This document shows, one piece after another, positions 1-64,000 of a stretch of 64,000 nucleotides of DNA; positions within the stretch are counted from its first letter, which is position 1; each line of letters starts with the position of its first letter. Origin of the DNA: Streptomyces sp. HPF1205. Its GTDB lineage: Bacteria; Actinomycetota; Actinomycetes; Streptomycetales; Streptomycetaceae. Location: NCBI RefSeq assembly GCF_020400825.1, contig NZ_JAINVH010000001.1, positions 248,001 to 312,000 of the forward strand, written 5' to 3'. Both the position numbers and the translations under genes were made by a program. Under the pieces are notes generated by a model that had not been told where the DNA came from, did not search any database, and worked only from the letters and a program-made list of their open reading frames with translations.

Positions 1-1962
1 CTTCCACCACGTCGCCGACTCGATCAGCGAGAAGTCCCGCACCACCAGCCAGTCGAGCTTCGCCATGCCGAGCCGCTGCATCCTGGTGTTGGCCGAGCCG
101 ACCGCCGGGTTCTCGCCCATCAGGAAGTAGCCCTTGCAGACCCCGTCGAGCTGCGCGAGCACCGTCTCGTACGTGCTGTGCGAGCCGGTCAGCAGCGGCA
201 GGTGGGAGAAGCAGAAGTCGTTGCCCGGCGTGGCCGCGTCGCCGTAGTACGCCTTGAGCAGGCTGACGAAGTACGCGCGCGCGTCCCCCCAGAAGCCCTT
301 GTCGGTCCGGATGGCCTCGACGAAGCCGTCGAGGTTCTCGTCACGGTGGGCGTGCGGCACCGGCAGGTAGCCCGGCAGCAGGTTGAAGAGGGTCGGGATG
401 TCGCTGGAGCCCTGGATGCTGGCATGGCCGCGCAGCGCCTGGATGCCGCCGCCGGGACGGCCGATGTTGCCCAGCAGCAGTTGGAGGATCGAGGCGGTGC
501 GGATGTACTGCGCGCCCACCGTGTGCTGCGTCCAGCCGACCGCGTAGCAGAAGGCGCTGGTGCGGTCCGCGCCGCTGTTGCGCGTCAGCGCGTCGCAGAC
601 CTGGCGGAACAGGTCCGGCGGGACCCCGCACGTCCGCTCGACCACCTCCGGGGTGTACCGGGCGAAGTGCCGCTTGAGGATCTGGTACACGCAGCGCGGG
701 TGCTGGAGGGTCTCGTCCCGCGGCGGGCTCGGGTGCGCCGCGGCGCCGCCCGAGCCGTGCGACTCCGAGCCGCCCGCGTCCGAGATGGCGGACTCGCGCT
801 TCCTGCGGGCCGAACGGTCGCTCTCGCTCTCGCGGTTCTCGCCGCTCTCGGGGCTCTCGCCGCTCGCCCCGACCTGCCCGTTGTCCTTCGGTGTCTCTTC
901 CGGCGTGCGCCCGGTCTCCTCGCGCTCACCGGCCGCCGCGTTGACCTCCCCGCCCTCGTAGGCCCAGCTCGACGGGTCGTAGTGGCGCCCCTGCGCGTCG
1001 AGCCCGGAGAACACCCCGTCCAGGTCCTCGGTGTCCTCGAAGTCCTCGTCCACCAGGAAGGAAGCGTTGGTGTACCGCAGCACATACTCCCTGAAGTCCT
1101 TGCCTTCCGTCAGTACGTGATTGACGATCGCGCCCAGGAAGGCGATGTCGCTGCCGGCCCGGATCGGCACGTGGAGGTCCGCGAGCGCGCTGGTGCGGGT
1201 GAAGCGGGGATCGACGTGGATGACCGTGGCGCCCCGCGCCTTGGCCTCCATCACCCACTGGAAGCCGACCGGGTGCGCCTCGGCGTAATTGGAGCCCTGG
1301 ATGACGATGCAGTCCGAGTTCTGCAGGTCCTGCATGAACGTGGTGGCGCCGCCCCGGCCGAACGAGGTGCCCAGACCCGCCACCGTCGCGCTGTGGCACA
1401 CCCGCGCCTGGTTCTCCACCTGGATGACGCCCAGCCCGGTGAACAGCTTCTTGATGAGGTAGTTCTCCTCGTTGTCCAGCGTCGCCCCGCCCAGGCTCGC
1501 GATCCCGAGGGTGCGGTTGACGCGGACCCCGTCCACTTGGTCCTGCCAGGTGTTCCGGCGGGTGGCGACCACCCGATCGGCGATCATGTCCATCGCCGTC
1601 TCCAGGTCCAGCGGCTCCCAGTCCTGCGCGTACGGCCTGCGGTAGAGCACCTTCTTGCGCCTGGCGTCCCCGGTGGTGAGCTGCAGGGTCGCCGACCCCT
1701 TCGGGCACAGCCGGCCCCGGCTGATGGGCGAGTCAGGGTCGCCCTCGATCTGCACCACCCGCTCGTCCTTGACGTACACCTGCTGCCCGCAGCCGACCGC
1801 GCAGTACGGACAGACGGACTTCACCACCCGGTCGGCGGTCGCCGTGCGCGGCGTGAGCTCCCGGGTCCGCCGCGACATCGCCGCCGCGCCCCTGCCGAGG
1901 CGGTCACGCCCGGTGAGCTGGCGGAGAACGGGCCATCCTCGGATCGGTTCGGGCAGGTCCAT
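1..1962 (-). CDS. Formate dehydrogenase alpha subunit (molybdopterin oxidoreductase), C-terminus beyond window edge
   Basis: Only the first 654 codons are present. The protein belongs to the FdnG/FdoG-like molybdopterin family that oxidises formate to CO2 through a bis-MGD cofactor and a [4Fe-4S] cluster. Cluster cysteines are visible at about C51, C54, C58 and C86 (CPYCAVGC and RLCPKG). At the position that is selenocysteine in E. coli FdnG the motif reads ENQARVCHSAT, so Cys189 is the Mo ligand and no Sec decoding is needed. Around residues 325-415 there is a long Ser/Arg/Glu-rich disordered insert, encoded by short GCTCTCG-like repeats. No twin-arginine signal is seen at the N-terminus, suggesting a cytoplasmic enzyme. 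The start ATG is preceded by a GAGG-containing stretch; M29 is an alternative. Beta and gamma subunits are not in view. Confidence 0.9.
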   Translation of the reverse strand, partial: MDLPEPIRGWPVLRQLTGRDRLGRGAAAMSRRTRELTPRTATADRVVKSVCPYCAVGCGQQVYVKDERVVQIEGDPDSPISRGRLCPKGSATLQLTTGDARRKKVLYRRPYAQDWEPLDLETAMDMIADRVVATRRNTWQDQVDGVRVNRTLGIASLGGATLDNEENYLIKKLFTGLGVIQVENQARVCHSATVAGLGTSFGRGGATTFMQDLQNSDCIVIQGSNYAEAHPVGFQWVMEAKARGATVIHVDPRFTRTSALADLHVPIRAGSDIAFLGAIVNHVLTEGKDFREYVLRYTNASFLVDEDFEDTEDLDGVFSGLDAQGRHYDPSSWAYEGGEVNAAAGEREETGRTPEETPKDNGQVGASGESPESGENRESESDRSARRKRESAISDAGGSESHGSGGAAAHPSPPRDETLQHPRCVYQILKRHFARYTPEVVERTCGVPPDLFRQVCDALTRNSGADRTSAFCYAVGWTQHTVGAQYIRTASILQLLLGNIGRPGGGIQALRGHASIQGSSDIPTLFNLLPGYLPVPHAHRDENLDGFVEAIRTDKGFWGDARAYFVSLLKAYYGDAATPGNDFCFSHLPLLTGSHSTYETVLAQLDGVCKGYFLMGENPAVGSANTRMQRLGMAKLDWLVVRDFSLIESATWWK

Positions 1963-2391
1963 CTCTCGGTCCTCGTCTCGTCCGGCTGCCGCGCGGCATC
2001 GTCACAGCCCCGACGGCGAAGGTCGGCTGCCCCGGCTCGGCGCGGGAAAACCCGGGACCCGCGCCCCGCCGTCCCGTACGCGCGGACGGGACCCGCCACG
2101 GTCCGGCGTCCACCGTATGCGTACTGTTACGGAGGCGCCCGCCGGCAAGGGCCGGATGGGTGCGGTCCGGCGGGAGCGGGGGCGGGGGTGGCGGCTGCGT
2201 ACGTCGCGGCGGGGGTGCGGGTCCGCGGGGGCGGATGGCCGGGTGCGGGTGTGTCCCGGCGTGGGTGAGGTGCGGGTCCGCGGGGGCGGCAGGTGCGGGT
2301 GGGGCCGGTGTGAACACGGGCGGCGGGGTAGGCGGGGGATGGGAAGCCGGGCCGTGCGTGGTTCCGGCGCAGACGTTCCCAGGAGGACCCC
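1963..2391. other. Gene-free divergent interval with G-rich repeats
   Basis: About 430 bases between the divergently read formate dehydrogenase and short-chain dehydrogenase genes. No convincing coding region is seen. The right half is extremely G-rich on the + strand, with many runs of 3-5 G, and could form G-quadruplex structures. It carries a 21-base perfect direct repeat listed separately. The promoters of both flanking genes must lie here but no clear -10/-35 pair can be assigned. Confidence 0.5.
2214..2289. repeat. 21-bp perfect direct repeat, two copies
   Basis: The same 21 bases, beginning GGTGCGGGTCC, occur at 2214-2234 and 2269-2289, offset 55 bases, inside the G-rich interval upstream of the short-chain dehydrogenase. 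Origin and role are unknown; replication slippage in G-rich DNA or a paired regulator site are both possible. Confidence 0.6.
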
Positions 2392-3420
2392 ATGGCAGCG
2401 CTTCAGCTCCACCCCGAATCCCTGAGCGGTCTGTCCGCGGTGGTCACCGGCGGTTCCCGCGGACTCGGGCTGCTGATCGCCGAGCAGCTCACCCGGCGGG
2501 GCTGCGCGGTCACCATCGCCGCCCGCGACGCCGAGGAATTGTCCGCGGCGGAGGACTTCCTGAAGCTGCGCCCCGGCGCCCGGGTCCGCGCCGCCGTGTG
2601 CGACGTGACCGACCAGGACGCGGTACGCGACCTCTTCCGTACCGCCGACGAGGAGTGGGGCGGCGTCGACGTGGTGGTCGCCAACGCCGGGGTCATCCAG
2701 GTGGCGCCGCTGGACTCGGTCGGGGTCGCGGAGTTCCGTGACGCGATGGAGACCATCTTCATGGGCACCCTGAACACCTCGCTGGAGGCCATGCCCTACC
2801 TGCGGCGCAGCCGGGCCGGCGGTCGGCTCGCGCTGATCGGGTCCCTCGGCGGGCTGGTCGCGGTGCCGCACTTGCTGCCGTACTCCTGCGCGAAGTCCGC
2901 GGTGGGCACCCTCGCCGAGGGGCTGCACGCGGAGGCGGGCCCGCACGGGGTGAGCGTCACGGCCGTGCATCCGGGGCTGATGCGCACCGGCTCGCACGTG
3001 GCCGCGGAGATCGGCGGCGAGCAGGCGGAGGAGTTCGCCTGGTTCTCCGGGCTGGCCGGCACTCCCCTGGTGTCGATGGACGCCCGGCGCGCAGCCGACC
3101 GCATCGTCACCGCGCTGCAGCGGCGCAGGACCCGGGTGGTGCTCACGCCGGCCGCCAAGGCGGCCGACATCAGCCACGGGGTGGCGCCCGCGACGACCAC
3201 CAAGCTCACCGCGATGGCGGGTCGGGCGTTGCCCGCCGCGCCCGAGGGACACGAGACCCCGCACACCGACGAGGGCGGCGAGTCCGCCGAACTGCGCAAG
3301 GGAGGCGAGGTGGAGCCCCCCGCCCGCGTCGTGGTCCGCAAACTCCGTGACTGGGGCAGCACCCTCAACGATCGCGCGGCCCAGGCGTACAACCAGCTCA
3401 GCCACCGCCGCTCGGCCTGA
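2392..3420 (+). CDS. SDR-family NAD(P)-dependent oxidoreductase
   Basis: A 342-residue classical short-chain dehydrogenase. The Rossmann glycine motif TGGSRGLG is at residues 19-26, NAG at 98-100, the catalytic Ser at about 151 and the YSCAK motif with Tyr164 and Lys168. The last ~90 residues extend beyond the usual ~250-residue SDR core and are charged and probably flexible, as in several actinobacterial SDRs of unknown substrate. The start is well fixed by AGGAGGA a few bases upstream of ATG. The substrate cannot be told from sequence. It is a single-gene unit pointing away from formate dehydrogenase. Confidence 0.88.
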   Translation: MAALQLHPESLSGLSAVVTGGSRGLGLLIAEQLTRRGCAVTIAARDAEELSAAEDFLKLRPGARVRAAVCDVTDQDAVRDLFRTADEEWGGVDVVVANAGVIQVAPLDSVGVAEFRDAMETIFMGTLNTSLEAMPYLRRSRAGGRLALIGSLGGLVAVPHLLPYSCAKSAVGTLAEGLHAEAGPHGVSVTAVHPGLMRTGSHVAAEIGGEQAEEFAWFSGLAGTPLVSMDARRAADRIVTALQRRRTRVVLTPAAKAADISHGVAPATTTKLTAMAGRALPAAPEGHETPHTDEGGESAELRKGGEVEPPARVVVRKLRDWGSTLNDRAAQAYNQLSHRRSA

Positions 3421-3624
3421 CGGGGTGCACGGCGTGCGGACCGACATGCACGCGATGCACGCGAGGGCGGAAGCCGGCCGGCGGGCCGGGCGGTACGCCG
3501 AGGCCTACGCGGTGGCGGAGACGTACGCGGTGGCCTGGCGGCTCTCGGGAGCGTGGGCGCGTGCACGGGCACGGGCGCTGGCGCGTGCGCGGTCCGGGGC
3601 GCGGGTGGCGGCGGAGGCGCGGAC

Positions 3625-4326
3625 ATGAGCGGGGGCGCGGACGTGAGCGGCGGCGCGCGGCGAGACGGCGAACGGCCGCCCGGCTCGGGGTACGACGCCA
3701 CGCCGTACCTCCCGGAGCACGGCGGGCTGGCCGCCTACCGCGAGGCCGCCGCCGACTGCCGGGGATGCCCTCTGTTCGAACCGGCCACGCAGACGGTCTT
3801 CGGTGAAGGCCGCGACGACGCCCGCATCGCCCTGGTCGGCGAGGAACCGGGGGACCAGGAGGACCGGCGCGGCGAGCCCTTCGTCGGCCCGGCCGGCCGG
3901 ATGCTGCGCAAGGCCATCGAGGACGCCGGACTCGGCGACGAGCCCGCCTACATCACGAACGCGGTCAAGCACTTCAAGTTCGAGCCCGCCGAGCGGGGCA
4001 AGCGGCGCATCCACAAGTCGCCCTCCCTGCGCGAGGTGTCCGCCTGCCGGCCCTGGCTCGACGCCGAACTGCGCCTCCTCTCGCCGGAGTTGGTCGTCGC
4101 CCTCGGGGCCACCGCCGCCAGGGCGCTGCTCGGCTCGTCCTTCCGGGTCACCAAGGAGCGCGGCACCCCGCTGCCGCTCGCACTGCCTCCGGACGGTGAG
4201 CGGCAGGCCACGGTCGTGGCGACCCTCCACCCCTCCGCGATCCTGCGCTCCGACGACCGAGAGCGCGCGTACGAGGGGCTCGTCGCCGATCTGCGGGCCG
4301 CCGCCCGGGCGCTGGCGGGCGGCTGA
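3625..4326 (+). CDS. udgX: UdgX-type uracil-DNA glycosylase/cross-linking protein
   Basis: A 233-residue uracil-DNA glycosylase superfamily protein. The GEEPGDQED motif (residues 73-80 region) and the loop KRRIH (126-130) are the hallmarks of UdgX, whose loop histidine forms a covalent bond with the sugar after uracil excision, so the protein becomes stuck to uracil-containing DNA (established for Mycobacterium smegmatis UdgX). His130 is the candidate nucleophile. Cys45, Cys48 and Cys141 are likely iron-sulfur ligands, and TLHPS (200-204) is the second active-site motif. The ATG at 3625 is chosen because GGAGG lies just upstream; an earlier in-frame ATG at 3553 would add a Gly/Ala-rich tail without family support. 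The neighbours are unrelated. Confidence 0.88.
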   Translation: MSGGADVSGGARRDGERPPGSGYDATPYLPEHGGLAAYREAAADCRGCPLFEPATQTVFGEGRDDARIALVGEEPGDQEDRRGEPFVGPAGRMLRKAIEDAGLGDEPAYITNAVKHFKFEPAERGKRRIHKSPSLREVSACRPWLDAELRLLSPELVVALGATAARALLGSSFRVTKERGTPLPLALPPDGERQATVVATLHPSAILRSDDRERAYEGLVADLRAAARALAGG

Positions 4327-4453
4327 ACGGGGCCGGGCGGCGGATTGCGTGGGCCGGGCCGGCTCGGCCGGCCCGGGCGCCGGGCCGGCCGGGGCGGGGG
4401 AGGGAAGGGGGGCCGGGCGGCGGATCGTGGCGGGCGGCGCGGCCCGCAGGACT

Positions 4454-4493
4454 TTGACATCTCTTTACAACCCGGTCCAGGGCCGGGTCGTCT
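4454..4493 (+). promoter_or_regulatory. Candidate promoter (ECF-type) upstream of the DUF4232/sortase cluster
   Basis: An AACC element at 4469-4472 and CGTCT at 4489-4493 are separated by 16 bases, resembling the AAC...CGTC layout of promoters read by ECF sigma factors, and an ECF sigma gene is encoded 1.8 kb downstream in the same cluster. A TTGACA hexamer at 4454-4459 also lies here but has no good -10 partner at 17-18 bases. The spacer contains the inverted repeat CCCGG/CCGGG. Assignment to that sigma factor is inference. Confidence 0.35.
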
Positions 4494-4570
4494 CTCCCCG
4501 CGATTCCCGGAACGGCCCCGCCGGCTTCCTGCCGAGCGCCGAGGCCGCTGGGGGGAAAGAGGGACTGGAC

Positions 4571-5365
4571 ATGCTCAAGCGCTCACTGACCAAGCGCTCA
4601 CTCGCCGTCGGCACCGCCGCCTCGGCGGCGGCGTTCGCCGTCGCCGCACTGGGAGCCGTACCCGCCATGGCGGCTCCTGGCGCGGCCCCGGCCCGCGCCA
4701 CGACCCCGATGTGCCTGACCTCGCAGCTCTCCGCCCGTCTCGGCGGCGGCGACGCGGGGGCGGGCAACCTGTACCGCTACCTCGTGATCACCAACCACAG
4801 CCGCACCACCTGCCATGTCACCGGGTACCCCGGGCTGTCGCTGCTCGACGCGCACGGCAAGCAGATAGGCGCCCCCGCCGACCGCGACCCGAGGTCGTAC
4901 GCGCCGGTCGTACTGCGCCCCCGCGCTTCCGCCAGCGACACCATCCACACCGCGAACCAGATGGGCACCTGCCTGCCCGCCTCGACCTCGCTGCGGATCT
5001 ACCCGCCCGGCAACCGCTCCTCGCTGGTCTTCCCCGGCAAGGTGACCAACTGCGACCGGGTGTTCACCGTCACCCCGTTCACGGCGGGCACGGAGGGCAA
5101 CCCGTCGAACGCCCGTTCCGGCAGTGTCCCCACCCCCGAACCGACCCGCTCCGCGGCCTCGACCGCCAGGCCGGCGCCCGCACCCGGCCGGCAGGTCACC
5201 GCGGTGCCGTCCGGCGCGCCCGACACCGGCGTGGCGCCGGTCGCGTCCTCCGGATCGCACGGCACCGAGGTCGTGGGGGCCGCGGCCGCCGGCGGCGCGC
5301 TGGTCCTGGGCGGCCTGGGCCTCGCCGCCCGCCGGCGGGCCACCCGTGGCCAGGCCCGGGGCTGA
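4571..5365 (+). CDS. Secreted DUF4232 protein with sortase-like C-terminal anchor
   Basis: A 264-residue protein. Residues 1-34 are a Sec signal peptide (basic start, hydrophobic core, AMA cleavage region). A DUF4232 domain spans about 45-180, with cysteines at 48, 81, 134 and 161 that could form two disulfides. A Pro/Ala/Thr-rich wall-spanning linker follows, then APDTG (216-220), a hydrophobic segment at about 233-253 and the basic tail RRR, the order of a sortase sorting signal, although the first Leu of LPXTG is Ala here. The next gene is a sortase, which supports wall anchoring. The domain is a paralogue of the one at 6828-8108. Function of DUF4232 is unknown. The ATG is preceded by GGAAAGAGGGA. 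Confidence 0.82.
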   Translation: MLKRSLTKRSLAVGTAASAAAFAVAALGAVPAMAAPGAAPARATTPMCLTSQLSARLGGGDAGAGNLYRYLVITNHSRTTCHVTGYPGLSLLDAHGKQIGAPADRDPRSYAPVVLRPRASASDTIHTANQMGTCLPASTSLRIYPPGNRSSLVFPGKVTNCDRVFTVTPFTAGTEGNPSNARSGSVPTPEPTRSAASTARPAPAPGRQVTAVPSGAPDTGVAPVASSGSHGTEVVGAAAAGGALVLGGLGLAARRRATRGQARG

Positions 5366-5584
5366 GCGTTGGCTCGCTTGTCCTCAGCCCTGCCTTCCCG
5401 TCGCCGCGTGCTCGACCCCGCGGCGGCGGGTGGCGGCGCGTACGCCACCGCGCCCGGCACGGCCGCCGTCCCCGCCGGAACCGGCGGCCCCGAAGCGGGC
5501 CTTCCTCGGACCGGCCGTCTGCGGACCGGCCGTCTGCGGACCGTCCGCTCCGGGGCCGTCCGCGCCGCTGACGGGAGCGTCCGG

Positions 5585-6247
5585 GTGAGGCGTACCGGAA
5601 GCCGCCGTTTCCGTTACGCCCTGTGGCCGGCCCTCCTCGCGCTCGCCGTGCTCGTCGGCCTCACCGGCTGCGGGACGGGCAAGGCGGCCCGCACGCCGTC
5701 CGACCCGGGGCCGGGCACCGGCCGGAACACGACCGCGCCCGTCTCCTCACCCGTGAGCGGCCGTAGTTCCGACGCGGCGCCGCCCGCGCAACTCGCCCGC
5801 TCCGAGCCCGTACGGCTGCGCATCCCGGCGATCGGGGTCGACACCAGCGTGATGCGGCTCGGCCTGGCCGCGGACCACACGGTGGAGGTGCCGCCGATCG
5901 CCGCGCACTCCCCGGCCGGCTGGTACGAGGGCTCGCCCACCCCAGGCCGCACCGGGCCGGCGGTGATCCTCGGACATGTCACCGTCGGCCAGTACGGTGA
6001 CGGCGTCTTCCGCCACCTGTCCGCCATGCGGGCGGGCGACCGCATCCTGGTCGGGCTGCGGGACGGCGTCACCGCCTCCTTCACCGTCGACTCCGTGCAG
6101 ACCGTCGCCAAGTCCCGCTTCCCGACCGACGAGGTGTACGGGAACGTCGACCGGCCCGAGTTGCGTCTCATCACATGCGGCGGTCCCCGCGACGGCGGGA
6201 GCGGCTACCCGGACAACGTGATCGTCTACGCCTCGCTGGTCCGGTGA
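5585..6247 (+). CDS. Class F-like sortase with N-terminal lipobox
   Basis: About 220 residues. The C-terminal domain (about 80-220) has the sortase motifs ILGHVT (catalytic His) and LITCGG (catalytic Cys). The catalytic Arg expected near the last strand is not obvious: the sequence there reads YPDNVIVYA. With GTG at 5585 as start, the N-terminus is RRTGSRRF, a hydrophobic stretch and LTGC at 26-29, a good lipobox, so the enzyme may be a membrane-anchored lipoprotein rather than a signal-anchor protein. A GGGAG lies about 7 bases upstream of this GTG. The frame is open back to a TTG at 5369, but that adds a low-complexity tail. It sits between a putative sortase substrate and an ECF sigma factor. 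Confidence 0.8.
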   Translation: MRRTGSRRFRYALWPALLALAVLVGLTGCGTGKAARTPSDPGPGTGRNTTAPVSSPVSGRSSDAAPPAQLARSEPVRLRIPAIGVDTSVMRLGLAADHTVEVPPIAAHSPAGWYEGSPTPGRTGPAVILGHVTVGQYGDGVFRHLSAMRAGDRILVGLRDGVTASFTVDSVQTVAKSRFPTDEVYGNVDRPELRLITCGGPRDGGSGYPDNVIVYASLVR

Positions 6248-6259
6248 GGGAGCGCGCCG

Positions 6260-6844
6260 ATGAAGGAACCGCCGGGGTTCCCTCACCCGGGACACGCGGT
6301 CGCGACGATCACCCGGGCCGGCCCGGCGCCACGACGACGAGTGAGGAGCGCGGTCATCCGGTCTCAAGAGGCGGCGGCTTCCGAATTGTTCGCGGCCCTG
6401 TATCCACGGCTGGCGGGCTGGTGCCGCCGACTGGTGGACGACGACGGGACCGCGCACGAGATCGCCTCGGAGGCCTTCACCCGGCTGTGGGCGCGCTGGA
6501 CGAAGGTCGACGAGCCCCAGGGGTTCCTCTATGTGACCGCGGCCAACCTGGTCCGCGACCACTGGCGCAAACTGGAGCGCGAACGGCGGGCCCTGCGCCG
6601 CGTGACCACGGAGGAAGTCGTGAAGCAGCAGCCGGAGACGGCCGACCCGTCCGTCCGCATGCTCGTCCAGTCGCTGCCCGAACGCCTCCGCAACCCCGCG
6701 CTCCTCTACTACTACGCCGACCTGCCGGTGCGTGAGGTCGCCGCACTGCTGGGCCGCAACGAGGGAACCGTCAAGGCCGATCTGCACGCCGCTCGCGAAC
6801 TGCTCCGCGCGAAACTCGGGGGACACCATGACCGGATTGCCTGA
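6260..6844 (+). CDS. ECF-subfamily RNA polymerase sigma factor
   Basis: A 194-residue sigma factor with a region 2 (about 42-105, including LFAALYPRLAGWCRRL and FLYVTAANLVRDHW) and a region 4 helix-turn-helix (about 135-190, LPVREVAALLGRNEGTVKADLHAARELL). No region 3 and no extra C-terminal domain, so it is a minimal ECF factor. It starts 13 bases after the sortase, with GAGGGAG well placed before the ATG; a GTG at 6341 is a possible shorter start. It overlaps the next gene by 17 bases, implying coupled translation with the membrane DUF4232 protein, which is the best candidate for a partner or anti-sigma factor. Its target promoters are unknown. Confidence 0.88.
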   Translation: MKEPPGFPHPGHAVATITRAGPAPRRRVRSAVIRSQEAAASELFAALYPRLAGWCRRLVDDDGTAHEIASEAFTRLWARWTKVDEPQGFLYVTAANLVRDHWRKLERERRALRRVTTEEVVKQQPETADPSVRMLVQSLPERLRNPALLYYYADLPVREVAALLGRNEGTVKADLHAARELLRAKLGGHHDRIA

Positions 6845-8108
6845 CGACCCCCGGGACGACGCCCGCCCCCCGGGCGCGACGGGCGATTCCTCCGCGGGCG
6901 GTTCCTCCGTGGGCCGTTCGCCGGAGGGCGGTTCCGCGAGCGGTCCGTCGGCGGGCGGCCCTGCGAAGGGTTCGGCGCAGGGCGATGGCCGGGCACGCGG
7001 AGCCGGTCCGGAGTTCGGCGGGGACACCGGCTGGGGCTCCGGCGGGGACATCGGCCGGGGCTCCGGCGGGGAGACCGGCCGGGGTACGGGCGGGGACATC
7101 GGCCGGGGTACCGGCGGGCACTTCGGCCGGGGCACCGGCAGGGACGTCGGCGTGGATGTCGCGGGGGGTTCGGGTGGGGCTGTCGACCGTGCTCCGGGCC
7201 GCGCCTTCGGCCCCGACGCCGCCCGCGCCGCCACCCGCGGCCATGGTGGTGACCTCAGCCGGGACTTCGACGCCGGCGGTCCGGACGGCGACGAGCCGGA
7301 CCCGCTGGAGTGGCTGCTGCGGCCGCCCGGCGACTACCTTTCCCCGCCGCCCGGGTCCTTCGAGCGGATCCGCCGCAAGGCCGCGCGCCGCCGCCGCAAC
7401 CGCGCGGCCGCGGGCGGTGTGGTCGTGGCTGCCATGATCACGGGCTCCGTCTACCTGGCCGGCGCCCTGTCCCCGCACGACTCGGGTGACGTGGTCGGCC
7501 CCCCCGCCACCAGCTCCCAGGTCACCCACGTGCCGACCCCGCCGGAACCGACCGGCCGCGCCCCGCGGCCCAGTACGAGTCCGCCACCCACCACCCGCGA
7601 CGGCAGGCCGAGGCCGGTCACCTCCGCCACCACCCCCACCGCTCTGCCCAGCGGCACCTCCGGCGGCCGGGTGGTACCGCCGACCCCCACCGCCGCCACC
7701 CGGATGTGCACAACCGCCCAGCTCTCAGCGGAACTCGGCGGCGGTAACGCGGGCGCCGGCAACCTCTACCGCTACCTCGTGCTCACCAACCGCAGCGCCA
7801 CCAGCTGCCACATCGCCGGCTACCCGGGCCTGTCCCTGCTCGACGCCGACGGCAACGAGATCGGCGCGCCCGCCACCCGCGACCGGCGCCCGTACCAGCC
7901 GGTGATCCTCGCGCCCGGCGATTCCGCGAGCGACACGATCCACACCGCCGACCAGCAGGGGACCTGCCTGCCCACCTCCGTCTCGCTGCGGATCTATCCG
8001 CCCGGCAACCGCGCCTCCCTGGTCATCGCGGGCCGCGTCACCGACTGCGACAACCTCCTGACCGTCACGCCGTTCACCGCCGGCCGCACCGGCAACCCCG
8101 CCAACTGA
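6828..8108 (+). CDS. Single-pass membrane DUF4232 protein, candidate sigma-factor partner
   Basis: A 426-residue protein with three parts. Residues 1-155 are Gly/Ser/Asp-rich, with tandem GGDIGRGSG-like nonapeptide repeats at about 64-105. A short conserved-looking segment follows (DEPDPLEWLLRPPGDY and SFERIRRKAARRRRNR, 155-192), then one membrane helix (about 194-214), a Pro/Thr linker and a C-terminal DUF4232 domain (290-426) with Cys294, 327, 380 and 407. Topology predicts a cytoplasmic N-terminus and an external sensor-like domain, the layout of transmembrane anti-sigma factors, although no known anti-sigma fold is recognised. The ATG has GGGGGA upstream and overlaps the sigma gene. The external domain closely resembles that of the secreted protein at 4571-5365. 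Confidence 0.82.
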   Translation: MTGLPDDPRDDARPPGATGDSSAGGSSVGRSPEGGSASGPSAGGPAKGSAQGDGRARGAGPEFGGDTGWGSGGDIGRGSGGETGRGTGGDIGRGTGGHFGRGTGRDVGVDVAGGSGGAVDRAPGRAFGPDAARAATRGHGGDLSRDFDAGGPDGDEPDPLEWLLRPPGDYLSPPPGSFERIRRKAARRRRNRAAAGGVVVAAMITGSVYLAGALSPHDSGDVVGPPATSSQVTHVPTPPEPTGRAPRPSTSPPPTTRDGRPRPVTSATTPTALPSGTSGGRVVPPTPTAATRMCTTAQLSAELGGGNAGAGNLYRYLVLTNRSATSCHIAGYPGLSLLDADGNEIGAPATRDRRPYQPVILAPGDSASDTIHTADQQGTCLPTSVSLRIYPPGNRASLVIAGRVTDCDNLLTVTPFTAGRTGNPAN

Positions 8109-8344
8109 CCGCCGACCGCGCCGGCGCCGCCTCCGCGCGGCACCCATCCCGCCCTGCGAAGCGATCGACGAGGCACTCCGCATCCGAGTCGGTACCGTGG
8201 TCCGTGTGACCGCCACCGCTCCGGCACGTGCTCTGCGGCGGCCCGCCCGCCGTATCCCCGGGCCGCGCGTACCGGCGGATCCGGGCCGTGCCTCCTCTCC
8301 GGCGGCGGTGGGCCGCCGGAGAGGGAACAGGGAAGGAACCCCCG

Positions 8345-10105
8345 ATGCCCTCGCTGCTCTCGGTGAATGTCGGGATGCCGAAAGAGGTGTCCTGGCAGGA
8401 CAGGACCGTGTGGACCGGGGTGTGGAAGCACCCGGTGCGCGGCCCGGTGATGGTCAGGCGCCTGAACATCGACGGTGACGGGCAGGGGGACACCGCCGGC
8501 CACGGCGGCGAGCAGCGCGCCGTGCTGGTCTACCAGATCCAGTCCTACCGGCACTGGGAGCGGCATTTCGGACGCGACGACTTCGAATACGGTCAGTTCG
8601 GCGAGAACCTCACCGTCGACGGCCTGCCCGACGACGAGGTCTGCATCGGCGACCGGTACCGCATCGGCGAGGCCGAGTTCGAGGTCACCCAGCCGCGGGT
8701 CACCTGCTACCGCGTCGGCCTGCGCCTCGGCGAACCCCAACTTCCCGCCCTGCTGGTCGCCCACCACCGTCCCGGCTTCTACATGCGGGTGCTGCGCGAG
8801 GGGCACGTCCAGGCCGGTGACCCGATCGTCCGGACCCGGACCGGACCGGGCGCGCTGAGCGTCGCCGACACCGACGCGCTGCTCTACCTTCCCGGCCGCG
8901 ACCCCGCCAAGCTGCGTCTGGCGCTGGACATCCCCGCCTTGAGCCCCGGCTGGCAGGGATCGTTCCGCGAACTGCTCGCCGCTGCCGGCGGTGGTCCGGG
9001 CTCCACCGCGGATACGGGTGCCGGGGCCGCTCCCGTGGACACGCGCCCGGCCTGGCAGGGTTTCCGGGAGTTGCGGGTGGCCGAGGTGGTGCCCGAGACG
9101 ACGACGGTCGCCTCGATCCGCCTCACCAGCCCCGACGGGACACCGCTCCCGGCCGCCCGCGCCGGCCAGTACCTGACGCTGCGGGTCCCCGGCCTGGGCC
9201 GCCCGGCCCCCGTACGCAGCTATTCGCTGTCCTCGGCGCCGGACGCCGGCGGCTACCGGATCAGCGTCAAGCGCGAGCCGCACGGCGTCGCGAGCGGCTA
9301 CCTGACCACGAAGCTGCGGCCGGGAGCGGTCCTGGAGGTGGCCGCTCCCCGGGGCGACTTCGTCCTCGCCGACGGCCCCGGCCCGGTGCTCCTGATCTCC
9401 GCCGGCATCGGCCTCACACCGGTGCTGTCGATGCTGCACGAGCTCGCCGCCCGCGGCAGCGACCGCGAGGTCTGGTGGATCCACGGGGCACGCGGGCCGC
9501 GGGAGCACCCGTTCGCCGCCGAGGCGCACGCCTTGCTGGCGGCGCTGCCGCGCGGCCGGGAACACGTCTTCTACAGCGCGGCCACCGCCGAGGAGCGGAG
9601 CCGTGCCCACGCCGTCGCCGGGCGCCTGACCGCTGAGGGACTGGCCGCGCTGTCCCTCCCGGCCGGGGCGACCGCCTACGTGTGCGGACCGGCCTCCTTC
9701 ATGGACGACATGCGCGCGGCACTCGCCGCGGCCGGTGTCGACCCGGCCCGCATACACGCCGAACTCTTCGCCGCCCTGCCGTCGAGAACCCCGGGTCTCA
9801 CCGCCCGGGCGGCCCGCCCGCCGCACCAGCCCCCTGGCCCGCCCGGAACCGGCCCGCTGGTGACCTTCGCCCGCAGCGGCATCTCCGTGCCGTTTCCCGA
9901 GGGCAAGAGCAGCGTCCTGGAGCTCGCCGACGCCTGCGACGTTCCCACGCGCTGGAGCTGCCGTACCGGCGTGTGCCACACCTGCGCCACCCGCCTGCTG
10001 TCCGGTGACGTCACCTACTCGCCCGAGCCGCTGGAACCTCCGTCCGACGGCGAGGTCCTCATCTGCTGCTCACGGCCCGGCACCGACCTCGTCCTCGACA
10101 TGTGA
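8345..10105 (+). CDS. MOSC domain - ferredoxin reductase - [2Fe-2S] ferredoxin fusion
   Basis: A 586-residue three-domain protein. Residues 1-210 are a YiiM-like MOSC domain (GENLTVDGL, CIGDRYRIG, VTQPRVTCYRVG). Residues about 235-490 form an FAD/NAD(P)H oxidoreductase of the flavohemoglobin/phthalate dioxygenase reductase type, with RSYSLSSAP for FAD, GIGLTPVLSML for NAD(P) and YVCGPASFMDD near the end. Residues about 505-586 are a plant-type [2Fe-2S] ferredoxin with SCRTGVCHTCATRL and LICCSRP supplying four cysteines. MOSC proteins act on N-hydroxylated or molybdenum-cofactor-linked substrates; the fused chain suggests a self-contained NAD(P)H-driven N-hydroxy reductase, but the substrate is inferred only. 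The ATG follows GGGAAGGAA. Confidence 0.85.
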   Translation: MPSLLSVNVGMPKEVSWQDRTVWTGVWKHPVRGPVMVRRLNIDGDGQGDTAGHGGEQRAVLVYQIQSYRHWERHFGRDDFEYGQFGENLTVDGLPDDEVCIGDRYRIGEAEFEVTQPRVTCYRVGLRLGEPQLPALLVAHHRPGFYMRVLREGHVQAGDPIVRTRTGPGALSVADTDALLYLPGRDPAKLRLALDIPALSPGWQGSFRELLAAAGGGPGSTADTGAGAAPVDTRPAWQGFRELRVAEVVPETTTVASIRLTSPDGTPLPAARAGQYLTLRVPGLGRPAPVRSYSLSSAPDAGGYRISVKREPHGVASGYLTTKLRPGAVLEVAAPRGDFVLADGPGPVLLISAGIGLTPVLSMLHELAARGSDREVWWIHGARGPREHPFAAEAHALLAALPRGREHVFYSAATAEERSRAHAVAGRLTAEGLAALSLPAGATAYVCGPASFMDDMRAALAAAGVDPARIHAELFAALPSRTPGLTARAARPPHQPPGPPGTGPLVTFARSGISVPFPEGKSSVLELADACDVPTRWSCRTGVCHTCATRLLSGDVTYSPEPLEPPSDGEVLICCSRPGTDLVLDM

Positions 10106-10248
10106 ACCGGCCGGTCTCCTCGGCCCGCGTCGTCCGCGACAAAGGCGCCCGATGGAGGCGAGTTTCAGCCACTCCGCGTCCGGTGTGGCCGGACCGGGCC
10201 GCCACCGCGCAGCGTAGGCGGGAGCGCGGTGGCCGACCCATGAGGGAG

Positions 10249-10321
10249 CGCCCCCGGCAGGACTCGAACCTGCGGCCAAGCGCTTAGAAGGCGCCTGCTC
10301 TATCCACTGAGCTACGGGGGC
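10249..10321 (-). tRNA. tRNA-Arg (anticodon TCT)
   Basis: The reverse strand folds into a full cloverleaf: acceptor arms GCCCCCG/CGGGGGC, D-arm GCTC...GAGC, anticodon loop CTTCTAA giving anticodon TCT, and T-arm GCAGG-TTCGAGT-CCTGC. The encoded end lacks CCA. TCT reads AGA codons, rare in this GC-rich genome. Confidence 0.95.
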
Positions 10322-10648
10322 TGGACAGTGGCCGCGGCTGTCTCCGCCCCTGGGTGGTTCCGTGACCTCGTACCGGGGTCAAGGATAGGGCGCCACAGGT
10401 CCGCTGCCGGGTGCTTCACCCGCGTGACACGATGTGGAGGTTCGGTGAAGCGGTCCGATAATCGCAGGCGTCCGCTGAAGGTGCACCGCTTTTGACAGGT
10501 CGAAATGCTGCCGTTGTGCACTCGTTATGCCGATGGCTCATTCTGTCCCCCGGCTCTCGCCTGTCCCAATGGCACGGTGCGCGGGCCGAATAGGGCAATT
10601 ACCCCGAATAAGCTTCAAAAACGCCGCAATATCGGGCATTCTGCCATT
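10322..10648. other. Intergenic region between tRNA-Arg and dynA
   Basis: This stretch separates the leftward tRNA from the rightward dynA. It is less GC-rich than its surroundings, especially 10560-10650. A GATAAT at 10457-10462 and a TTGACA at 10492-10497 are visible, but neither has a convincing partner at the correct distance. The dynA frame is open back to 10505, yet that part shows no conserved protein character. Confidence 0.4.
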
Positions 10649-12274
10649 GTGGTGATCTTGGACGTACGGCCTGAGCTGCTTGACGCGCTGTGCACGCTGC
10701 GTGACCGTGTCGATGCCGCACGCTTCCCCTTCCCGCTCCCCGGAGCCGTCCTTGCCCGCCGAACCCGGCAGGAACTGCTCAGCCAGCTCGACGACTACCT
10801 GCTACCCCGGCTCGCGGCGCCGGAAGCCCCTCTGCTGGCCGTCGTCGGCGGCTCCACGGGAGCAGGAAAGTCGACCCTTGTCAACTCGATCCTCGGCCGC
10901 CGCGTGACCGCTTCCGGAGTCCTTCGGCCCACCACCCGCACTCCGGTCCTCGTCTGCCATCCCGAGGACCGGGCATGGTTCGCCGATCCCCGCGTCCTGC
11001 CCGGGCTCGCCCGCACCTGGGCCGTACGGCAGCGCTCCCGCGCCGACGAGGACGGTCATGAGCGGCCTGGGCCCGAGCGGCCCGAACTGCGCCTGGAGAC
11101 CGACGACTCCCTCCCCCGGGGGCTTGCCCTCCTCGACCCCCCGGACATCGACTCCCTCGTCACCCGCAACCGCGAACTGGCCGCCGAACTCATCTGCGCC
11201 GCCGACATCTGGGTCCTGGTCACCACCGCTTCCCGCTACGCCGATGCCCTGCCCTGGCACCTGCTGCGAACCGCGAAGGAGCACGACGTCACCCTCGCCA
11301 CGGTCCTCGACCGCGTCCCGCACCAGATCGCCGGAGAGGTCAGCCGCCAATACGCCGCCCTGCTCGCCGAGGCCGGTCTCGGCGACGTGCCCCGCTTCAC
11401 CATCCCCGAACTGCCCGAGTCCGCCGGCGGCGGCGGACTGCTCCCGCAGACCACGGTGGCCGCCGTACGCGCGTGGCTGGCGCACTGCGCCGAGGACCCC
11501 GCCGCCCGGCAGCAGGCGGCCCGCCGGACGGCGGTCGGCACCCTGGACTCGCTGCGTACCCGGCTGCCCGCCCTGGCCTCCGCCTCGGCCGCCCAGCATG
11601 CCGCTTCCTTGCGGCTGGCCCGAGTCGTCGAGCACTCCTACGCGCAGGCCGCCGCCCGCGTCGACGCCGCCTTGACCACCGGCGCCGTCCTTTCCGGGGA
11701 GGCCCAGGCGCACTGGCGCGGCTACCCCGCCTGCGACCCCGGCCTTCTCCTTGACTCCCTGGCCGAGGGACTCGCCGCGCTACTGCGGGCCGAGACCGAC
11801 GCCGCCGACGAACGCATCACCGAGACATGGCGGCGCGACCCCGCCGGTGCCGCCCTTCTCACCGAACCCGCCACCCGCCCCGACCGGGACCGGGTGGCCG
11901 TCTCCGCCCGCATCGACAAGGGCGTGCGGGCATGGCGGCGCGACCTCGCCGCCCTGGCCCGCCCCCGGGGAGTGGGCCGCCGCTCGGGCGGCAGACCGGC
12001 CGCCGGTTCCGGACATCTGACCGCTCTGCTGGCCACCACCCTGCTCGGCGCGCGGCGCGGCCACGCCGCCGGGGAACGCCTCGCCGAGGCGGTCGGCGCC
12101 CAGACCGCCCTCCGGCTCGGGGACACCGCCCGCGGCCGCCTGGAGAGGGCGGTGGCCTCCGTACTGCGCGGCGAACGCGACCGCAGGCTCGCCCCGCTGG
12201 ACGGCTACGACGTCACCGCCGGGCAGCAGGCCGCCCTGATCGCCGCCCTGTCCGTACTGCACAAGGAGAGGTGA
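10649..12274 (+). CDS. dynA: Dynamin-like GTPase DynA
   Basis: About 541 residues. The P-loop [10 protein letters not shown] is at 67-76, followed by the switch region [12 protein letters not shown] and the G3-like LLDPPDIDS. The usual NKxD motif is not clear (VLDRVP). The rest is helical with no membrane segment. In Streptomyces two adjacent dynamins, DynA and the membrane-bound DynB, stabilise FtsZ rings during sporulation septation; gene order, paired GTPases and the two membrane helices only in the second protein match that pair, so the names are assigned by analogy. The start is uncertain: GTG at 10649 or 10652 gives the N-terminus [11 protein letters not shown], without a strong ribosome site. 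The next gene starts 4 bases after the stop. Confidence 0.78.
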
Positions 12275-12278
12275 CCGA

Positions 12279-14099
12279 GTGAGTGCCATCCCCTCGCCCC
12301 CGGGCCGACCGGCGGTTCGTGACAGGAGGAGCGCGGCCGACCCGCTGGCCGTCAGGGCGGACGCCCTCGGCGAACTGCTCGGTCTGTCCAGGGCCCGGAT
12401 CGACCCGGACGAGCTGGCCGAGAGCGGCGAACTGCTGACCCGCATCGGCGAGCGGCGCAGGCTCTCGCCGGAACACACGGTGGTCGCCCTGGCCGGCGCC
12501 ACGGGCAGCGGGAAGTCCACCCTGTTCAACGCCTTGACCGGTCTCGCGGCGGCCGAGACCGGCCTCCGCAGGCCGACCACCGCCCGCCCGGTCGCCTGCG
12601 CCTGGCGGCCGGAGCGCGCCGCCGCGCTGCTGGACCGGCTCGGCATCGCCCCCCGGGACCGGCATGCGGGGCGGGGCCCGCTGACCGTCCCGGCCCCTGC
12701 CGGTCCCTGCGGCATCGCACACTCTTCAATTGGCGGCGCCGCCGAGGCCGGGTGGGGCCTCGGGAGCGCCAAGGAGCAAAGCCTCGAAGGGCTGGTTCTC
12801 CTCGACCTGCCCGACCACGACTCCGCCGCCGCGGGTCACCGCGAGCAGGTGGACCGCCTGCTGCGACTGGTGGACGTCGTGGTCTGGGTGCTGGACCCGG
12901 AGAAGTATGCCGACGCCCTCCTGCACGAGCGCTACCTGCGTGCCATGGCGGGGCACGCAGATGTCACCGTGCTGGTGCTCAACCAGGTCGACCGGCTGCC
13001 CGGCGACGCGGCCGATCTGGTCCTCGACGACTTGCGCCGGCTGCTCGACGAGGACGGGCTGGCGGTCGGCGAGCACGGAGAGGCCGGCGCACTCGTGCTC
13101 GCCGCCTCCGCCCTCACCGGCCGGGGCGTACCGGACCTGCGCGCCGCGCTGGCCCGTATCGCCACCGAACGCGCCGCGGCGGGGCGACGGCTGGCGGCCG
13201 ACATGGACCGGACAGCGAGCGTGCTCCGGCCGCTCTACGTCGGCGAGGGCGGCACCGGACTGACCGAACCGGCGCGCGAGGATTTCATCGACCGGCTCGC
13301 GGACGCCGTGGGCGCGGCCGCGATCGGTCAGTCGGCGGAAAGGGACTGGGCCAGTGCCGCATCTGACGCCTGCGGCACTTTGTGGGGTCGGCTGATCAGT
13401 GAACGGACGGTCACGGACAGGTGTTCCCGCTCCGGGCCCGGATCACCGGATTCACCTGTTCGAGGGACCCGGGGGCGGTCGGGGCCGCCGGTCGCAGGAC
13501 ATCCTTCCGGCCGGCTCCCGGGCCTGTCGGCCTCGCGCGCGGTGATCGAGGACGCCGTACGGGGCCTTGCGGGCGACGCCGCCCGCGGCCTGCCCGGGCC
13601 CTGGGCCCAGGCGATTCGCGAGGCGGCGCGGCGCGGCGGAGAGGAACTGCCCGCGGCGCTCGACGAGGCCGCGTCGCGAGCCCTGCCCGGGCCTCCCGAA
13701 CGTCCCGGCTGGTGGTCGGCGGCCCACGCGGTCCAGTGGGTGCTCGCGATCGTCGCTGTCGTCGGCGGGGTCGCCCTGGCCGCCACCGCCGTGGGCACGC
13801 TCGCCCTGGCCTGGTGGCCGCCGCTGGCCATGATCACGGCAGGAGGCCTCGGCGGTCCCGTGGCCACATGGGCCTGCCGGCTCGCCGCGCGCGGGCCCGC
13901 GCGCGGATACGGGCAGGCCGCGGAACGCCGGCTGCGCGACGCCGCGGCCGCCTGCGGCAGGGCCCTGGTCCTCGAGCCCGTGGCCGCCGAACTCGTGCGG
14001 TACCGCGAGGTGCGCGAGCAGTACGCGGTGGTCGCGGGAACCGCCCCCGGCCCGTACCGACCGAAACCTCCTCTGCCGTATTTCCACTCGACCGAGTGA
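12279..14099 (+). CDS. dynB: Membrane-associated dynamin-like GTPase DynB
   Basis: A 606-residue GTPase paralogous to its upstream neighbour. GATGSGKST (73-81) is the P-loop, LRRPTTARPVA the switch, LVLLDLPDHDS the G3 motif and LNQVDRL the G4 motif. A less ordered Gly/Pro-rich stretch lies around 380-415. Two membrane helices occur near residues 484-504 and 508-528 (VLAIVAVVGGVALAATAVG and AWWPPLAMITAGG), as reported for Streptomyces DynB. It probably recruits DynA to sporulation septa. The GTG start lies 5 bases after dynA, so the two form an operon. ssbB, another sporulation-linked gene, follows 126 bases downstream. Confidence 0.78.
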   Translation: MSAIPSPPGRPAVRDRRSAADPLAVRADALGELLGLSRARIDPDELAESGELLTRIGERRRLSPEHTVVALAGATGSGKSTLFNALTGLAAAETGLRRPTTARPVACAWRPERAAALLDRLGIAPRDRHAGRGPLTVPAPAGPCGIAHSSIGGAAEAGWGLGSAKEQSLEGLVLLDLPDHDSAAAGHREQVDRLLRLVDVVVWVLDPEKYADALLHERYLRAMAGHADVTVLVLNQVDRLPGDAADLVLDDLRRLLDEDGLAVGEHGEAGALVLAASALTGRGVPDLRAALARIATERAAAGRRLAADMDRTASVLRPLYVGEGGTGLTEPAREDFIDRLADAVGAAAIGQSAERDWASAASDACGTLWGRLISERTVTDRCSRSGPGSPDSPVRGTRGRSGPPVAGHPSGRLPGLSASRAVIEDAVRGLAGDAARGLPGPWAQAIREAARRGGEELPAALDEAASRALPGPPERPGWWSAAHAVQWVLAIVAVVGGVALAATAVGTLALAWWPPLAMITAGGLGGPVATWACRLAARGPARGYGQAAERRLRDAAAACGRALVLEPVAAELVRYREVREQYAVVAGTAPGPYRPKPPLPYFHSTE

Positions 14100-14225
14100 C
14101 GGATTTATCCACAGTCAGGGAGTTGTCCACAGATTTTCCCCGATTCCTCCATGGGCACTGGAATTCGAGCACGATGTTCTTGTCGCGTTCCGCAGGGGAG
14201 CGCGCGGACGAGGAAGGACAGTGCC

Positions 14226-14648
14226 ATGAACGAGACCCTGGTGACCGTGGTGGGAAACGTCGCCACGGAGCCCGAGACCACCGTCACCGCCACCGGCCTG
14301 GCGGTCACCCGGTTCCGGCTCGCCACCACGGCCCGCCGGTTCGACAGCGAACGCGGAGGCTGGACCGACGGTCCGACGAGTTTCTACACCGTGCGGGCCT
14401 GGCGGACCCTGGCGGGAAATGTCAAGGAATCGGTCGGTCTGGGCGAACCGCTCGTCGTGCAAGGACGGCTGAGGGTGCGTGAGGAGGAGAAGGACGGCCG
14501 CCGCTACGTCTCGGCCGAGATCGAGGCGACAGCCATCGGCCATGATCTCGCCCGCGGCATCGCCCGATTCGCGCGCTCGTCGTCAACCGCCCATGTACGG
14601 CCGGAAGTGCCGGCTCCGCAGGCCCCGCTCCCGGCGGGGGTGGCATGA
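14226..14648 (+). CDS. ssbB: Single-stranded DNA-binding protein SsbB (sporulation paralogue)
   Basis: A 140-residue SSB with an OB-fold over about residues 1-108 (MNETLVTVVGNVATEPE, FYTVRAWRTLAGNVKESV, VVQGRLRVREEEKDGRRY). It is short and ends APLPAGVA, lacking the acidic DDIPF tail by which housekeeping SSBs recruit replication proteins. This is the character of Streptomyces SsbB, which helps chromosome segregation during sporulation, whereas the essential SsbA carries the tail. GAGGAAGGA precedes the ATG. Position next to dynA/dynB fits a role in the same developmental step. Confidence 0.85.
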   Translation: MNETLVTVVGNVATEPETTVTATGLAVTRFRLATTARRFDSERGGWTDGPTSFYTVRAWRTLAGNVKESVGLGEPLVVQGRLRVREEEKDGRRYVSAEIEATAIGHDLARGIARFARSSSTAHVRPEVPAPQAPLPAGVA

Positions 14649-15210
14649 GCACCTGAAGCATCCGTATTCCGGGGTATTTCCCGGAGTGAAACCCATCGGA
14701 GATTTATCGACAAAGCAGAAACCGCTTTCGTGAACGCGTGACGATCGGGATTCGACTGGGCTCGTGGGGGGTCTCGGTGACAGCCGGATTGCGGCTGTCC
14801 CCAGGATTTCGGCGTTCGTACGCACGGAGGGTTCGGAACTGCAGGCGGGGCCACCGTCATTCGACCGTGTGCCTCGCGGGAGGGGAAAAACCATGTTCAA
14901 GATCACCAGACACACAGGCGCCCGCCTCGCGGCGGCCGGTGTCGCGGCCGGCCCGCCCGGGGCCGGGGCGATCATCGCCGCGGGGCCGACGGCCGCAGAC
15001 GCCGACCCGCCGCCCGGGACCCGCCGAGGACGGCCGCCGACGACGAACGACCACGGCGCCCCGACGGGACAGCCCAGGTCAGCGCCGGGTCAGCGGCCCG
15101 TGACCAACTCATTCGCCCGCACGGCTGGACGGCTGGCAAGATGGGGTGTATCTGCCCTCACGGGGTGGAGCCGCACATTGGCCCTTCTCTCGACTGCCGG
15201 ACGGTTTCTC
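14649..15210. other. Interval between ssbB and ettA, possible broken secreted-protein gene
   Basis: No complete gene is supported in these 562 bases. At 14893 an ATG has an unusually strong ribosome site (GGGAGGGG, 7 bases away) and encodes MFKITRHTGARLAAAGVAAG..., which looks like a Sec signal peptide and then an AAADA-like cleavage region. The frame then becomes Pro/Arg-rich and runs without a stop straight into ettA. This is most easily read as a small secreted-protein gene that lost its frame or stop. The ettA promoter should also lie here. Confidence 0.4.
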
Positions 15211-16874
<1,664 letters not shown>

Positions 16875-16875
<1 letters not shown>

Positions 16876-17294
16876 TGGCGCGGCACGTCTTCGCCTGCCC
16901 CCTGCGCTGGGCGGACATGGACGCCTACGGCCACATCAACAACGTGGCGTTCCTCCGTTACCTGGAGGAGGCGCGGATCGACTTCATGTTCCGCCTGGCG
17001 CCGGGGGAGGGCGCCGCGACCTTCAGCGGCGGCTCGGTGGTGGCGCGCCACGAGATCGACTACCTGCGGCCGCTGGTGCACCGGCACGAGCCGGTCACCA
17101 TCGAGACGTGGGTGACGGACATAACCGCGGCGTCGCTCACCTTGGGCTACGAGGTCAAGGACGCGAAGACGCTGTACGCGCGGGCGTCGACGGTCGTGGT
17201 GCCGTACAACCTGGCGAACCAGCGGCCGCGGCGGATCACCGCGGAGGAGAAGGCGTTCCTGGAGCAGTTCCGGGACGAGGCCGTGGCAGCATGA
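16875..17294 (+). CDS. Acyl-CoA thioesterase (4-hydroxybenzoyl-CoA thioesterase fold)
   Basis: A 139-residue hot-dog protein with the family signature RWADMDAYGHINNVAFLRYLEEAR at its N-terminus; the Asp of DMDAYGH is the usual catalytic residue. Such enzymes hydrolyse acyl-CoA thioesters; the true substrate is unknown. ATG overlaps the ettA stop (TGATG), and the next gene overlaps this one by four bases (ATGA), so the three are translationally coupled. This ettA-thioesterase linkage appears to be a conserved actinobacterial arrangement, from memory rather than comparison here. Confidence 0.88.
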
Positions 17295-18007
17295 CGCGGC
17301 TGGCATTCGACGCGCCCACCGCGGCGGCCCCCGGGGAGGCGGCGGAGGAACTGGCTGGGTTCCTCGGGCGGCTGCTGAAGTGGGACAAGGCGGCGGTGGT
17401 ACGGCTCAGGTCGGCGCCCGGGGAGGCCGCGCTCGGGGTGTTCGGGCAGCCGCCGTTCGGTGGCGTGATCGCCGTCAAGGGCATGGCCCTCGGCGGTGAG
17501 GGCGTGGACGGCGCCGTGGAGGCCACGGTGTCCGCCGGGCAGTTGCTGGACGCCGTCGCGGCCGCGGCCGGGGACGGCGGACAGTTCGTCATCCCCGCGT
17601 CCGTGACCGGACCCGCCTGGGCGGGGCTGCTGCCGCCGCGCGGCGGCTGGCAGCGGATCGCCGAACTGCCCGGCGCCGAGGTGCGGGCCACCGCGGCGCA
17701 GGTCGTCGCGGAGTTCCGGTCGCGGACCGAGGGGCTGCCGCCGCAGCGCCGCACCCGGGAGGAACTGGACTCCCTCGCAGAGGAGTTGTGGACGCGCCCG
17801 TACCAGGGGGCGACCCTGCGGGCCGTGCACGCCGCGTACGCCCTGGGCTTCCTGCGGGTGCCGCCGGGCGGGCCGGGGAGTCCGGGCGGTCAGGACGAGG
17901 TGGCGGTACTCCGCGCTGGCTCGTGGGTGCGGATACGGACGGGCTACGGTTCGGTGGCCTCGCGCGGCCGGACGGCGGTCGGCGGGCTGACGGTGTCGCC
18001 CGTGTAG
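17291..18007 (+). CDS. Conserved hypothetical protein
   Basis: A 238-residue soluble protein, not recognised. It begins MTRLAFDAPTAAAPGEAAEELAGFL and contains KWDKAAVVRLR, VIPASVTGPAWAGLLPPRGGW and a C-terminal half rich in Arg and Gly. No signal peptide, membrane helix or metal-binding motif is evident. The ATG lies inside the thioesterase stop (ATGA), so expression is coupled to ettA and the thioesterase. The gene ends 10 bases before the convergent ABC ATPase gene. Its composition and third-position GC match neighbours, so it looks like a genuine resident gene. Confidence 0.75.
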   Translation: MTRLAFDAPTAAAPGEAAEELAGFLGRLLKWDKAAVVRLRSAPGEAALGVFGQPPFGGVIAVKGMALGGEGVDGAVEATVSAGQLLDAVAAAAGDGGQFVIPASVTGPAWAGLLPPRGGWQRIAELPGAEVRATAAQVVAEFRSRTEGLPPQRRTREELDSLAEELWTRPYQGATLRAVHAAYALGFLRVPPGGPGSPGGQDEVAVLRAGSWVRIRTGYGSVASRGRTAVGGLTVSPV

Positions 18008-18017
18008 CAGCCCGCGC

Positions 18018-19367
18018 TCACTCGTGGTCCGGCCGCGATCGAGGCTCGGACTCGGATCGAGGCTCGGACTCGGGCCGGGGCTCGGGTTGGGACAGGGGCC
18101 CGGATCCGGGCTCGCGTTGGGGCCGGTCCTTGGCGGGCCGGACCTCGATGTGGTCGGGTTCGAGTTCGAGCAGCACGCGGGAGCGGATGTCGAGGGCCGT
18201 CGTGTAGTCGCGGGGGAGTTGCAGGCGGCCGGCGCGGTCGACGGTGGCGTACTCACGGGCGACCGAGGACTCCTGCCCGTGTTCGTCGACCTCGGTGTGG
18301 CGGACGACCTCGGAGGCCGTGCGGCCGTCGCGGATGGCGACGGTGCGGCGGACGGCGTCCGCGACCGCGTGGTCGTGGGTGACGACCACGACGGTGGTGC
18401 CGAGCTCCTCGTTGGCGGTGCGGAACGAGGTGAAGACCTGTTCGGCCGTGGTGGAGTCGAGTTCGCCGGTGGGCTCGTCGGCCAGGACGACCGAGGGGTT
18501 GTTGGCGAGGGCGACACCGATGGCGGCGCGTTGCTGCTCGCCGCCGGACATCTGGACCGGGCGGCGGTCGCGGCAGTGGCCGACGCCGAGCATGTCGAGC
18601 AGTTCGGCCGCGCGGGCGGCTCGGGCGCGCCGGGCGCGCGGTCCTCCGCCGCGGCCGGCGAGCTGCATGGGCAGCATGACGTTCTGGGCCGCGGTCAGGT
18701 ACGGCAGGAGGTTGCGGGACGTCTGCTGCCAGACGAAGCCGACGACGTGCCTGCGGTAGCGAAGGCGGGACGCGGCGTCCATCGAGAGCAGGTCGTAGCC
18801 GGCGACCGAAGCCGCACCCGCGGTGGGGACGTCCAGCCCGGCGAGGATGTTGAGCAGGGTGGACTTGCCGCTGCCCGACGCCCCGACCAGCGCCATCAGT
18901 TCGCCCTTGGCGACAAGCAGGTCCAGGCCCTGGAGTGCCTGGACCTCGACGCCGTCGGCGGTGAAGATCCGCACCAGGCGGTCGCAGCTGATCAGCGCGT
19001 CCTTGCCGTAGGCGGGGCGGTCGCGTTCCTCGGCTGCCCGGCGCTCCAGCTCCGCGAGGCTGCGCGGGGACGCCGCCGCCCCCGCCCGCGCGCCCCCGGC
19101 GCCCGGCGCACCGCCCGCACGACCCGGCCCCGGACGGCCCGCCCCGGCCGCCTGCCCCGCACCGCCGACCGCCCGCGGCGCCGCACCCTCCGGCCCCGCA
19201 CTCCCCGCCCCAGTGCCGGCCGAGCCGACGCCGACCGCCTCAGCCCCGGCTGCCGCCTGCCCCGTACCGCCGACCGCCCCCGCTCCCGCCGTGCCCGCGG
19301 GCTCCGACCCGCTCGCCGTGTCCGCCCCGCCCACCGGAACCTCCTCCGTACCGTCGCGACCGCTCAT
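18018..19367 (-). CDS. ABC transporter ATP-binding protein with extended termini
   Basis: A 449-residue ATPase of the LolD/MacB/FtsE type. The first ~110 residues are Gly/Ala/Pro-rich and disordered. The ABC domain (about 125-370) has GASGSGKST near 161, MSGGEQQRAAI and VVLADEPTGELD, then THDHAVAD. After it, the sequence VDRAGRLQLPRDYTTALDIR and RVLLELEPDHIEVRP resembles an AbrB/MazE swapped-hairpin domain, followed by a Glu/Pro/Ser repeat tail coded by tandem GGCTCGGACTCGG units. ATP hydrolysis presumably powers the two giant permeases upstream; the ATG overlaps the permease stop (ATGA). Substrate is unknown; lipoproteins or other envelope molecules are typical for this class. Confidence 0.87.
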   Translation of the reverse strand: MSGRDGTEEVPVGGADTASGSEPAGTAGAGAVGGTGQAAAGAEAVGVGSAGTGAGSAGPEGAAPRAVGGAGQAAGAGRPGPGRAGGAPGAGGARAGAAASPRSLAELERRAAEERDRPAYGKDALISCDRLVRIFTADGVEVQALQGLDLLVAKGELMALVGASGSGKSTLLNILAGLDVPTAGAASVAGYDLLSMDAASRLRYRRHVVGFVWQQTSRNLLPYLTAAQNVMLPMQLAGRGGGPRARRARAARAAELLDMLGVGHCRDRRPVQMSGGEQQRAAIGVALANNPSVVLADEPTGELDSTTAEQVFTSFRTANEELGTTVVVVTHDHAVADAVRRTVAIRDGRTASEVVRHTEVDEHGQESSVAREYATVDRAGRLQLPRDYTTALDIRSRVLLELEPDHIEVRPAKDRPQREPGSGPLSQPEPRPESEPRSESEPRSRPDHE

Positions 19368-22261
19368 GTCCTGTCCCCCGCTCGCAGCTCCGTACTCTCG
19401 CGCCGCCGGCCGCTCCACCACACCTGGACCGGAAGCACCAGGCAGGCCAGGAGCACCAGGCCCACCGACGGCAGGGCCAGGGACCAGGGGTCGGCCCGCA
19501 GGCCCAAGCCGATGCCGAAGTCGACCGGCGGTACGTCGGGCGAGCCGGACCCCGGGCCGAACGCCAGGGCCCGCAGGTCGACGCCCGGCCGCAGCAAGGG
19601 GATCGCCGCGAGCCCCACCAGGACGCCTCCGAGGGCCGCGAGGAGCGTCTGCGGCAGCATCTCCAGCAGCACCAGCCGCCGCGCCTGGCGGCGCGTCATT
19701 CCCATGGTCCGCAGCCGCGCCAGCAGGGCGGCCCGCGCCGGCGCGGCCTGCAGCAGCGACAGCAGCAGGGCCAGCGCGCTGTAGGCCGCACCGGCCGCGA
19801 TGGCGGCGAGGTAGACCTCACGGGCGCCGCGCTGCAGCGGCGTGTCGGCCAGCGCCGCCCGCTGCTCGCTGCGCAGCAGGGCCCTCACGTAGGTGGTGGA
19901 CTCCTTGGCCAGCCGGTGCAGCGCGGGGCCGTCGATGTGCCGCCCTGGCGCGTTCATGGCGAGGATCGTGGTGGGACCCGAGTACTGGACGTACGGGGCC
20001 ATGTCCGGGTGCCGCGCGTCGAGTTGTGCGGCCGAGAGGATCACGAACTGGTCGGCCGGGGCCGCCGGAGTGGTCCGCAGCACCGCGGCCGCCCGTACGT
20101 CGGTCTCGCCCACGCCCGTGGTGATCCGGGTCGGGGCCCGGCCGATCGCCGCGGCCACCTTCGGCGAGACCACCGCGGGGAGCGGCCCGTGCCCGTGGTA
20201 GGAGGCGAACACCGAGGCAGGGAAGGCCGGCAGACCGATGGCGCGGGTGAGCTCGCCGTACGAGGCCGGGTCCACGATCACCACCGAGTACGGCGTCGGG
20301 AGGGCGGGCGAGGGGCTGTAGTCCTCGACCCTGGCGCTGACCGTCAGGCCCACGCCCGGGGACCTGCGCACCTGGTCGGGAAGGTGCGGGTCGAGCATGA
20401 AGCGCGCGTCGACGCGGGCGTCCGCGCCCACGGTCGCCGTCGCCGCGCGGTCGCGCCCGTGGTCCACGCCCGCCAGCACCGAACCGCCGAACGAGGCGAC
20501 GGTCAGCGACACGAGCAGCGCCAGCAGCGGCAGTTGGCCGGCGGCGGGGGAGCGGCCCGCGCGGGCCAGACCCAGGTGGGCGACCGCTCCGGTCAGCCGG
20601 GACGCCGGACGGCTCAGCAGCCGCAGGGGCAGCGGGTAGACCCGCAGCAGCACCAGCGCGGCGGCCACCGCCAGCAGCGCCGGAGCGGCGGCCAGGAAGG
20701 GATCGGAACCGTCCGGGCCCGAAGCCGTGCCGCGCTGCCGCAGCGCCACCACCGCGCCCGCGACCAAGGCGGTGACGGTCAGTTCGAGCACCAGTCGGCG
20801 CCGCGAGGGGCGTACGGCGACCACGTCGTCGCGAGCGGCCGGGCGCACCCGCCGTACCGCCCACGCCGCCCGCAGCGGAAGCGCCGCCGCACCGGCCACC
20901 AGCACGCCCAGCCCCAGCAGGACGGAGAGCCGGGCGCGCTGTGTGGGCAGCAGGGCCAGCGCCAGCGCCGTTCCGGCCGCCGCGCCCGGCACCGCCGCCG
21001 CGCACGTCTCCCCGGCCAGCCGCGCCACGATCCCTGGCAGCGAGCCCCCGCGGGAGCGCAGCAGCGCGATCTCGGCCCGCCGGCGTTCGGCGGCCAGCCC
21101 GCCCGCCATCAGGAGCACCGCGAGGGCGGCCGTGCCCACGCCCACCGCCGCGATCAGCACCAGCGGCGAGGCGGCGGACCGGTCCTTGGCGAAGGTGTCG
21201 AGCAGATCGTCGAAGCCGCTTCCGACCTGCAGTCCCGGATCCACGAGCCGCTGCAGGCGCACGGCGCGCGGCCCGCTGTCGAACGACGCCAGTTCCTTGC
21301 GTATCCCGGACACGTCATGGGCGGCCAGCCGCGAGGCGTCCACCGGGTGGTGCCAGTACATCGTGGCGCCGACGCCCAGCAGGGGTATCGAGACGGCGTC
21401 GGGACGGTCCAGCAGCATGGTGAAGTGCCAGTACGTCTTGGGTTCTTCGCCGGGCGGGGTCGGGGGCGCGGACAGTACGGGGGCCAGCAGGTCGGAGTCC
21501 TCGTGCCAGTACGCCGAGGACGGGTCGCGCGGAGCCACGATGCCCGAGATCCGCACGGTCAGCGGTGTCACGGACCTGCCGGCCAGGTGTACGGTCCGGC
21601 CGACCGACAGGCGCAGGACCTTCGCCGTCCGCTCGGTGACGGCGGCCTCAAGCGTCGTCGCCGGCTCGTCGCCCGCCGAGCCCCCGGACCCGCCGGACGC
21701 GCCGGACCCACCGGACCCGCCGGAACCCCCGGATTCGCTGGACCCGGCCGACCCGCCCGAGCCCCCGGCGCCGTCGGGGTCATGGGACGCGCCGCGCGGC
21801 AGGCGCCCGGCCACCACCCGCACCTGGGAGGCGAGGCCCGCCTGAGCTACGAGGTCGGCGGTCGGCGGATGGGTGGAGGTACGCGGCAGCTCCGGGTCGG
21901 GCACCGCCGAGTCGGCGCCGGTCCGCACACCGTAGACGGCCCCGCCGGGCAGCAGCCGCAGCGGCGGGGAGGCCAGGCCGAGGAACGCCCGCTCCGCCCT
22001 GTCCACCGAGGCGGGGCCGAGGTCGGGGAGGATGCCCGGGTCCTCGCCGGTCCGGTAGAGGTCGGTGACCGAGACCGCGCGGGCCCGGGGCGAGGCCTGC
22101 GCGACCGCGTGCCGCAGCGCGCGGTCCTCGTAGCGGTCCACCGCGCGCGGCAGCGCGGCGGCCAGGAACGCGGTGACCATGACCAGCGCGAAGGTGGCGA
22201 GCGCGGACCCGGGCGCCGCCCGCAGCCGGACCCGCACCCAGCCGGGAGCCGTTCGCCCCAT
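19364..22261 (-). CDS. FtsX-family ABC transporter permease (965 aa)
   Basis: A giant permease starting MGRTAPGWVRVRLRAAPG, with an N-terminal membrane helix (ALATFALVMVTAFLAAALP), a large external domain, a central block of helices (around PLVLIAAVGVGTAALAVLLMAGG), a second external domain and a C-terminal helix block including RARLRTMGMTRRQARRLVLLE, the FtsX/MacB coupling region. The first external domain contains a Gly/Ser-rich linker (about 21660-21785) coded by imperfect GGA/TCC repeats. Its ATG overlaps the stop of the upstream permease by one base and its stop overlaps the ATPase start. Together the three form a MacB/LolCDE-like exporter or extractor; substrate not predictable. Confidence 0.87.
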   Translation of the reverse strand: MGRTAPGWVRVRLRAAPGSALATFALVMVTAFLAAALPRAVDRYEDRALRHAVAQASPRARAVSVTDLYRTGEDPGILPDLGPASVDRAERAFLGLASPPLRLLPGGAVYGVRTGADSAVPDPELPRTSTHPPTADLVAQAGLASQVRVVAGRLPRGASHDPDGAGGSGGSAGSSESGGSGGSGGSGASGGSGGSAGDEPATTLEAAVTERTAKVLRLSVGRTVHLAGRSVTPLTVRISGIVAPRDPSSAYWHEDSDLLAPVLSAPPTPPGEEPKTYWHFTMLLDRPDAVSIPLLGVGATMYWHHPVDASRLAAHDVSGIRKELASFDSGPRAVRLQRLVDPGLQVGSGFDDLLDTFAKDRSAASPLVLIAAVGVGTAALAVLLMAGGLAAERRRAEIALLRSRGGSLPGIVARLAGETCAAAVPGAAAGTALALALLPTQRARLSVLLGLGVLVAGAAALPLRAAWAVRRVRPAARDDVVAVRPSRRRLVLELTVTALVAGAVVALRQRGTASGPDGSDPFLAAAPALLAVAAALVLLRVYPLPLRLLSRPASRLTGAVAHLGLARAGRSPAAGQLPLLALLVSLTVASFGGSVLAGVDHGRDRAATATVGADARVDARFMLDPHLPDQVRRSPGVGLTVSARVEDYSPSPALPTPYSVVIVDPASYGELTRAIGLPAFPASVFASYHGHGPLPAVVSPKVAAAIGRAPTRITTGVGETDVRAAAVLRTTPAAPADQFVILSAAQLDARHPDMAPYVQYSGPTTILAMNAPGRHIDGPALHRLAKESTTYVRALLRSEQRAALADTPLQRGAREVYLAAIAAGAAYSALALLLSLLQAAPARAALLARLRTMGMTRRQARRLVLLEMLPQTLLAALGGVLVGLAAIPLLRPGVDLRALAFGPGSGSPDVPPVDFGIGLGLRADPWSLALPSVGLVLLACLVLPVQVWWSGRRRESTELRAGDRT

Positions 22262-25200
22262 CAGTCCTCCCCCTGCCGTCGCAGTGCCGTCGCGGGATCG
22301 CCGCGCCGCATCGCCGTGGCCAGGACGACCAGCAGCGGCGCCACCAGCACCACGGCCAGGAGTTGCGCGAGGCGGCCCGCCGGGAGCTCGACCAGGAGGT
22401 CGGGGACCGGGCGTCCCGCGGTGCCGGTCAGGATGATCAGCGGGGTGACCAGCCGGGTGAGCAGAGTGCCGAGGCCCACGCCCACCGCCATCGAGACGAG
22501 TACCAGCAGGCCCTGCTCGGCGGCGATCACCCGGGCCAGCCCGCGGCGGGGCGCGCCGAGCGCCCGCAGGACCGCGAACTCCTGGTCGCGTTCCCTGATC
22601 GCCCCCACCGCGGACACCGTGAACCCGACGGCCGCGAGCACGGCCGCCGCCACCACGGCCGCGGGCAGCGCCGACTGCGGCCCCGCGCCCAGCGGATCGG
22701 CCCGCAGCTCGGCGGCACGCTCGTCGCGTACGAGCAGGCTGTCGACGTCGGTGCGGTCGCGCAGGGCGGCCGCGACCCGGGCGGAGGTGCCCGGCCGGGT
22801 CGCGAGCCACCATTCGGTGGGCTGCATCGGGAGGGCGCCGGCCGCCTCCAGCGTGCGGTTGACGGCCCGCAGGTCCAGCAGCAGCGTGCCCGCGTCCTTG
22901 TCGGAGCCGCCGGCGCCGCCGGAGCCGCCGGGCGCGTCGGCGGCGTCCGTCCCGCCGGCGCCGCCGTCCGGGGTCCCGGCGGAGCCCTCCGGACCGGCCG
23001 ACCCGCCCAGCGCGTCGATCGTGTCCCCGGTCGCCGGGACCGCCCGCACCGCGGCCGCGATCCGCACCTGCGCGTTCACGCCGTTCACGGGCACCTTCAC
23101 GACGTCTCCGACCTTCGCCCCGACGGCCCGCAGGTAGGTGTCCGTCGCCACGGCGGCGAGCGGGGGCGCGGCGGCGGACGAGGCCCGGGCGCGCAGGGTC
23201 ACCGTGGGGGGCGTCTGGTAGGACATCGGGTCGAGTTCCGCGGCGCCCGTGTCGTAGGTGACCGTCAGCAGGGCGGCGCCGCCGGCCCGCGTGCCCGACA
23301 CCGACGGCGCCGTCTCGCCCGGCAGGTGGGCGAGCGACGGGTCGTCGAGCTCGGCGGTCGTCGACCAAGCCGTGGACGAGGCCGTGGAGGGGGTCGCAGA
23401 CGAGGCCGTGGACGAGGCCGCGGATGACGCCGTGGAGGAGGCCGCGGGTGCGGGGGCGGTCGCGAGCGGCCGCGAGGTGCCGTCGGCGACCGTCACCACG
23501 GGTGAGCCGAGGGTGAGGCGGTGCCGCTGGGGGGCGGAGGGCAGCGAGTAGGCCGCGTCGACGCGGATCAGCCGCAGCGGCCCGGCCGGGGCGCCGCCCG
23601 CGGTGCCCGACGCCGCCGCGAGGTCGAGGGCGAGCGGGTGCGGGGCGCCGTCCGGGGGCACGTCGCCGAGCAGCAGGTCGTAGACCACCCCGTAGGCGTC
23701 CTCGACCACCATCGTCAGGTGGTCGGGTTCCTGGCCGGGTGGCGCCCCGCCGGCCACGTCCAGCGTCGCGTCGACGACCACCTTCCGGGCGGAGGCGGGC
23801 AGCGCGAAGCCCGCCGGGGCCGCGGCGGCACCGGCGCGCAGCGGCCGCAGCACGTCGGCGACCGGGCGCCCGCCGGTCAGGTCGGGCCTGAACCGCATCG
23901 CGCGGGCGGCCCGCTCGGTGTCGATGGCCAGCAAGGTGGCGTGCCGGTCGCCGGAGAGGGGGAGCTGGTCGCGGGTGGCGGGCGCGGCGGCGGTGACGTC
24001 GGGCGCGGCCGCGTAGATCCCGGCCTGGCCGAACGGGGGCGTGGTCGTGCCGGTCACGCGGATGTCGGCGCCGACCGCGAAGTCCGCCTGGTCGTGCTGC
24101 GAGCGGTCCCAGCTCGCGCCCTGCCCGATGGCGAACACGCCCATGGCGACGGCCAGTACGAGCAGCAGCGCCGCGCCCGCGCCCCGCTGCGGCCGCCGGG
24201 CGAGCTGCCAGCCGGCCAGCGCGGGGGCCAGGGCGCGGCCGCGCGCGGCCCGCCGTTCGCCGAGCCTGGCGACCAGGGGCAGCAGCCGCAGCACCAGGAC
24301 CGTGCCGGCCAGCAGGCACAGCGCGGGCGCGGTCACGAGCACCGGATCGACGCCGAGCCCGCCGCTCGCGGTGGCGCTGAGCGCGCCGCCGCCGGAGGAA
24401 CGCCGCTGAAGCTGCCAGTACGCGACGCCGGCCACCGCCAGCAGCGCCACGTCGGCACCGGCCTGCAGCGCGCCGGGCAGGGCGCGGCGGCGGGAGCGTG
24501 CGGCGCGCTCCACCGCGTACGCGCCGCCGGCGCGCAACGCCGGCGCGATCACCGCGCCCGCGCAGGCCAGTGCCGTGCACACCGCGACCAGCCAGGCCGC
24601 CCCGGTCGAGCCGCCGCCGAGCGACGCCCCGGTACGCGCCATCGCGCCGGTCCCGCCGAGCAGCCGCGTCACCGGCCCGGCCAGCAGCGGCGCCACCACG
24701 GCCGCCGGTAGTGCGAGCAGCAGCGCCTCCGCGGCGGCCAGCCACGCCACCCTGGCCCGGGAGCCGCCGCGGGCGCGCAGCAGCGCGGTCTCCCCGGCGC
24801 GCTCCTCGGCGAGCAGCCGGGCGACCAGCAGCAGCGCGAAACCGGCCAGGACGACCAGCTGGAGCGCGCCGATCAGCAGCGTGGACCGGCTCACCAGCAG
24901 GCTGCGCCGCAAGTCGGACACCAGCGCCGGCAGGTCGCTGGACGGCTGGGCGGAACTGGCGGCCGGGTCCGTACGGAAGGCCGCCAGGGCGTGCCGCACG
25001 CTGTCCGCGAGGGCGCCCATCCGCCCGGTCGTCACCGTGCGGAAGTCCCCGACGGCCTGCCACGACATCTCGGCCGCCCGCACCCGGCCGGAGGCGAAGG
25101 TTCCGCCGTCCACCAGCATCGGGCCGTACGTGGTGTACCCCACCGTGCGCACGCCGCGCCCCGCCAGCGGGTCCAGGTGCCAGTACGCGGCGGTGCGGTC

Positions 25201-25770
25201 GCGGGGCCGGTACACGCCGGTGACGCGGATCCGCAGCCGTGGGCCGCCCAGCCGGTCGACGAGCGTGATCACCTGGCCGGGCCGCGCCTTGAGGGCCTGC
25301 GCCGCCACCGCGGGGACGGCCACCGGCACCTCGGGGGCCCCGGCCGCGGCGGGCGCCGGCCAGGCGCCCGAGACCAGGACCAGCCGGGAGCGGTCGAAGG
25401 TGCCCAGCAGGGTCAGCAACGGGTCGCCGGTGCGGGCCGCGCCCGGGGGCCGCAGCGCCGGCGGCAGTCCGTAGGGGCCGGAGCGGGTGGTGGAAAGGAC
25501 GGTCGTCGGCAGGCCGCCGAACGAGCCGCCCAGCACCTTGCGGACGGCGCCGTCGACGGGACCCGCCGGGCCGTTCAGCGACGCCTGGGCCTCGACCGTG
25601 GCCCGGTCCGCGGCCTGGTGCCCGAGGGTGCGGCGCAGCGCCGCGTCACCGATCGAGCCGGTGAACGCGGTGAAGGTGGCCAGTACCGACGCGGTCAGGA
25701 CGACGGTCAGGAGAGCGGCTGCGAGCAGCGCCCGGTGTGCGCGCACGCGCATCAGTACGAACCCGGTCAC
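22261..25770 (-). CDS. FtsX-family ABC transporter permease (about 1169 aa)
   Basis: First gene of the transporter operon. GTG at 25770 follows GGGGGAAC and gives VTGFVLMRVRAHRALLAAALLTVVLTAS, a membrane anchor. Helix blocks occur near STLLIGALQLVVLAGFALLLVARLLAEERAGETALLRARGG, the typical FtsX cytoplasmic coupling motif, and again at the C-terminus (RERDQEFAVLRALGAPRRGLARVIAAEQG). External domains flank them. Between them a 30-residue Ala/Ser/Thr repeat (coded about 23355-23450) and a Gly/Ser/Asp linker look like flexible spacers. Size is larger than most MacB-like subunits because both halves of the FtsX fold are duplicated. The frame is open upstream to 25902 but the GTG is better supported. 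Confidence 0.86.
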   Translation of the reverse strand: MTGFVLMRVRAHRALLAAALLTVVLTASVLATFTAFTGSIGDAALRRTLGHQAADRATVEAQASLNGPAGPVDGAVRKVLGGSFGGLPTTVLSTTRSGPYGLPPALRPPGAARTGDPLLTLLGTFDRSRLVLVSGAWPAPAAAGAPEVPVAVPAVAAQALKARPGQVITLVDRLGGPRLRIRVTGVYRPRDRTAAYWHLDPLAGRGVRTVGYTTYGPMLVDGGTFASGRVRAAEMSWQAVGDFRTVTTGRMGALADSVRHALAAFRTDPAASSAQPSSDLPALVSDLRRSLLVSRSTLLIGALQLVVLAGFALLLVARLLAEERAGETALLRARGGSRARVAWLAAAEALLLALPAAVVAPLLAGPVTRLLGGTGAMARTGASLGGGSTGAAWLVAVCTALACAGAVIAPALRAGGAYAVERAARSRRRALPGALQAGADVALLAVAGVAYWQLQRRSSGGGALSATASGGLGVDPVLVTAPALCLLAGTVLVLRLLPLVARLGERRAARGRALAPALAGWQLARRPQRGAGAALLLVLAVAMGVFAIGQGASWDRSQHDQADFAVGADIRVTGTTTPPFGQAGIYAAAPDVTAAAPATRDQLPLSGDRHATLLAIDTERAARAMRFRPDLTGGRPVADVLRPLRAGAAAAPAGFALPASARKVVVDATLDVAGGAPPGQEPDHLTMVVEDAYGVVYDLLLGDVPPDGAPHPLALDLAAASGTAGGAPAGPLRLIRVDAAYSLPSAPQRHRLTLGSPVVTVADGTSRPLATAPAPAASSTASSAASSTASSATPSTASSTAWSTTAELDDPSLAHLPGETAPSVSGTRAGGAALLTVTYDTGAAELDPMSYQTPPTVTLRARASSAAAPPLAAVATDTYLRAVGAKVGDVVKVPVNGVNAQVRIAAAVRAVPATGDTIDALGGSAGPEGSAGTPDGGAGGTDAADAPGGSGGAGGSDKDAGTLLLDLRAVNRTLEAAGALPMQPTEWWLATRPGTSARVAAALRDRTDVDSLLVRDERAAELRADPLGAGPQSALPAAVVAAAVLAAVGFTVSAVGAIRERDQEFAVLRALGAPRRGLARVIAAEQGLLVLVSMAVGVGLGTLLTRLVTPLIILTGTAGRPVPDLLVELPAGRLAQLLAVVLVAPLLVVLATAMRRGDPATALRRQGED

Positions 25771-26012
25771 GAACGTTCCCCCGTTCCTCCCCTGACCGGA
25801 TGCTCTCAAGGGGGCGGCCGGTGCAGAACAGTGTCGGAGATTGTCGCAATACGATCGTGACCGAGCGGCGGGTGGACAACTTCGCGCACGGATGCGCGTC
25901 AACGCCCGTGTGCGGCCCGGTGATCCGCCCCCGCGAGCCGATCAACCGGCGGGCGGGGGCGGCCGGTCCGGCGGGTTCGGCGGGTTCAGCCGCGGAGTGG
26001 CTGCCGGCGGAT

Positions 26013-26417
26013 TCAGCCGGGCGTGTTCACCATCGAGGCGGCCGCGTAGACCAGGTAGTCCCACAACTGCCGCTCCTGGTCGGGCGCCAGCTCCAGCTCG
26101 TCCACGGCGGTCCGCATGTGGCGCAGCCAGGCGTCGTGCGCGGCCCTGTTCACGGCGAAGGGCGCGTGCCGCATCCGCAGCCGCGGGTGGCCGCGCCGGT
26201 CGCTGTACGTGCGCGGGCCGCCCCAGTACTGCATCAGGAACAGCGTCAGCCGCTCCTCGGCCGGGCCGAGGTCCTCCTCGGGATACATCGCCCGCAGATC
26301 GGGGTCGTCCGCCACGCCCTGGTAGAACCGGTGCACCAGGCGGCGGAAGGTGTCCTCGCCGCCGACCAGTTCGTAGAAGGTCTGCTGCTGCGGCGCGCCG
26401 TGCGGGATCTCGTTCAC
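26013..26417 (-). CDS. glbO: Group II truncated hemoglobin (trHbO type)
   Basis: A 134-residue globin closely following the trHbO pattern, including YWGGPRTYSDRRGHPRLRMRHAPF. His77 in RGHPRL corresponds to the proximal haem ligand, Tyr32 to B10, Tyr45 to CD1 and Trp97 (DAWLRHM) to G8. Proteins of this group bind oxygen tightly and are thought to act in oxygen or nitric oxide chemistry near the membrane. GTG at 26417 gives the family N-terminus (V/M)NEIPHG; GGGAGG lies almost next to it, an unusually short spacing. Separated by 440 bases from the upstream hydrolase gene, so probably its own transcript. Confidence 0.92.
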   Translation of the reverse strand: MNEIPHGAPQQQTFYELVGGEDTFRRLVHRFYQGVADDPDLRAMYPEEDLGPAEERLTLFLMQYWGGPRTYSDRRGHPRLRMRHAPFAVNRAAHDAWLRHMRTAVDELELAPDQERQLWDYLVYAAASMVNTPG

Positions 26418-26859
26418 CCTCCCATGGTGCCAGGCACCCCGGCCGAGGACGCAGGCCGTAGGACCCGCCCGCGCGGGCGCACGATGGAGGCATGGCCGAA
26501 ACCGCGCAGGACCGGCGCACCCGGCTCGCGGCGCGGCCCGTCGGCGGCGCGGGCCGGGCAATCCCCGCGGGAGCCAGGGGAGGGGCCAAGGGAGGAACCA
26601 GGGGAGGGGCCGCGGGAACGCTCGCCCAGCGGGATCCTCGCCGGCCGCCACCCCGACCGCGCCCGGTACGGCCTGACCGTCGACGGCCGCCGTCAGTAGG
26701 TCTGGCGGGACGACCCGCCACGTCGGCCCCACCTGGCAGATCACGCCCTGACCGGGGCCCGCCGCCCGCATGCCGCCGCGCGCCCGGCGTTCGGCCCCCG
26801 GCCCCCGGAGCCCCGAGCCCGGCCCGACGCCCAGCCGTCCGCCGCCCGCAAGCGCCGGC
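26418..26859. other. Gene-poor interval with a possible decayed reading frame
   Basis: No intact gene is seen. On the + strand an ATG at 26492, with GGAGG just upstream, opens MAETAQDRRTRLAARPVG; after a purine-rich stretch the sequence RARYGLTVDGRRQ, then an in-frame TAG and VWRDDPPRRPHLADHAL, appears in another frame. These pieces could be a small gene broken by a frameshift and a stop codon. The purine-rich GGAGCCAGGGGAGGGGCC-type repeats at 26571-26612 may mark the slippage site. Evidence is weak. Confidence 0.3.
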
Positions 26860-27585
26860 TCAGACCGGCTCCCACACCGAGGCGTCGTGCGCGAACAGCA
26901 CCCGCCGCGGGTCGAACTCCAGCAGCCGGGCCGGCCACCCGTCGTCGGGCGCGGGCAGCGGGGGCGCCTGCGGGTCCGGGGGCTCCGCGGAGGACCCGGC
27001 CGCCTCACGTTCCGCCGCCGCCGTCTGCGCCAGCCGGGCCGCCGCGAAGTGCGAGGCCGTGGCGTGCGTCTGGCCGGCCAGGATCACCGTCCCGTCCGGC
27101 TCCCGCACCACCAGCGACTGGTGGCCCGCGGTGTGGCCGGGCGTCGGCACGACCCACAGCCCGGGCCGGACCTCGGCCTCGCCGGACAGCTCCTCGTACC
27201 GCGCCCCGGCGAAGTCCAGCAGGTGCTCGGGGGTGTGGCCCGTGTCGCCGCGGGCCAGCGCGAGCTCGGCGGCCTGGGCGAGGATCGGGGTGCCGGCGAA
27301 CAGCGGGTTGCCGCCGACGTGGTCGAAGTGCAGGTGGCAGTTGACGACCAGGCGGATGTCTGCCGCGTCGACGCCCGCGGCGCGCAGGGCGGCGGACAGG
27401 GGACGCCGGCGGGGCCGGTAGTGCGCGTCCGTCTCCGGGTCCGCGGCGCCGATGCCCGTGTCGAACAGCATGAGCTCGCCGCCGTGCTCGACCAGGTACG
27501 CCAGCGCGGGCTCCACGCGGGGCCGCCCGTCACCGGTCTCGGAGCCGGGGCGGACGAACCAGCCGAGATCCAGGCGGCGCAGCAT
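26860..27585 (-). CDS. Metallo-beta-lactamase-fold hydrolase
   Basis: A 241-residue MBL-fold enzyme. HLHFDH (His84, His86, Asp88, His89) binds zinc; further ligands come from PTPGHTAGHQS and FDTGIG precedes the active site. The architecture resembles the N-acyl homoserine lactonase/glyoxalase II group, but this group contains many unrelated hydrolases, so no substrate is assigned. GAGGAGGG inside the end of the FHA gene serves as ribosome site and the ATG lies 4 bases after that gene's stop, so it is the last gene of the PknG operon. A Pro/Glu-rich insertion occurs at about 195-215. Confidence 0.88.
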   Translation of the reverse strand: MLRRLDLGWFVRPGSETGDGRPRVEPALAYLVEHGGELMLFDTGIGAADPETDAHYRPRRRPLSAALRAAGVDAADIRLVVNCHLHFDHVGGNPLFAGTPILAQAAELALARGDTGHTPEHLLDFAGARYEELSGEAEVRPGLWVVPTPGHTAGHQSLVVREPDGTVILAGQTHATASHFAAARLAQTAAAEREAAGSSAEPPDPQAPPLPAPDDGWPARLLEFDPRRVLFAHDASVWEPV

Positions 27586-27589
27586 CGGT

Positions 27590-28705
27590 TCAGGCCCTCC
27601 TCAGGGTGATCGTCGTCCAGGCGCCCACGTGCACCCGGTCGCCCTCGCCGAGAGGAACGGGGGTGAACGGGCGGATCGGCTCCTCGGCGAGGTTGACCGT
27701 GGTGCCGTTGGTCGAGTTCTGGTCGACCACCGACCAACTGCCGTCGGGCTGCTGGACCAGCACGGCGTGCTGGTGGGAGACGCCCGGGTCCTCCGGGGCT
27801 CGGGACAGGTCGATGTCCGGCGCCTCCCCGGTGCTCTGCCGACGGCGTCCGATGGTGACCTGGTTGCCGGTCAGCGGCAGGCTGACCTCGGGGGAGAACG
27901 CGGGGAAGTACAGGCCCGGCGCGTCCGGCCCGCTGCGGGACATCATCGCGGTGAAGTACTCGCGGTCGGCGCCGATGACCGCCACCCACGCCGTGCCCCG
28001 GCCGGGGCCGCCCGGCACCACCGTCGGCGGCGCGGCCTGGACCTGCGCCGATGTCGCCTCGGAGGACGGCGCCGGCTCCCGCCGGTCCTGCCTGACCGAG
28101 CCGGACGGCGGGTCCAGCAGGAAGTCCCCCGACCCGGGGACCAGCGTCACCGATTCGGGGGGCACGGGCTCCGCGGGCCGGTTGACCTGCGAGGGCCGCG
28201 AGAGCCGCGAGTCGTAGTGCTCGTACGGGGGGTACTGCGGCGAGGCGACGGTCGGCGCGGCCACCTGCTGGAGGTCGGGGGACCCCGCGTGCGGCCGGAC
28301 GGACGGGTGGCCGGACGACGGCGCCGCGGCTCCCGAGCCGCCCGGACTCCCCGCGGCTCCCACCGCCCCCGAGGCCCGCGCGGGCCCCTGCGGCGGGACG
28401 CCGGGCGCGATCGTCGGCGCCTGCGTACGGAAGTTGTAGCGGCACTCCTCGCAGAACAGCGCGGCGCCCTCCCGCGGCGTGCCGCACTGCGGGCACAGCT
28501 CGGCGACCTGGGTCGGCTCGGACGCGAACCCCCCGGGCGGCGAGGGCGAGGTCGGCGGGGTGGAGGCCGGCGAGGCGGACGACGAGGACGCCGAGGACGC
28601 CGAGCCGGCCGGCCGCGGCGGATACGCGGACGGCGTCATCCGGATACCGCAGACCTCGCACCAGTCCGAGGTGGCGGACTGGTGGTTCTTCGGACAGATC
28701 GGCAT
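27590..28705 (-). CDS. Zinc-ribbon and FHA-domain protein
   Basis: A 371-residue protein. The N-terminus has two cysteine pairs of zinc-ribbon type: C4/C16-x2-C19 (MPICPKNHQ...WCEVCG) and CPQCGTPREGAALFCEECR. A Ser/Pro/Ala-rich disordered middle follows. Residues about 280-370 form an FHA domain with GRRRQS, SHQHAV and NSTNGTTVN, the phosphothreonine-binding signature. FHA proteins read Ser/Thr kinase output; the mycobacterial PknG target GarA is also an FHA protein, though it lacks this long N-terminus. Encoded in the same direction as pknG, the PP2C phosphatase and the VWA protein, which suggests that it reads PknG phosphorylation. Confidence 0.88.
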   Translation of the reverse strand: MPICPKNHQSATSDWCEVCGIRMTPSAYPPRPAGSASSASSSSASPASTPPTSPSPPGGFASEPTQVAELCPQCGTPREGAALFCEECRYNFRTQAPTIAPGVPPQGPARASGAVGAAGSPGGSGAAAPSSGHPSVRPHAGSPDLQQVAAPTVASPQYPPYEHYDSRLSRPSQVNRPAEPVPPESVTLVPGSGDFLLDPPSGSVRQDRREPAPSSEATSAQVQAAPPTVVPGGPGRGTAWVAVIGADREYFTAMMSRSGPDAPGLYFPAFSPEVSLPLTGNQVTIGRRRQSTGEAPDIDLSRAPEDPGVSHQHAVLVQQPDGSWSVVDQNSTNGTTVNLAEEPIRPFTPVPLGEGDRVHVGAWTTITLRRA

Positions 28706-28771
28706 GGGCCGGCCCCCCTCCGCCGCGCCGGGCGGCTCACAGGTCGTGCGCGAGCACTATGTACCCGGCGG

Positions 28772-30112
28772 CTACTTCTTCACGCGCACGGTCTTCGTCG
28801 ACCGCGTCTCCAGGGTCATCTCGTCGGCGTCGGCGACCTTCGCCTTGAGCCGCACAGTACCGCTCGCGGCGTCGACCACGTCCACCACCTTGGCGAGCAG
28901 CTTGGCGGTGTCCTCGTTGCCCGAGGCGCTCGCCAACTGCACCGCGCGGCCCAGCTTGGCGGTGGCGCCGTCCATGTCCCCGGCCTTCCTGGCCTCCAGG
29001 CCCTGCTGGATGACCTGGGCCAGTTCGGCCTGCCCGGTGTAGTGGGCGACCTGCGGGCTGATCCGGGTGGAGGCGGCCATGTCGTCGGTCCACACCGCCC
29101 GCACCAGGCCCTGGCCGAGCACCTCCGGGGCGTCCGTGCCGGGGGAGGGCAGGACCAGCGACACGCGTGCCGCGAGCATCTCCTGGCCCAGCCCGGCCGC
29201 GGGCACCCGCACGTTGATGTGGTAGTCGCGCGACTCGTCGCCCCACGAGCCGGTCGGGTAGTCGCCGACCCGCGGACCGACCGGCGCGCGCCGGCCGGTG
29301 AGGTCCTCCACGGTCGGCGCGACCTGCTTGACGAAGGCGATCTCGGCGCCCTGCGGGGTCCACAGCCGCAAGGACACGTCCGCGACCTCCTTGCCCATGG
29401 CGTTCTCCATCATCGCCCGGAAGTCGGCGGCCAGGCCCGCCGGGTCGGCGACGATGTCGGCCGAGCCGAGCAGCGCGGAGGCGATGCCCGTCACCTCCTT
29501 GACCTCCCAGTCGGTGCCGACGCCGCGCGCGTCGCAGGTGAAGCGGCCGGCGCAGGCGTCCAGGGCGGCCCGGAGGTCCTCGGGCCTCTCGTGCTCGTTG
29601 CGGCCGTCGGTGAGCAGGATGCCGTGCCGTATCGCCACGTCGGCGCCGCCCAGCAGGGAGTCGGCGAGCCGCAGCCAGGTGCCGATGGCGGTGCCGCCGC
29701 CCGAGGTGAGCTTGCGCAGCGCCTGCTTGGCCTGCGCGCGGGTGGCCGCGTCGGCGACCGCGAGCCGGCCGCCACCCGGGTAGACCTCGCGTGCCACGTG
29801 CGTGCCGGCCACGATCGCGAACGAGGTGCCGTCGCGCAGGGCGTCCACGGCGACGGCGGCGGCGTCGCGGGCGTTGCGCAGCTTCGTCGGCGGGTAGTCC
29901 ATGGAACCCGAGCAGTCCAGCATCAGCACCACGCCCGCGGCGGCGGCGCGGGCCGTGTCGCCGCCGGGCAGCGGCCGGCCCCCGCTGGTGCCGCCGCCGG
30001 TCGAGGTGACCGTCACGATGGCGTTGACCTCCCCGCTGCCCTCGGGCAGGTACTCGTTCTGGTAGACGTCCACCGAGAACTGCGGGACGTTCGACTTGGA
30101 AAGAATGGCCAT
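28772..30112 (-). CDS. von Willebrand factor A domain protein
   Basis: A 446-residue VWA protein. The metal-ion-dependent adhesion site begins DCSGSM (66-71), followed by GGGTAIGTWL and LLTDGRNEHE, the second and third MIDAS segments. The C-terminal third has a beta-sandwich-like region and a helical stretch (GLEARKAGDMDGATAKLGRAVQLA) resembling a TPR or helical bundle. No signal peptide, so it is cytoplasmic. VWA proteins linked to kinases and FHA proteins usually act as scaffolds or regulators of assembly; its exact role is not known. AGGAAG precedes the ATG and it lies 69 bases downstream of the phosphatase. Confidence 0.88.
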   Translation of the reverse strand: MAILSKSNVPQFSVDVYQNEYLPEGSGEVNAIVTVTSTGGGTSGGRPLPGGDTARAAAAGVVLMLDCSGSMDYPPTKLRNARDAAAVAVDALRDGTSFAIVAGTHVAREVYPGGGRLAVADAATRAQAKQALRKLTSGGGTAIGTWLRLADSLLGGADVAIRHGILLTDGRNEHERPEDLRAALDACAGRFTCDARGVGTDWEVKEVTGIASALLGSADIVADPAGLAADFRAMMENAMGKEVADVSLRLWTPQGAEIAFVKQVAPTVEDLTGRRAPVGPRVGDYPTGSWGDESRDYHINVRVPAAGLGQEMLAARVSLVLPSPGTDAPEVLGQGLVRAVWTDDMAASTRISPQVAHYTGQAELAQVIQQGLEARKAGDMDGATAKLGRAVQLASASGNEDTAKLLAKVVDVVDAASGTVRLKAKVADADEMTLETRSTKTVRVKK

Positions 30113-30181
30113 CGCTTCCTGCGCTCCCTGACCCTGAAAACCCTCGTGAGAAACCTTCGCAATGCCCCCCCGCGCCGGTCG

Positions 30182-31540
30182 CTAGGCGGGTGGGAATCCT
30201 GCCCTGGACACGGCGGCCGGGAACGGCAGCACCGCGACCGTCACGTTGTCGTGGCCGCCGCCGTCCAGCGCCACCCCGAGCAGCGCCCGGGCACCGGCCA
30301 GCGGGCGGCTGCGGGCGTCCGCCGGGACCACCTCGGCCATCTCGGCGGCGGACTCCGCGTAGTTCCACAGCCCGTCGGTGCACACCACGATCACGCCCGG
30401 CTCGTCCGGCTGGAAGGCGGCGACGTGCGGGTCGACCTCCACCGCGTCCGCGCCCAGCCAGCCGGTGATCGCGTGCGCCCGCTCGTCGGCGTACGCCTCG
30501 GCCTCCGACATCAGGCCCGCGGCGACCATCCGGGCCGCCCACGAGTCGTCCTCGGTCAGCCGGCTCGGCGGGCGGCTGCGGTCGTCGGGGATCCAGTACG
30601 CGCGGCTGTCGCCGATCCAGCCGACGGTCAGCAGCGGGCCGGTGACGACCGCGCTCACGCAGGTGCAGGCGGGCGCGTTGTTGCGCGGGCGTTCCCCGGG
30701 CCGCTCCCCCTCCTCGGCCAGCGCGCTCACCGCGTCGAAGGCGGCCAGCAGCGCGCCGCGCATCGCGTCCTGGGCGCCCGCGCCGCGCTCCAGGGCGGTC
30801 AGCAGCGACTCGCTGCCGGCGGCCGACGCGGCGGCCGAGGCGTCGTCCGGGCGGTAGGCGGTGGACACCCCGTCGCAGACCACGGCGGCCACCGCCGGGG
30901 TGCCGTCGGGCAGCGAGGCGGCGGCCACCGCGAAGGCGTCCTCGTTGCGGTGGTGGCGCAGCCCCCTGTCGCTGACCGCGGCGACCCCCTCCAACTCCTT
31001 TTCCTGGTGGTCGCGCTGGCGCGGCTGGGCGTGGCCGCAGTGCTCGCAGTACCCGTCGTCGTCCACCCCGCCGACTCCGCAGGCCACGCACACGCTGCCG
31101 CGGGTTGACGGCACGGGCTCCTCCCTCGGGTCGGACAGCCGTGCCGACACGCCGAGGAAGAGCGTCTCCCCGCCGCCGTCGTCCCCGCCCGCGGGCACCT
31201 CGCCCGTACCGCCGTCCCGGCCGTCCCCGGTCCGGCCGCCGGAAGGGCCGGCCGCGTCGGGCACGGGACCGGACCCGGGACCGGACCCGGGCGCGGGGGG
31301 CGGGCCGCCGGGCGCCGATGGTACGGCGGGGCGCGCGGCCGGCGGTACGGGCGGGGCGGCCGGCGGTACGGCCGGTGGCACGGGCGGCGCGGGCGGTACG
31401 GGCGCGGTGAGGTCACGCCCGCAACCGCCGCAGAAGCGGTCATCCCTGTCCAGCGGCTCCGCGCACCGGGGGCAGCGCGGCGGAGTGGGAGGGGCGGCGG
31501 AGGCGGCCGTGGAGGCGGCCGACTCGGGTTGTGCTGGCAT
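30182..31540 (-). CDS. Zinc-ribbon PP2C-type Ser/Thr protein phosphatase
   Basis: A 452-residue protein. Two zinc ribbons (CPRCAEPLDRDDRFCGGCG near 22-40 and CVACG...YCEHCG near 155-175) flank a Pro/Gly-rich linker of about 100 residues. The catalytic domain occupies about 190-450 with RHHRNEDAF, AVVCDGVS, GWIGDSRAYW, VVCTDGLWNY and GGGHDNVTVAVL, giving all the acidic residues that bind the Mn/Mg pair. It should reverse PknG phosphorylation. The ATG lies 5 bases after the pknG stop, so kinase and phosphatase are almost certainly co-translated. Confidence 0.9.
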   Translation of the reverse strand: MPAQPESAASTAASAAPPTPPRCPRCAEPLDRDDRFCGGCGRDLTAPVPPAPPVPPAVPPAAPPVPPAARPAVPSAPGGPPPAPGSGPGSGPVPDAAGPSGGRTGDGRDGGTGEVPAGGDDGGGETLFLGVSARLSDPREEPVPSTRGSVCVACGVGGVDDDGYCEHCGHAQPRQRDHQEKELEGVAAVSDRGLRHHRNEDAFAVAAASLPDGTPAVAAVVCDGVSTAYRPDDASAAASAAGSESLLTALERGAGAQDAMRGALLAAFDAVSALAEEGERPGERPRNNAPACTCVSAVVTGPLLTVGWIGDSRAYWIPDDRSRPPSRLTEDDSWAARMVAAGLMSEAEAYADERAHAITGWLGADAVEVDPHVAAFQPDEPGVIVVCTDGLWNYAESAAEMAEVVPADARSRPLAGARALLGVALDGGGHDNVTVAVLPFPAAVSRAGFPPA

Positions 31541-31545
31541 CGGAT

Positions 31546-34275
31546 TCACACCCACGTCCGGGGGCGGAAACGGTTCGCGCGTTCCACCAGTTCGATCCTT
31601 GTACTGCCGTCCTTGGCGAGCCTGGCCAGCAGCCGGTACGAGCTTTCCAGGGCGAACCGCAGGCCGCGCTCGTCCAGTTCGGCGCCCAGGAGCCCGCCGG
31701 TCAGGCCGGGGGCGGGGGAGGGGGCGCCGGGCGCGGCCTCGCCCGCCCGCCCGGCCAGCACCCAGTCCAGGGCGCTGCCCAGCACCTCGGTCGCGAGCTG
31801 CTCGCGCCGGTCGGAGTCCAGGCCCTGCCGCTGCAGGGCGTCGACCTGCCGGGCGGCCGCGTACAGGTCGGGCAGCAGCGGCTCGGCGGGCGAGCGGCCG
31901 CGCAGCCTGGCCCGTATCGACGCCACCCGGGCCGCCGTGTAGTGGATGGACGCCTCCGGCACCGACTCCAGCGCCCTGACGGCGCCGTCGCGGTCCCCCG
32001 ACCGCAGCAGGACCCGGGCCAGGCCGAACGCGGCGCTCACATAGCCGTGGTCGGTGGTCCACACCAGCCGGTAGTACTCGGCGGCGTTGTCGAGCTGGCC
32101 CAGCACCTCCGCGCAGATGCCCAGCGCCAGCTTGGGCGCGGGCTCGCCGGGGAAGGCGTCGTACACCGCGTCGAAGCCGATCGCCGCCGTCTCCTGGTCG
32201 CCCGCGCACAGCGCGGCCAGACCCCGGTGCCACACCACCCGCCAGTCGGCGCTGTCCTCGGCGGACGCGTCCAGCGTGTCCAGCACGGACCCGGCCCCCT
32301 GCGTGTCGCCCAGTTCGAGCCGGGCCCGCACCTCGCGCAGCCGGCGCTCCACGGAGTCCTCGGGCGCGGACTGCAGCGCGACCACCAGCTCGGAGGGCGC
32401 GGCGGCCGACAGGCCCGCCAGGAAGCCCGCGTTGGGGTCGCCGGGGTCCACGTGCGGTACGGGCAGGGCGAGTACGGCGGCGGACGCGTCCAGCCGGGAC
32501 ACCATCGCGGGGGCCGGGCCGCCGGCCGCCTCCCCGCTGCGCTGGGCCGGCAGCCACGTGCCGGGCGGCGGCCCGAACGCGCCGGCGGTGCCCGTCAGGA
32601 CGGGGCCGCCCGCCGGGGGAGCGGGCGCGGCACCACCCGGAGCGCCCTGGCCGGCCCCGGTCACGGTCACGGCCCCGGCCGGGGTCCCGGCCGCGAGCGC
32701 CCGGCCGCGTCTGCGCGCCGCCTTCTCCCGCGCCCGGTCCGCGCCCAGCGCGGAGGTGTCGCCGGTCATCGGGCGCAGCAACTGGGTGTCCACCACCCGC
32801 AGTTCGGGGCCGAACAGGGTGGACAGGGCCGGCCGCGGCTGGCCGGTCTCCAGGGCCACGACCTCCCGCAGCACTCCCAGGAGCTGGTCGGCCATCTCCT
32901 CGGCGGAGGAGAAGCGCTTGCCGGGGTCGGGGTCGGTGGCCCGCACCAGCAGCCGGTAGAACGACTCGTACCGCTGGAACACCTCGATGTTGGCCGGGTC
33001 GGGCAGGCTGTCCGCGAAGACGCTGGTGTAGCCCTGGAAGTCGAAGGTGAGCACCGCCAGGGTGCGGGCGACGGTGTAGAGGTCGGAGGCCACGGACGGG
33101 CCGACCTCGGCGACCTCGGGCGCCTGGTAGCCGACCGTGCCGTAGATGGCCGACTCGGTGTCGTCCATGCGCCGGACCGCGCCCATGTCGATGAGTTCGA
33201 GCCGGTCCCCGGTCTGGATCGCGTTGTCCACCTTGAAGTCGCAGTACAGCAGGTTGCGGCTGTGCAGGTGGCCGAGGGCGTCCAGGGCCTCGACCGCGTA
33301 CGCGATGGCCTGCGCGACGGGCAGCGGGCGGCGCCTGCCGTCGGCGCCGCGCCGCTCGTTGGCGATCTCCTTGAGGGACTTGCCGCCGACGTAGGCCATC
33401 ACGATGTAGCCGTCGAGGGTGCCGGTGCGCTGGTCGAGGTGCTCGACGAAGTTGTAGATGCGCACGATGTTGGGGTGCTCGATCTCGGCCAGGAAGCGCC
33501 GCTCGGAGACCGCCGCGGCCAGGGCGTCCTCGTCGCCGGTGTCCAGCAGGCCCTTGAGCACCACCCAGCGGTCGGAGACCGCGCGGTCCACGGCCAGGTA
33601 GATCCAGCCGAGGCCGCCGTGCGCCAGGCAGCCCACCACGTGGTACTGCCCGTGCACCACGTCCCCGGGCCGCAGCTTCGGCGTGAACGAGTACGGGTGC
33701 CCGCACTTGGTGCAGTACCCCTCGGTACGGCCCGGCCGGTCGCCCCGGCTGCGGCCCACCGGCGCCCCGCACTCGCTCCTGCTGCAGAACCGCTTGCGCT
33801 CGGGCACCTCGGGGTTGGCCAGCACCATCGAGGCCGGGTCGGGCCTGGGCACCGGCGGCACGGACACCAGCCCGGCGCCCAGCTTGCCGCGGGTCGGGCC
33901 GCTGGAGCCGCTCTTGGCGCTGCGCACCGACACCGAACGGCCCGAGGAGCCGCCGCTGAGGCCCTGCGAGAGCCGCCCGGACACCGAACGGCGGGAGGCC
34001 TGCGAGGAGGAGCGGCTGCCGGTGCCCGTGCCGGTGCTCGAACTCCGCGAGGCCGACCGGCCCGACTCGGCGCCGCCCGCGGCGGGGGGCGCGCTCGTGC
34101 CCGCGCCGGCGCCGGCCCGGGACTGCGCCTGCGCCGGAACCTGTGCCTGCGCCGGAATGCGCGCCGGGGCCGGCGCGCCCGCCAGCGGTGCCAGGCCGCA
34201 GGTGTCGCAGTACAGCTCCCCGCCGCCCATGTCCTCCAAGGTCCCGCCGCAACCCGGCCGTTGGCACTTGCTCAC
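31546..34275 (-). CDS. pknG: PknG-type Ser/Thr protein kinase
   Basis: A 909-residue kinase with PknG architecture. The N-terminus has a C4 motif (C4, C9, C23, C26), then a low-complexity Ala/Gln/Ser stretch, a second cysteine cluster near 165-195 (CSRSECG...YCTKCG, rubredoxin-like), a kinase domain (about 205-450) and a TPR-like C-terminal half. Kinase motifs: HGGLGWIYLA glycine loop, VVLKGL lysine near 240, YCDFKVDNA near 343 in place of HRD and LIDMGAV near 360 in place of DFG; the kinase is therefore non-RD as in mycobacteria. No membrane helix. PknG phosphorylates the FHA protein GarA and tunes glutamate metabolism in Mycobacterium/Corynebacterium. A GlnH-like and a GlnX-like protein are encoded just upstream. 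Confidence 0.93.
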   Translation of the reverse strand: MSKCQRPGCGGTLEDMGGGELYCDTCGLAPLAGAPAPARIPAQAQVPAQAQSRAGAGAGTSAPPAAGGAESGRSASRSSSTGTGTGSRSSSQASRRSVSGRLSQGLSGGSSGRSVSVRSAKSGSSGPTRGKLGAGLVSVPPVPRPDPASMVLANPEVPERKRFCSRSECGAPVGRSRGDRPGRTEGYCTKCGHPYSFTPKLRPGDVVHGQYHVVGCLAHGGLGWIYLAVDRAVSDRWVVLKGLLDTGDEDALAAAVSERRFLAEIEHPNIVRIYNFVEHLDQRTGTLDGYIVMAYVGGKSLKEIANERRGADGRRRPLPVAQAIAYAVEALDALGHLHSRNLLYCDFKVDNAIQTGDRLELIDMGAVRRMDDTESAIYGTVGYQAPEVAEVGPSVASDLYTVARTLAVLTFDFQGYTSVFADSLPDPANIEVFQRYESFYRLLVRATDPDPGKRFSSAEEMADQLLGVLREVVALETGQPRPALSTLFGPELRVVDTQLLRPMTGDTSALGADRAREKAARRRGRALAAGTPAGAVTVTGAGQGAPGGAAPAPPAGGPVLTGTAGAFGPPPGTWLPAQRSGEAAGGPAPAMVSRLDASAAVLALPVPHVDPGDPNAGFLAGLSAAAPSELVVALQSAPEDSVERRLREVRARLELGDTQGAGSVLDTLDASAEDSADWRVVWHRGLAALCAGDQETAAIGFDAVYDAFPGEPAPKLALGICAEVLGQLDNAAEYYRLVWTTDHGYVSAAFGLARVLLRSGDRDGAVRALESVPEASIHYTAARVASIRARLRGRSPAEPLLPDLYAAARQVDALQRQGLDSDRREQLATEVLGSALDWVLAGRAGEAAPGAPSPAPGLTGGLLGAELDERGLRFALESSYRLLARLAKDGSTRIELVERANRFRPRTWV

Positions 34276-34421
34276 GTGTCCCCCTCAGCCTTTCCCCGGT
34301 ACGTGCGGACGTTCGTTCGCGGACGAGGCGGCGGCCCCCGGACGGGAAGACGCCGCAGGGACCCCGTACGGTTCGCCGCGCCCCCGGCCGCTGCCGGCGC
34401 GGGACCGGTCGCGGGCCCCGG

Positions 34422-35714
34422 TCATGCGCGTTCCTGGCGGTCGGTGGGGGTGCGCGGGGCGCTGCCGAGGTCGGCCACGGCCTGCTGGTAGCGGCGTACG
34501 GCGCGCTCCGCGGCGGCCAGGTCGCACGGCGCGCTCCACAGCAGCCGCCGCGCCTGGTCGTACCGCTCGATCAGCACGGGGTCCTCGGCCATGCCGAGCC
34601 TGGCCACCTTGGCCCGGTACGCGTCGAGCCGGCCGCGCAGTTCGGCGCGCACCGCGAGCGGCGCGGTCACCGCGGTCAGCGAGTCGCGGGCGCGCAGCAG
34701 TTCCTCGTCGGCGGCCTGCTCCAGGCCGTCGAGCAGCGGGGAGAGCCGGTGCCAGTGCGCGTCCCTGGCCAGCTCCTCGGCGAGCGCGAGCTGTTCGTGC
34801 AGGGCCGAGGCGGGACCGCTGACCGCGGGCACGTCCGAGGCGAGGATCTTGGAGAGCACCTCCACGCGGGCGCCGCGCGCCTCGGTGAGGGTGCGGTCGG
34901 CCCGGGAGAGCACGTCGCGCAGCCGGGTCAGCCGGTGCTCGGCGTCGTCCCTGACGTGCAGCACCGCCTCCACCTCGCGGCGGATCTCCTCCAGGCGGCG
35001 GCCGGCCTCCTCGTAGGGCGAGGTGTCCGGGCGGCCCGGAGCGGGCACCGGCTGCCAGAACGCGAGCGGGTCGCAAACGGTGCGGGACCGCAGGTCCGCG
35101 AGGTCCGCGACGAGCCGCTCCAGCTCGTCCCCGGCCGGGTGGGAGCCGGGCCGCACGCCCACCGAGTGGGCCAGCGACCGCACCCGCTGGGTCTCGGCGG
35201 CCAGCAGGTCTATCCGGGCGGGCAGCGCCGACCAGACCGAGTCGGCGGCGGCCACCGTCTCCATGGCCTGGTCGTACCAGGTGTTCATACGGGTGAGCAG
35301 CTGCTCCAGGCTGAGCCGCTCGGTCAGCCGGGCCGGGCCGGTCAGCGAGCGGGCGTGGTCCGGCACCGCGGCGCCGGTTACGGTCACCCCCTCGCCGCGC
35401 AGCAGCTCGGTGAGCCGGGCCAGTTCGGTCTGCGAGGGCCAGCGGCGCCGCGCGCGCAGTTCGCGGGCGGCGCCCAGCGCGTCGGTGTACGCCTCGAAGT
35501 GCGTCCACAGCGCCGAGATCGCCGCGTCCGTGCGCGCCCACCGCTCCTTGGTGACGCCGGTCAGCTCGGCGCCCTCCAGCAGCCTGCGGCCTGAGTGGTC
35601 CTGGAGCGCCAGAAGGGAGGACTCGACCGCCTCGTGCTCGGCCCCGAGCCGGGCCAGCGCACGGTCGACTTCCTCTCGGCCCATCACCGGTCCGGATGGT
35701 CCCGCGACCGCCAT
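34422..35714 (-). CDS. Conserved helical protein of the GlnX-PknG locus, function unknown
   Basis: A 430-residue protein, not recognised. It is Leu/Ala/Arg/Glu-rich and almost entirely helical, with coiled-coil-like heptads around ARLTERLSLEQLLTRMNTW, RRLEEIRREVEAVLHVRDDAEHRL and DSLTAVTAPLAVRAELRGRL. No signal peptide, membrane segment or cysteine cluster. It sits between glnH and pknG, all in one direction, so it may link the membrane sensor to the kinase; this is inference from position. The start is ATG at 35714, or the GTG just before it, with GGAAGAGG a few bases upstream. Confidence 0.8.
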   Translation of the reverse strand: MAVAGPSGPVMGREEVDRALARLGAEHEAVESSLLALQDHSGRRLLEGAELTGVTKERWARTDAAISALWTHFEAYTDALGAARELRARRRWPSQTELARLTELLRGEGVTVTGAAVPDHARSLTGPARLTERLSLEQLLTRMNTWYDQAMETVAAADSVWSALPARIDLLAAETQRVRSLAHSVGVRPGSHPAGDELERLVADLADLRSRTVCDPLAFWQPVPAPGRPDTSPYEEAGRRLEEIRREVEAVLHVRDDAEHRLTRLRDVLSRADRTLTEARGARVEVLSKILASDVPAVSGPASALHEQLALAEELARDAHWHRLSPLLDGLEQAADEELLRARDSLTAVTAPLAVRAELRGRLDAYRAKVARLGMAEDPVLIERYDQARRLLWSAPCDLAAAERAVRRYQQAVADLGSAPRTPTDRQERA

Positions 35715-35790
35715 CACACCCTCTTCCTGTGCGTACCGCGTTCCGCGTTCCGCGCGCCGCGGGCCGTCGCCTTCGCCTGCCTCCCCGAGG

Positions 35791-36849
35791 TCACCGGTAC
35801 ACCGGAGGCGGCGGCCCGGTGATCCCCGGCAGGTCCTTGGCGAGCCACGTGTCGTACGACCGCATCCACTCGCTGCCCGCGCCGCCCGATTCGTACCGCG
35901 CGAGCACCTCGTTGACCCTGCGTACCAGATCCTGGTCGTCCAGGTTCACGGCCACACCGTACGGCTCGCTGGTGACCGGATGTCCGACCAGGCGCACCGC
36001 GGGGTCCTGGGCGGCCTGTCCGGCGGCCAGCGCGTTGTCGGTGAACACCGCGTCGGCCTGGCCGAGTTGCAGCCTGACCAGGCAGTCCAGCTGGTTGGGC
36101 ACGGTCATGACGTGAGCGCCGTGCCGGTCGTGTTCGAGCGTGGCCTGGCCGGTCGAGGTGTCCGCCGTGCACACCGTACGGCCCTTGAGGCTGTCGTCGA
36201 AACCGGTGACGGGCGAGTCCTTGGGCGCGAGGATCTGCTGGCCCGCGGTGAAGTACGGGACGGAGAAGGCGACCTGGCCGGCCCGGGCGCAGTTGATGGT
36301 CATCGTCCGCACCACCAGGTCCACCTTGCGCTGCTTGATCGCCTGGATGCGCTGGTCGGTGGGCACCGTCAGGTACTGCACCTTGGAGGCGTCGCCGAGG
36401 ATGTCCCGGGCGATCGCCTTGACGATGTCGATGTCGAAGCCGGCCAGGACGCCGGTGGACGGGTCGCGGTAGCCCCACAGGTAGCTGTTCTGGTCGACGC
36501 CGACCAGCAGCCGGCCGCGGGCCTTGATGCGTTCGACGGCGGCGCCGTCCGTGGTGCCGGAGGCCGGGCTCGGGCTCGCCGCGCAGTCGTCGTCCTGCGC
36601 GAGGGCGGACCGGGCGTGCGCCAGGGGGCCCGGCGGACCGGCCGCCACCGCCCTCGCGTCCCCGCCGCCCGGGGTGATCGGCACCAGGACGGCGGTCACC
36701 GCCAGCGCGCAGGCCGCCGCCATCGTCAGCACGCCGCCCCAGCCGCGCCCCGCGCCGCCCACCGTACGTCTCCCGTCCGCGCTCGCCGCGCCTGGTGCCG
36801 GTCCCGGGTCCGGCCGCGCGCCGGACCCCGTCGCCGAAGTGGTTCCCAT
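35791..36849 (-). CDS. glnH: GlnH-like extracytoplasmic amino-acid-binding protein
   Basis: A 352-residue family 3 solute-binding protein. An N-terminal hydrophobic segment (about 41-60, VLTMAAACALAVTAVLVPI) follows a Gly/Arg-rich start; there is no lipobox, unlike the mycobacterial lipoprotein, so it is probably secreted or anchored by this helix. The binding domain runs from about 105 (RLLVGVDQNSYLWGYRDP) to 345, with GFDIDIVKAIAR, VDLVVRTMTIN and TEPYGVAV-like SEPYGVAVNLDDQ. In mycobacteria GlnH binds Asp/Glu and signals through GlnX to PknG. No permease genes are near, consistent with a sensor rather than transport role. A GTG at 36858 overlapping the glnX stop is an alternative start. 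Confidence 0.85.
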   Translation of the reverse strand: MGTTSATGSGARPDPGPAPGAASADGRRTVGGAGRGWGGVLTMAAACALAVTAVLVPITPGGGDARAVAAGPPGPLAHARSALAQDDDCAASPSPASGTTDGAAVERIKARGRLLVGVDQNSYLWGYRDPSTGVLAGFDIDIVKAIARDILGDASKVQYLTVPTDQRIQAIKQRKVDLVVRTMTINCARAGQVAFSVPYFTAGQQILAPKDSPVTGFDDSLKGRTVCTADTSTGQATLEHDRHGAHVMTVPNQLDCLVRLQLGQADAVFTDNALAAGQAAQDPAVRLVGHPVTSEPYGVAVNLDDQDLVRRVNEVLARYESGGAGSEWMRSYDTWLAKDLPGITGPPPPVYR

Positions 36850-36854
36850 ACCGC

Positions 36855-38273
36855 TCACCGGTATTCCGACAGGCGGCGGCCGATGCCCAGCACCGCGCCG
36901 GCCGCGGCGAGGACCGCCAGCAGCCCGGCGCCGAAGGCGAGCAGCGACAAGGCGCCGTGCCCGCTCCTGGCGGCCGAGGTGAACTCGGACTGCTCCTGGG
37001 CGACGGCCTTCTCCAGGTCCTGGTCGACCTTGTCGAAGCACTGGCCGGTGGTCTCGGTGACGGTGTCGCCGGCCGCGTCCTTGCCGCCGATCACGTGGGC
37101 GACGGCCGTGGTGTAGTCGCCGCCGTTGTCGCTGCGGCGCTCGTCGGCGTGGCGGGCCCGCCAGGTCTGGACGCCCTTGATCGCGTCCTTCACCGGGGCG
37201 CGGCCCGCGTCGGTGTCGGCGAGCGCGAGGGCCTGGGCCATCTCGCCGCCGACGCCCTTGGGATCGGTACCGGCCAGCGTCTGCATGCCCTTGACGAAAC
37301 TGGCGTCGTAGCTGTCGCCGGATCCACGGGCCACCAGCGTCAGGTTCTCGTCGCCGCGGGCCTGGAGCACCGCGATCCGCGCGTTGTTGAGCACCCGCAT
37401 GGACTTGGCGCCGTGCGCGTACGAGTCGCCGAGGTCGCCGCGGGCCACCATGTGCGCGGTCAGCAGCCACACCAGCACCACCGAGGCCGCCGCGGTCGCG
37501 GCGAGCATGCCCTGGTTGAACACCCGGTTGGTGCGCCGGTAGTGCCGCCGCTGGGCCCACGCCAGGACGGCCAGCGCGAGCACGCCCAGCACCCAGGCGC
37601 CCCACGGCAGCGCCTTCGCCCTGGCGTAGTCGTGGTCGAGCCGCCGGGTCTCCGCCCGGTACAGCGTGTCGGCGGAGTCCAGCAGGCCGCCCTTCTGGCG
37701 CATCTGCTGGTTGGCGTACCGCAGGTAGGCGCCGCCGAGCGGGAAGCCCAGCCGGTTGTCGGCCTGCGCGGTGGCCACCAGCCGCGTGTAGTACGGGAGC
37801 TGCTCGCTCAGGTGGGACAGGGCCGTGGTGTCGGCGGCCGCGCCCCGGCTGCTGGCGGCGGCCTCGGTGATGAGGCGGGCCGCCCGCTTGATGTCGGTCT
37901 CGTAGCGGTCGGTGACCTTCGCGGGCTCCTCGCCGCCGACCAGGAAGCCTCCGGTGACGGTCGCGTCGGCGTCCGCCAGCGAGCGGTATATCTCGGCGGC
38001 GTCCGAGCTCAGCGGACCGCTGTGGTGCAGCACGTTGCCGGCCGCGTCCGAGCGGTCGGTGACCTGCCACGCCGTGACGGCCCCGAAGGCCACGACCAGG
38101 ACGGCCAGTACGGCGCCGATGATCCGCAGCCGGCCCGGCTCGGTGCCGGCCGCGCCCCGGACCCGGTCCGAGGTCTCCCGCCACGGTCCGCGGCGGTTCC
38201 GGCCGGGCCGCGTCCCCGGTCCCGGCGGCGTGTTCGCCTCCGGCCGCCCCGCCCTCGTCGGCGTGTGCGTCAC
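36855..38273 (-). CDS. glnX: GlnX-like transmembrane sensor protein
   Basis: A 472-residue integral membrane protein, first in the operon. Membrane segments are near 51-70 (IIGAVLAVLVVAFGAVTAW), 218-238 (WGAWVLGVLALAVLAWA), 255-275 (GMLAATAAASVVLVWLLTAH) and 440-465 at the C-terminus. The two large loops (71-215 and 276-438) are helical, like four-helix-bundle periplasmic domains of chemoreceptors. Size, topology and position before glnH match mycobacterial GlnX (Rv0412c-like), which passes the GlnH ligand signal to PknG. Its stop is 5 bases before glnH. Confidence 0.8.
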   Translation of the reverse strand: MTHTPTRAGRPEANTPPGPGTRPGRNRRGPWRETSDRVRGAAGTEPGRLRIIGAVLAVLVVAFGAVTAWQVTDRSDAAGNVLHHSGPLSSDAAEIYRSLADADATVTGGFLVGGEEPAKVTDRYETDIKRAARLITEAAASSRGAAADTTALSHLSEQLPYYTRLVATAQADNRLGFPLGGAYLRYANQQMRQKGGLLDSADTLYRAETRRLDHDYARAKALPWGAWVLGVLALAVLAWAQRRHYRRTNRVFNQGMLAATAAASVVLVWLLTAHMVARGDLGDSYAHGAKSMRVLNNARIAVLQARGDENLTLVARGSGDSYDASFVKGMQTLAGTDPKGVGGEMAQALALADTDAGRAPVKDAIKGVQTWRARHADERRSDNGGDYTTAVAHVIGGKDAAGDTVTETTGQCFDKVDQDLEKAVAQEQSEFTSAARSGHGALSLLAFGAGLLAVLAAAGAVLGIGRRLSEYR

Positions 38274-38433
38274 ATACCCTCCCCCAGCCCCGGACCTCCG
38301 ACGTGCGCGGGGTCACCCAGCAGTATGGCTGCCGCCGTCTGCACGATTCCACGCCCCCGCGCGCCTTTCGGTTCCGCGCCCCGGCCCGCGGCCCGGCAGC
38401 GGGGGACCGGATCCGCTCGCGGGCGCGCCCCGT

Positions 38434-39483
38434 TCACGCGTAGTGGGCCCGCAGCCTCTCCAATGCCCCCGGCGGGGCCGCCAGACGGTCGAGGCCGAGC
38501 AGACCCGCGCCCAGCACGGGAGGCGCCGTCACCACATGGGTGCGGGCCATGGGGGCGCGGGTGGCGAGGCGTTCGGTCAGCCGCGCCATGAGGTACGGGT
38601 CGCGGGCCGCCATGACGCCGCCGCCCAGGACGACGTCCGCCTCCTCCTCCAGCAGGCCGAGGCGGCCGAGCGCCACGACCGCCATGGCGGCGATCTCCTC
38701 GGCCTGGCGGTCGAGCAGGGAACGGGCGACCGGGTCGCCGGCGGCGGCGGTCGCGAACAGCACGGGTGTCAGCTCGTACCTGCGGTGCCCCGGGACCGTC
38801 CCCAGGTGCAGCGCCTCGATCAGCGCGTACATGCTGGTCAGGCCGAAGTGCGCGGGCAGCGCGGCGGCCAGGGCGGTGGGAGCGCCGCGGCCGTCCTCGG
38901 CGCGGGCGGCGTACCACAGGGCCTCCTCGGCGAGTCCCGCCCCGCCGCCCCAGTCGCCGGAGAGCCTGCCCAGCGCGGGGAAGCGGGCGGTGCGGCCGTC
39001 CGGCAGCATCCCCACGCAGTTGATGCCCGCGCCGCAGACCACCGCCACGCCCCGCGGGGCGTCGACGCCGGCCCGCAGGATCGCGAAGGTGTCGTTGGCC
39101 ACGCGGGTGGAGTTCGCCCAGCCGCGCGCGTGCACGGCTGCCTGGAGCCGCTCCTCCTCGACCGGCAGGTCCGCGTTGGCCAGGCAGGCCGAGGTGTGCT
39201 CGGCCAGCGGTGCGGCCGCCGGCTCCCCGGCGGCCGCGGCTCGGGCGGCGGGCAGGCCCGCGTCGGCCGCCGCGCGCTCCACGATCCGCGCGAGGGCCGA
39301 CACTGCCGCCTCGACCCCGACGACGGGCGGCTGGAACCCGCCGCCGCGGGCGGCGCCGAGCACCGTCCCGTCGGCGGCGACCAGCGCCACGTCGGTCTTG
39401 CTGTTGCCCGCGTCGACGGCGAGGACGCCACCGGGGACGAGCGGCCGCGGGGACCGGGGCGGAGGGCCCCCGGGGAGGGTCAC
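38434..39483 (-). CDS. BadF/BcrA-type sugar kinase (N-acetylglucosamine kinase-like)
   Basis: A 349-residue ASKHA-fold ATPase. VDAGNSKTDVALV (23-35) is the phosphate-1 loop, ANDTFAIL and VVCGAGINCVGM the central motifs and DVVLGGGVMAARD the adenosine motif. This family phosphorylates N-acetylglucosamine or similar amino sugars and glycoside products. The GTG overlaps the stop of the GH4 glycosidase (GTGA), so kinase and glycosidase are translationally coupled. Together they would convert an imported glycoside to a phosphorylated sugar. It is controlled, presumably, by the ROK repressor encoded upstream. Confidence 0.88.
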   Translation of the reverse strand: MTLPGGPPPRSPRPLVPGGVLAVDAGNSKTDVALVAADGTVLGAARGGGFQPPVVGVEAAVSALARIVERAAADAGLPAARAAAAGEPAAAPLAEHTSACLANADLPVEEERLQAAVHARGWANSTRVANDTFAILRAGVDAPRGVAVVCGAGINCVGMLPDGRTARFPALGRLSGDWGGGAGLAEEALWYAARAEDGRGAPTALAAALPAHFGLTSMYALIEALHLGTVPGHRRYELTPVLFATAAAGDPVARSLLDRQAEEIAAMAVVALGRLGLLEEEADVVLGGGVMAARDPYLMARLTERLATRAPMARTHVVTAPPVLGAGLLGLDRLAAPPGALERLRAHYA

Positions 39484-40757
39484 GCCCACGCCAAGTGCTG
39501 CCGGTTGTGCGCGACGAGACGGTCGGTCAGGGCCTCGGCGTACTCGTACTGCCCGATCAGCGGGTGGGACAGCAGGGCCTTGAACACCCGGTCCCGTCCG
39601 CCGCGCAGGGCGGCCTCCAGCGCCAGGTCCTCGTACGCGGACACCTGGGCGACCAGCCCCGCGTACAGCGGCTCCAGCGGCGGCACCGGCAGCGGCGAGG
39701 CCCCGCCCGTGTCCACCACGGCCGGCACCTCGATCACGGCGTCGTCGGGGAGGAAGGGCAGGGTGCCGTTGTTGTACGTGTTGACGACCTGCACGTCGCC
39801 GCCCGACGAGGAGGACCCGGCGCGCAGCAGCGAGGAGGCCAGGGCGACGGCCGCCTCGGAGTAGAAGGCGCCTCCCCGCTCGGCCAGCAGCGCCGGCTTC
39901 TCGTCGAGCTTCGGGTCGCCGTACATCTCCAGCAGCCGCCTCTCCATCGCCGCCACCTCGGCGGCCCGCGACGGCTTGGTGCGCAGCTCCCGCACCACCT
40001 CGTCGTGCGTGTAGTAGTACCGCAGGTAGTACGAGGGGACCACGCCGAGCCGGTCCACGATCTGCCGCGGCATGCGCAGGTCGGCGGCGATCGCGTCGCC
40101 GTGCTCGGCGAGCAGGGCGGGCAGGACGTCCTCGCCGCCGGGGCCGCCGAGCCGCACCCCGCGCTCCCAGGTCAGGTGGTTGAGGCCGACGTGGTCCAGG
40201 TGCACCCGCTCGGGGGGCGCGTCCAGCAGGGCGGCGAACTTGCGCTGGAAGCCGATCGCGACGTTGCACAGGCCGACCGCCTTGTGGCCGGCCCCCAGCA
40301 GCGCCCGGGTGACGATGCCCACCGGGTTGGTGAAGTCGATGATCCAGGCCCCGGGCGCGACCCGCCGTACCCGCTCGGCGATGTCCAGCACGACCGGCAC
40401 CGTGCGCAGCGCCTTGGCCAGTCCGCCGGCGCCGGTGGTCTCCTGGCCCACGCAGCCGCACTCCAGCGGCCAGGTCTCGTCCTCCTCGCGGGCGGCCTGC
40501 CCGCCGACGCGGAGCTGGATCAGCACCGCGTCGGCGCCGGCCGCGCCCGCCTCCAGGTCGCCGGTGGTGGTGATCCGGCCGGGGTGCCCCTGCCTGGCGA
40601 AGATCCGCCGGGCCAGCCCCCCGACCAGGTCCAGCCGGCCCGCCGCCGGATCGATCAGCACCAGCTCCTCCACCGGCAGCGAGTCGCGCAACCGCGCGAA
40701 CCCGTCGACGAGTTCGGGGGTGTACGTCGACCCGCCGCCCACGACCGCCAGTTTCAT
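39480..40757 (-). CDS. Family 4 glycoside hydrolase (6-phospho-beta-glucosidase type)
   Basis: A 425-residue GH4 enzyme. The N-terminal Rossmann motif is VVGGGSTYTPEL (5-16). IIDFTNPVGIVT (139-150), Cys164 in GLCNVAIGF and His194 in NHLTW are the substrate and Mn ligands of the NAD-dependent oxidation-elimination mechanism special to this family. TYNNGTLPFLPDDAVIEVP and the C-terminal helical part are also typical. Natural substrates are phospho- or free beta-glycosides; this one could also act on chitobiose-derived sugars given the kinase next to it. GGGAG and AAGGG lie before the ATG. Its start overlaps the C-terminal end of a vanished sugar permease (see 40754-40801). Confidence 0.9.
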   Translation of the reverse strand: MKLAVVGGGSTYTPELVDGFARLRDSLPVEELVLIDPAAGRLDLVGGLARRIFARQGHPGRITTTGDLEAGAAGADAVLIQLRVGGQAAREEDETWPLECGCVGQETTGAGGLAKALRTVPVVLDIAERVRRVAPGAWIIDFTNPVGIVTRALLGAGHKAVGLCNVAIGFQRKFAALLDAPPERVHLDHVGLNHLTWERGVRLGGPGGEDVLPALLAEHGDAIAADLRMPRQIVDRLGVVPSYYLRYYYTHDEVVRELRTKPSRAAEVAAMERRLLEMYGDPKLDEKPALLAERGGAFYSEAAVALASSLLRAGSSSSGGDVQVVNTYNNGTLPFLPDDAVIEVPAVVDTGGASPLPVPPLEPLYAGLVAQVSAYEDLALEAALRGGRDRVFKALLSHPLIGQYEYAEALTDRLVAHNRQHLAWA

Positions 40758-40801
40758 CCCTTGACTCCCGTCATGGTCACGCCTTCGACGAAGGCCCTTG
40801 G
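40754..40801 (-). pseudogene. Remnant C-terminus of a sugar ABC transporter permease
   Basis: Directly after the ROK stop, the same frame reads PRAFVEGVTMTGVKG and a stop that overlaps the GH4 start (GGATGAAA). FVEGVTMTGVKG is the characteristic end of MalG-family (CUT1) sugar permeases. Only 15 codons survive and no binding-protein or permease body is present between ROK and GH4. The simplest explanation is an internal deletion that removed a binding protein and two permeases, while leaving the regulator and the enzymes. Confidence 0.6.
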
Positions 40802-42103
40802 TCAGCGCGAGGTGTCGAACACCTCGTCGCGGGTGGTGGCGAGGGCGCTTTCGAGCGCACCGCTGAGGACGGGGTGGGCCTGGACGGCGCCGAGCACCAG
40901 GCGGGGGCGGGGGACGGCGAGTTCGGCCAGCTCGGACTGGATCAGGGCGCGCAGCGGTTCGCCGCCGGCCATGGTGACGTCGCCGGACAGCACGATCAGC
41001 CCGGGGTCGAGCACGGCCACCATGGAGGCCAGGCCGATGGCGTGCCCCGTGGCGCAACGGGCCAGCAGTTCGAGGTACGGGTCCGCGTCCCCGGCGCGGC
41101 CGTCCCGGCCCGCGGCGGCCTCCTGCCCGGCGCCCCCTTCCGTGGCGTCCCTCCCGGCGCTCTCGTACCGCTGCCTCGCGGTGGCCAGCAGGGCCGCGGC
41201 GGACTCGGCCCAGGTGCCCCCGGGCGGGTCGATGCCCAGCTCGCGGGCGACGCGCAGCACGGCGTTGCAGCCGACCAGCTCCTGGAAGCCGCCGTTGTTG
41301 GCCTTGGCGACGTCGCGGACCAGGGCCGTGCCGGGCACCGGCAGGAAGCCGACCTCGCCGGCGCCGCCGGTCCGGCCGCGGTGCAGCCGGCCGCCGATGA
41401 CGATGGCGGCGCCGATGCCCTCCTCGTTCCACAGCAGGACGAAGTCGTCGTGCCCGCGGGCGGCCCCGACGCGCTGCTCGGCGACCGCGACGAGGTTCAC
41501 GTCGTTGTCGTACACCAGCGGCATCGGCAAGGTGGCGGCCAGCTCGTCCAGCAGCGAGGGGGAGTGCCAGCCGGGAAGGTGGCGGGCGTACCGCAGCCGG
41601 CCGGTGCCGGGGTCGAACGCGCCCGGCGTGCCGATCACCACCCGGTGCAGGTCGGACCGGCTCAGTCCGGCCGCCTCCACCGCCCCGTCCAGCGCCCGGA
41701 CCACCTGCTCCACGGCGCTGCCGGCCCGGTGGCGCGGGGTGGGCAGCGTGAAGGAGCCGACCGTGCGGCCGGTGACGTCCGCGACGGCGGCCCTGATCCG
41801 CTCGGTGGTGACGTCGAGCCCGGCGACGTGAGCGGCCGCCGGGTTGACCGAGTAGAGCTGGGCGTTCGGGCCGGGACGGCCCGTGGTGGTACCCGTGGCC
41901 AGCACCAGTCCGGCTGCCTCCAGCCGGGCCAGCAACTGGGAGGCGGTGGGCTTGGACAGGCCGGTGAGCTTGCCGATCCGGGTACGGGAGAGCGTGCCGT
42001 GCTCCAGCAGGAGGTCGAGCGCGGCGCGGTCGTTCATGGCGCGAAGGAGGCGCGGCGTTCCGGGGGTGCCGAGGACGCGCGGCGTTCCGGGGGTGCCGGT
42101 CAT
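40802..42103 (-). CDS. ROK-family transcriptional repressor
   Basis: A 433-residue regulator. An N-terminal winged helix-turn-helix (about 20-80, LSRTRIGKLTGLSKPTASQLLARLEAAGLV) precedes a ROK sugar-kinase-like domain (about 90-430; VVIGTPGAFDPGTGRLRYA, VYDNDVNLVAVAEQRVG, FVLLWNEEGIGAAIVIGG). The GHx9CxCGx2GC zinc motif of many ROK proteins is missing; the site reads GEVGFLPV. Its N-terminus contains a duplicated GTPGTPR segment coded by a 22-base repeat. ATG at 42103 has GGAGGGAGGA upstream. A perfect palindrome lies 33 bases before the start, so autoregulation is likely. Confidence 0.9.
   Translation of the reverse strand: MTGTPGTPRVLGTPGTPRLLRAMNDRAALDLLLEHGTLSRTRIGKLTGLSKPTASQLLARLEAAGLVLATGTTTGRPGPNAQLYSVNPAAAHVAGLDVTTERIRAAVADVTGRTVGSFTLPTPRHRAGSAVEQVVRALDGAVEAAGLSRSDLHRVVIGTPGAFDPGTGRLRYARHLPGWHSPSLLDELAATLPMPLVYDNDVNLVAVAEQRVGAARGHDDFVLLWNEEGIGAAIVIGGRLHRGRTGGAGEVGFLPVPGTALVRDVAKANNGGFQELVGCNAVLRVARELGIDPPGGTWAESAAALLATARQRYESAGRDATEGGAGQEAAAGRDGRAGDADPYLELLARCATGHAIGLASMVAVLDPGLIVLSGDVTMAGGEPLRALIQSELAELAVPRPRLVLGAVQAHPVLSGALESALATTRDEVFDTSR
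42050..42098 (-). repeat. 22-bp tandem direct repeat in the ROK gene start
   Basis: Two identical 22-base copies at 42050-42071 and 42077-42098, offset 27 bases and in frame, encode the repeated GTPGTPR segment at the N-terminus of the ROK repressor just before the DNA-binding domain. Copy-number change here would lengthen or shorten the N-terminal tail by 9 residues without breaking the frame. Confidence 0.7.
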
Positions 42104-42135
42104 GCGCGCCGTCCTCCCTCCGTTCACTGGCACTG

Positions 42136-42152
42136 TTAGGAAAGTTTCCTAA
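42136..42152. promoter_or_regulatory. Palindromic operator upstream of the ROK gene
   Basis: TTAGGAAA-G-TTTCCTAA is a perfect 17-base palindrome 33 bases upstream of the ROK start and well placed to cover its promoter. It stands out by low GC from surrounding DNA. AT-rich TTAG...CTAA palindromes are usual for NagC/Mlc/ROK regulators, so it is probably the site of the adjacent repressor. Confidence 0.75.
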
Positions 42153-42233
42153 TGATGGAACGAACGGTAGGCCCCCCGCGCGGGGCCGTCAAGGTCCCGC
42201 GCGCGGGGGGCGGGCGCGAACCGGCGGGCGGTC

Positions 42234-43406
42234 TCAGCGCTCCCCGCTCGCGGGCGGGGGGACGGGGCGCGTCGCCGGGCCGGGAACGTCCTGGGCGGGC
42301 GCGGCGAGCGCTTGGGCCTCCGGCGCGGAGGGGGACTCCTGGGCCGCGGAGGCGGGCGGGCAGGTTGCCTGAGCCGGGGAGGGGAGCGCGGAGGCCGCCT
42401 CGGCCGGGTCCGTCGCCGACGCGACGGGGGCGCCGCCGGTGATCTGGATGCCCTCCTCGTCGAAGGCCCGCTTGATGCGCCAGCGCAGCTCGCGGGCCAC
42501 CTCGGCGGCCTCGCCCGGCATCGTCTTGGCCTGCGCCTGGATCACCACGAACTCCGGGCTCACCGACTCCAGGCCGAGCACCTTCACCGGCTCCCAGAGC
42601 TTCTCGTCCCACGGGTCGCTCTTCGCCAGGTCGTCCGCGGTCGTCGCTATCACCCGGCGGGCCCGCTCCAGGTCCTCCCCGGCGCCGACCTGGACGTCCA
42701 CCACCGCGGTCGCCCAGCCCTGGCTGAGGTTGCCGATCCGCTTGACCTCGCCGTTGCGCACGTACCAGATCTCGCCGCCCGCGCCGCGCAGCTTCGTCAC
42801 CCGCAGCCCGACCTCGATGACCGTGCCGGTGGCCACTCCGGCGTCGATGACGTCGCCGACCCCGTACTGGTCCTCCAGGATCATGAACACGCCGGACAGG
42901 AAGTCCGTCACCAGGTTGCGGGCGCCGAAGCCGATCGCCACTCCCGCGACACCGGCGCTGGCCAGCAGCGGCGCCAGGTTGATCTTGAGGACGGACAGCA
43001 CGGTCAGCGCGGCCGTGCCCAGGATCAGGAACGACGCCACGCTGCGCAGCACGGACCCGATCGCCGCGCTGCGCTGCTTGCGCCGCTCGGCGTTGACCAG
43101 CAGACCGCCCAGTGTCGTGCCGGCGGCGGCCTCGGCGCCCCGGTTCATCCGGTCGATCAGCCGGGTGATGGTCCGGCGCACCACGTTGCGGAGCACCAGG
43201 GCGATGACCACGATCAGCAGGATGCGCAGGCCCGCCGCCAGCCAGTTCGCCCAGTTGTCGTCCACCCAGCTGCTCGCCTGGGCCGCGGAGTGCGGCAGGG
43301 CCAGCGTGTGCCGGGAGGGGTGCGCGGCCAGGTGGTGCCCGGACACGTGACGGACGGGCACGTGGTGGATGGCGGGCGCGGCGGCCAGGGACGTCGCGGT
43401 GGGCAA
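42234..43406 (-). CDS. MscS-family small-conductance mechanosensitive channel
   Basis: A 390-residue membrane protein. An N-terminal hydrophobic/His-rich segment is followed by helices around WLAAGLRILLIVVIALVLRN, SFLILGTAALTVLSVL and the pore helix LLASAGVAGVAIGFGARNLVTDFLSG, the MscS TM3 signature. The beta domain follows (YGVGDVIDAG, VEIRVTKLRG-like VGLRVTKLRGAGGE, IWYVRNGEVKRIGN). The C-terminal 70 residues are Pro/Ala-rich and disordered. The start is taken as TTG at 43406, with GGAGG 8 bases upstream. It relieves turgor on hypo-osmotic shock. It is divergently oriented to the HNH gene. Confidence 0.88.
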   Translation of the reverse strand: MPTATSLAAAPAIHHVPVRHVSGHHLAAHPSRHTLALPHSAAQASSWVDDNWANWLAAGLRILLIVVIALVLRNVVRRTITRLIDRMNRGAEAAAGTTLGGLLVNAERRKQRSAAIGSVLRSVASFLILGTAALTVLSVLKINLAPLLASAGVAGVAIGFGARNLVTDFLSGVFMILEDQYGVGDVIDAGVATGTVIEVGLRVTKLRGAGGEIWYVRNGEVKRIGNLSQGWATAVVDVQVGAGEDLERARRVIATTADDLAKSDPWDEKLWEPVKVLGLESVSPEFVVIQAQAKTMPGEAAEVARELRWRIKRAFDEEGIQITGGAPVASATDPAEAASALPSPAQATCPPASAAQESPSAPEAQALAAPAQDVPGPATRPVPPPASGER

Positions 43407-43661
43407 GAGAGGGACCTCCGTCGGTGTACCGAACCTCCAATCTAACGGGCGACCGATGCCGTCTCGTTGCCGTCCCCGAGGCGCGGAACGCCGGAAAGCT
43501 GGGGATGTAAGGGATGTGAGGTCCCGCCGGAGCGGACGTGTGGTCCAAAACACCCTCGGTCCGTTACCCGGGCATGGTGGCGCCGTGCCCCGCCTTCCGG
43601 AGAGACTGAGACAGATCGTCCCGGCGCGAGCCACGCGCCGCCGGCGTTAAAGGAGGCATCC

Positions 43662-44198
43662 GTGCCGCATGTCCTGGTCCTGAACGCGTCGTACGAGCCG
43701 CTCGGCGTCGTACCGCTCCGCCGCGCGCTCGTCCTCGTGCTCAACAACAAGGCCGTGTGCCTGGAGGAATCCGGCGCCTACCTGCACAGCGAGACAAAGG
43801 CGCTGCCGGCGCCGAGTGTCGTCAAACTCACCAAATTCGTGCGTGTGCCCTTCCGGGGCACCGTGCCGCTGACCCGCCGAGCACTGTTCGCCCGCGACGG
43901 AGGCAAGTGCGCGTACTGCGGAGCCGCCGCAACCAGCGTCGACCACGTCATTCCGCGCAGCCGCGGCGGGCAGCACGCCTGGGACAACGTGGTGGCCGCC
44001 TGCAGAAGGTGCAACCACGTCAAGGCCGACCGCCATGTGGCGGAACTCGGCTGGCGGCTGCGCCATCAACCCGCCCCGCCGTCCGGCCTCGCCTGGCGGA
44101 TCATCGGGACCGGGCATAGGGACCCGCGCTGGCTGCCATACCTGCAGCCTTTCGGCGCGGACGACGCCTTGGCCCGGATCGACGGCATATCAGCCTGA
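43662..44198 (+). CDS. HNH endonuclease domain protein
   Basis: A 178-residue protein with an HNH nuclease core at 78-125: CAYCG (C83, C86), DHVIPRSRGG (D94, H95), WDNVVAACRRCN (N109, C114, C117) and HVKADR. Two CxxC pairs bind a structural zinc. The N-terminal 75 residues (VLVLNASYEPLGVVPLRRALVLVL) are the common extension of this actinobacterial family. A role in DNA repair or restriction is possible but unknown. The GTG start is fixed by AGGAGG 5 bases upstream. Confidence 0.9.
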   Translation: MPHVLVLNASYEPLGVVPLRRALVLVLNNKAVCLEESGAYLHSETKALPAPSVVKLTKFVRVPFRGTVPLTRRALFARDGGKCAYCGAAATSVDHVIPRSRGGQHAWDNVVAACRRCNHVKADRHVAELGWRLRHQPAPPSGLAWRIIGTGHRDPRWLPYLQPFGADDALARIDGISA

Positions 44199-44223
44199 GA
44201 CCCGGGCCTTCGTGTTTGTTGAT

Positions 44224-44261
44224 AGTGCCCCTGACCAGCGGATTCGCCAGTCGGGGGCACT
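44224..44261. terminator. Bidirectional hairpin between the HNH and toxin genes
   Basis: AGTGCCCC (44224-44231) and GGGGCACT (44254-44261) form an 8-base perfect stem, extendable by the adjacent TGAC/GTC bases, in the gap between convergent genes. No T-run follows, as often in high-GC actinomycetes. Confidence 0.55.
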
Positions 44262-44343
44262 CTCGTCGGTTGGTACGGCGCACCTGGCTGTCGATCGGGC
44301 TGGATGCCGTGCCCGAACCTCCCCCGCGGCGGGTAGGTGCCTT

Positions 44344-44607
44344 TCAGGAGCCGTAGACGCTGGACCGGTGCCCGACGTGCACGACCCACACGACCAACTC
44401 GCCGTTGTCGATGGTGTAGATGACCCGGTAGTCGCCGACGCGCAGACGACGCCGCTCCGGCTGGGACACAAGGGCGGTGGTATTGAATCCGAGAGGGTCG
44501 CTCTCCAGTTCTGTCAGCTTGGCGAGGATGCGGAGTGCTGTGTCCCGGGGGACCTTCCGGAGCTCGGCCTGGGCCTCGGGCCGGAAGACGGTGCGGTACT
44601 CACTCAC
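44344..44607 (-). CDS. RelE/ParE-superfamily toxin
   Basis: An 87-residue protein beginning VSEYRTVFRPEAQAELRKVP and containing RRLRVGDYRVIYTIDNGELVVWVVHVGHRSSVY, the conserved C-terminal strands with basic and Tyr residues of RelE-type ribosome-dependent mRNA interferases. The start GTG overlaps the antitoxin stop region by 8 bases, typical for co-translated toxin-antitoxin pairs. GC content is lower than neighbouring genes. Whether it cleaves mRNA is not shown; Arg52-55 and Tyr60/84 are candidates for catalysis. Confidence 0.9.
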   Translation of the reverse strand: MSEYRTVFRPEAQAELRKVPRDTALRILAKLTELESDPLGFNTTALVSQPERRRLRVGDYRVIYTIDNGELVVWVVHVGHRSSVYGS

Positions 44608-44866
44608 TGCGCGCCAGCGTCTCCTTCATGACGTCCTCGATCGGAACGCCGGGGGACCGGTCCGCCATCCGCTCGTCGATGATGCGGTTGATCTCGCGCT
44701 CTTCCCACTGCTGGTACTTGCGCAGAACGTCGATCGACACCACTGCGGCGACTTCCTTGCCCCGGCGAGTGATGACGGTGGGCTGATCGTCACGGTCGGC
44801 ACGATCGACGACCTCGGCCAGATGCGCGCGGACATCGCGGATGGACTCGATGGGCATCTGCGTCAT
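44600..44866 (-). CDS. Phd/YefM-family antitoxin
   Basis: An 88-residue antitoxin. The N-terminal part (MTQMPIESIRDVRAHLAEVVDRAD, QPTVITRRGKEVAAVVSID) is the Phd/YefM DNA-binding fold; the C-terminal ~35 residues are acidic and helical and should neutralise the RelE toxin. It precedes the toxin gene. No ribosome site is visible before the ATG and the -10 box lies only 6 bases upstream, so it may be translated from a leaderless mRNA. Confidence 0.9.
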   Translation of the reverse strand: MTQMPIESIRDVRAHLAEVVDRADRDDQPTVITRRGKEVAAVVSIDVLRKYQQWEEREINRIIDERMADRSPGVPIEDVMKETLARSE

Positions 44867-44872
44867 GCTTTG

Positions 44873-44901
44873 ATGGTACCAAGTGACTCATGTGTACACA
44901 A
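44873..44901 (-). promoter_or_regulatory. Promoter of the toxin-antitoxin operon, probably leaderless
   Basis: Read on the - strand, TTGTGT (44901-44896) and TACCAT (44878-44873) are separated by 17 bases. The expected transcription start falls on or next to the antitoxin ATG. The palindrome TGTGTACACA (44891-44900) overlaps the -35 box, and TGGTACCA overlaps the -10 box; both are candidates for autoregulatory antitoxin binding. Confidence 0.55.
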
Positions 44902-45092
44902 ACGGCTTTCTCCGGAGGGTGAGAAGCTTGCCGTCGCCGGGCCTTCGTGTATATCCCGTCCGATCACTGTCCGTCACCGCTGCGCGGCCTCCCGAGTTGT
45001 CCACAGGGGGCCCGCGGGGGGAGCGATGATCGTGCGAGGATGGGCGTCCTGGGCGGGAACACGTCCTGGACGACGGAGAAGGAGTGGCCACC

Positions 45093-47669
45093 GTGGCTGG
45101 TACGAACCTGACGCGCGAGGAGGCGCAGGAGCGCGCGCGCCTGCTCACCGTGGACAGCTATGCGGTCGAGCTGGATCTCAGCGGCGCGCAGGACGGCGGC
45201 ACGTACCGGTCGCGCACGACGGTTCGGTTCGAGGCCGCGCGCGAGGGCGCCTCGACCTTCATCGACCTGGTGGCGCCCACCGTGCACGAGGTGGTGCTCA
45301 ACGGTGAGCCGCTGGACCCGGCCGAGGTCTTCGCGGACTCGCGGATCGCCCTGCCGGACCTGCGCGCGGGGGCCAACGAACTGCTGGTGGTCGCGGACTG
45401 CGCCTACACCAACACCGGCGAGGGCCTGCACCGCTTCGTCGACCCCGTGGACAAGCAGGCGTACCTCTACACCCAGTTCGAGGTGCCCGACGCCCGCCGC
45501 GTCTTCGCCAGCTTCGAGCAGCCCGACCTGAAGGCCGTCTTCGCCTTCACGGTGAAGGCCCCGGCCGGCTGGACGGTCGTGTCCAACTCGCCCACGCCCG
45601 AGCCCACCGCCGAGGGCGTGTGGGTGTTCGAGCCCACCCCGCGCATCTCCACGTACGTGACCGCGCTGATCGCGGGCCCGTACACCTCCGTGCACAGCAG
45701 CTGGGAGGACGGCGAGGGCCGCAGCGTGCCGCTGGGCGTCTACTGCCGGCCCTCCCTGGCCGAGCACCTGGACGCCGAGGCGATCTTCGACGTCACCCGG
45801 CAGGGCTTCGACTGGTTCGAGGAGAAGTTCGCCTTCCCCTATCCGTTCGCCAAGTACGACCAGCTCTTCGTCCCGGAGTTCAACGCCGGCGCGATGGAGA
45901 ACGCGGGCGCCGTCACCATCCGCGACCAGTACGTCTTCCGCTCCAAGGTGACCGACGCCGCCTACGAGCTGCGGGCCGAGACGATCCTGCACGAGCTGGC
46001 CCACATGTGGTTCGGCGACCTGGTCACCATGGAATGGTGGAACGACCTGTGGCTGAACGAGTCGTTCGCCACGTACACCTCCATCGCCTGCCAGGCCCAC
46101 GCGCCGGGCTCGAAGTGGCCGCACGCGTGGACCTCCTTCGCCAACTCCATGAAGACCTGGGCCTACCGGCAGGACCAGTTGCCGTCCACCCACCCGATCA
46201 TGGCCGAGATCAAGGACCTCGACGACGTCCTGGTCAACTTCGACGGCATCACCTACGCCAAGGGCGCCTCGGTGCTCAAGCAGCTCGTGGCATACGTGGG
46301 GATGGACGAGTTCTTCGCGGGCGTGCAGGCGTACTTCAAGCGGCACGCCTGGGGCAACACCCGGCTGACCGACCTGCTGGGCGCCCTTGAGGAGACCTCG
46401 GGCCGCGACCTGAAGACGTGGTCCAAGGCCTGGCTGGAGACGGCCGGCATCAACGTCCTGCGCCCCGAGCCGACCGTCGCCCCCGACGGCACCCTCACCT
46501 CGCTCGCCGTGCGCCAGGAGGCCCCCGACCTGCCGGCCGGCGCCAAGGGCCAGGCGGTGCTGCGCCCGCACCGCATCGCGGTGGGCCTGTACGACCTGAG
46601 GGACGGCAAGCTGGCCCGCACGCAGCGGATCGAGCTGGACATCGACGGCGAGCTCACCCAGGTGCCGCTCGACGCGGGTACCCGCCGCCCCGACGTGATC
46701 CTGCTCAACGACGACGACCTGTCCTACGCCAAGGTCCGGCTCGACGAGCAGTCCCTCGCCTTCGTCCGCGACCACCTGGGCGACTTCACCGAGTCGCTGC
46801 CGCGCGCCCTGGTGTGGGCCGCGGCCTGGGACATGACCCGAGACGGCGAGGTGGCCGCCCGCGACTACCTGGAGCTGGTGCTGCACGGCATCGCCAAGGA
46901 GACCGACATCGGCGTCGTGCAGTCCCTGCACCGCCAGGTCAAGCTGGCGCTGGACCTTTACGCGGCGCCGGCCTGGCGGGAGACCGGCCTGGCCCGCTGG
47001 ACCGAGGCGACCCTGGAGCACCTGCGGGCCGCGGCCCCCGGCAGCGACCACCAGCTCGCCTGGGCCCGCGCGTTCGCGACCGTCGCCCGCACCCCCGAGC
47101 AGCTCGACGTCCTGACCGGCCTGCTGGACGGCTCGGTGTCGTACGAGGGGCTGGCCGTGGACACCGACCTGCGCTGGACGCTGCTGAACCGGCTCGCCGC
47201 GACCGGCCGGGCCGGCGAGGAGGAGATCGAGGCCGAGCTGAAGCGCGACCCCACCTCGGCCGGCGAGCAGCACGCGGCGGCGGCCAGGGCGGCCCGGCCC
47301 ACCGCCGAGGCCAAGTCGGCGGTGTGGGCGTCGGTGGTGGAGGACGACAAGTTGCCGAACGCGGTGCAGGACGCGGTGATCGGCGGCTTCACCCAGGCCG
47401 ATCAGGGCGAGCTGCTGGCGCCGTACGCCGAGCGGTACTTCGCCGAGGTCAAGCGGGTCTGGGAGACCCGCAGCCACGAGATGGCCCAGCAGATCGTGGT
47501 CGGCCTGTACCCGACGCTCCAGGTCTCGCAGGCCACCCTCGATGCCACCGACGCCTGGCTGGCAGAGGCCGAGCCCGTGCCGGCGCTGCGCCGCCTGGTC
47601 GTCGAGAGCCGCGCGGGCGTGGAGCGCGCCCTGAAGGCCCAGGAGGTGGACGCGGCGGCGGCGAGCTGA
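45093..47669 (+). CDS. pepN: Aminopeptidase N (M1 family)
   Basis: An 858-residue cytoplasmic M1 metallopeptidase. GAMENAG (about 267-273) is the exopeptidase motif and HELAHMW (from about 300) plus the downstream NESFA Glu form the zinc site HExxH-x18-E. The N-terminal beta domain and the long C-terminal helical domain (through KAQEVDAAAAS) are complete. It removes N-terminal residues during peptide recycling. GTG at 45093 is preferred (MAGTNLTREEAQ, with GGAGAAGGAG upstream); GTG at 45084 is possible. A second M1 gene lies at the right edge of this window, so the genome has at least two copies. Confidence 0.93.
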   Translation: MAGTNLTREEAQERARLLTVDSYAVELDLSGAQDGGTYRSRTTVRFEAAREGASTFIDLVAPTVHEVVLNGEPLDPAEVFADSRIALPDLRAGANELLVVADCAYTNTGEGLHRFVDPVDKQAYLYTQFEVPDARRVFASFEQPDLKAVFAFTVKAPAGWTVVSNSPTPEPTAEGVWVFEPTPRISTYVTALIAGPYTSVHSSWEDGEGRSVPLGVYCRPSLAEHLDAEAIFDVTRQGFDWFEEKFAFPYPFAKYDQLFVPEFNAGAMENAGAVTIRDQYVFRSKVTDAAYELRAETILHELAHMWFGDLVTMEWWNDLWLNESFATYTSIACQAHAPGSKWPHAWTSFANSMKTWAYRQDQLPSTHPIMAEIKDLDDVLVNFDGITYAKGASVLKQLVAYVGMDEFFAGVQAYFKRHAWGNTRLTDLLGALEETSGRDLKTWSKAWLETAGINVLRPEPTVAPDGTLTSLAVRQEAPDLPAGAKGQAVLRPHRIAVGLYDLRDGKLARTQRIELDIDGELTQVPLDAGTRRPDVILLNDDDLSYAKVRLDEQSLAFVRDHLGDFTESLPRALVWAAAWDMTRDGEVAARDYLELVLHGIAKETDIGVVQSLHRQVKLALDLYAAPAWRETGLARWTEATLEHLRAAAPGSDHQLAWARAFATVARTPEQLDVLTGLLDGSVSYEGLAVDTDLRWTLLNRLAATGRAGEEEIEAELKRDPTSAGEQHAAAARAARPTAEAKSAVWASVVEDDKLPNAVQDAVIGGFTQADQGELLAPYAERYFAEVKRVWETRSHEMAQQIVVGLYPTLQVSQATLDATDAWLAEAEPVPALRRLVVESRAGVERALKAQEVDAAAAS

Positions 47670-47715
47670 CCGCGGACGGCGAGCGGCGGGCAGGACGACA
47701 ACAGAAGCCGACACG

Positions 47716-47759
47716 ACGGCAGCAGCACGGCAGCAGCACGACAACAGAACGACAACAGA
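47716..47759. repeat. 11-bp tandem repeats upstream of the aac(2') gene
   Basis: Four units of 11 bases run head to tail: ACGGCAGCAGC twice (47716, 47727) and ACGACAACAGA twice (47738, 47749). A further ACGACAACAGA-like copy begins at 47695. The array fills the short gap between pepN and the acetyltransferase and would be part of its leader. It is A-rich compared with the surrounding DNA. Confidence 0.75.
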
Positions 47760-47775
47760 AGGGGTGCCCCGGCGC

Positions 47776-48333
47776 ATGACCGGCGTCCGGATCGAGTCCG
47801 AGCACACCGCCGGGCTGGGCGTCCAGCGGCTGCGGGCGGTGCGCGAGTTGCTGGACGCGGCGTTCGCCGGGCACCCCGACGGGGACTTCACGGACGCCGA
47901 CTGGGACCACACCGTGGGCGGCATGCACGTCATGGCGTGGGAGGGGGAGCGGCTGATCGGGCACGCCTCGGTGGTGCAGCGCCGGCTGCTGAACGGCGGG
48001 CGGGCGCTGCGCACCGGATACGTGGAGGGTGTCGCGGTGTCCGCCGACCGGCGTGGGCGGGGCCACGGGGCCGCCGTGATGGCCGAGGCGGAGCGGCTGA
48101 TCAGGGGTGCGTACCGGCTCGGGGCGCTCGCCCCGACCGAGGAGGCGGTCGGCTTCTACGCCGCCCGGGGCTGGCGGCCGTGGCCGGGCCCCACTTGTGT
48201 CCTGACCCCCGACCGGGGCGTGCGCCGCACACCGGACGCGGACGGCTGGGTCCACGTGCTGCCCGTCACCGGCACCCCGCTGGACACGGCCGAGCCCCTG
48301 ATCTGCGACTGGCGCGACGGCGAGGTCTGGTGA
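47776..48333 (+). CDS. Aminoglycoside 2'-N-acetyltransferase, AAC(2')-I family
   Basis: A 185-residue GNAT enzyme matching the chromosomal mycobacterial AAC(2')-Ic pattern along its length: DFTDADWDHTVGGMH near 38-52, IGHASVVQRRLL, LRTGYVEGVAVSADRRGRGHG (acetyl-CoA pyrophosphate loop) and the C-terminal LICDWRDGEVW. Family members transfer acetyl to the 2'-amino group of gentamicin, tobramycin and related drugs; some may have housekeeping substrates. The ATG at 47776 is preferred; GTG at 47764 is possible. It follows pepN and is not next to any recognisable aminoglycoside biosynthesis gene, so intrinsic resistance rather than producer self-protection is likely. Confidence 0.9.
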   Translation: MTGVRIESEHTAGLGVQRLRAVRELLDAAFAGHPDGDFTDADWDHTVGGMHVMAWEGERLIGHASVVQRRLLNGGRALRTGYVEGVAVSADRRGRGHGAAVMAEAERLIRGAYRLGALAPTEEAVGFYAARGWRPWPGPTCVLTPDRGVRRTPDADGWVHVLPVTGTPLDTAEPLICDWRDGEVW

Positions 48334-48665
48334 CCCCGGGCGGGCGCAGAGGGTCCGCCGCAGCCCGCAAGCCCGCAGGCGGCCCGCCCGCAGCCCGTGC
48401 AGGGCCCGCCCGCCGCTCGCCGACGTACTGTCAAACATCCTGTGGGCAAAGCCGATCGATCGAGCTCATCACGGGACCCGCTCCGGTGACGTCCCGGCGT
48501 GTTTGAGGGAAACCCGGGGCGAAGCCGGTAAAGGTGAGGCCGACCGGCTCCTGCTCGTTGGCCACGTGTTCACCGGCAACCTCCATCGCCCCGTACCCGA
48601 CTCCCCGGAGAGTTTTGAGGGGTCCACGACAGGACTCGCACCGGCAGCTCTAGGGAGGAACGTCC
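48334..48665. other. Intergenic region upstream of phospholipase C
   Basis: No gene is seen. The first part holds short GCCCGCAG/CCCGC repeats. A single GTTCACCGGCA at 48568-48578 resembles one half of a PHO box (PhoP site), but the second 11-base unit expected right after it is absent. A strong ribosome site, AGGGAGGA, closes the region. Confidence 0.35.
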
Positions 48666-50090
48666 ATGGCCGAGTTGACTCGACGCCGGCTCCTCGGCGC
48701 GGCGGCGGGGGCGATCGGCGGATCGGCGGCGCTCACGCTGCTCCCGCCCAGCCTGCAGCGGGCGGTCGCGGCAGGTCCGCCCCGCAACAGCTCGCTCGCC
48801 GACATCGAGCACGTCGTACTGCTCATGCAGGAGAACCGCTCCTTCGACCACTACTTCGGCACCCTGTCCGGAGTCCGGGGCTTCGGCGACCCCGCCGCGC
48901 TGAAGCTGTCCACCGGCCGTTCGGTCTTCTACCAGCCCGACTCGGTCAACCCCGACGGATACGTGCTGCCCTTCCACCTCGACACCAAGAAGTCCAGCGC
49001 CCAGGCCATCCCCTCCACCAGCCACGCCTGGTCGGTCCAGCACCAGGCGTGGAACAACGGCAGGATGGACAAGTGGCTGCCCGCCCACCGGGCGGCGGAC
49101 GGCGCCAACGGTCCGTACGTCATGGGCTACTACACGCGCGACGACATCCCCTTCCAGTTCGCGCTCGCCGAGAACTTCACCGTGTGCGACAACTACTTCT
49201 GCTCGGTGATGGGCCCGACCTGGCCCAACCGCCTGTACTGGATGACGGGCACCATCGACCCCGGCGGCACCAAGGGCGGCCCGGTGATCAGCAACAGCGC
49301 GCCCAAGCCGTACACCTGGACGACCTACGCCGAGCGCCTGCAGGCGGCCGGAGTGAGCTGGAAGGTGTACCAGCAGACCGACGACTACGGCTGCAACCTG
49401 CTGGAGCAGTTCGCCGCCTTCAAGAACGCCAAGCCCGGCTCCGCGCTCTACGAGCAGGGGGTGCGCCCCCAGCCGGCCGGCACCTTCGAGGACGATGCCC
49501 GTGCCGACCGGCTGCCCACCGTCTCCTGGATCATCCCCACCAGCACCCAGTCCGAGCACCCCGACTACCTCCCGGCGGCCGGCGCGGACTTCGTCGCCCA
49601 GAAGCTGGAGGCCATCGCCGCCAACCCCGACGTGTGGGCCAAGACCGCGTTCATCCTCAACTACGACGAGAACGACGGCCTCTTCGACCACGTCCCGCCG
49701 CCCACCGCGCCGGCCGGCACCGCCGCCGAGTACGTGAACGGCCTGCCCATCGGCGCCGGCTTCCGGGTCCCCGCGATCATCGTCTCGCCCTGGACGGTCG
49801 GCGGCTACGTGGCGAGCGAAGCCTTCGACCACACGTCCCCCCTGCGCTTCCTGGAGCACGTCACCGGCGTGAAGGAGACCAACATCTCCGCCTGGCGGCG
49901 CAGCACCTTCGGTGACCTGACCTCGGTGTTCCGCTTCACCGACACCCAGCCCGCCCCGCGGTTGCCCACCGACACCGCCCAGCAGCTCGCCGAGGCGCAG
50001 CAGGAGGTCGCCACCCTGCCCAAGCCGACCCTGCCCGGCGCCGACCAGTCCCTCCCCGTTCAGGAACCGGGTTCCCGCCCGCACGTGTAG
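48666..50090 (+). CDS. Tat-exported phospholipase C / acid phosphoesterase
   Basis: A 474-residue member of the non-haemolytic phospholipase C/AcpA phosphoesterase family. The N-terminus TRRRLLGAAAGAIGG is a twin-arginine signal with cleavage near AVAA-GPP. The catalytic region begins IEHVVLLMQENRSFDHYFGTL (about 47-67, conserved Glu/Asn/Asp/His), with GPTWPNRLYWMTGT (nucleophile region with Thr), WIIPTSTQSEHPD and NYDENDGLFDHVPPP supplying metal ligands. The two C-terminal domains found in longer Pseudomonas and mycobacterial enzymes are absent. The exported enzyme releases phosphate or diacylglycerol from phospholipids. ATG follows AGGGAGGA. Confidence 0.9.
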   Translation: MAELTRRRLLGAAAGAIGGSAALTLLPPSLQRAVAAGPPRNSSLADIEHVVLLMQENRSFDHYFGTLSGVRGFGDPAALKLSTGRSVFYQPDSVNPDGYVLPFHLDTKKSSAQAIPSTSHAWSVQHQAWNNGRMDKWLPAHRAADGANGPYVMGYYTRDDIPFQFALAENFTVCDNYFCSVMGPTWPNRLYWMTGTIDPGGTKGGPVISNSAPKPYTWTTYAERLQAAGVSWKVYQQTDDYGCNLLEQFAAFKNAKPGSALYEQGVRPQPAGTFEDDARADRLPTVSWIIPTSTQSEHPDYLPAAGADFVAQKLEAIAANPDVWAKTAFILNYDENDGLFDHVPPPTAPAGTAAEYVNGLPIGAGFRVPAIIVSPWTVGGYVASEAFDHTSPLRFLEHVTGVKETNISAWRRSTFGDLTSVFRFTDTQPAPRLPTDTAQQLAEAQQEVATLPKPTLPGADQSLPVQEPGSRPHV

Positions 50091-50097
50091 CCGCCGC

Positions 50098-50138
50098 CCC
50101 GGGCGCCGGCCCGCCCGCACGTGCGGCCGGCGCCCGGG
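50098..50138. terminator. Strong GC-rich hairpin after phospholipase C
   Basis: Arms 50098-50111 and 50125-50138 are perfectly complementary over 14 bases (CCCGGGCGCC...), with a 13-base loop, directly downstream of the stop. A likely intrinsic transcription end without a U-tract. Confidence 0.6.
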
Positions 50139-50215
50139 CGGAAAGCCGTGGGCGGGCGCCCGGGCCGCCGGTAGCATCGGTGCCTTTGGCCGGGCGGCGC
50201 GGGGGAGGCACGGGT

Positions 50216-51559
50216 ATGGCGGCGACGGGACTCGGCAAAGACTTCCGGGTGCTGTGGGCGGCCAACTCGGTCTCCACCCTCGGCGACGGCATGGTCGCCG
50301 CGGCCGCGCCGCTGCTGGTCGCGTCCGTCAGCGGCAACCCGGTGCTCGTCGGGCTCGCGGTCTTCGTCCAGCAGCTGCCGTGGCTGCTGTTCGCGCTGGT
50401 CAGCGGCGTCTTCATCGACCGGCTCGACAAGCGGCGGCTGATCGTGGCGGTGGACGCCGGCCGCGGTGTGCTGACCGCCCTCCTGGCGCTGGCGGTCTGG
50501 TCGGGGCACGCGTCGATCCCGGTGATCTACGTGACGGCGTTCGTCCTCGGCACGGGGGAGACCCTCGCCGAGACCGCGGCCTCGACCCTCGTGCCCGCCG
50601 TCGTGCCGCCCGAGCTGCTGCCGACCGCCAACTCGCGGCTGCACGGCTCGTACTTCGTGCTCAACAAGTTCGCCGGGCGTCCGGCGGGCGCGAGCCTGTT
50701 CGTCCTGGCGGCGGCGGTGCCGTTCGGCCTGGACGCGACCTCGTTCGTCGTCTCTGCCGCCCTGGTGGCGACCATGCACGGGATACGGCGCGAACGCGGG
50801 GCCGTGCCCCCGGCCCCCTCGGCCGAGCGCCCGCCGGACGCACCGGCCCCAGCCCCAGCTCCCGCCCCAGCCTCAGCCCCACCCCCTGTCCCCGCCCCTG
50901 CTCCCGCCCGCTCCTCCGTACGCGCCGACATCGCCGAAGGGCTGCGTTGGCTGTGGGCCGAGCCCGTGATCCGGATGCTCACCGTGGCGCTGTGCCTGAT
51001 GAACCTCACCCTCACCGCGGGCATGTCCATCCTCGTCCTCTACGCCCGCGACCGGCTGGGGACGGGCGAGGTGGGCTACGGGTTCCTGCTGTCCGCCAGC
51101 GCCGTGGGCGGGGTGTTCGGCGCGCTCCTCGCGCCCCGGCTCCAGGCGTGGCTGTCGGCGTCGGTCCTGCTCAGGGCCGGGCTGGTGATCGAGACCCTGA
51201 CGCATGTGGGGCTCGCCTGCGCCACCACCGGCTGGGTGGCGGGGGCCGTGCTCGTCGCGTTCGGCGTCCACTCGTCGGTGTTCGGCGGGGTCGAGACGAC
51301 GTTCCGGCAGCGGCGGGTGCCCGAGGAACTGCGCGGGCGGGTGCAGAGCGCCTTCATGACGTTCGCGCTGGGCGGCAACGTGCTGGGTGCGCTGATCGGC
51401 GGCCCGCTGGTCCGGTGGTACGGGGTGACCGCGCCGTTCTGGTGGTCGGCGGCCGGGATGGCGGTGCTGACGGCCGTGGCGTGGCGCCCGTTCGGCCGCA
51501 ACCTGCGCCCGGGCCAGGGCGGTCGTGCCGCCGGCCGCCCGGCGGTCACGCACTCGTAG
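50216..51559 (+). CDS. MFS transporter (MFS_3/EntS-like exporter)
   Basis: A 447-residue integral membrane protein starting MAATGLGKDFRVLWAANSVSTLGDGM, the usual N-terminus of the drug/siderophore exporter group. Motifs include DRLDKRRLI between helices 2 and 3 and VPEELRGRVQSAF between helices 10 and 11. A Pro/Ala repeat linker (PAPAPAPAPASAPP, about 215-240) replaces the central cytoplasmic loop. GGGGGAGG precedes the ATG. The 3' end overlaps the 3' end of the convergent EamA gene by 14 bases. Substrate unknown. Confidence 0.87.
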   Translation: MAATGLGKDFRVLWAANSVSTLGDGMVAAAAPLLVASVSGNPVLVGLAVFVQQLPWLLFALVSGVFIDRLDKRRLIVAVDAGRGVLTALLALAVWSGHASIPVIYVTAFVLGTGETLAETAASTLVPAVVPPELLPTANSRLHGSYFVLNKFAGRPAGASLFVLAAAVPFGLDATSFVVSAALVATMHGIRRERGAVPPAPSAERPPDAPAPAPAPAPASAPPPVPAPAPARSSVRADIAEGLRWLWAEPVIRMLTVALCLMNLTLTAGMSILVLYARDRLGTGEVGYGFLLSASAVGGVFGALLAPRLQAWLSASVLLRAGLVIETLTHVGLACATTGWVAGAVLVAFGVHSSVFGGVETTFRQRRVPEELRGRVQSAFMTFALGGNVLGALIGGPLVRWYGVTAPFWWSAAGMAVLTAVAWRPFGRNLRPGQGGRAAGRPAVTHS

Positions 51560-52463
51560 AGTGCCGGGTGCGGGGGGTGTCCACGGCCGTACGGGCCCGG
51601 TCGCCCTTGGTCCGCCCGGCCGGCCGCTGGCCCCACAAGGTGGCCGCCAGGGCCAGCGCCATGCCGGCGAGCTGGACCGGGCCCAGGGACTGGTGCAGGG
51701 CGACCCGGCCGATCAGCGTGGCGGACAAGGTGCTGAGGAAGGCCAGGAGGCTGACGGAGGTGGCGGGGAGCCGGGAGATGCCGCGGAACCACAAGGCGTA
51801 GGCCAGGACGGTGTTGACGAGGGCGAGATAGGCGTAGCCGAGGAGATTGCGGGTGTCGAGGGCCGGCGGGAGCCCCTCGGCGAGGAGGGCGACGGGGGCG
51901 ATGAACAGGGCACCGGCGGTGAGCTGCCAGCCGGTGAAGGGCAGCGGTCCCACCCCGGCCGGGCGCCCCCAGCGCTTGGTGAGCACGGTGCCCGCGGCCA
52001 TCGCGGCGGCGCCGCCCAGCCCGGCCGGCACCCCGACCGCGTCGAGCCCGGCGCCCGGCCGCAGGACGACGAGCGCCACTCCGAGCGCCCCGAGGACGGC
52101 GGCGGCCCAGGCCCGCGCTGTGGGCCGCTCGCGCAGCACCGCCGCGGACATCCCGGCCACGAACAGCGGCCCCACCGCCCCGACCACGGCCGCCACCCCG
52201 CCCGGCAGCCGGTACGCGGCCAGGAACAGCAGCGGGAAGAACGCCCCGATGTTCAGCGCCCCCAGCACCGCCGACTTCCACCACCACGCCCCGCGTGGCA
52301 GCGTCCTGGTCGCCGCCACCAGCAGCAGCCCGGCGGGCAGCGCCCGCATCAGCCCGGCGAACAGCGGCCGGTCGGCGGGCAGGAACTGGGTCGTCACGGC
52401 GTACGTCGACCCCCACGCGACCGGCGCCAGCCCGGTCAGTACGACATCGGCGGTTCGGGACAC
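51546..52463 (-). CDS. EamA-family (DMT) transporter
   Basis: A 305-residue protein with ten hydrophobic segments in two EamA halves, starting MSRTADVVLTGLAPVAWGSTYAVTTQFLP and including RALPAGLLLVA and YAYLALVNTVLAYALWFRGI. Members export amino acids or metabolites such as threonine and purines. The C-terminal tail is polar and Arg/Thr-rich. Convergent with the MFS gene, with 14 bases shared at the stops. Its upstream side faces an MFS gene in the same direction 138 bases away. Confidence 0.88.
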   Translation of the reverse strand: MSRTADVVLTGLAPVAWGSTYAVTTQFLPADRPLFAGLMRALPAGLLLVAATRTLPRGAWWWKSAVLGALNIGAFFPLLFLAAYRLPGGVAAVVGAVGPLFVAGMSAAVLRERPTARAWAAAVLGALGVALVVLRPGAGLDAVGVPAGLGGAAAMAAGTVLTKRWGRPAGVGPLPFTGWQLTAGALFIAPVALLAEGLPPALDTRNLLGYAYLALVNTVLAYALWFRGISRLPATSVSLLAFLSTLSATLIGRVALHQSLGPVQLAGMALALAATLWGQRPAGRTKGDRARTAVDTPRTRHSTSA

Positions 52464-52601
52464 GGTCTTTCTCCTCGGGACTCGGGGGCGGCTCGGGGGA
52501 CTCGGGGGCGGCTCGGCGCGGGATCGGCGGAGCTCACTCCGCGCGGGCTCGGTGGGTGCGCCGGGTACGCGGTGGTGTGCTGAGGGCGCGGCGGACGGCG
52601 G

Positions 52602-54035
52602 TCACGCGGCCTGGGCCGCCCGCGGGCGCCGCCGCTCGCCGCCGCCCGAGGCCACGGTGGCCGGCACCGTCAGCAGGACCGCCTCCCGCGGCAGGCGGCG
52701 TTCCAGGCGCAGGAGAAGGGCGGCCGCCGACAGGCCCGTGGCGGTCAGCAGGAGCCACGGCAGGCGGGCGTCGGCCGCGACCAGGGCGGTGAACAGGGAA
52801 GGGGCCAGTGTGCTGGCGAACGACCAGGAGAGCTGGTAGGCGGCCATGTAGCGGCCCCGCAGGGCGTCGGGCGCGGCGGCCATCGCCAGTGTGCCGGCGG
52901 CCGGGTTGTGGACGAGTTCGGCGACCGTGTAGAGGGTGACCAGGGCCAGCAGCGCGCCCACCACGATCCATCCGGTGTGCGGGCGCACCGTCCCGAGCAC
53001 CGCGAGCCCCGCGAAGGAGGCCGCGAACAGCGCCGAGCCCAGGGCCGCCGACCGCGTCCTGCGCGCCCCCGTACGCCGTACCGCTCCCGCGACGGCCACC
53101 CCGCCGATCCCGCACAGCACCGTGTTCACCGTGAAGGCCGCCCCGGTCAGCGCCTGCGGCGCGCCCAGCGTGCTCCCGATGAACAGCGGGAAGAGCACCG
53201 CCAGCGCCGAATATCCCAGTGCGACGAGGAAGTTGACGGCGGTGAGCCCGAGGAAGGGCCGGTCCGCCAGCACCAGCCGGTAGCCCGAGGCCCGCCGGAC
53301 CCCCGCCGCTGCGGATCCGCCACCAGTCGCGGGTCCGGCCGGTCCGCCAACGGTTGCCGGCCCGTCACCGGTTGCCGGTCCGGCCGATGCGGCTGATACG
53401 GCCGGTCCGGCGGCCTCGCGCCCGGCCGCGGCCGGTACCGGTACCCGTCGCGTCAGCAGGGCGGCCAGGCCGAAGGAGGCCGCGTTCAGCCAGGCGGCGA
53501 GCGCGAAGCCGTGGTCCCCGGCGAGGGTGACGATCAGGGAGGCGAGCAGGGCGCCGGCACCGAGGCCGCCGTTGCGCAGCGCGCGGGAGGCGGCCTGCAG
53601 GCGGTCGCGGTCGGCGCCCCGGGCGATCTCGCCGAGGAAGGACTGCTGGACCGCGGGGAAGGCCCGGTCGCCGAAGGCGGTGCCCAGGGCGACGGCGGCG
53701 AAGGCCGGCAGCGAGGCCGCGAACGGATAGAGCGCGAAGCCGCCGCCGCGCACCCCGTAGAGCAGCAGTTGCACGCGGCGGGCCCCGTACCGGTCCACCG
53801 CCGCCCCCGCGAGCGGGAGCGCGGCCATCCCGGCCAGCCCCACGGCGGTCATGACCGCGCCGACCACGGCGAACGACAACCCGGTGATGTGGTGGAAGAA
53901 CACCAGGCTGAACGGGATGTACATGCCCGAGCCGACCGAGTCCACCCCCATCGCGGCGAGCATGGCCCGCTCCCCGGGTATCCGCGCGACGCGGCCGCGC
54001 GCGCCCTTCCCCGTTCCGGACGTCGTACCAGCCAT
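52602..54035 (-). CDS. MFS transporter divergent from a MarR regulator
   Basis: A 477-residue protein of 12 membrane segments. DRYGARRVQLLLYG is the MFS loop 2-3 motif. A Gly/Ala/Pro repeat linker at the centre (about 225-265, PATGDGPATVGGPAGPATGG) separates the halves, and the C-terminal half contains ADRPFLGLTAVNFL and HNPAAGTLAMAAAPDALRGRYMAAYQ. Drug or metabolite export is likely but the ligand is unknown. It is transcribed away from the marR gene, with shared operator repeats between them, so it is probably repressed by that regulator. Confidence 0.88.
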   Translation of the reverse strand: MAGTTSGTGKGARGRVARIPGERAMLAAMGVDSVGSGMYIPFSLVFFHHITGLSFAVVGAVMTAVGLAGMAALPLAGAAVDRYGARRVQLLLYGVRGGGFALYPFAASLPAFAAVALGTAFGDRAFPAVQQSFLGEIARGADRDRLQAASRALRNGGLGAGALLASLIVTLAGDHGFALAAWLNAASFGLAALLTRRVPVPAAAGREAAGPAVSAASAGPATGDGPATVGGPAGPATGGGSAAAGVRRASGYRLVLADRPFLGLTAVNFLVALGYSALAVLFPLFIGSTLGAPQALTGAAFTVNTVLCGIGGVAVAGAVRRTGARRTRSAALGSALFAASFAGLAVLGTVRPHTGWIVVGALLALVTLYTVAELVHNPAAGTLAMAAAPDALRGRYMAAYQLSWSFASTLAPSLFTALVAADARLPWLLLTATGLSAAALLLRLERRLPREAVLLTVPATVASGGGERRRPRAAQAA

Positions 54036-54080
54036 CGAGAGCCCCCGATCACAGAGTTCCTGTAGGTCGATGCAAAGTAG

Positions 54081-54108
54081 CTTAGCTCCAAGCAACTTAG
54101 TGTCAAGC
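54081..54108. promoter_or_regulatory. Tandem palindromic operators between MFS and marR genes
   Basis: CTTAGCTCCAAGC (54081-54093) and CTTAGTGTCAAGC (54096-54108) are two copies offset by 15 bases; each is an imperfect palindrome of form GCTTrG...AAGC. They lie between divergent genes, close to the MFS ribosome site and ahead of the marR start, in a locally AT-richer segment. A GATAAT box follows at 54139-54144. This layout is typical for autoregulated MarR dimers. Confidence 0.65.
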
Positions 54109-54150
54109 GACTATCTCGCCGTCAAGCCTGCTGGGCCGATAATGGGCTCC

Positions 54151-54810
54151 ATGGACACACGTGACGCCGTCGACGCCATCACCGCGCAGTGGAACGCGGA
54201 GCGGCCGGACCTCGACACCCTCCCCATGGCCGTCTTCGGGCGGATCTACCGCCTGTCACGGCTCATGGGCGACCGGATGGAGAAGGAGTACCAGCGGTAC
54301 GGGATCGGCCGCGGCGAGTTCGACGTGCTCTCCACGCTGCGGCGCTCGGGGGAGCCGTACACGCTCTCACCGCGGCAGTTGTCGGCGACCTTGATGCTCA
54401 CCACCGGCGGGATGACCGGCCGGCTGGACAAGCTGGAGCGGGCCGGGCTGCTGGAGCGCGCCCCCGACCCGAACGACCGCCGGGCGCTGCGCATCACGCT
54501 GACCGCGCGCGGTTTCCAGGTGATCGAGGAAGCGGTCGGCGCGGGCCTGGCCCTTCAGAAGGCGGCGCTGGCCGGGCTCGACCCGCGGCAGGCCGCGGAC
54601 CTGGCCGGCCTGCTGCGGCTGCTGATGTCCTCGACCGAGAATCCGCCGCAGGAGACGGACCAGTCGACGGACCAGGACGCTGCCCGGGGCATCGCCCAGG
54701 ACGCGGACGAGGACACGGCCCCCGACACGGCCGAGGCCGACGCGCGGAACCCGGCGCACGACGCGCCGCGGACGCGGGCGGACAAGGCGGGGCGGGACCC
54801 GGCGAGGTGA
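54151..54810 (+). CDS. MarR-family transcriptional regulator
   Basis: A 219-residue regulator. The winged helix (about 60-125) is clear: LSPRQLSATLMLTTGGMTGRLDKLERAGLLER and the wing PDPNDRRALRITLT. Flanking helices give the dimer interface. The C-terminus (about 165-219) is an unusual acidic Asp/Thr/Gln tail rich in DQD and DAD repeats. It probably represses the divergent MFS exporter and itself. There is no ribosome site and ATGs at 54142 and 54151 are alternatives; the GATAAT at 54139 would favour a leaderless or very short leader mRNA. Confidence 0.9.
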   Translation: MDTRDAVDAITAQWNAERPDLDTLPMAVFGRIYRLSRLMGDRMEKEYQRYGIGRGEFDVLSTLRRSGEPYTLSPRQLSATLMLTTGGMTGRLDKLERAGLLERAPDPNDRRALRITLTARGFQVIEEAVGAGLALQKAALAGLDPRQAADLAGLLRLLMSSTENPPQETDQSTDQDAARGIAQDADEDTAPDTAEADARNPAHDAPRTRADKAGRDPAR

Positions 54811-54854
54811 CCGCGCGCCGGTCCGCGGAGGTGCGCCCGCGCGGACGTACCCCG

Positions 54855-54940
54855 TACGCGTGCGCGGGGCGCGCCGCGCCCGACTTCGCGGAGCCCGCGG
54901 GCGACCGTACGCGTACGCCTACGCGTGCGCGGGGCGCGCC
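54855..54940. repeat. 21-bp direct repeat downstream of marR
   Basis: Identical 21-base copies at 54855-54875 and 54920-54940 (TACGCGTGCGCGG and onward), offset 65 bases. The second flows into a GGGGCGCGCCCC palindrome. The segment is a gene-free gap after marR and may act in transcription ending; otherwise no role is evident. Confidence 0.6.
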
Positions 54941-54991
54941 CCGCGCACGGCGGGACCCGCGGCGGAGCGGCCCCGCGGCCGGCGTGCGCTC

Positions 54992-55240
54992 TCAGCCGCG
55001 CTGTTGCGGCTGCTTGCGGGACTTGTCGGTCACCATGACCAGGCCCGCGATGATCCCGAACAGCACGAGCGGGATGGCGACGTACAGGCCGAGCGTCTCG
55101 GCCACGCTGAGGCCGGAACCGGGGTCCTCGCCGTCGTCGTGGGCCAGCGCGAACGCCGGTGTCGCCATCAGCATGACTATCGCCGTGCCGGCGGTCACGA
55201 CCCCTGCGCGCACGGCCTTCTTGGTGAGCTTCTTGTCCAC
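54992..55240 (-). CDS. Small membrane protein, function unknown
   Basis: An 82-residue protein beginning MDKKLTKKAVRAGVVTAGTAIVMLMATPAFALA, a signal peptide with AFALA cleavage. A short acidic external stretch (HDDGEDPGSGLS) is followed by one membrane helix (LGLYVAIPLVLFGIIAGLVMVT) and the basic tail DKSRKQPQQRG. Proteins of this form are conserved in Streptomyces but uncharacterised. It lies downstream of malQ in the same direction, separated by the tandem repeat. Confidence 0.8.
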   Translation of the reverse strand: MDKKLTKKAVRAGVVTAGTAIVMLMATPAFALAHDDGEDPGSGLSVAETLGLYVAIPLVLFGIIAGLVMVTDKSRKQPQQRG

Positions 55241-55282
55241 ACCCTCAATGTAGTGACCGCCCCGGTGGGCCGCGCGCCCGGG

Positions 55283-55362
55283 GTGCCCCAGAAACGGTGT
55301 GCCCCAGGAACGGTGTGCCCCGCGAATGGGCGCCCCTGCGAACGGCGCGCCCCGCGTACGGG
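55283..55362. repeat. Five tandem 16-bp repeats after malQ
   Basis: Units start at 55283, 55299, 55315, 55331 and 55347. The first two differ at one base (GTGCCCCAGAAACGGT and GTGCCCCAGGAACGGT); later units drift to GCGCCCCGCGTACGGG, showing decay along the array. It lies just past the malQ stop and upstream of the small membrane gene, so it would be transcribed with malQ or contain the promoter of the small gene. Confidence 0.8.
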
Positions 55363-55367
55363 GTGCG

Positions 55368-57524
55368 CTACGCCGGGGCTCCCTGGGACGGGGCCTCCCG
55401 GGACCCCTGGGAGGGAGGTTGCGCGGCCGGGCCCGGCGGCGCGGGCGCCGTACCGCCCGCCAGCGCAGCGCGGACCTCCGCCGCGAGGGCGTGCAGCCTC
55501 GGGGAGGCGGCCAACTGCTCCAGGGTGAGGGGCGTGCCGTCGGGGCCCGCCACCGGCAGGCGCCAGTTGGGGTACTCGTCGGAGGTGCCGGGCAGGTTCT
55601 GCGGGCGGCGGTCGCCCACCGTGTCCGGCAGCCAGACGCCGACCATCCGGGCCGGGGTGCGGGCCAGGAACCGGTGCACCGCCTTGATGACCGCCTCCTC
55701 GTCCGCCGCGCCCTCCGGGAGCAGGCCCAGCCGGCCCAGCAGCGCGATCCATTCGGCGACCTCGGCCGCCTCCTCGGTCCGCTCCTCGGCCACCGGCCGG
55801 GTCAGCAGCCCCAGCCGGTGGCGCAGCTCCACGTGCTCGCCGGTCAGGCGGGCGGCGGTGCTCGGCAGGTCGTGGGTGGTCGCCGTGGCCAGGCAGGAGG
55901 CCCGCCAGGCGGCGGGCGGGAGGGGGCTGCGGTCGGCGTCCGGGCCCTCGTACCGCCGCTCGAACCACAGGACGGACGTGCCGAGCACCCCGCGGTCGGC
56001 GAGTTGTTCGCGCACCCCCGGGCCGACCGTGCCGAGGTCCTCGCCTATGACGACGGCGCCGGCCCGGTACGCCTCCAGGGCCAGCAGGCCGAGCATCGCC
56101 TCCGCGTCGTAGCGCACGTAGGCGCCCTCGGTCGGCGGGCGGCCCTTGGGCACCCACCACAGCCGGAACAGGCCCATCACGTGGTCCATGCGCAGGCCGC
56201 CCGCGTGCCGCAGCATCCGGGCCACCAGGTCGCGGTACGGGGCGTACCCGGCGGCGGCCAGGGCGTCCGGGCGCCACGGCGGCAGGCCCCAGTCCTGGCC
56301 GCGTGAGTTGAAGGCGTCGGGGGGCGCGCCGACGGACATCCCGGCGGCCAGCACGTCCTGCATCGACCAGGCGTCGGAACCGGCCGGGTGCACGCCGACC
56401 GCCAAGTCGTGCACGACGCCCACCGTCATCCCGGCGTCCGTGGCCGCGCGCTGGGCGGCACCGAGCTGGCCGTCGGTCAGCCAGGTGAGCCAGCAGTGGT
56501 GGTCCACCCGGTCCAGCAGCTCACCGCGGGCCCTGGCCACCTGCGGGGAGCGCGGATCGCGCAGTCCGGCGGGCCAGCCGCGCCAGTCGGGACCGTGCAC
56601 CTCGGCCAGCGCGGACCAGGTGGCGTGGTCCTCCAGGGCCTGCCCCTGCTCGGCCAGGAACCCGGCGTACGCGGCCCGCCGGCCGGGGCTGAGCGGAACC
56701 TTGCGCAGCAGTGCCAGCGCCTCGGCCTTCAGCGCCCACACCGCGTCGCGGTCGATCAGCGCGCCCTCGCGCAGCACGCTGTCGCGCAGGGCTGCGGCCC
56801 GCCGCAGCAGGCCCCCGGCCCGCTCCCGGTCCTCCGGCGGCAGGTAGGCGTACTCCGGCACCTCCTCCACCCGCAGATAGACCGGGTCGGGAAAGCGCCG
56901 GGAGGACGGGCGGTACGGGGAGGGGTCCGTGGGGTGCCCGGGGAAGGCCGCGTGCAGCGGGTTGATCTGCACGAAGCCCGCGCCCAGGGCGCGGCCGGAC
57001 CAGGCGCACAGGTCCGCGAGGTCGCCCAGGTCGCCCATGCCCCAGGAGCGCGACGACAGCGTCGAGTACAGCTGCGCCATGAAGCCGAACGTCCGCCGGG
57101 ACGGGCCGGGCAGCCGCTCCGGTGCGACGATCAGCTCGCCGCGCGCGGTGCGCCCGTCCCCGGCGCGGACCCGCAGGCCGTAGCGGCCGGGGGTGCGGGG
57201 AGTGCCCTCCAGCCGCTCGCCGCCCAGGCTCTCCACGGTCACCTCGGCGGTCCCGGCGGCGACCGCCGGGACCCGCGCCGCCAGGGCGTCGCGAACGGTG
57301 CCGCGGCCCGCCCGCACGACGGTCAGCGGGGGGAGCAGGAGGCTCGCCGCCGCGCGCTCGTACGCCTCGGCGGCCTCCTTGACCGCCTGCGGGGTGCTCG
57401 CGTCCACACCCAGCGCGGCGAGCACCGCCACGACGGTGTCCTCGCCGACCGGCACGCTCCTGCCGGGCGAGGGTTCGTACGTCACGTCCACGCCGTACAG
57501 GCCGGCGAGCCGCCCACGGTCCAT
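55368..57524 (-). CDS. malQ: 4-alpha-glucanotransferase (amylomaltase)
   Basis: A 718-residue GH77 enzyme that transfers alpha-1,4-glucan segments in maltodextrin and glycogen metabolism. The N-terminal extension (about 1-140) precedes the barrel. [19 protein letters not shown] is the family start; [16 protein letters not shown] near 446 carries the nucleophile Asp, [11 protein letters not shown] near 494 the acid/base Glu, and [17 protein letters not shown] the third acidic residue region. The C-terminal end is Pro/Ser/Gln-rich and unimportant for catalysis. Actinobacterial MalQ is typically of this 700-residue length. Upstream is a 190-base gap shared with a divergent ABC transporter. Confidence 0.93.
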
Positions 57525-57578
57525 GTCAGCTCCGTCTCGTGCGTCCCCGGCCGGTCCGTTGGAGCCCTACCCGGGCTC

Positions 57579-57598
57579 GGGTGGGGAGAACCCCACCC
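57579..57598. promoter_or_regulatory. Perfect hairpin in the malQ/ABC divergent region
   Basis: GGGTGGGG and CCCCACCC pair over 8 bases around an AGAA loop. It lies between malQ and the ABC ATPase, which read away from each other, so it is more likely a control element or attenuator than a terminator. Confidence 0.45.
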
Positions 57599-57609
57599 CA
57601 AGACGCCGG

Positions 57610-57619
57610 ATGACGTCAT
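57610..57619. promoter_or_regulatory. ATGACGTCAT palindrome before the ABC exporter
   Basis: A perfect 10-base palindrome about 100 bases upstream of the ATPase start. TAGCGT at 57643-57648 is a possible -10 box, with only a poor -35. The palindrome would sit near the -35 region, as for a repressor or activator site. Confidence 0.4.
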
Positions 57620-57715
57620 GGTTCGCGGGGCGGGCCGGTCCGTAGCGTCGAAGGCGGGACGAAGGACACCAGGGACACACCAGGGACATCGGACACCGGT
57701 GCGGAAAGGACGGCC

Positions 57716-58521
<806 letters not shown>

Positions 58522-58525
<4 letters not shown>

Positions 58526-61032
58526 ACGGCCTGGCCCGCGCGTCCGTGCGGTTCCGGCCCGCGTCCTTCGCGGGCACCTTCGTGGCGCTGATGTTCGCGG
58601 TGGCGGTCGTCACCGCCTGCGGCACCCTGCTGCAGACCGGGGTCACCGCCCATGTGGAGCCGGTGCGGTACGCCCACGTGCCGGTCGTGGTGGCCGCCGA
58701 CCCGCAGGCGCACCTCACGACCGGGCACGGCGACGGCAAGGACACCGAGACCGAGCCGCTGACCGACCGGCCGCGGCTGGAGGCGGCACTGGCCGCCCGC
58801 GTCGCCGCCCGCCCCGGCGTCGCGGCGGCCGTTCCCGACCTGGCCTTTCCCGTCCAGGCCGCGCACTTGCCACCGCTGACCGGCAGGGACTGGTCGGCCC
58901 ACGTCATCGACGCCCCCGGGGCGGCCACCGCCCCCCGCCCGGGCGAGGTCGTCCTCGACCGCGCCGCGGCGGCCGCCGCGCACCTGGCGGCGGGGGACAC
59001 GCTCACCCTGACCACCCCCGCCGGTTCCGCCTCCTACCGGATCGCCGGGGTCGCCGCCGGCACCGCGGGCACCGCGTACTTCGCCGACACCCAGGCGGCC
59101 GCGCTCAGCGGGCACCCCGGGAAGGCCGACGCCATAGCGGTGTTCGGCAGGCCCGGCGTCCCGACCGACCGGCTCGCCGAGGAGGCCCGGGCCGCCGTCG
59201 GCGGACAGGCGAAGGTACGCACGGGGAACGGGCGCGGCGAGGCGGAGCAGCCCGAGCTCGCCTCGGCCCGCGAGATGCTGACGGCGATCGGCGGATCGTT
59301 CGGCGGTATCGCCACGGCCACGGCGGTGTTCGTGGTGATGGGCACGGTCGCCCTGGCCATCGGGCAGCGCGGCCGGGAGATCGCGCTCCTGCGCGCGGTC
59401 GGCGCCACCCCGCGCCAGATACGGCGGACGGTGGCCACCGAGGCGGTCCTGGTCACGCCGCTCGCCGGCGCCGCCGGCATCCTGCCCGGCCTCGCGCTGG
59501 CCCGCTGGTGGCTCGGCCAGCTCGTCGCCAGGGGAGCGGTGCCGCACGGGGTGACGCTGTCCGTGGGCTGGATCCCCATGGTGACGGCGACCGGCGCGGC
59601 CCTGCTGGGCTCGCTGCTCGCCGGGTACCTCGCCGCCCGCCGCCCGGCGAAGGCCCGGCCCAGCCAGGCGCTCGGCGAGGCGGCAGTCGAACGCCGGCGG
59701 CCCGGCGTGATCCGTACCGTCCTGGGCACCGCGGCCGTCGCCGGCGGCTGCGTGCTGGCCGGGGTCGCCGCGCACACCGACGGCGACGACGCCGCGAACA
59801 CCGCGCTGGGCGTGGTCTTCTGCTTCATGGCCGGCGTGGCGTTCCTCGGCCCCGTGGTGGCCTGGCTCGCCTCCGCGGTCCTCGGGCTGCCGCTGCGGCT
59901 GACCGGCGGCGCCCCCGCGGAGCTGGCGGCGGCCAACACCCGGGCGGCCGCCCGCAGGCTCGCCTCGGCGATCACCCCGATCGTCCTGGTCACGGCCTTC
60001 TGCGGCACCCTGCTGTGCATGCAGGCGACGACGACGCACGTCTCGGCCCGGCAGATCAGGGACGGCGTGGTGGCCGACCAGGTGGTGGGCTCCGCCGGGG
60101 CCGGACTGCCCGCCGGGACCGCCGACCGCGCGGCGCGGATACGCGGTGCGGCCTCCGCCGTCGGCGTGGTCCGCACCGGAGCGCTCTTCCGGGCCGGCGG
60201 CTCGCTGAACTCGGCGAACGTCCTGGGCGTCGGCGGCGACCCGTCCGCCCTGCCCGCCGTCCTGGACCTCGGCGTCACCAGCGGCTCGCTGGACCGGCTG
60301 ACCGGCGACGGCACGACAGTGGCCGTCGACACCCTGCTGGCCGGCGAGGCGAAGGTGAAGGTCGGCGGCCGCCTCTCGCTGTGGCTCGGTGACGGCACGA
60401 CCGTACGGCCCCGGGTCGTCGCCCTGTACAGCCGCGGCCTGGGCCTGGGCCAGGTGCTGCTGCCGCGCGCGGCGGTCGCCCCGCACGCGGCGGCCGCGTA
60501 CGACACCCAGGTGCTGGTCCACGACGCGCCCGGCGCCGATCCGGCGGCCGTCCAGCGCTCGCTGCGCGCGCTCGGGGTACCGGGCCTGACCGTCACCGAC
60601 CGGGCGGGCTACCGCGCGCAGGCCGACAAGGACCTCGAACTGAACGCCTGGGCCAACCGCGTCATGGCCGCCGTACTCGGCGGGTTCGCCGCGATCGCCG
60701 CGGCCAACACGCTGGTCATGACGGTCCTGGACCGGCGCCGCGAGGTCGCGCTGCTGCGGCTGGCCGGGACCACCCGCCGGCAGGTGCTCGGCATGATGCG
60801 CCGGGAGGCGCTGCTGGTGTGCGTGGCCGGGCTGGCCATCGGCGGCGCGATCGCCTGGATCACGCTCGTCCCGGTGGCGCGCGGCCTGACGGGCGCGTCC
60901 CCCTACGTGCCGCCGGTGACCGCCCTGGCCGTGGCGGCCGGCACCCTGCTGCTCGGCCTGGCCGCCACCGGCCTGCCCGCGCGGGCGCTGCTGCGCACCC
61001 CGCCGACGACGGCCGGCGCGGGCCGGGAGTAG
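58522..61032 (+). CDS. FtsX-family ABC transporter permease
   Basis: An 836-residue permease with two FtsX halves. Helices occur at the N-terminus ([22 protein letters not shown]), around 265-285 ([39 protein letters not shown]), 310-330, 355-375, 405-460 and at the C-terminus ([44 protein letters not shown]). Large external domains follow helices 1 and 5. This is the BceB/MacB-like organisation of antibiotic or peptide exporters. The start codon overlaps the ATPase stop, so translation is coupled. No two-component genes are adjacent. Confidence 0.9.
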
Positions 61033-61566
61033 CCGGGGCGCCGTTTCGGGGGCTCGGCCAGGGCAACCGGACTGACGACCGGTCAGTCGCGAGCGACGCG
61101 TCACGTACGGCACCTCAGCCTTCACGCCGCACGTCAGGCGATACGGGGGCGGGGCCGGACGCGACCGGGCGAGGCCCGTCACGCCGCCCGCGTACGAGGC
61201 GTGACGGCTGCCTCCCCCGGGCGGCCCCGAAGGCGTGGCCCGGGCCACGTGAGCAACGCCATGCTCCTCCAGGTGGCCGGCGCCCGCGGCGCCCTGGTGG
61301 GCGGCGGCCCGATCGCCGCGGGCGGCATCGCGGCGGGCGCGGTCGCCGGGACCGCCAGGTGCTCCGCCGCCTGCGCCGTCCCGTGCCGCCGCGCGCCCCC
61401 GCTCGGCCCGGCGGCCCGGCCGGAGCTGTCCACGGCCGCGCGCCGCGCGCCGCCGCTGCCGCCGTACGCCGCCACCTGTATGCCCGGGCAAGGGGACCGG
61501 TTCGGGCGGGCGCCGGGCAGGGCCGGCGCCCGCCGCCTGGGACGCGCCCGGCGTCAAGGCGGCGGT
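61033..61566. other. Gene-poor 0.5-kb stretch
   Basis: No gene can be supported. A hydrophobic + strand frame around 61250-61360 (SNAMLLQVAGARGALVGGG) and a - strand frame at 61179-61475 both have odd composition and no plausible continuation. A palindrome at 61070-61088 is listed separately. The stretch could be the site of a decayed or deleted gene. Confidence 0.4.
61070..61088. promoter_or_regulatory. TetR-like palindrome without an adjacent regulator gene
   Basis: GACTGAC-GACCG-GTCAGTC, a perfect 7-base inverted repeat, 38 bases after the permease stop. Its TGAC...GTCA form is common for TetR-family operators. No TetR gene is found in the following 500 bases. Confidence 0.5.
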
Positions 61567-62574
61567 TCAGCGCGGCGTGACCACCACATAGGCGGCGGGC
61601 GTACGGTCGGCCGAGGACATCAGCGCCGTCCGGACGACCACCGCCTGCTGCTCCATGGCGTCGCGCAGCTTCTCCGGTGTCACGTACACGACCGTGATGC
61701 CCAGCGCCTCCAGCCGTTCGCGCCGGCGGGCGGAGCGCGACCACGTGCCGTCGTCGTCGAGCGAGGCGTCGATCGCCACCGCCACCGCGTGCTCGGGCCA
61801 GTAGGCGTCCACTCCGCCCAGCGGCGGACCGCCGGGCAGCGTCAGGCGCACGTTCCACACCGGATCCGGCAGATGGTGGCAGTGCACCATCGCGTACAGC
61901 CGCTCCTCGGCGACCGCCCGCCCCTCGGCACGCAGCACGTCCATCGCCCCGCGCACGTACGGCCGCTCCAGCAGTCCCGCGGCGGCCAGTTCCCGCACCA
62001 CCGCGCGGGCCTCGCAGTGCCCCTCCCGTACCGCCTCGGCGAACAGGACGCGGACGGTGTCGATGTCGTCCAGGGCGTCCACCGCGTCCGCCAGCGCCCG
62101 CGCCACGGGGGCGCACGGCACGCCGTCCACGTCCTGCGGGTGCGGCAGTTCGCGGACCCGCCGCACGGCCACGTCCCCGGCGTCCCGCAGCCGCCGCTGC
62201 CGGTCCACCAGCACGTCGATCCGGGGCAGGCCGGTCAGCGGCGGCAGGCACGAGAAGCCGTGCAGAGCCAGCGCGGCCGGCCCCGTCACCATCGCAGCGT
62301 GCGTGCGAGCGTCCCGCCCGGCCGCGTACAGCAGCGCCGCGCGCACCCGCTCCCCGCCGCTGGGCGGCCCCTCGTGCAGCAGGTACACACGGGGGAGCAC
62401 CTGCTGCCACGGGCCGCCCGGCCGGCACCGCTCCTCGATCTCGGCCGCCGTCATCCCCTCCGCGCGGAGCTGACGTACCGTCACAACCCTTTCGCCGCAC
62501 CCCGACCCGATGCCCTCCGGGTGCGGTCCCCTCGCCTGCGAGCCGTACCGGTTCCCGTTCGTGTTCCCGTTCAT
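61567..62574 (-). CDS. Protein with AbiEi-like N-terminus and degenerate nuclease-like C-terminus
   Basis: A 335-residue protein. The N-terminal half (VTVRQLRAEGMTAAEIEERC, GPWQQVLPRVYLL, MVTGPAALALHGF) resembles the winged-helix/nucleotidyltransferase-type organisation of AbiEi-like regulators. The C-terminal ~90 residues (GGVDAYWPEHAVAVAIDASLDDDG, RERLEALGITVVYVTPEKLRD) follow the DUF559/Vsr PD-(D/E)XK pattern of D...(E)xDG...R...L...G, but the catalytic Glu is Ala and Gly is Ala, so the nuclease may be inactive. Its N-terminal MNGNTNGNRYG is coded by a short repeat. Start is ATG at 62574; an internal GTG before TVRQL is possible. Single gene; function unknown. Confidence 0.7.
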   Translation of the reverse strand: MNGNTNGNRYGSQARGPHPEGIGSGCGERVVTVRQLRAEGMTAAEIEERCRPGGPWQQVLPRVYLLHEGPPSGGERVRAALLYAAGRDARTHAAMVTGPAALALHGFSCLPPLTGLPRIDVLVDRQRRLRDAGDVAVRRVRELPHPQDVDGVPCAPVARALADAVDALDDIDTVRVLFAEAVREGHCEARAVVRELAAAGLLERPYVRGAMDVLRAEGRAVAEERLYAMVHCHHLPDPVWNVRLTLPGGPPLGGVDAYWPEHAVAVAIDASLDDDGTWSRSARRRERLEALGITVVYVTPEKLRDAMEQQAVVVRTALMSSADRTPAAYVVVTPR

Positions 62575-62737
62575 GCGGCCACGATTCCCGCCGCCCGAGC
62601 GCCCGCCAACCGCTGTTACACAGCCGTCGACAAACCCGGACAAGCCCGCGCTAAAGCCGACCGGTTCGGTTGCCGAGGAGCCGTCACCCGCGCGGGTGAA
62701 CGGTCCGGGCGGACCCGCGCCCGCCCGGACCGGCGCG

Positions 62738-64000
62738 TCAGCGCTCGCGCGCCCCGTCGCACTCCTGGGCGCGAAGGGCGCGGGCCAGGTCGTCGCGCGC
62801 TTCGAGCACCAGGCGGCGAAGGGCGGGCGCGGCCTTCTCGTGGGAGGCGAGCCAGGCGTCGGCTGCCGCCAGCGTCTCCGGCCGGTCCTGCGCGGAGGGG
62901 AACAGGCCGCGGACCACGTGCATGCCGATCTCGATCGACCGCGTCGCCCACACGCGTTCGATCACCTCGAAGTAGGGCGCCGCATAGGGAGCGGTCAACT
63001 CCCGCTGACCGGGCTGGGCGAAACCGGCGATCGTGGCCTCGACGAGGGCGTTGGACAGGGCGTCGGAGTCCACGACGTCGGCCCAGGCGGCCGCCTTCAC
63101 CGCGGCCGAAGGGCGCGCGGCCAGGCACCGCACCTGGTGGCGGTGGCCGGAGGCGGTGTCGTCCCGTGCGCGCTCGGCCGCGATGTCGTCGGCGTCGGCC
63201 GCGCCCTCGGCCGTGAGCGACTCCAGGAAGGTCCAGCGCAGCTCCTGGTCGACGTCCAGCCCGTCGATCACGGCCGAGCCCTCCAGCAGGCCGCGCAGCA
63301 GCCCCAGGTCCTCCCGCGAGGACGCCACGGCGGCGAAGAACCGCGCCCAGGCGAGTTGGTGCCCGCTGCCCGGGGCCGCCTCGCGCAGCCCGCGCAGGGC
63401 GCCCTCGGCCAGCTCCCGGCGCGCCTCTTCCCGCGCCTGGGGCGCCACGTAGTGCGTCAGCGCCGAACGCGCCTGCAGATGCAGGGACTGCAGCACGCCG
63501 ATGTCGCTCTCCCGCCCGGCGAACCGCAGGACCAGCCGCAGGTAGTCGCGGGCCGGCATGAGCGCGTCGCGGGTGAGGTTCCACACCGCCGACCACGTCA
63601 GCGCCCGCGCCAGCGGGTCCGCGATGTCGCCCAGCCGCTCCCCGACCGTGGCCAGCGAGGCCGCGTCGAACCGCATCTTGCAGTACGTGAGGTCCTCGTC
63701 GTTGACCAGCACCAGGTCGGGCCGCTCCTGCCCGCTGAGCTCGCCGACCGCGGTCACCGGACCCGCCACGTCCGTCTCGGCCCGCGCGTACCGCTCGACG
63801 GCCCCGTCCGCGCCCACCCGGTACAGCCCGATCGCCACCCGGTGCGGCCGCAGCCTTGGGTGCGTGGCCTCCGCCGTCTGCTCCACCGTCAACTCGGTGA
63901 TGCGCCCGGACTCGTCCGTAAGGACGCGAGGTGTCAGCGAGTTGACGCCCGCCGTCTCCAGCCAGGCCGCCGACCAGCCGGCCATGTCCCGCCCGGAGGT
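62738..64000 (-). CDS. Second aminopeptidase N, C-terminal part (5' end beyond window)
   Basis: The frame runs into the right edge and contains no HExxH in this window, so only the C-terminal ~420 residues are present. They match the C-terminal half of the pepN product at 45093-47669 in order and wording: WLETAGVNSLTPRVL, RPHRVAIGLY, RPDLVLVNDEDLTYCKMRFD, SDIGVLQSLHLQARSAL, GSGHQLAWARFFA and LRALRAQE at the end. It is therefore an M1-family paralogue of moderate similarity. The catalytic domain should lie to the right of the window. Its stop is 163 bases from the upstream end of the AbiEi-like gene. Confidence 0.88.
   Translation of the reverse strand, partial: TSGRDMAGWSAAWLETAGVNSLTPRVLTDESGRITELTVEQTAEATHPRLRPHRVAIGLYRVGADGAVERYARAETDVAGPVTAVGELSGQERPDLVLVNDEDLTYCKMRFDAASLATVGERLGDIADPLARALTWSAVWNLTRDALMPARDYLRLVLRFAGRESDIGVLQSLHLQARSALTHYVAPQAREEARRELAEGALRGLREAAPGSGHQLAWARFFAAVASSREDLGLLRGLLEGSAVIDGLDVDQELRWTFLESLTAEGAADADDIAAERARDDTASGHRHQVRCLAARPSAAVKAAAWADVVDSDALSNALVEATIAGFAQPGQRELTAPYAAPYFEVIERVWATRSIEIGMHVVRGLFPSAQDRPETLAAADAWLASHEKAAPALRRLVLEARDDLARALRAQECDGARER

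Follow-up and report, generated by a model that had tools for sequence, protein, structure and literature searches.

A probable self-regulating sigma/anti-sigma unit encoding its own sortase and surface protein in Streptomyces and relatives

The window analysed here, 64,000 nucleotides of the genome of Streptomyces sp. HPF1205, contains at 4464–8108 one ECF-type promoter followed by four genes, all on the + strand, which quite likely constitute a private, positively autoregulated sigma/anti-sigma loop with one anchored surface protein as its main output. The four genes would form one operon and one control loop, in which the fourth protein, crossing the membrane once, would hold the ECF sigma factor through a short, arginine-rich cytoplasmic segment and, upon a signal at its outer part (stalk or DUF4232 domain), would release it, probably by regulated proteolysis. 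The free sigma factor would then act at the promoter 4464–4495, which seems to have no strong counterpart elsewhere in the genome, and firing of this promoter would supply more secreted protein, sortase, sigma factor and inhibitor; the class F sortase, probably lipid-anchored, would fix the small secreted protein to the wall. On the comparative side, this reading draws on the conserved gene order and overlap, the promoter, the sigma-promoter matching, the single strong site and the joint evolution of domains, whereas the single transcript, the binding of the sigma factor by the anti-sigma factor, proteolysis, the sorting of the first protein by the sortase of the operon, and the ligand are what we infer. 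Such a unit places both class F sortases and DUF4232 in the context of a defined switch, whose promoter can be recognised and for which a dedicated substrate and an inhibitor are probable; each of the two thus becomes directly testable. No description of the unit was found in the openly licensed literature, which leaves most subscription journals outside, in agreement with the original prediction that no described system joins DUF4232, a sortase and a sigma factor; nor does the unit appear in the available passages of PMC3123327, PMC3896431, PMC4255298, PMC7406223, PMC10924467 and PMC11256431.

Gene content and conservation of the unit

The locus comprises the following features:

4464–4495, + strand: ECF-type promoter, TTTACAACC-N16-CGTCTCT (-35 AAC at 4469–4471, -10 CGTC at 4489–4492)
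4571–5365, + strand: secreted protein, presumed sortase substrate, with signal peptide, DUF4232, Pro/Ser/Thr stalk and sorting tail
4709–5110, + strand: DUF4232 domain of the sorted protein (PF14016)
5216–5230, + strand: sorting motif APDTG in the context VPSGAPDTG, read from the sequence
5585–6247, + strand: class F sortase (PF04203 and NF033748), N-terminus lipobox-like (LTGC)
6341–6844, + strand: ECF sigma factor (Sigma70_r2 and r4_2); alternative start ATG at 6260
6828–8108, + strand: putative anti-sigma factor with cytoplasmic part, one transmembrane helix, Pro-rich stalk and DUF4232
7299–7403, + strand: conserved cytoplasmic segment of the fourth protein, residues 158–192, DPLEWLLRPP..PPPGSFERIRRKAARRRRNR, presumed to bind the sigma factor
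7410–7469, + strand: predicted transmembrane helix of the fourth protein, about residues 195–214 (hydropathy)
7704–8105, + strand: DUF4232 domain of the fourth protein, predicted beta-sandwich

Gene calls and domain searches bore out the four genes named in the original prediction (a secreted DUF4232 protein, a sortase, an ECF sigma factor and a membrane DUF4232 protein), and the overlap of 17 bases described for the last two is exact (6828–6844). The promoter element, reported as AAC-N16-CGTC, is present with a different spacing: AAC and CGTC are separated by 17 bases, and 16 holds only for AACC-N16-CGTC.

Among 99 loci that were fetched by similarity of the sigma factor, with near-duplicates and contig-cut loci counted in, the sortase is present in 96, a protein with a sorting signal in 94 and the 17-base overlap of the sigma and membrane genes in 95, so that the four-gene order is indeed conserved in these Streptomyces-like soil bacteria; in the complete sortase loci, the overlap is invariable (78 of 78). 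Chance is excluded as the source of the four-gene unit because order, overlap and promoter are all conserved. One locus (L174) has lost the sortase and retained the promoter, the sorted protein, the sigma factor and the membrane gene. DUF4232 did not hold up as the defining feature: it occurs on both outer genes in 17 of the 78 complete loci and on neither in 61, which rules it out as the core of the unit. The 17 loci, as sampled, make up one clade (Actinacidiphila-type), and the matching of the outer proteins therefore represents few evolutionary events. The Streptomyces loci mostly encode, in place of the DUF4232 protein, a stalk protein of about 130 residues with no known domain.

The paired DUF4232 domains

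Sensor and anchored protein share DUF4232 in the Actinacidiphila-type clade and therefore probably bind each other or a common ligand, located in the envelope or outside the cell. In the window, the domain scores 96 bits in the sorted protein and 99 bits in the fourth protein (PF14016, cut-off 27). The two domains of one locus are more similar to each other (69.7% identity) than domains of different loci (64.5%), a value not reached in any of 100,000 shuffles and, judging from this comparison, the pair evolves in concert. The four-fold third positions are likewise closer within loci (68.5 vs 62.0%), and thus gene conversion alone can make the two domains alike; the concerted evolution would fit the common ligand of the original prediction, and neutral gene conversion can equally be its source. 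The rare residues shared within loci (28, against a shuffled mean of 19.8 and a maximum of 33) are not in significant excess.

These data bear directly on another reading, possible though rather unlikely in our estimate, namely, that the unit is a plain positive loop producing a structural wall protein, with the anti-sigma factor sensing something unrelated and the DUF4232 likeness being a neutral product of duplication and gene conversion. The homogenisation of synonymous sites within loci, the restriction of the DUF4232 pair to one clade, and the existence of related sigma/membrane-protein pairs with other ectodomains and no sortase in the flanks seen would all be expected under such a scenario. 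However, 20 aligned DUF4232 domains of both kinds have 33 invariant positions, four cysteines among them, which suggests selection on both domains.

Descent of the domains from two ancient, separate lineages was rejected, since 7 label changes are required on the domain tree and a single change is seen in 0% of the bootstrap trees. Resolution of this tree is poor, however (of the 42 inner branches, 20 are open and 9 starred, and the bootstrap is unsettled), and the starred branches by themselves are compatible with one origin. The structure predicted for DUF4232 is a confident beta-sandwich (pLDDT 89). Among solved structures, it comes closest to 3isy, a proteinase inhibitor (Foldseek E 9.6e-4, TM 0.49; VIA Z 6.5, rmsd 4.0, 102 residues), too weak a likeness for a function to be assigned from it; a sequence search of solved structures yielded chance-level matches only. 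In the openly licensed literature, outside of which lie most subscription journals, no paper on DUF4232 was found.

The sorted protein and its sortase

In the closed loop that we favour, the first protein would be the substrate of the adjacent sortase. In the window, the sorting tail consists of PSGAPDTG, a hydrophobic stretch and RRRATRGQARG; the 88 substrates compared, which were selected with a loose form of the sorting-signal pattern itself, have a motif (APDTG in 75, APNTG in 10, other in 3), a hydrophobic stretch and a basic tail. The GVDTG model (NF058571) produced sub-cut-off matches in 9 of the 10 substrates scanned and none for the window's own substrate, and the LPXTG model (TIGR01167) exceeded the cut-off in one scanned substrate (L044). 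The 72 stalk-type sorted proteins, in which nothing but a Pro/Ser/Thr-rich stalk lies between the signal peptide and the sorting tail, have a median length of 130 residues, and the nine that were scanned contain no Pfam domain over the cut-off. A search of the genome for a second protein with the same sorting tail found none (next match E 0.04), and the sorted protein and the sortase are a probable dedicated pair.

The sortase of the window scores 87.7 bits with PF04203 (cut-off 26.6) and 191.3 bits with the class F model NF033748 (cut-off 166). Across 93 sortases, with three duplicates left out, the catalytic histidine and cysteine and an arginine four positions before the cysteine are present in all, and an arginine four positions after it in 84; either arginine may be the catalytic one. 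A loose regular expression for the lipobox matches 86 of the 96 sortases, some of these matches being clearly spurious (L065), and a pattern search for SRR plus lipobox finds 57 of 93; the class F sortase is probably lipid-anchored.

The composition of the sorted proteins raises a bolder interpretation, which we consider unlikely: the sorted protein itself would be the signal, touching the anti-sigma factor while held in the membrane by its C-terminal helix, and cleavage by the sortase with attachment to the wall would clear this signal, such that the loop reports whether sorting, together with the lipid II consumed by the sortase, keeps pace. Most of the sorted proteins consist of just a signal peptide, stalk and sorting tail, an unusual make-up for a surface protein with a function of its own; one promoter region serves substrate, sortase and sensor; the substrate is retained in the sortase-less copy; and the outer proteins are matched in DUF4232, with the domains co-evolving. 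On the other hand, a stalk that lacks domains and may be glycosylated could have a structural role, and co-regulation is equally expected under the closed loop that we prefer.

Promoter recognition and extent of the regulon

The preferred closed loop implies that the sigma factor recognises the promoter of its own operon. Only regions 2 and 4 are found in this protein (PF04542, 41.3 bits; PF08281, 40.7 bits; both over the cut-off), as in ECF sigma factors; TIGR02937 gives 60.8 bits (cut-off 42.9), and the score of 82 bits with TIGR02983 (cut-off 141.55) argues against membership in SigE-fam_strep. In 85 of 91 loci, CAAC-N17-CGTC is located upstream of the first gene, 65–127 bp (in one case, 247) from the called start, against a background, in 966 kb, of 40 other matches (+ strand) and 36 (- strand); the remaining six of the 91 loci have a variant promoter. 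In the helix that recognises the -35 element, position X of the motif GT[VI]X varies with the -35 triplet across loci: K with AAC (85 of 85), M with AAT (6 of 6) and R with AGC (5 of 5), one locus being unparsed. The M and R forms are confined to one clade each, and therefore the sigma-promoter switch amounts to two events. Beyond the sortase clade, autoregulation is suggested by AACC-N16-CGTC, which 13 of 17 distant loci have no more than 400 bp upstream of their sigma gene, with a background of 1 match in the remaining 50 kb (+) and 3 in 57 kb (-).

The extended promoter behaves as a private site. Of the Streptomyces genomes, all 35 that carry the sigma gene have the exact TTTRCAAC-N17-CGTCTCT, once each, and none of the 86 that lack the gene does; in the 8.4 Mb genome, no exact site exists besides the operon promoter, and one further site has 2 mismatches. 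Likewise, of the 30 genomes whose sigma gene reaches 74% identity or more, 29 have the site, as against none of the 11 others (reversed control, 0 of 41). Together, the promoter in 85 of 91 loci, the distribution of the exact site and the helix-triplet matching strengthen the original proposal that the sigma factor controls its own anchored partner and make transcription of the operon by this sigma factor very probable.

That the sigma factor serves a broad regulon of weaker promoters, with that of the operon just the strongest, appears improbable. The short core CAACC-N16-CGTCT is found in 17–49 copies in each of 25 relatives (752 vs 420 for the reversed control), and the excess is somewhat larger in the 20 genomes with a close sigma gene (630 vs 339) than in the five without one (122 vs 81), where the core is also above control in most genomes. 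However, the extended consensus yields the one site per sigma-bearing genome described above, with the relatives behaving alike, and one-mismatch sites elsewhere (17 in 121 genomes) are close in number to the reversed control (11). The short core was rejected as a regulon definition, being too common; weaker targets, or other sigma factors with similar promoters, may account for its excess.

A combination of these elements, which as a whole we regard as quite doubtful, would have a private, one-promoter sigma factor monitor sorting: the stalk would be read in the membrane by the anti-sigma factor and cleared by the dedicated, lipid-anchored sortase, the matched, gene-converting DUF4232 domains would strengthen the contact in one clade, and coexisting copies would be insulated by paired changes of the sigma residue and the -35 triplet. 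If true, the loop would sense the flux through the sortase and the supply of lipid II. The K/M/R and AAC/AAT/AGC series represents a natural experiment on the insulation of paralogous ECF sigma factors and could be of use in promoter engineering.

The putative anti-sigma factor

Within the favoured loop, the fourth protein would be the inhibitor, and it looks like a transmembrane anti-sigma factor. In the window, its cytoplasmic part is mostly Gly-rich and of low complexity, with a conserved segment at about residues 158–192; the consensus of this segment in relatives is dpl..llrp..dyLgpPpG.fe.iRRrAaRRRllR (built on the 87 of 94 relatives in which the segment could be anchored), and the Arg-rich stretch ahead of the transmembrane helix would imply an N-in topology. 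A similar segment is present in most sortase-less relatives, and such segments are combined with ectodomains that are DUF4232, BNR-like or unnamed: among the relatives scanned, DUF4232 (L153, L042) and BNR (L152, L168) were over the cut-off, two were weakly BNR-like (L156, L157), and four others showed no domain over the cut-off. This retention of the cytoplasmic segment and of the (near-)overlap with the sigma gene, while the outer domain varies between families, supports the anti-sigma role suggested in the original prediction. The HxxxCxxC zinc motif of class I anti-sigma factors is absent from the first 200 residues of all 97 fourth proteins (contig-cut pieces included), and no Pfam or NCBIfam anti-sigma family scored over the cut-off for the fourth protein or the relatives scanned; the anatomy fits a class II (CnrY-like) factor, a type in which short cytoplasmic helices bind both sigma domains. 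That the fourth protein has no anti-sigma role and is instead a surface or scaffold component transcribed with the others, as these two negative results might suggest, is very improbable given the (near-)overlap with the sigma gene, the predicted N-in topology and the cytoplasmic segment kept while the outer domain changes.

Comparison with known systems

In Streptomyces, RsbN pairs with BldN, the chaplins are encoded away from both, and the class E sortase of the chaplins is a general one; CnrY belongs to a nickel/cobalt system and is not known to have a sortase partner. The unit, as we read it, resembles BldN and the chaplins in placing surface proteins, sortase substrates among them, under an ECF sigma factor (passages of PMC4255298), and CnrH/CnrY, a class II pair, in the short, non-zinc cytoplasmic anti-sigma segment, a likeness at the level of anatomy (passages of PMC7406223). 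With SigI/RsgI of Clostridium thermocellum, as outlined in the Introduction of PMC12203970, it shares a one-pass anti-sigma factor, putative in our unit, with a common inner part and divergent outer sensors, and probably also the control by the sigma factor of extracellular parts suited to the ligand of the sensor. Unlike the sigma factor described here, SigI is not ECF, RsgI has a self-cleaving periplasmic domain, the SigI targets are cellulosome genes elsewhere, and that Introduction mentions no sortase. SrtF1-4 of Actinoplanes missouriensis are of the same sortase class, F, a likeness at class level; in the passages of PMC13251363 on these enzymes, the physiological roles of class F sortases are stated as unknown, deletion of all four is reported to cause no phenotype, and no adjoining sigma factor is mentioned. 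Finally, as in the PorA/PorXY-SigP system of Porphyromonas, a secreted surface protein may act on ECF sigma signalling, although that case, according to passages of PMC7712824, is Gram-negative and involves type IX secretion and a two-component system.

Gene order and conservation of the unit

The four genes that had been read from the sequence are all confirmed, on the forward strand at window positions 4464-8108 (252,464-256,108 of contig C1 in this 8.4 Mb genome), between genes for a UdgX-family protein (upstream) and a MOSC/ferredoxin-reductase (downstream):

4571-5365, +, secreted DUF4232 protein with a sorting tail
5585-6247, +, class F sortase (passes the class F model)
6341-6844, +, ECF sigma factor
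6828-8108, +, one-pass membrane protein with an outer DUF4232 domain (the fourth protein)

The unit is conserved and self-contained, and is probably an autocatalytic sigma/anti-sigma loop dedicated to a single sorted protein. Among the titles and passages listed by our searches of the open-licence literature, none describes such a unit; its closest working analogue is the set of SigI/RsgI sigma/anti-sigma pairs of Clostridium thermocellum (PMC12203970).

Of the flanking genes, the upstream one (window 3553-4326) encodes a UdgX-family uracil-DNA binding protein (TIGR03914, 246 bits, cut-off 190), and the downstream one (8345-10105) fuses MOSC, YiiM 3-alpha, FAD/NAD reductase and 2Fe-2S ferredoxin domains in a single protein.

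Loci were gathered by similarity of the sigma factor: the best 80 from named genomes, among which the closest came from Actinacidiphila and Streptomyces, 18 stretches of relatives, and the window itself, for a total of 99. Because some species were fetched twice (for example, L050/L059 and L052/L063), these are not independent counts. The four-gene order is conserved in relatives. A sortase is present in 96 of the 99 loci, a sorting-signal protein in 94 and a membrane gene in 97 (truncated at a contig end in 13). In 95 of the 99 loci, and in all 78 that are complete for all parts (21 were dropped as incomplete, N-containing or lacking the sortase), the membrane gene begins 16 bases ahead of the final base of the sigma stop codon, which gives a 17-base overlap. 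The three loci without a sortase (L041-L043) have sigma factors with 57-60% identity.

DUF4232 as an accessory domain of a single clade

The original prediction identified both the unit and its promoter correctly, and erred in making DUF4232 the defining part: the domain is absent from both outer proteins in 61 of the 78 complete loci, present in both in 17, and never found in one alone. Over all 99 loci, both proteins carry it in 17, neither in 78, the membrane protein alone in three (the sortase-less L041 and L042, and the contig-cut L058) and the sorted protein alone in one (L065, where the membrane gene is cut). The sampled loci that have a sortase and both DUF4232 domains form one clade of the sigma tree, so that the matching of the outer proteins reduces to few events; the sortase-less DUF4232 loci L041, L042 and L153 lie outside it. 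This distribution points to DUF4232 as an add-on of that clade. Elsewhere among the loci, the product of the first gene is small and consists of a signal peptide, a Pro/Ser/Thr/Ala-rich stalk, a ..VPSGAPDTG.. motif and a hydrophobic helix, usually followed by RRR/RRRR. The 72 proteins of this kind have a median length of 130 residues (range 105-158), and a Pfam scan of nine such small stalk proteins gave no domain over the cut-off (0/9). Among 88 substrates, the sorting motif is APDTG in 75 and APNTG in 10. A search of the window's genome found no second protein with this sorting tail, the next match having an E-value of 0.04.

The paired domains were compared in 17 loci with both domains whole, after repeat species and cut domains were dropped (this set differs from the 17 complete both-domain loci). 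Identity averages 69.7% within a locus, a value reached by 0 of 100,000 shuffles, vs 64.5% between loci, and four-fold third positions are alike in 68.5% vs 62.0% (0 of 20,000 as high); the partner from the same locus outranks every other domain for 6 of the 17 sorted and 10 of the 17 membrane domains. The domain tree also intermixes the two kinds, with weak support. On these results the two DUF4232 domains show concerted evolution, to which gene conversion contributes at least in part. For the window's own pair, recent conversion is ruled out, the longest exact match being 15 bases. The invariant positions include four cysteines, which fits an extracellular, disulfide-bonded domain; the structure model is a beta-sandwich (pLDDT 89), and structure searches with it indicated no function.

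A promoter that tracks the sigma gene

The proposed promoter element was correct, although its spacing is AAC-N17-CGTC rather than AAC-N16-CGTC. Of the 91 loci in which a start was called for the first gene, 85 have CAAC-N17-CGTC 65-127 bp upstream of that gene (247 in one case), vs 40 other forward-strand and 36 reverse-strand matches in 966 kb. The top gapped word pairs occur in 15/15 DUF4232-type and 63/66 Streptomyces-type upstream regions, compared with maxima of 4-7 and 9-15, respectively, in three shuffled sets per type.

The extended form TTTRCAACC-N16-CGTCTCT, with at most one mismatch, is found in 29 of 41 relatives at 30 sites (one genome, G008, has two sites and two copies), and its reversed control in none of the 41. 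Of the 30 genomes whose sigma gene reaches 74% identity, 29 have the site; the other, G010, probably has one extra base of spacing (L125). The site occurs in 0 of the 11 genomes without such a gene. In 28 of the 29 site-bearing genomes, all sites lie within about 2 kb upstream of the sigma match; in G018, site and match are on different contigs. Among 121 Streptomyces genomes drawn, the exact site TTTRCAAC-N17-CGTCTCT occurs in 35, once each; these are exactly the genomes with the sigma gene (at least 75% identity; on a separate contig in G395), and 0 of the other 86 have it. One-mismatch sites number 17 in the 121 genomes, across both kinds; the reversed control gives 11 when one mismatch is likewise allowed. 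The short core CAACC-N16-CGTCT occurs 17-49 times per relative in 25 relatives (752 sites vs 420 for the reversed control), of which the five without a close sigma gene account for 122 vs 81. The strong site is thus private to the unit, and the more numerous short-core sites may include weaker targets of this sigma factor or promoters read by other, similar sigma factors.

The residue that follows GT[VI] in the helix recognising the -35 element changes with the promoter: all 85 loci with K have AAC, all 6 with M have AAT and all 5 with R have AGC (L067 was unparsed, near-duplicates are counted, and the pattern used held the triplet's first A constant). The M and R loci each form one clade, and the switch therefore comprises two events. 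Each of the 11 copies with M or R shares a genome with a K/AAC copy, as would be expected if second copies were insulated. The second copy L174 (G005, 1747-3679) has lost the sortase and kept the promoter, sorted protein, sigma factor and membrane gene; its genome has a K/AAC copy elsewhere.

The fourth protein and its distant relatives

The cytoplasmic segment of the fourth protein has the consensus dpl..llrp..dyLgpPpG.fe.iRRrAaRRRllR (from 87 of 94 proteins, those anchorable on an IRR-like match). A similar pre-helix segment recurs in most of the distant relatives from a class-wide search, L152-L168, which have no sortase within the 1.5 kb upstream flank and come mostly from other families (L153 belongs to Streptomyces' own genus group). 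Their ectodomains over the cut-off are DUF4232 (L153) and BNR repeats (L152, L168); those of L156 and L157 are weakly BNR-like, and the remainder of those scanned are unnamed. A similar inner segment combined with differing outer parts is the modularity expected of an anti-sigma factor whose sensors can be exchanged. No zinc motif was detected in 97 fourth proteins, and no Pfam or NCBIfam anti-sigma model matched the fourth protein at cut-off.

In L152, L153 and L155-L168, a related ECF sigma gene is followed by a one-pass protein with a BNR, DUF4232 or unnamed ectodomain (L154 is cut ahead of its membrane gene); we read these loci as a wider sensor family. AACC-N16-CGTC lies at most 400 bp upstream of the sigma gene in 13 of the 17 distant loci, vs one match in the other 50 kb of the forward strand and three in 57 kb of the reverse strand. 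Given this promoter-like site, self-regulation seems to predate the link with the sortase.

With 426 aa, the window's fourth protein is longer than its counterparts in the 16 other complete loci of the DUF4232 type (284-403 aa). Its cytoplasmic part contains Gly-rich, GGDIGRGSGG-like near-repeats (window 7020-7140).

The sortase

The His, the Cys and one Arg of the sortase are invariant (93/93). A loose regular expression finds a lipobox in 86 of 96 sortases, a few of these matches being spurious, and by pattern 57 of 93 combine SRR with a lipobox. Many Streptomyces sortases start with a sequence resembling SRRAF..LLVGC, a twin-arginine-like lipoprotein signal; such a start is unusual for sortases, and lipid anchoring would be as well. 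The Streptomyces-type loci L110 and L119 have N-termini of this kind, SRRAF..LLVSC or LLVGC. Elsewhere in the window's genome (G000:C100:238513-239751), there are two tandem sortase genes, possibly a class E pair.
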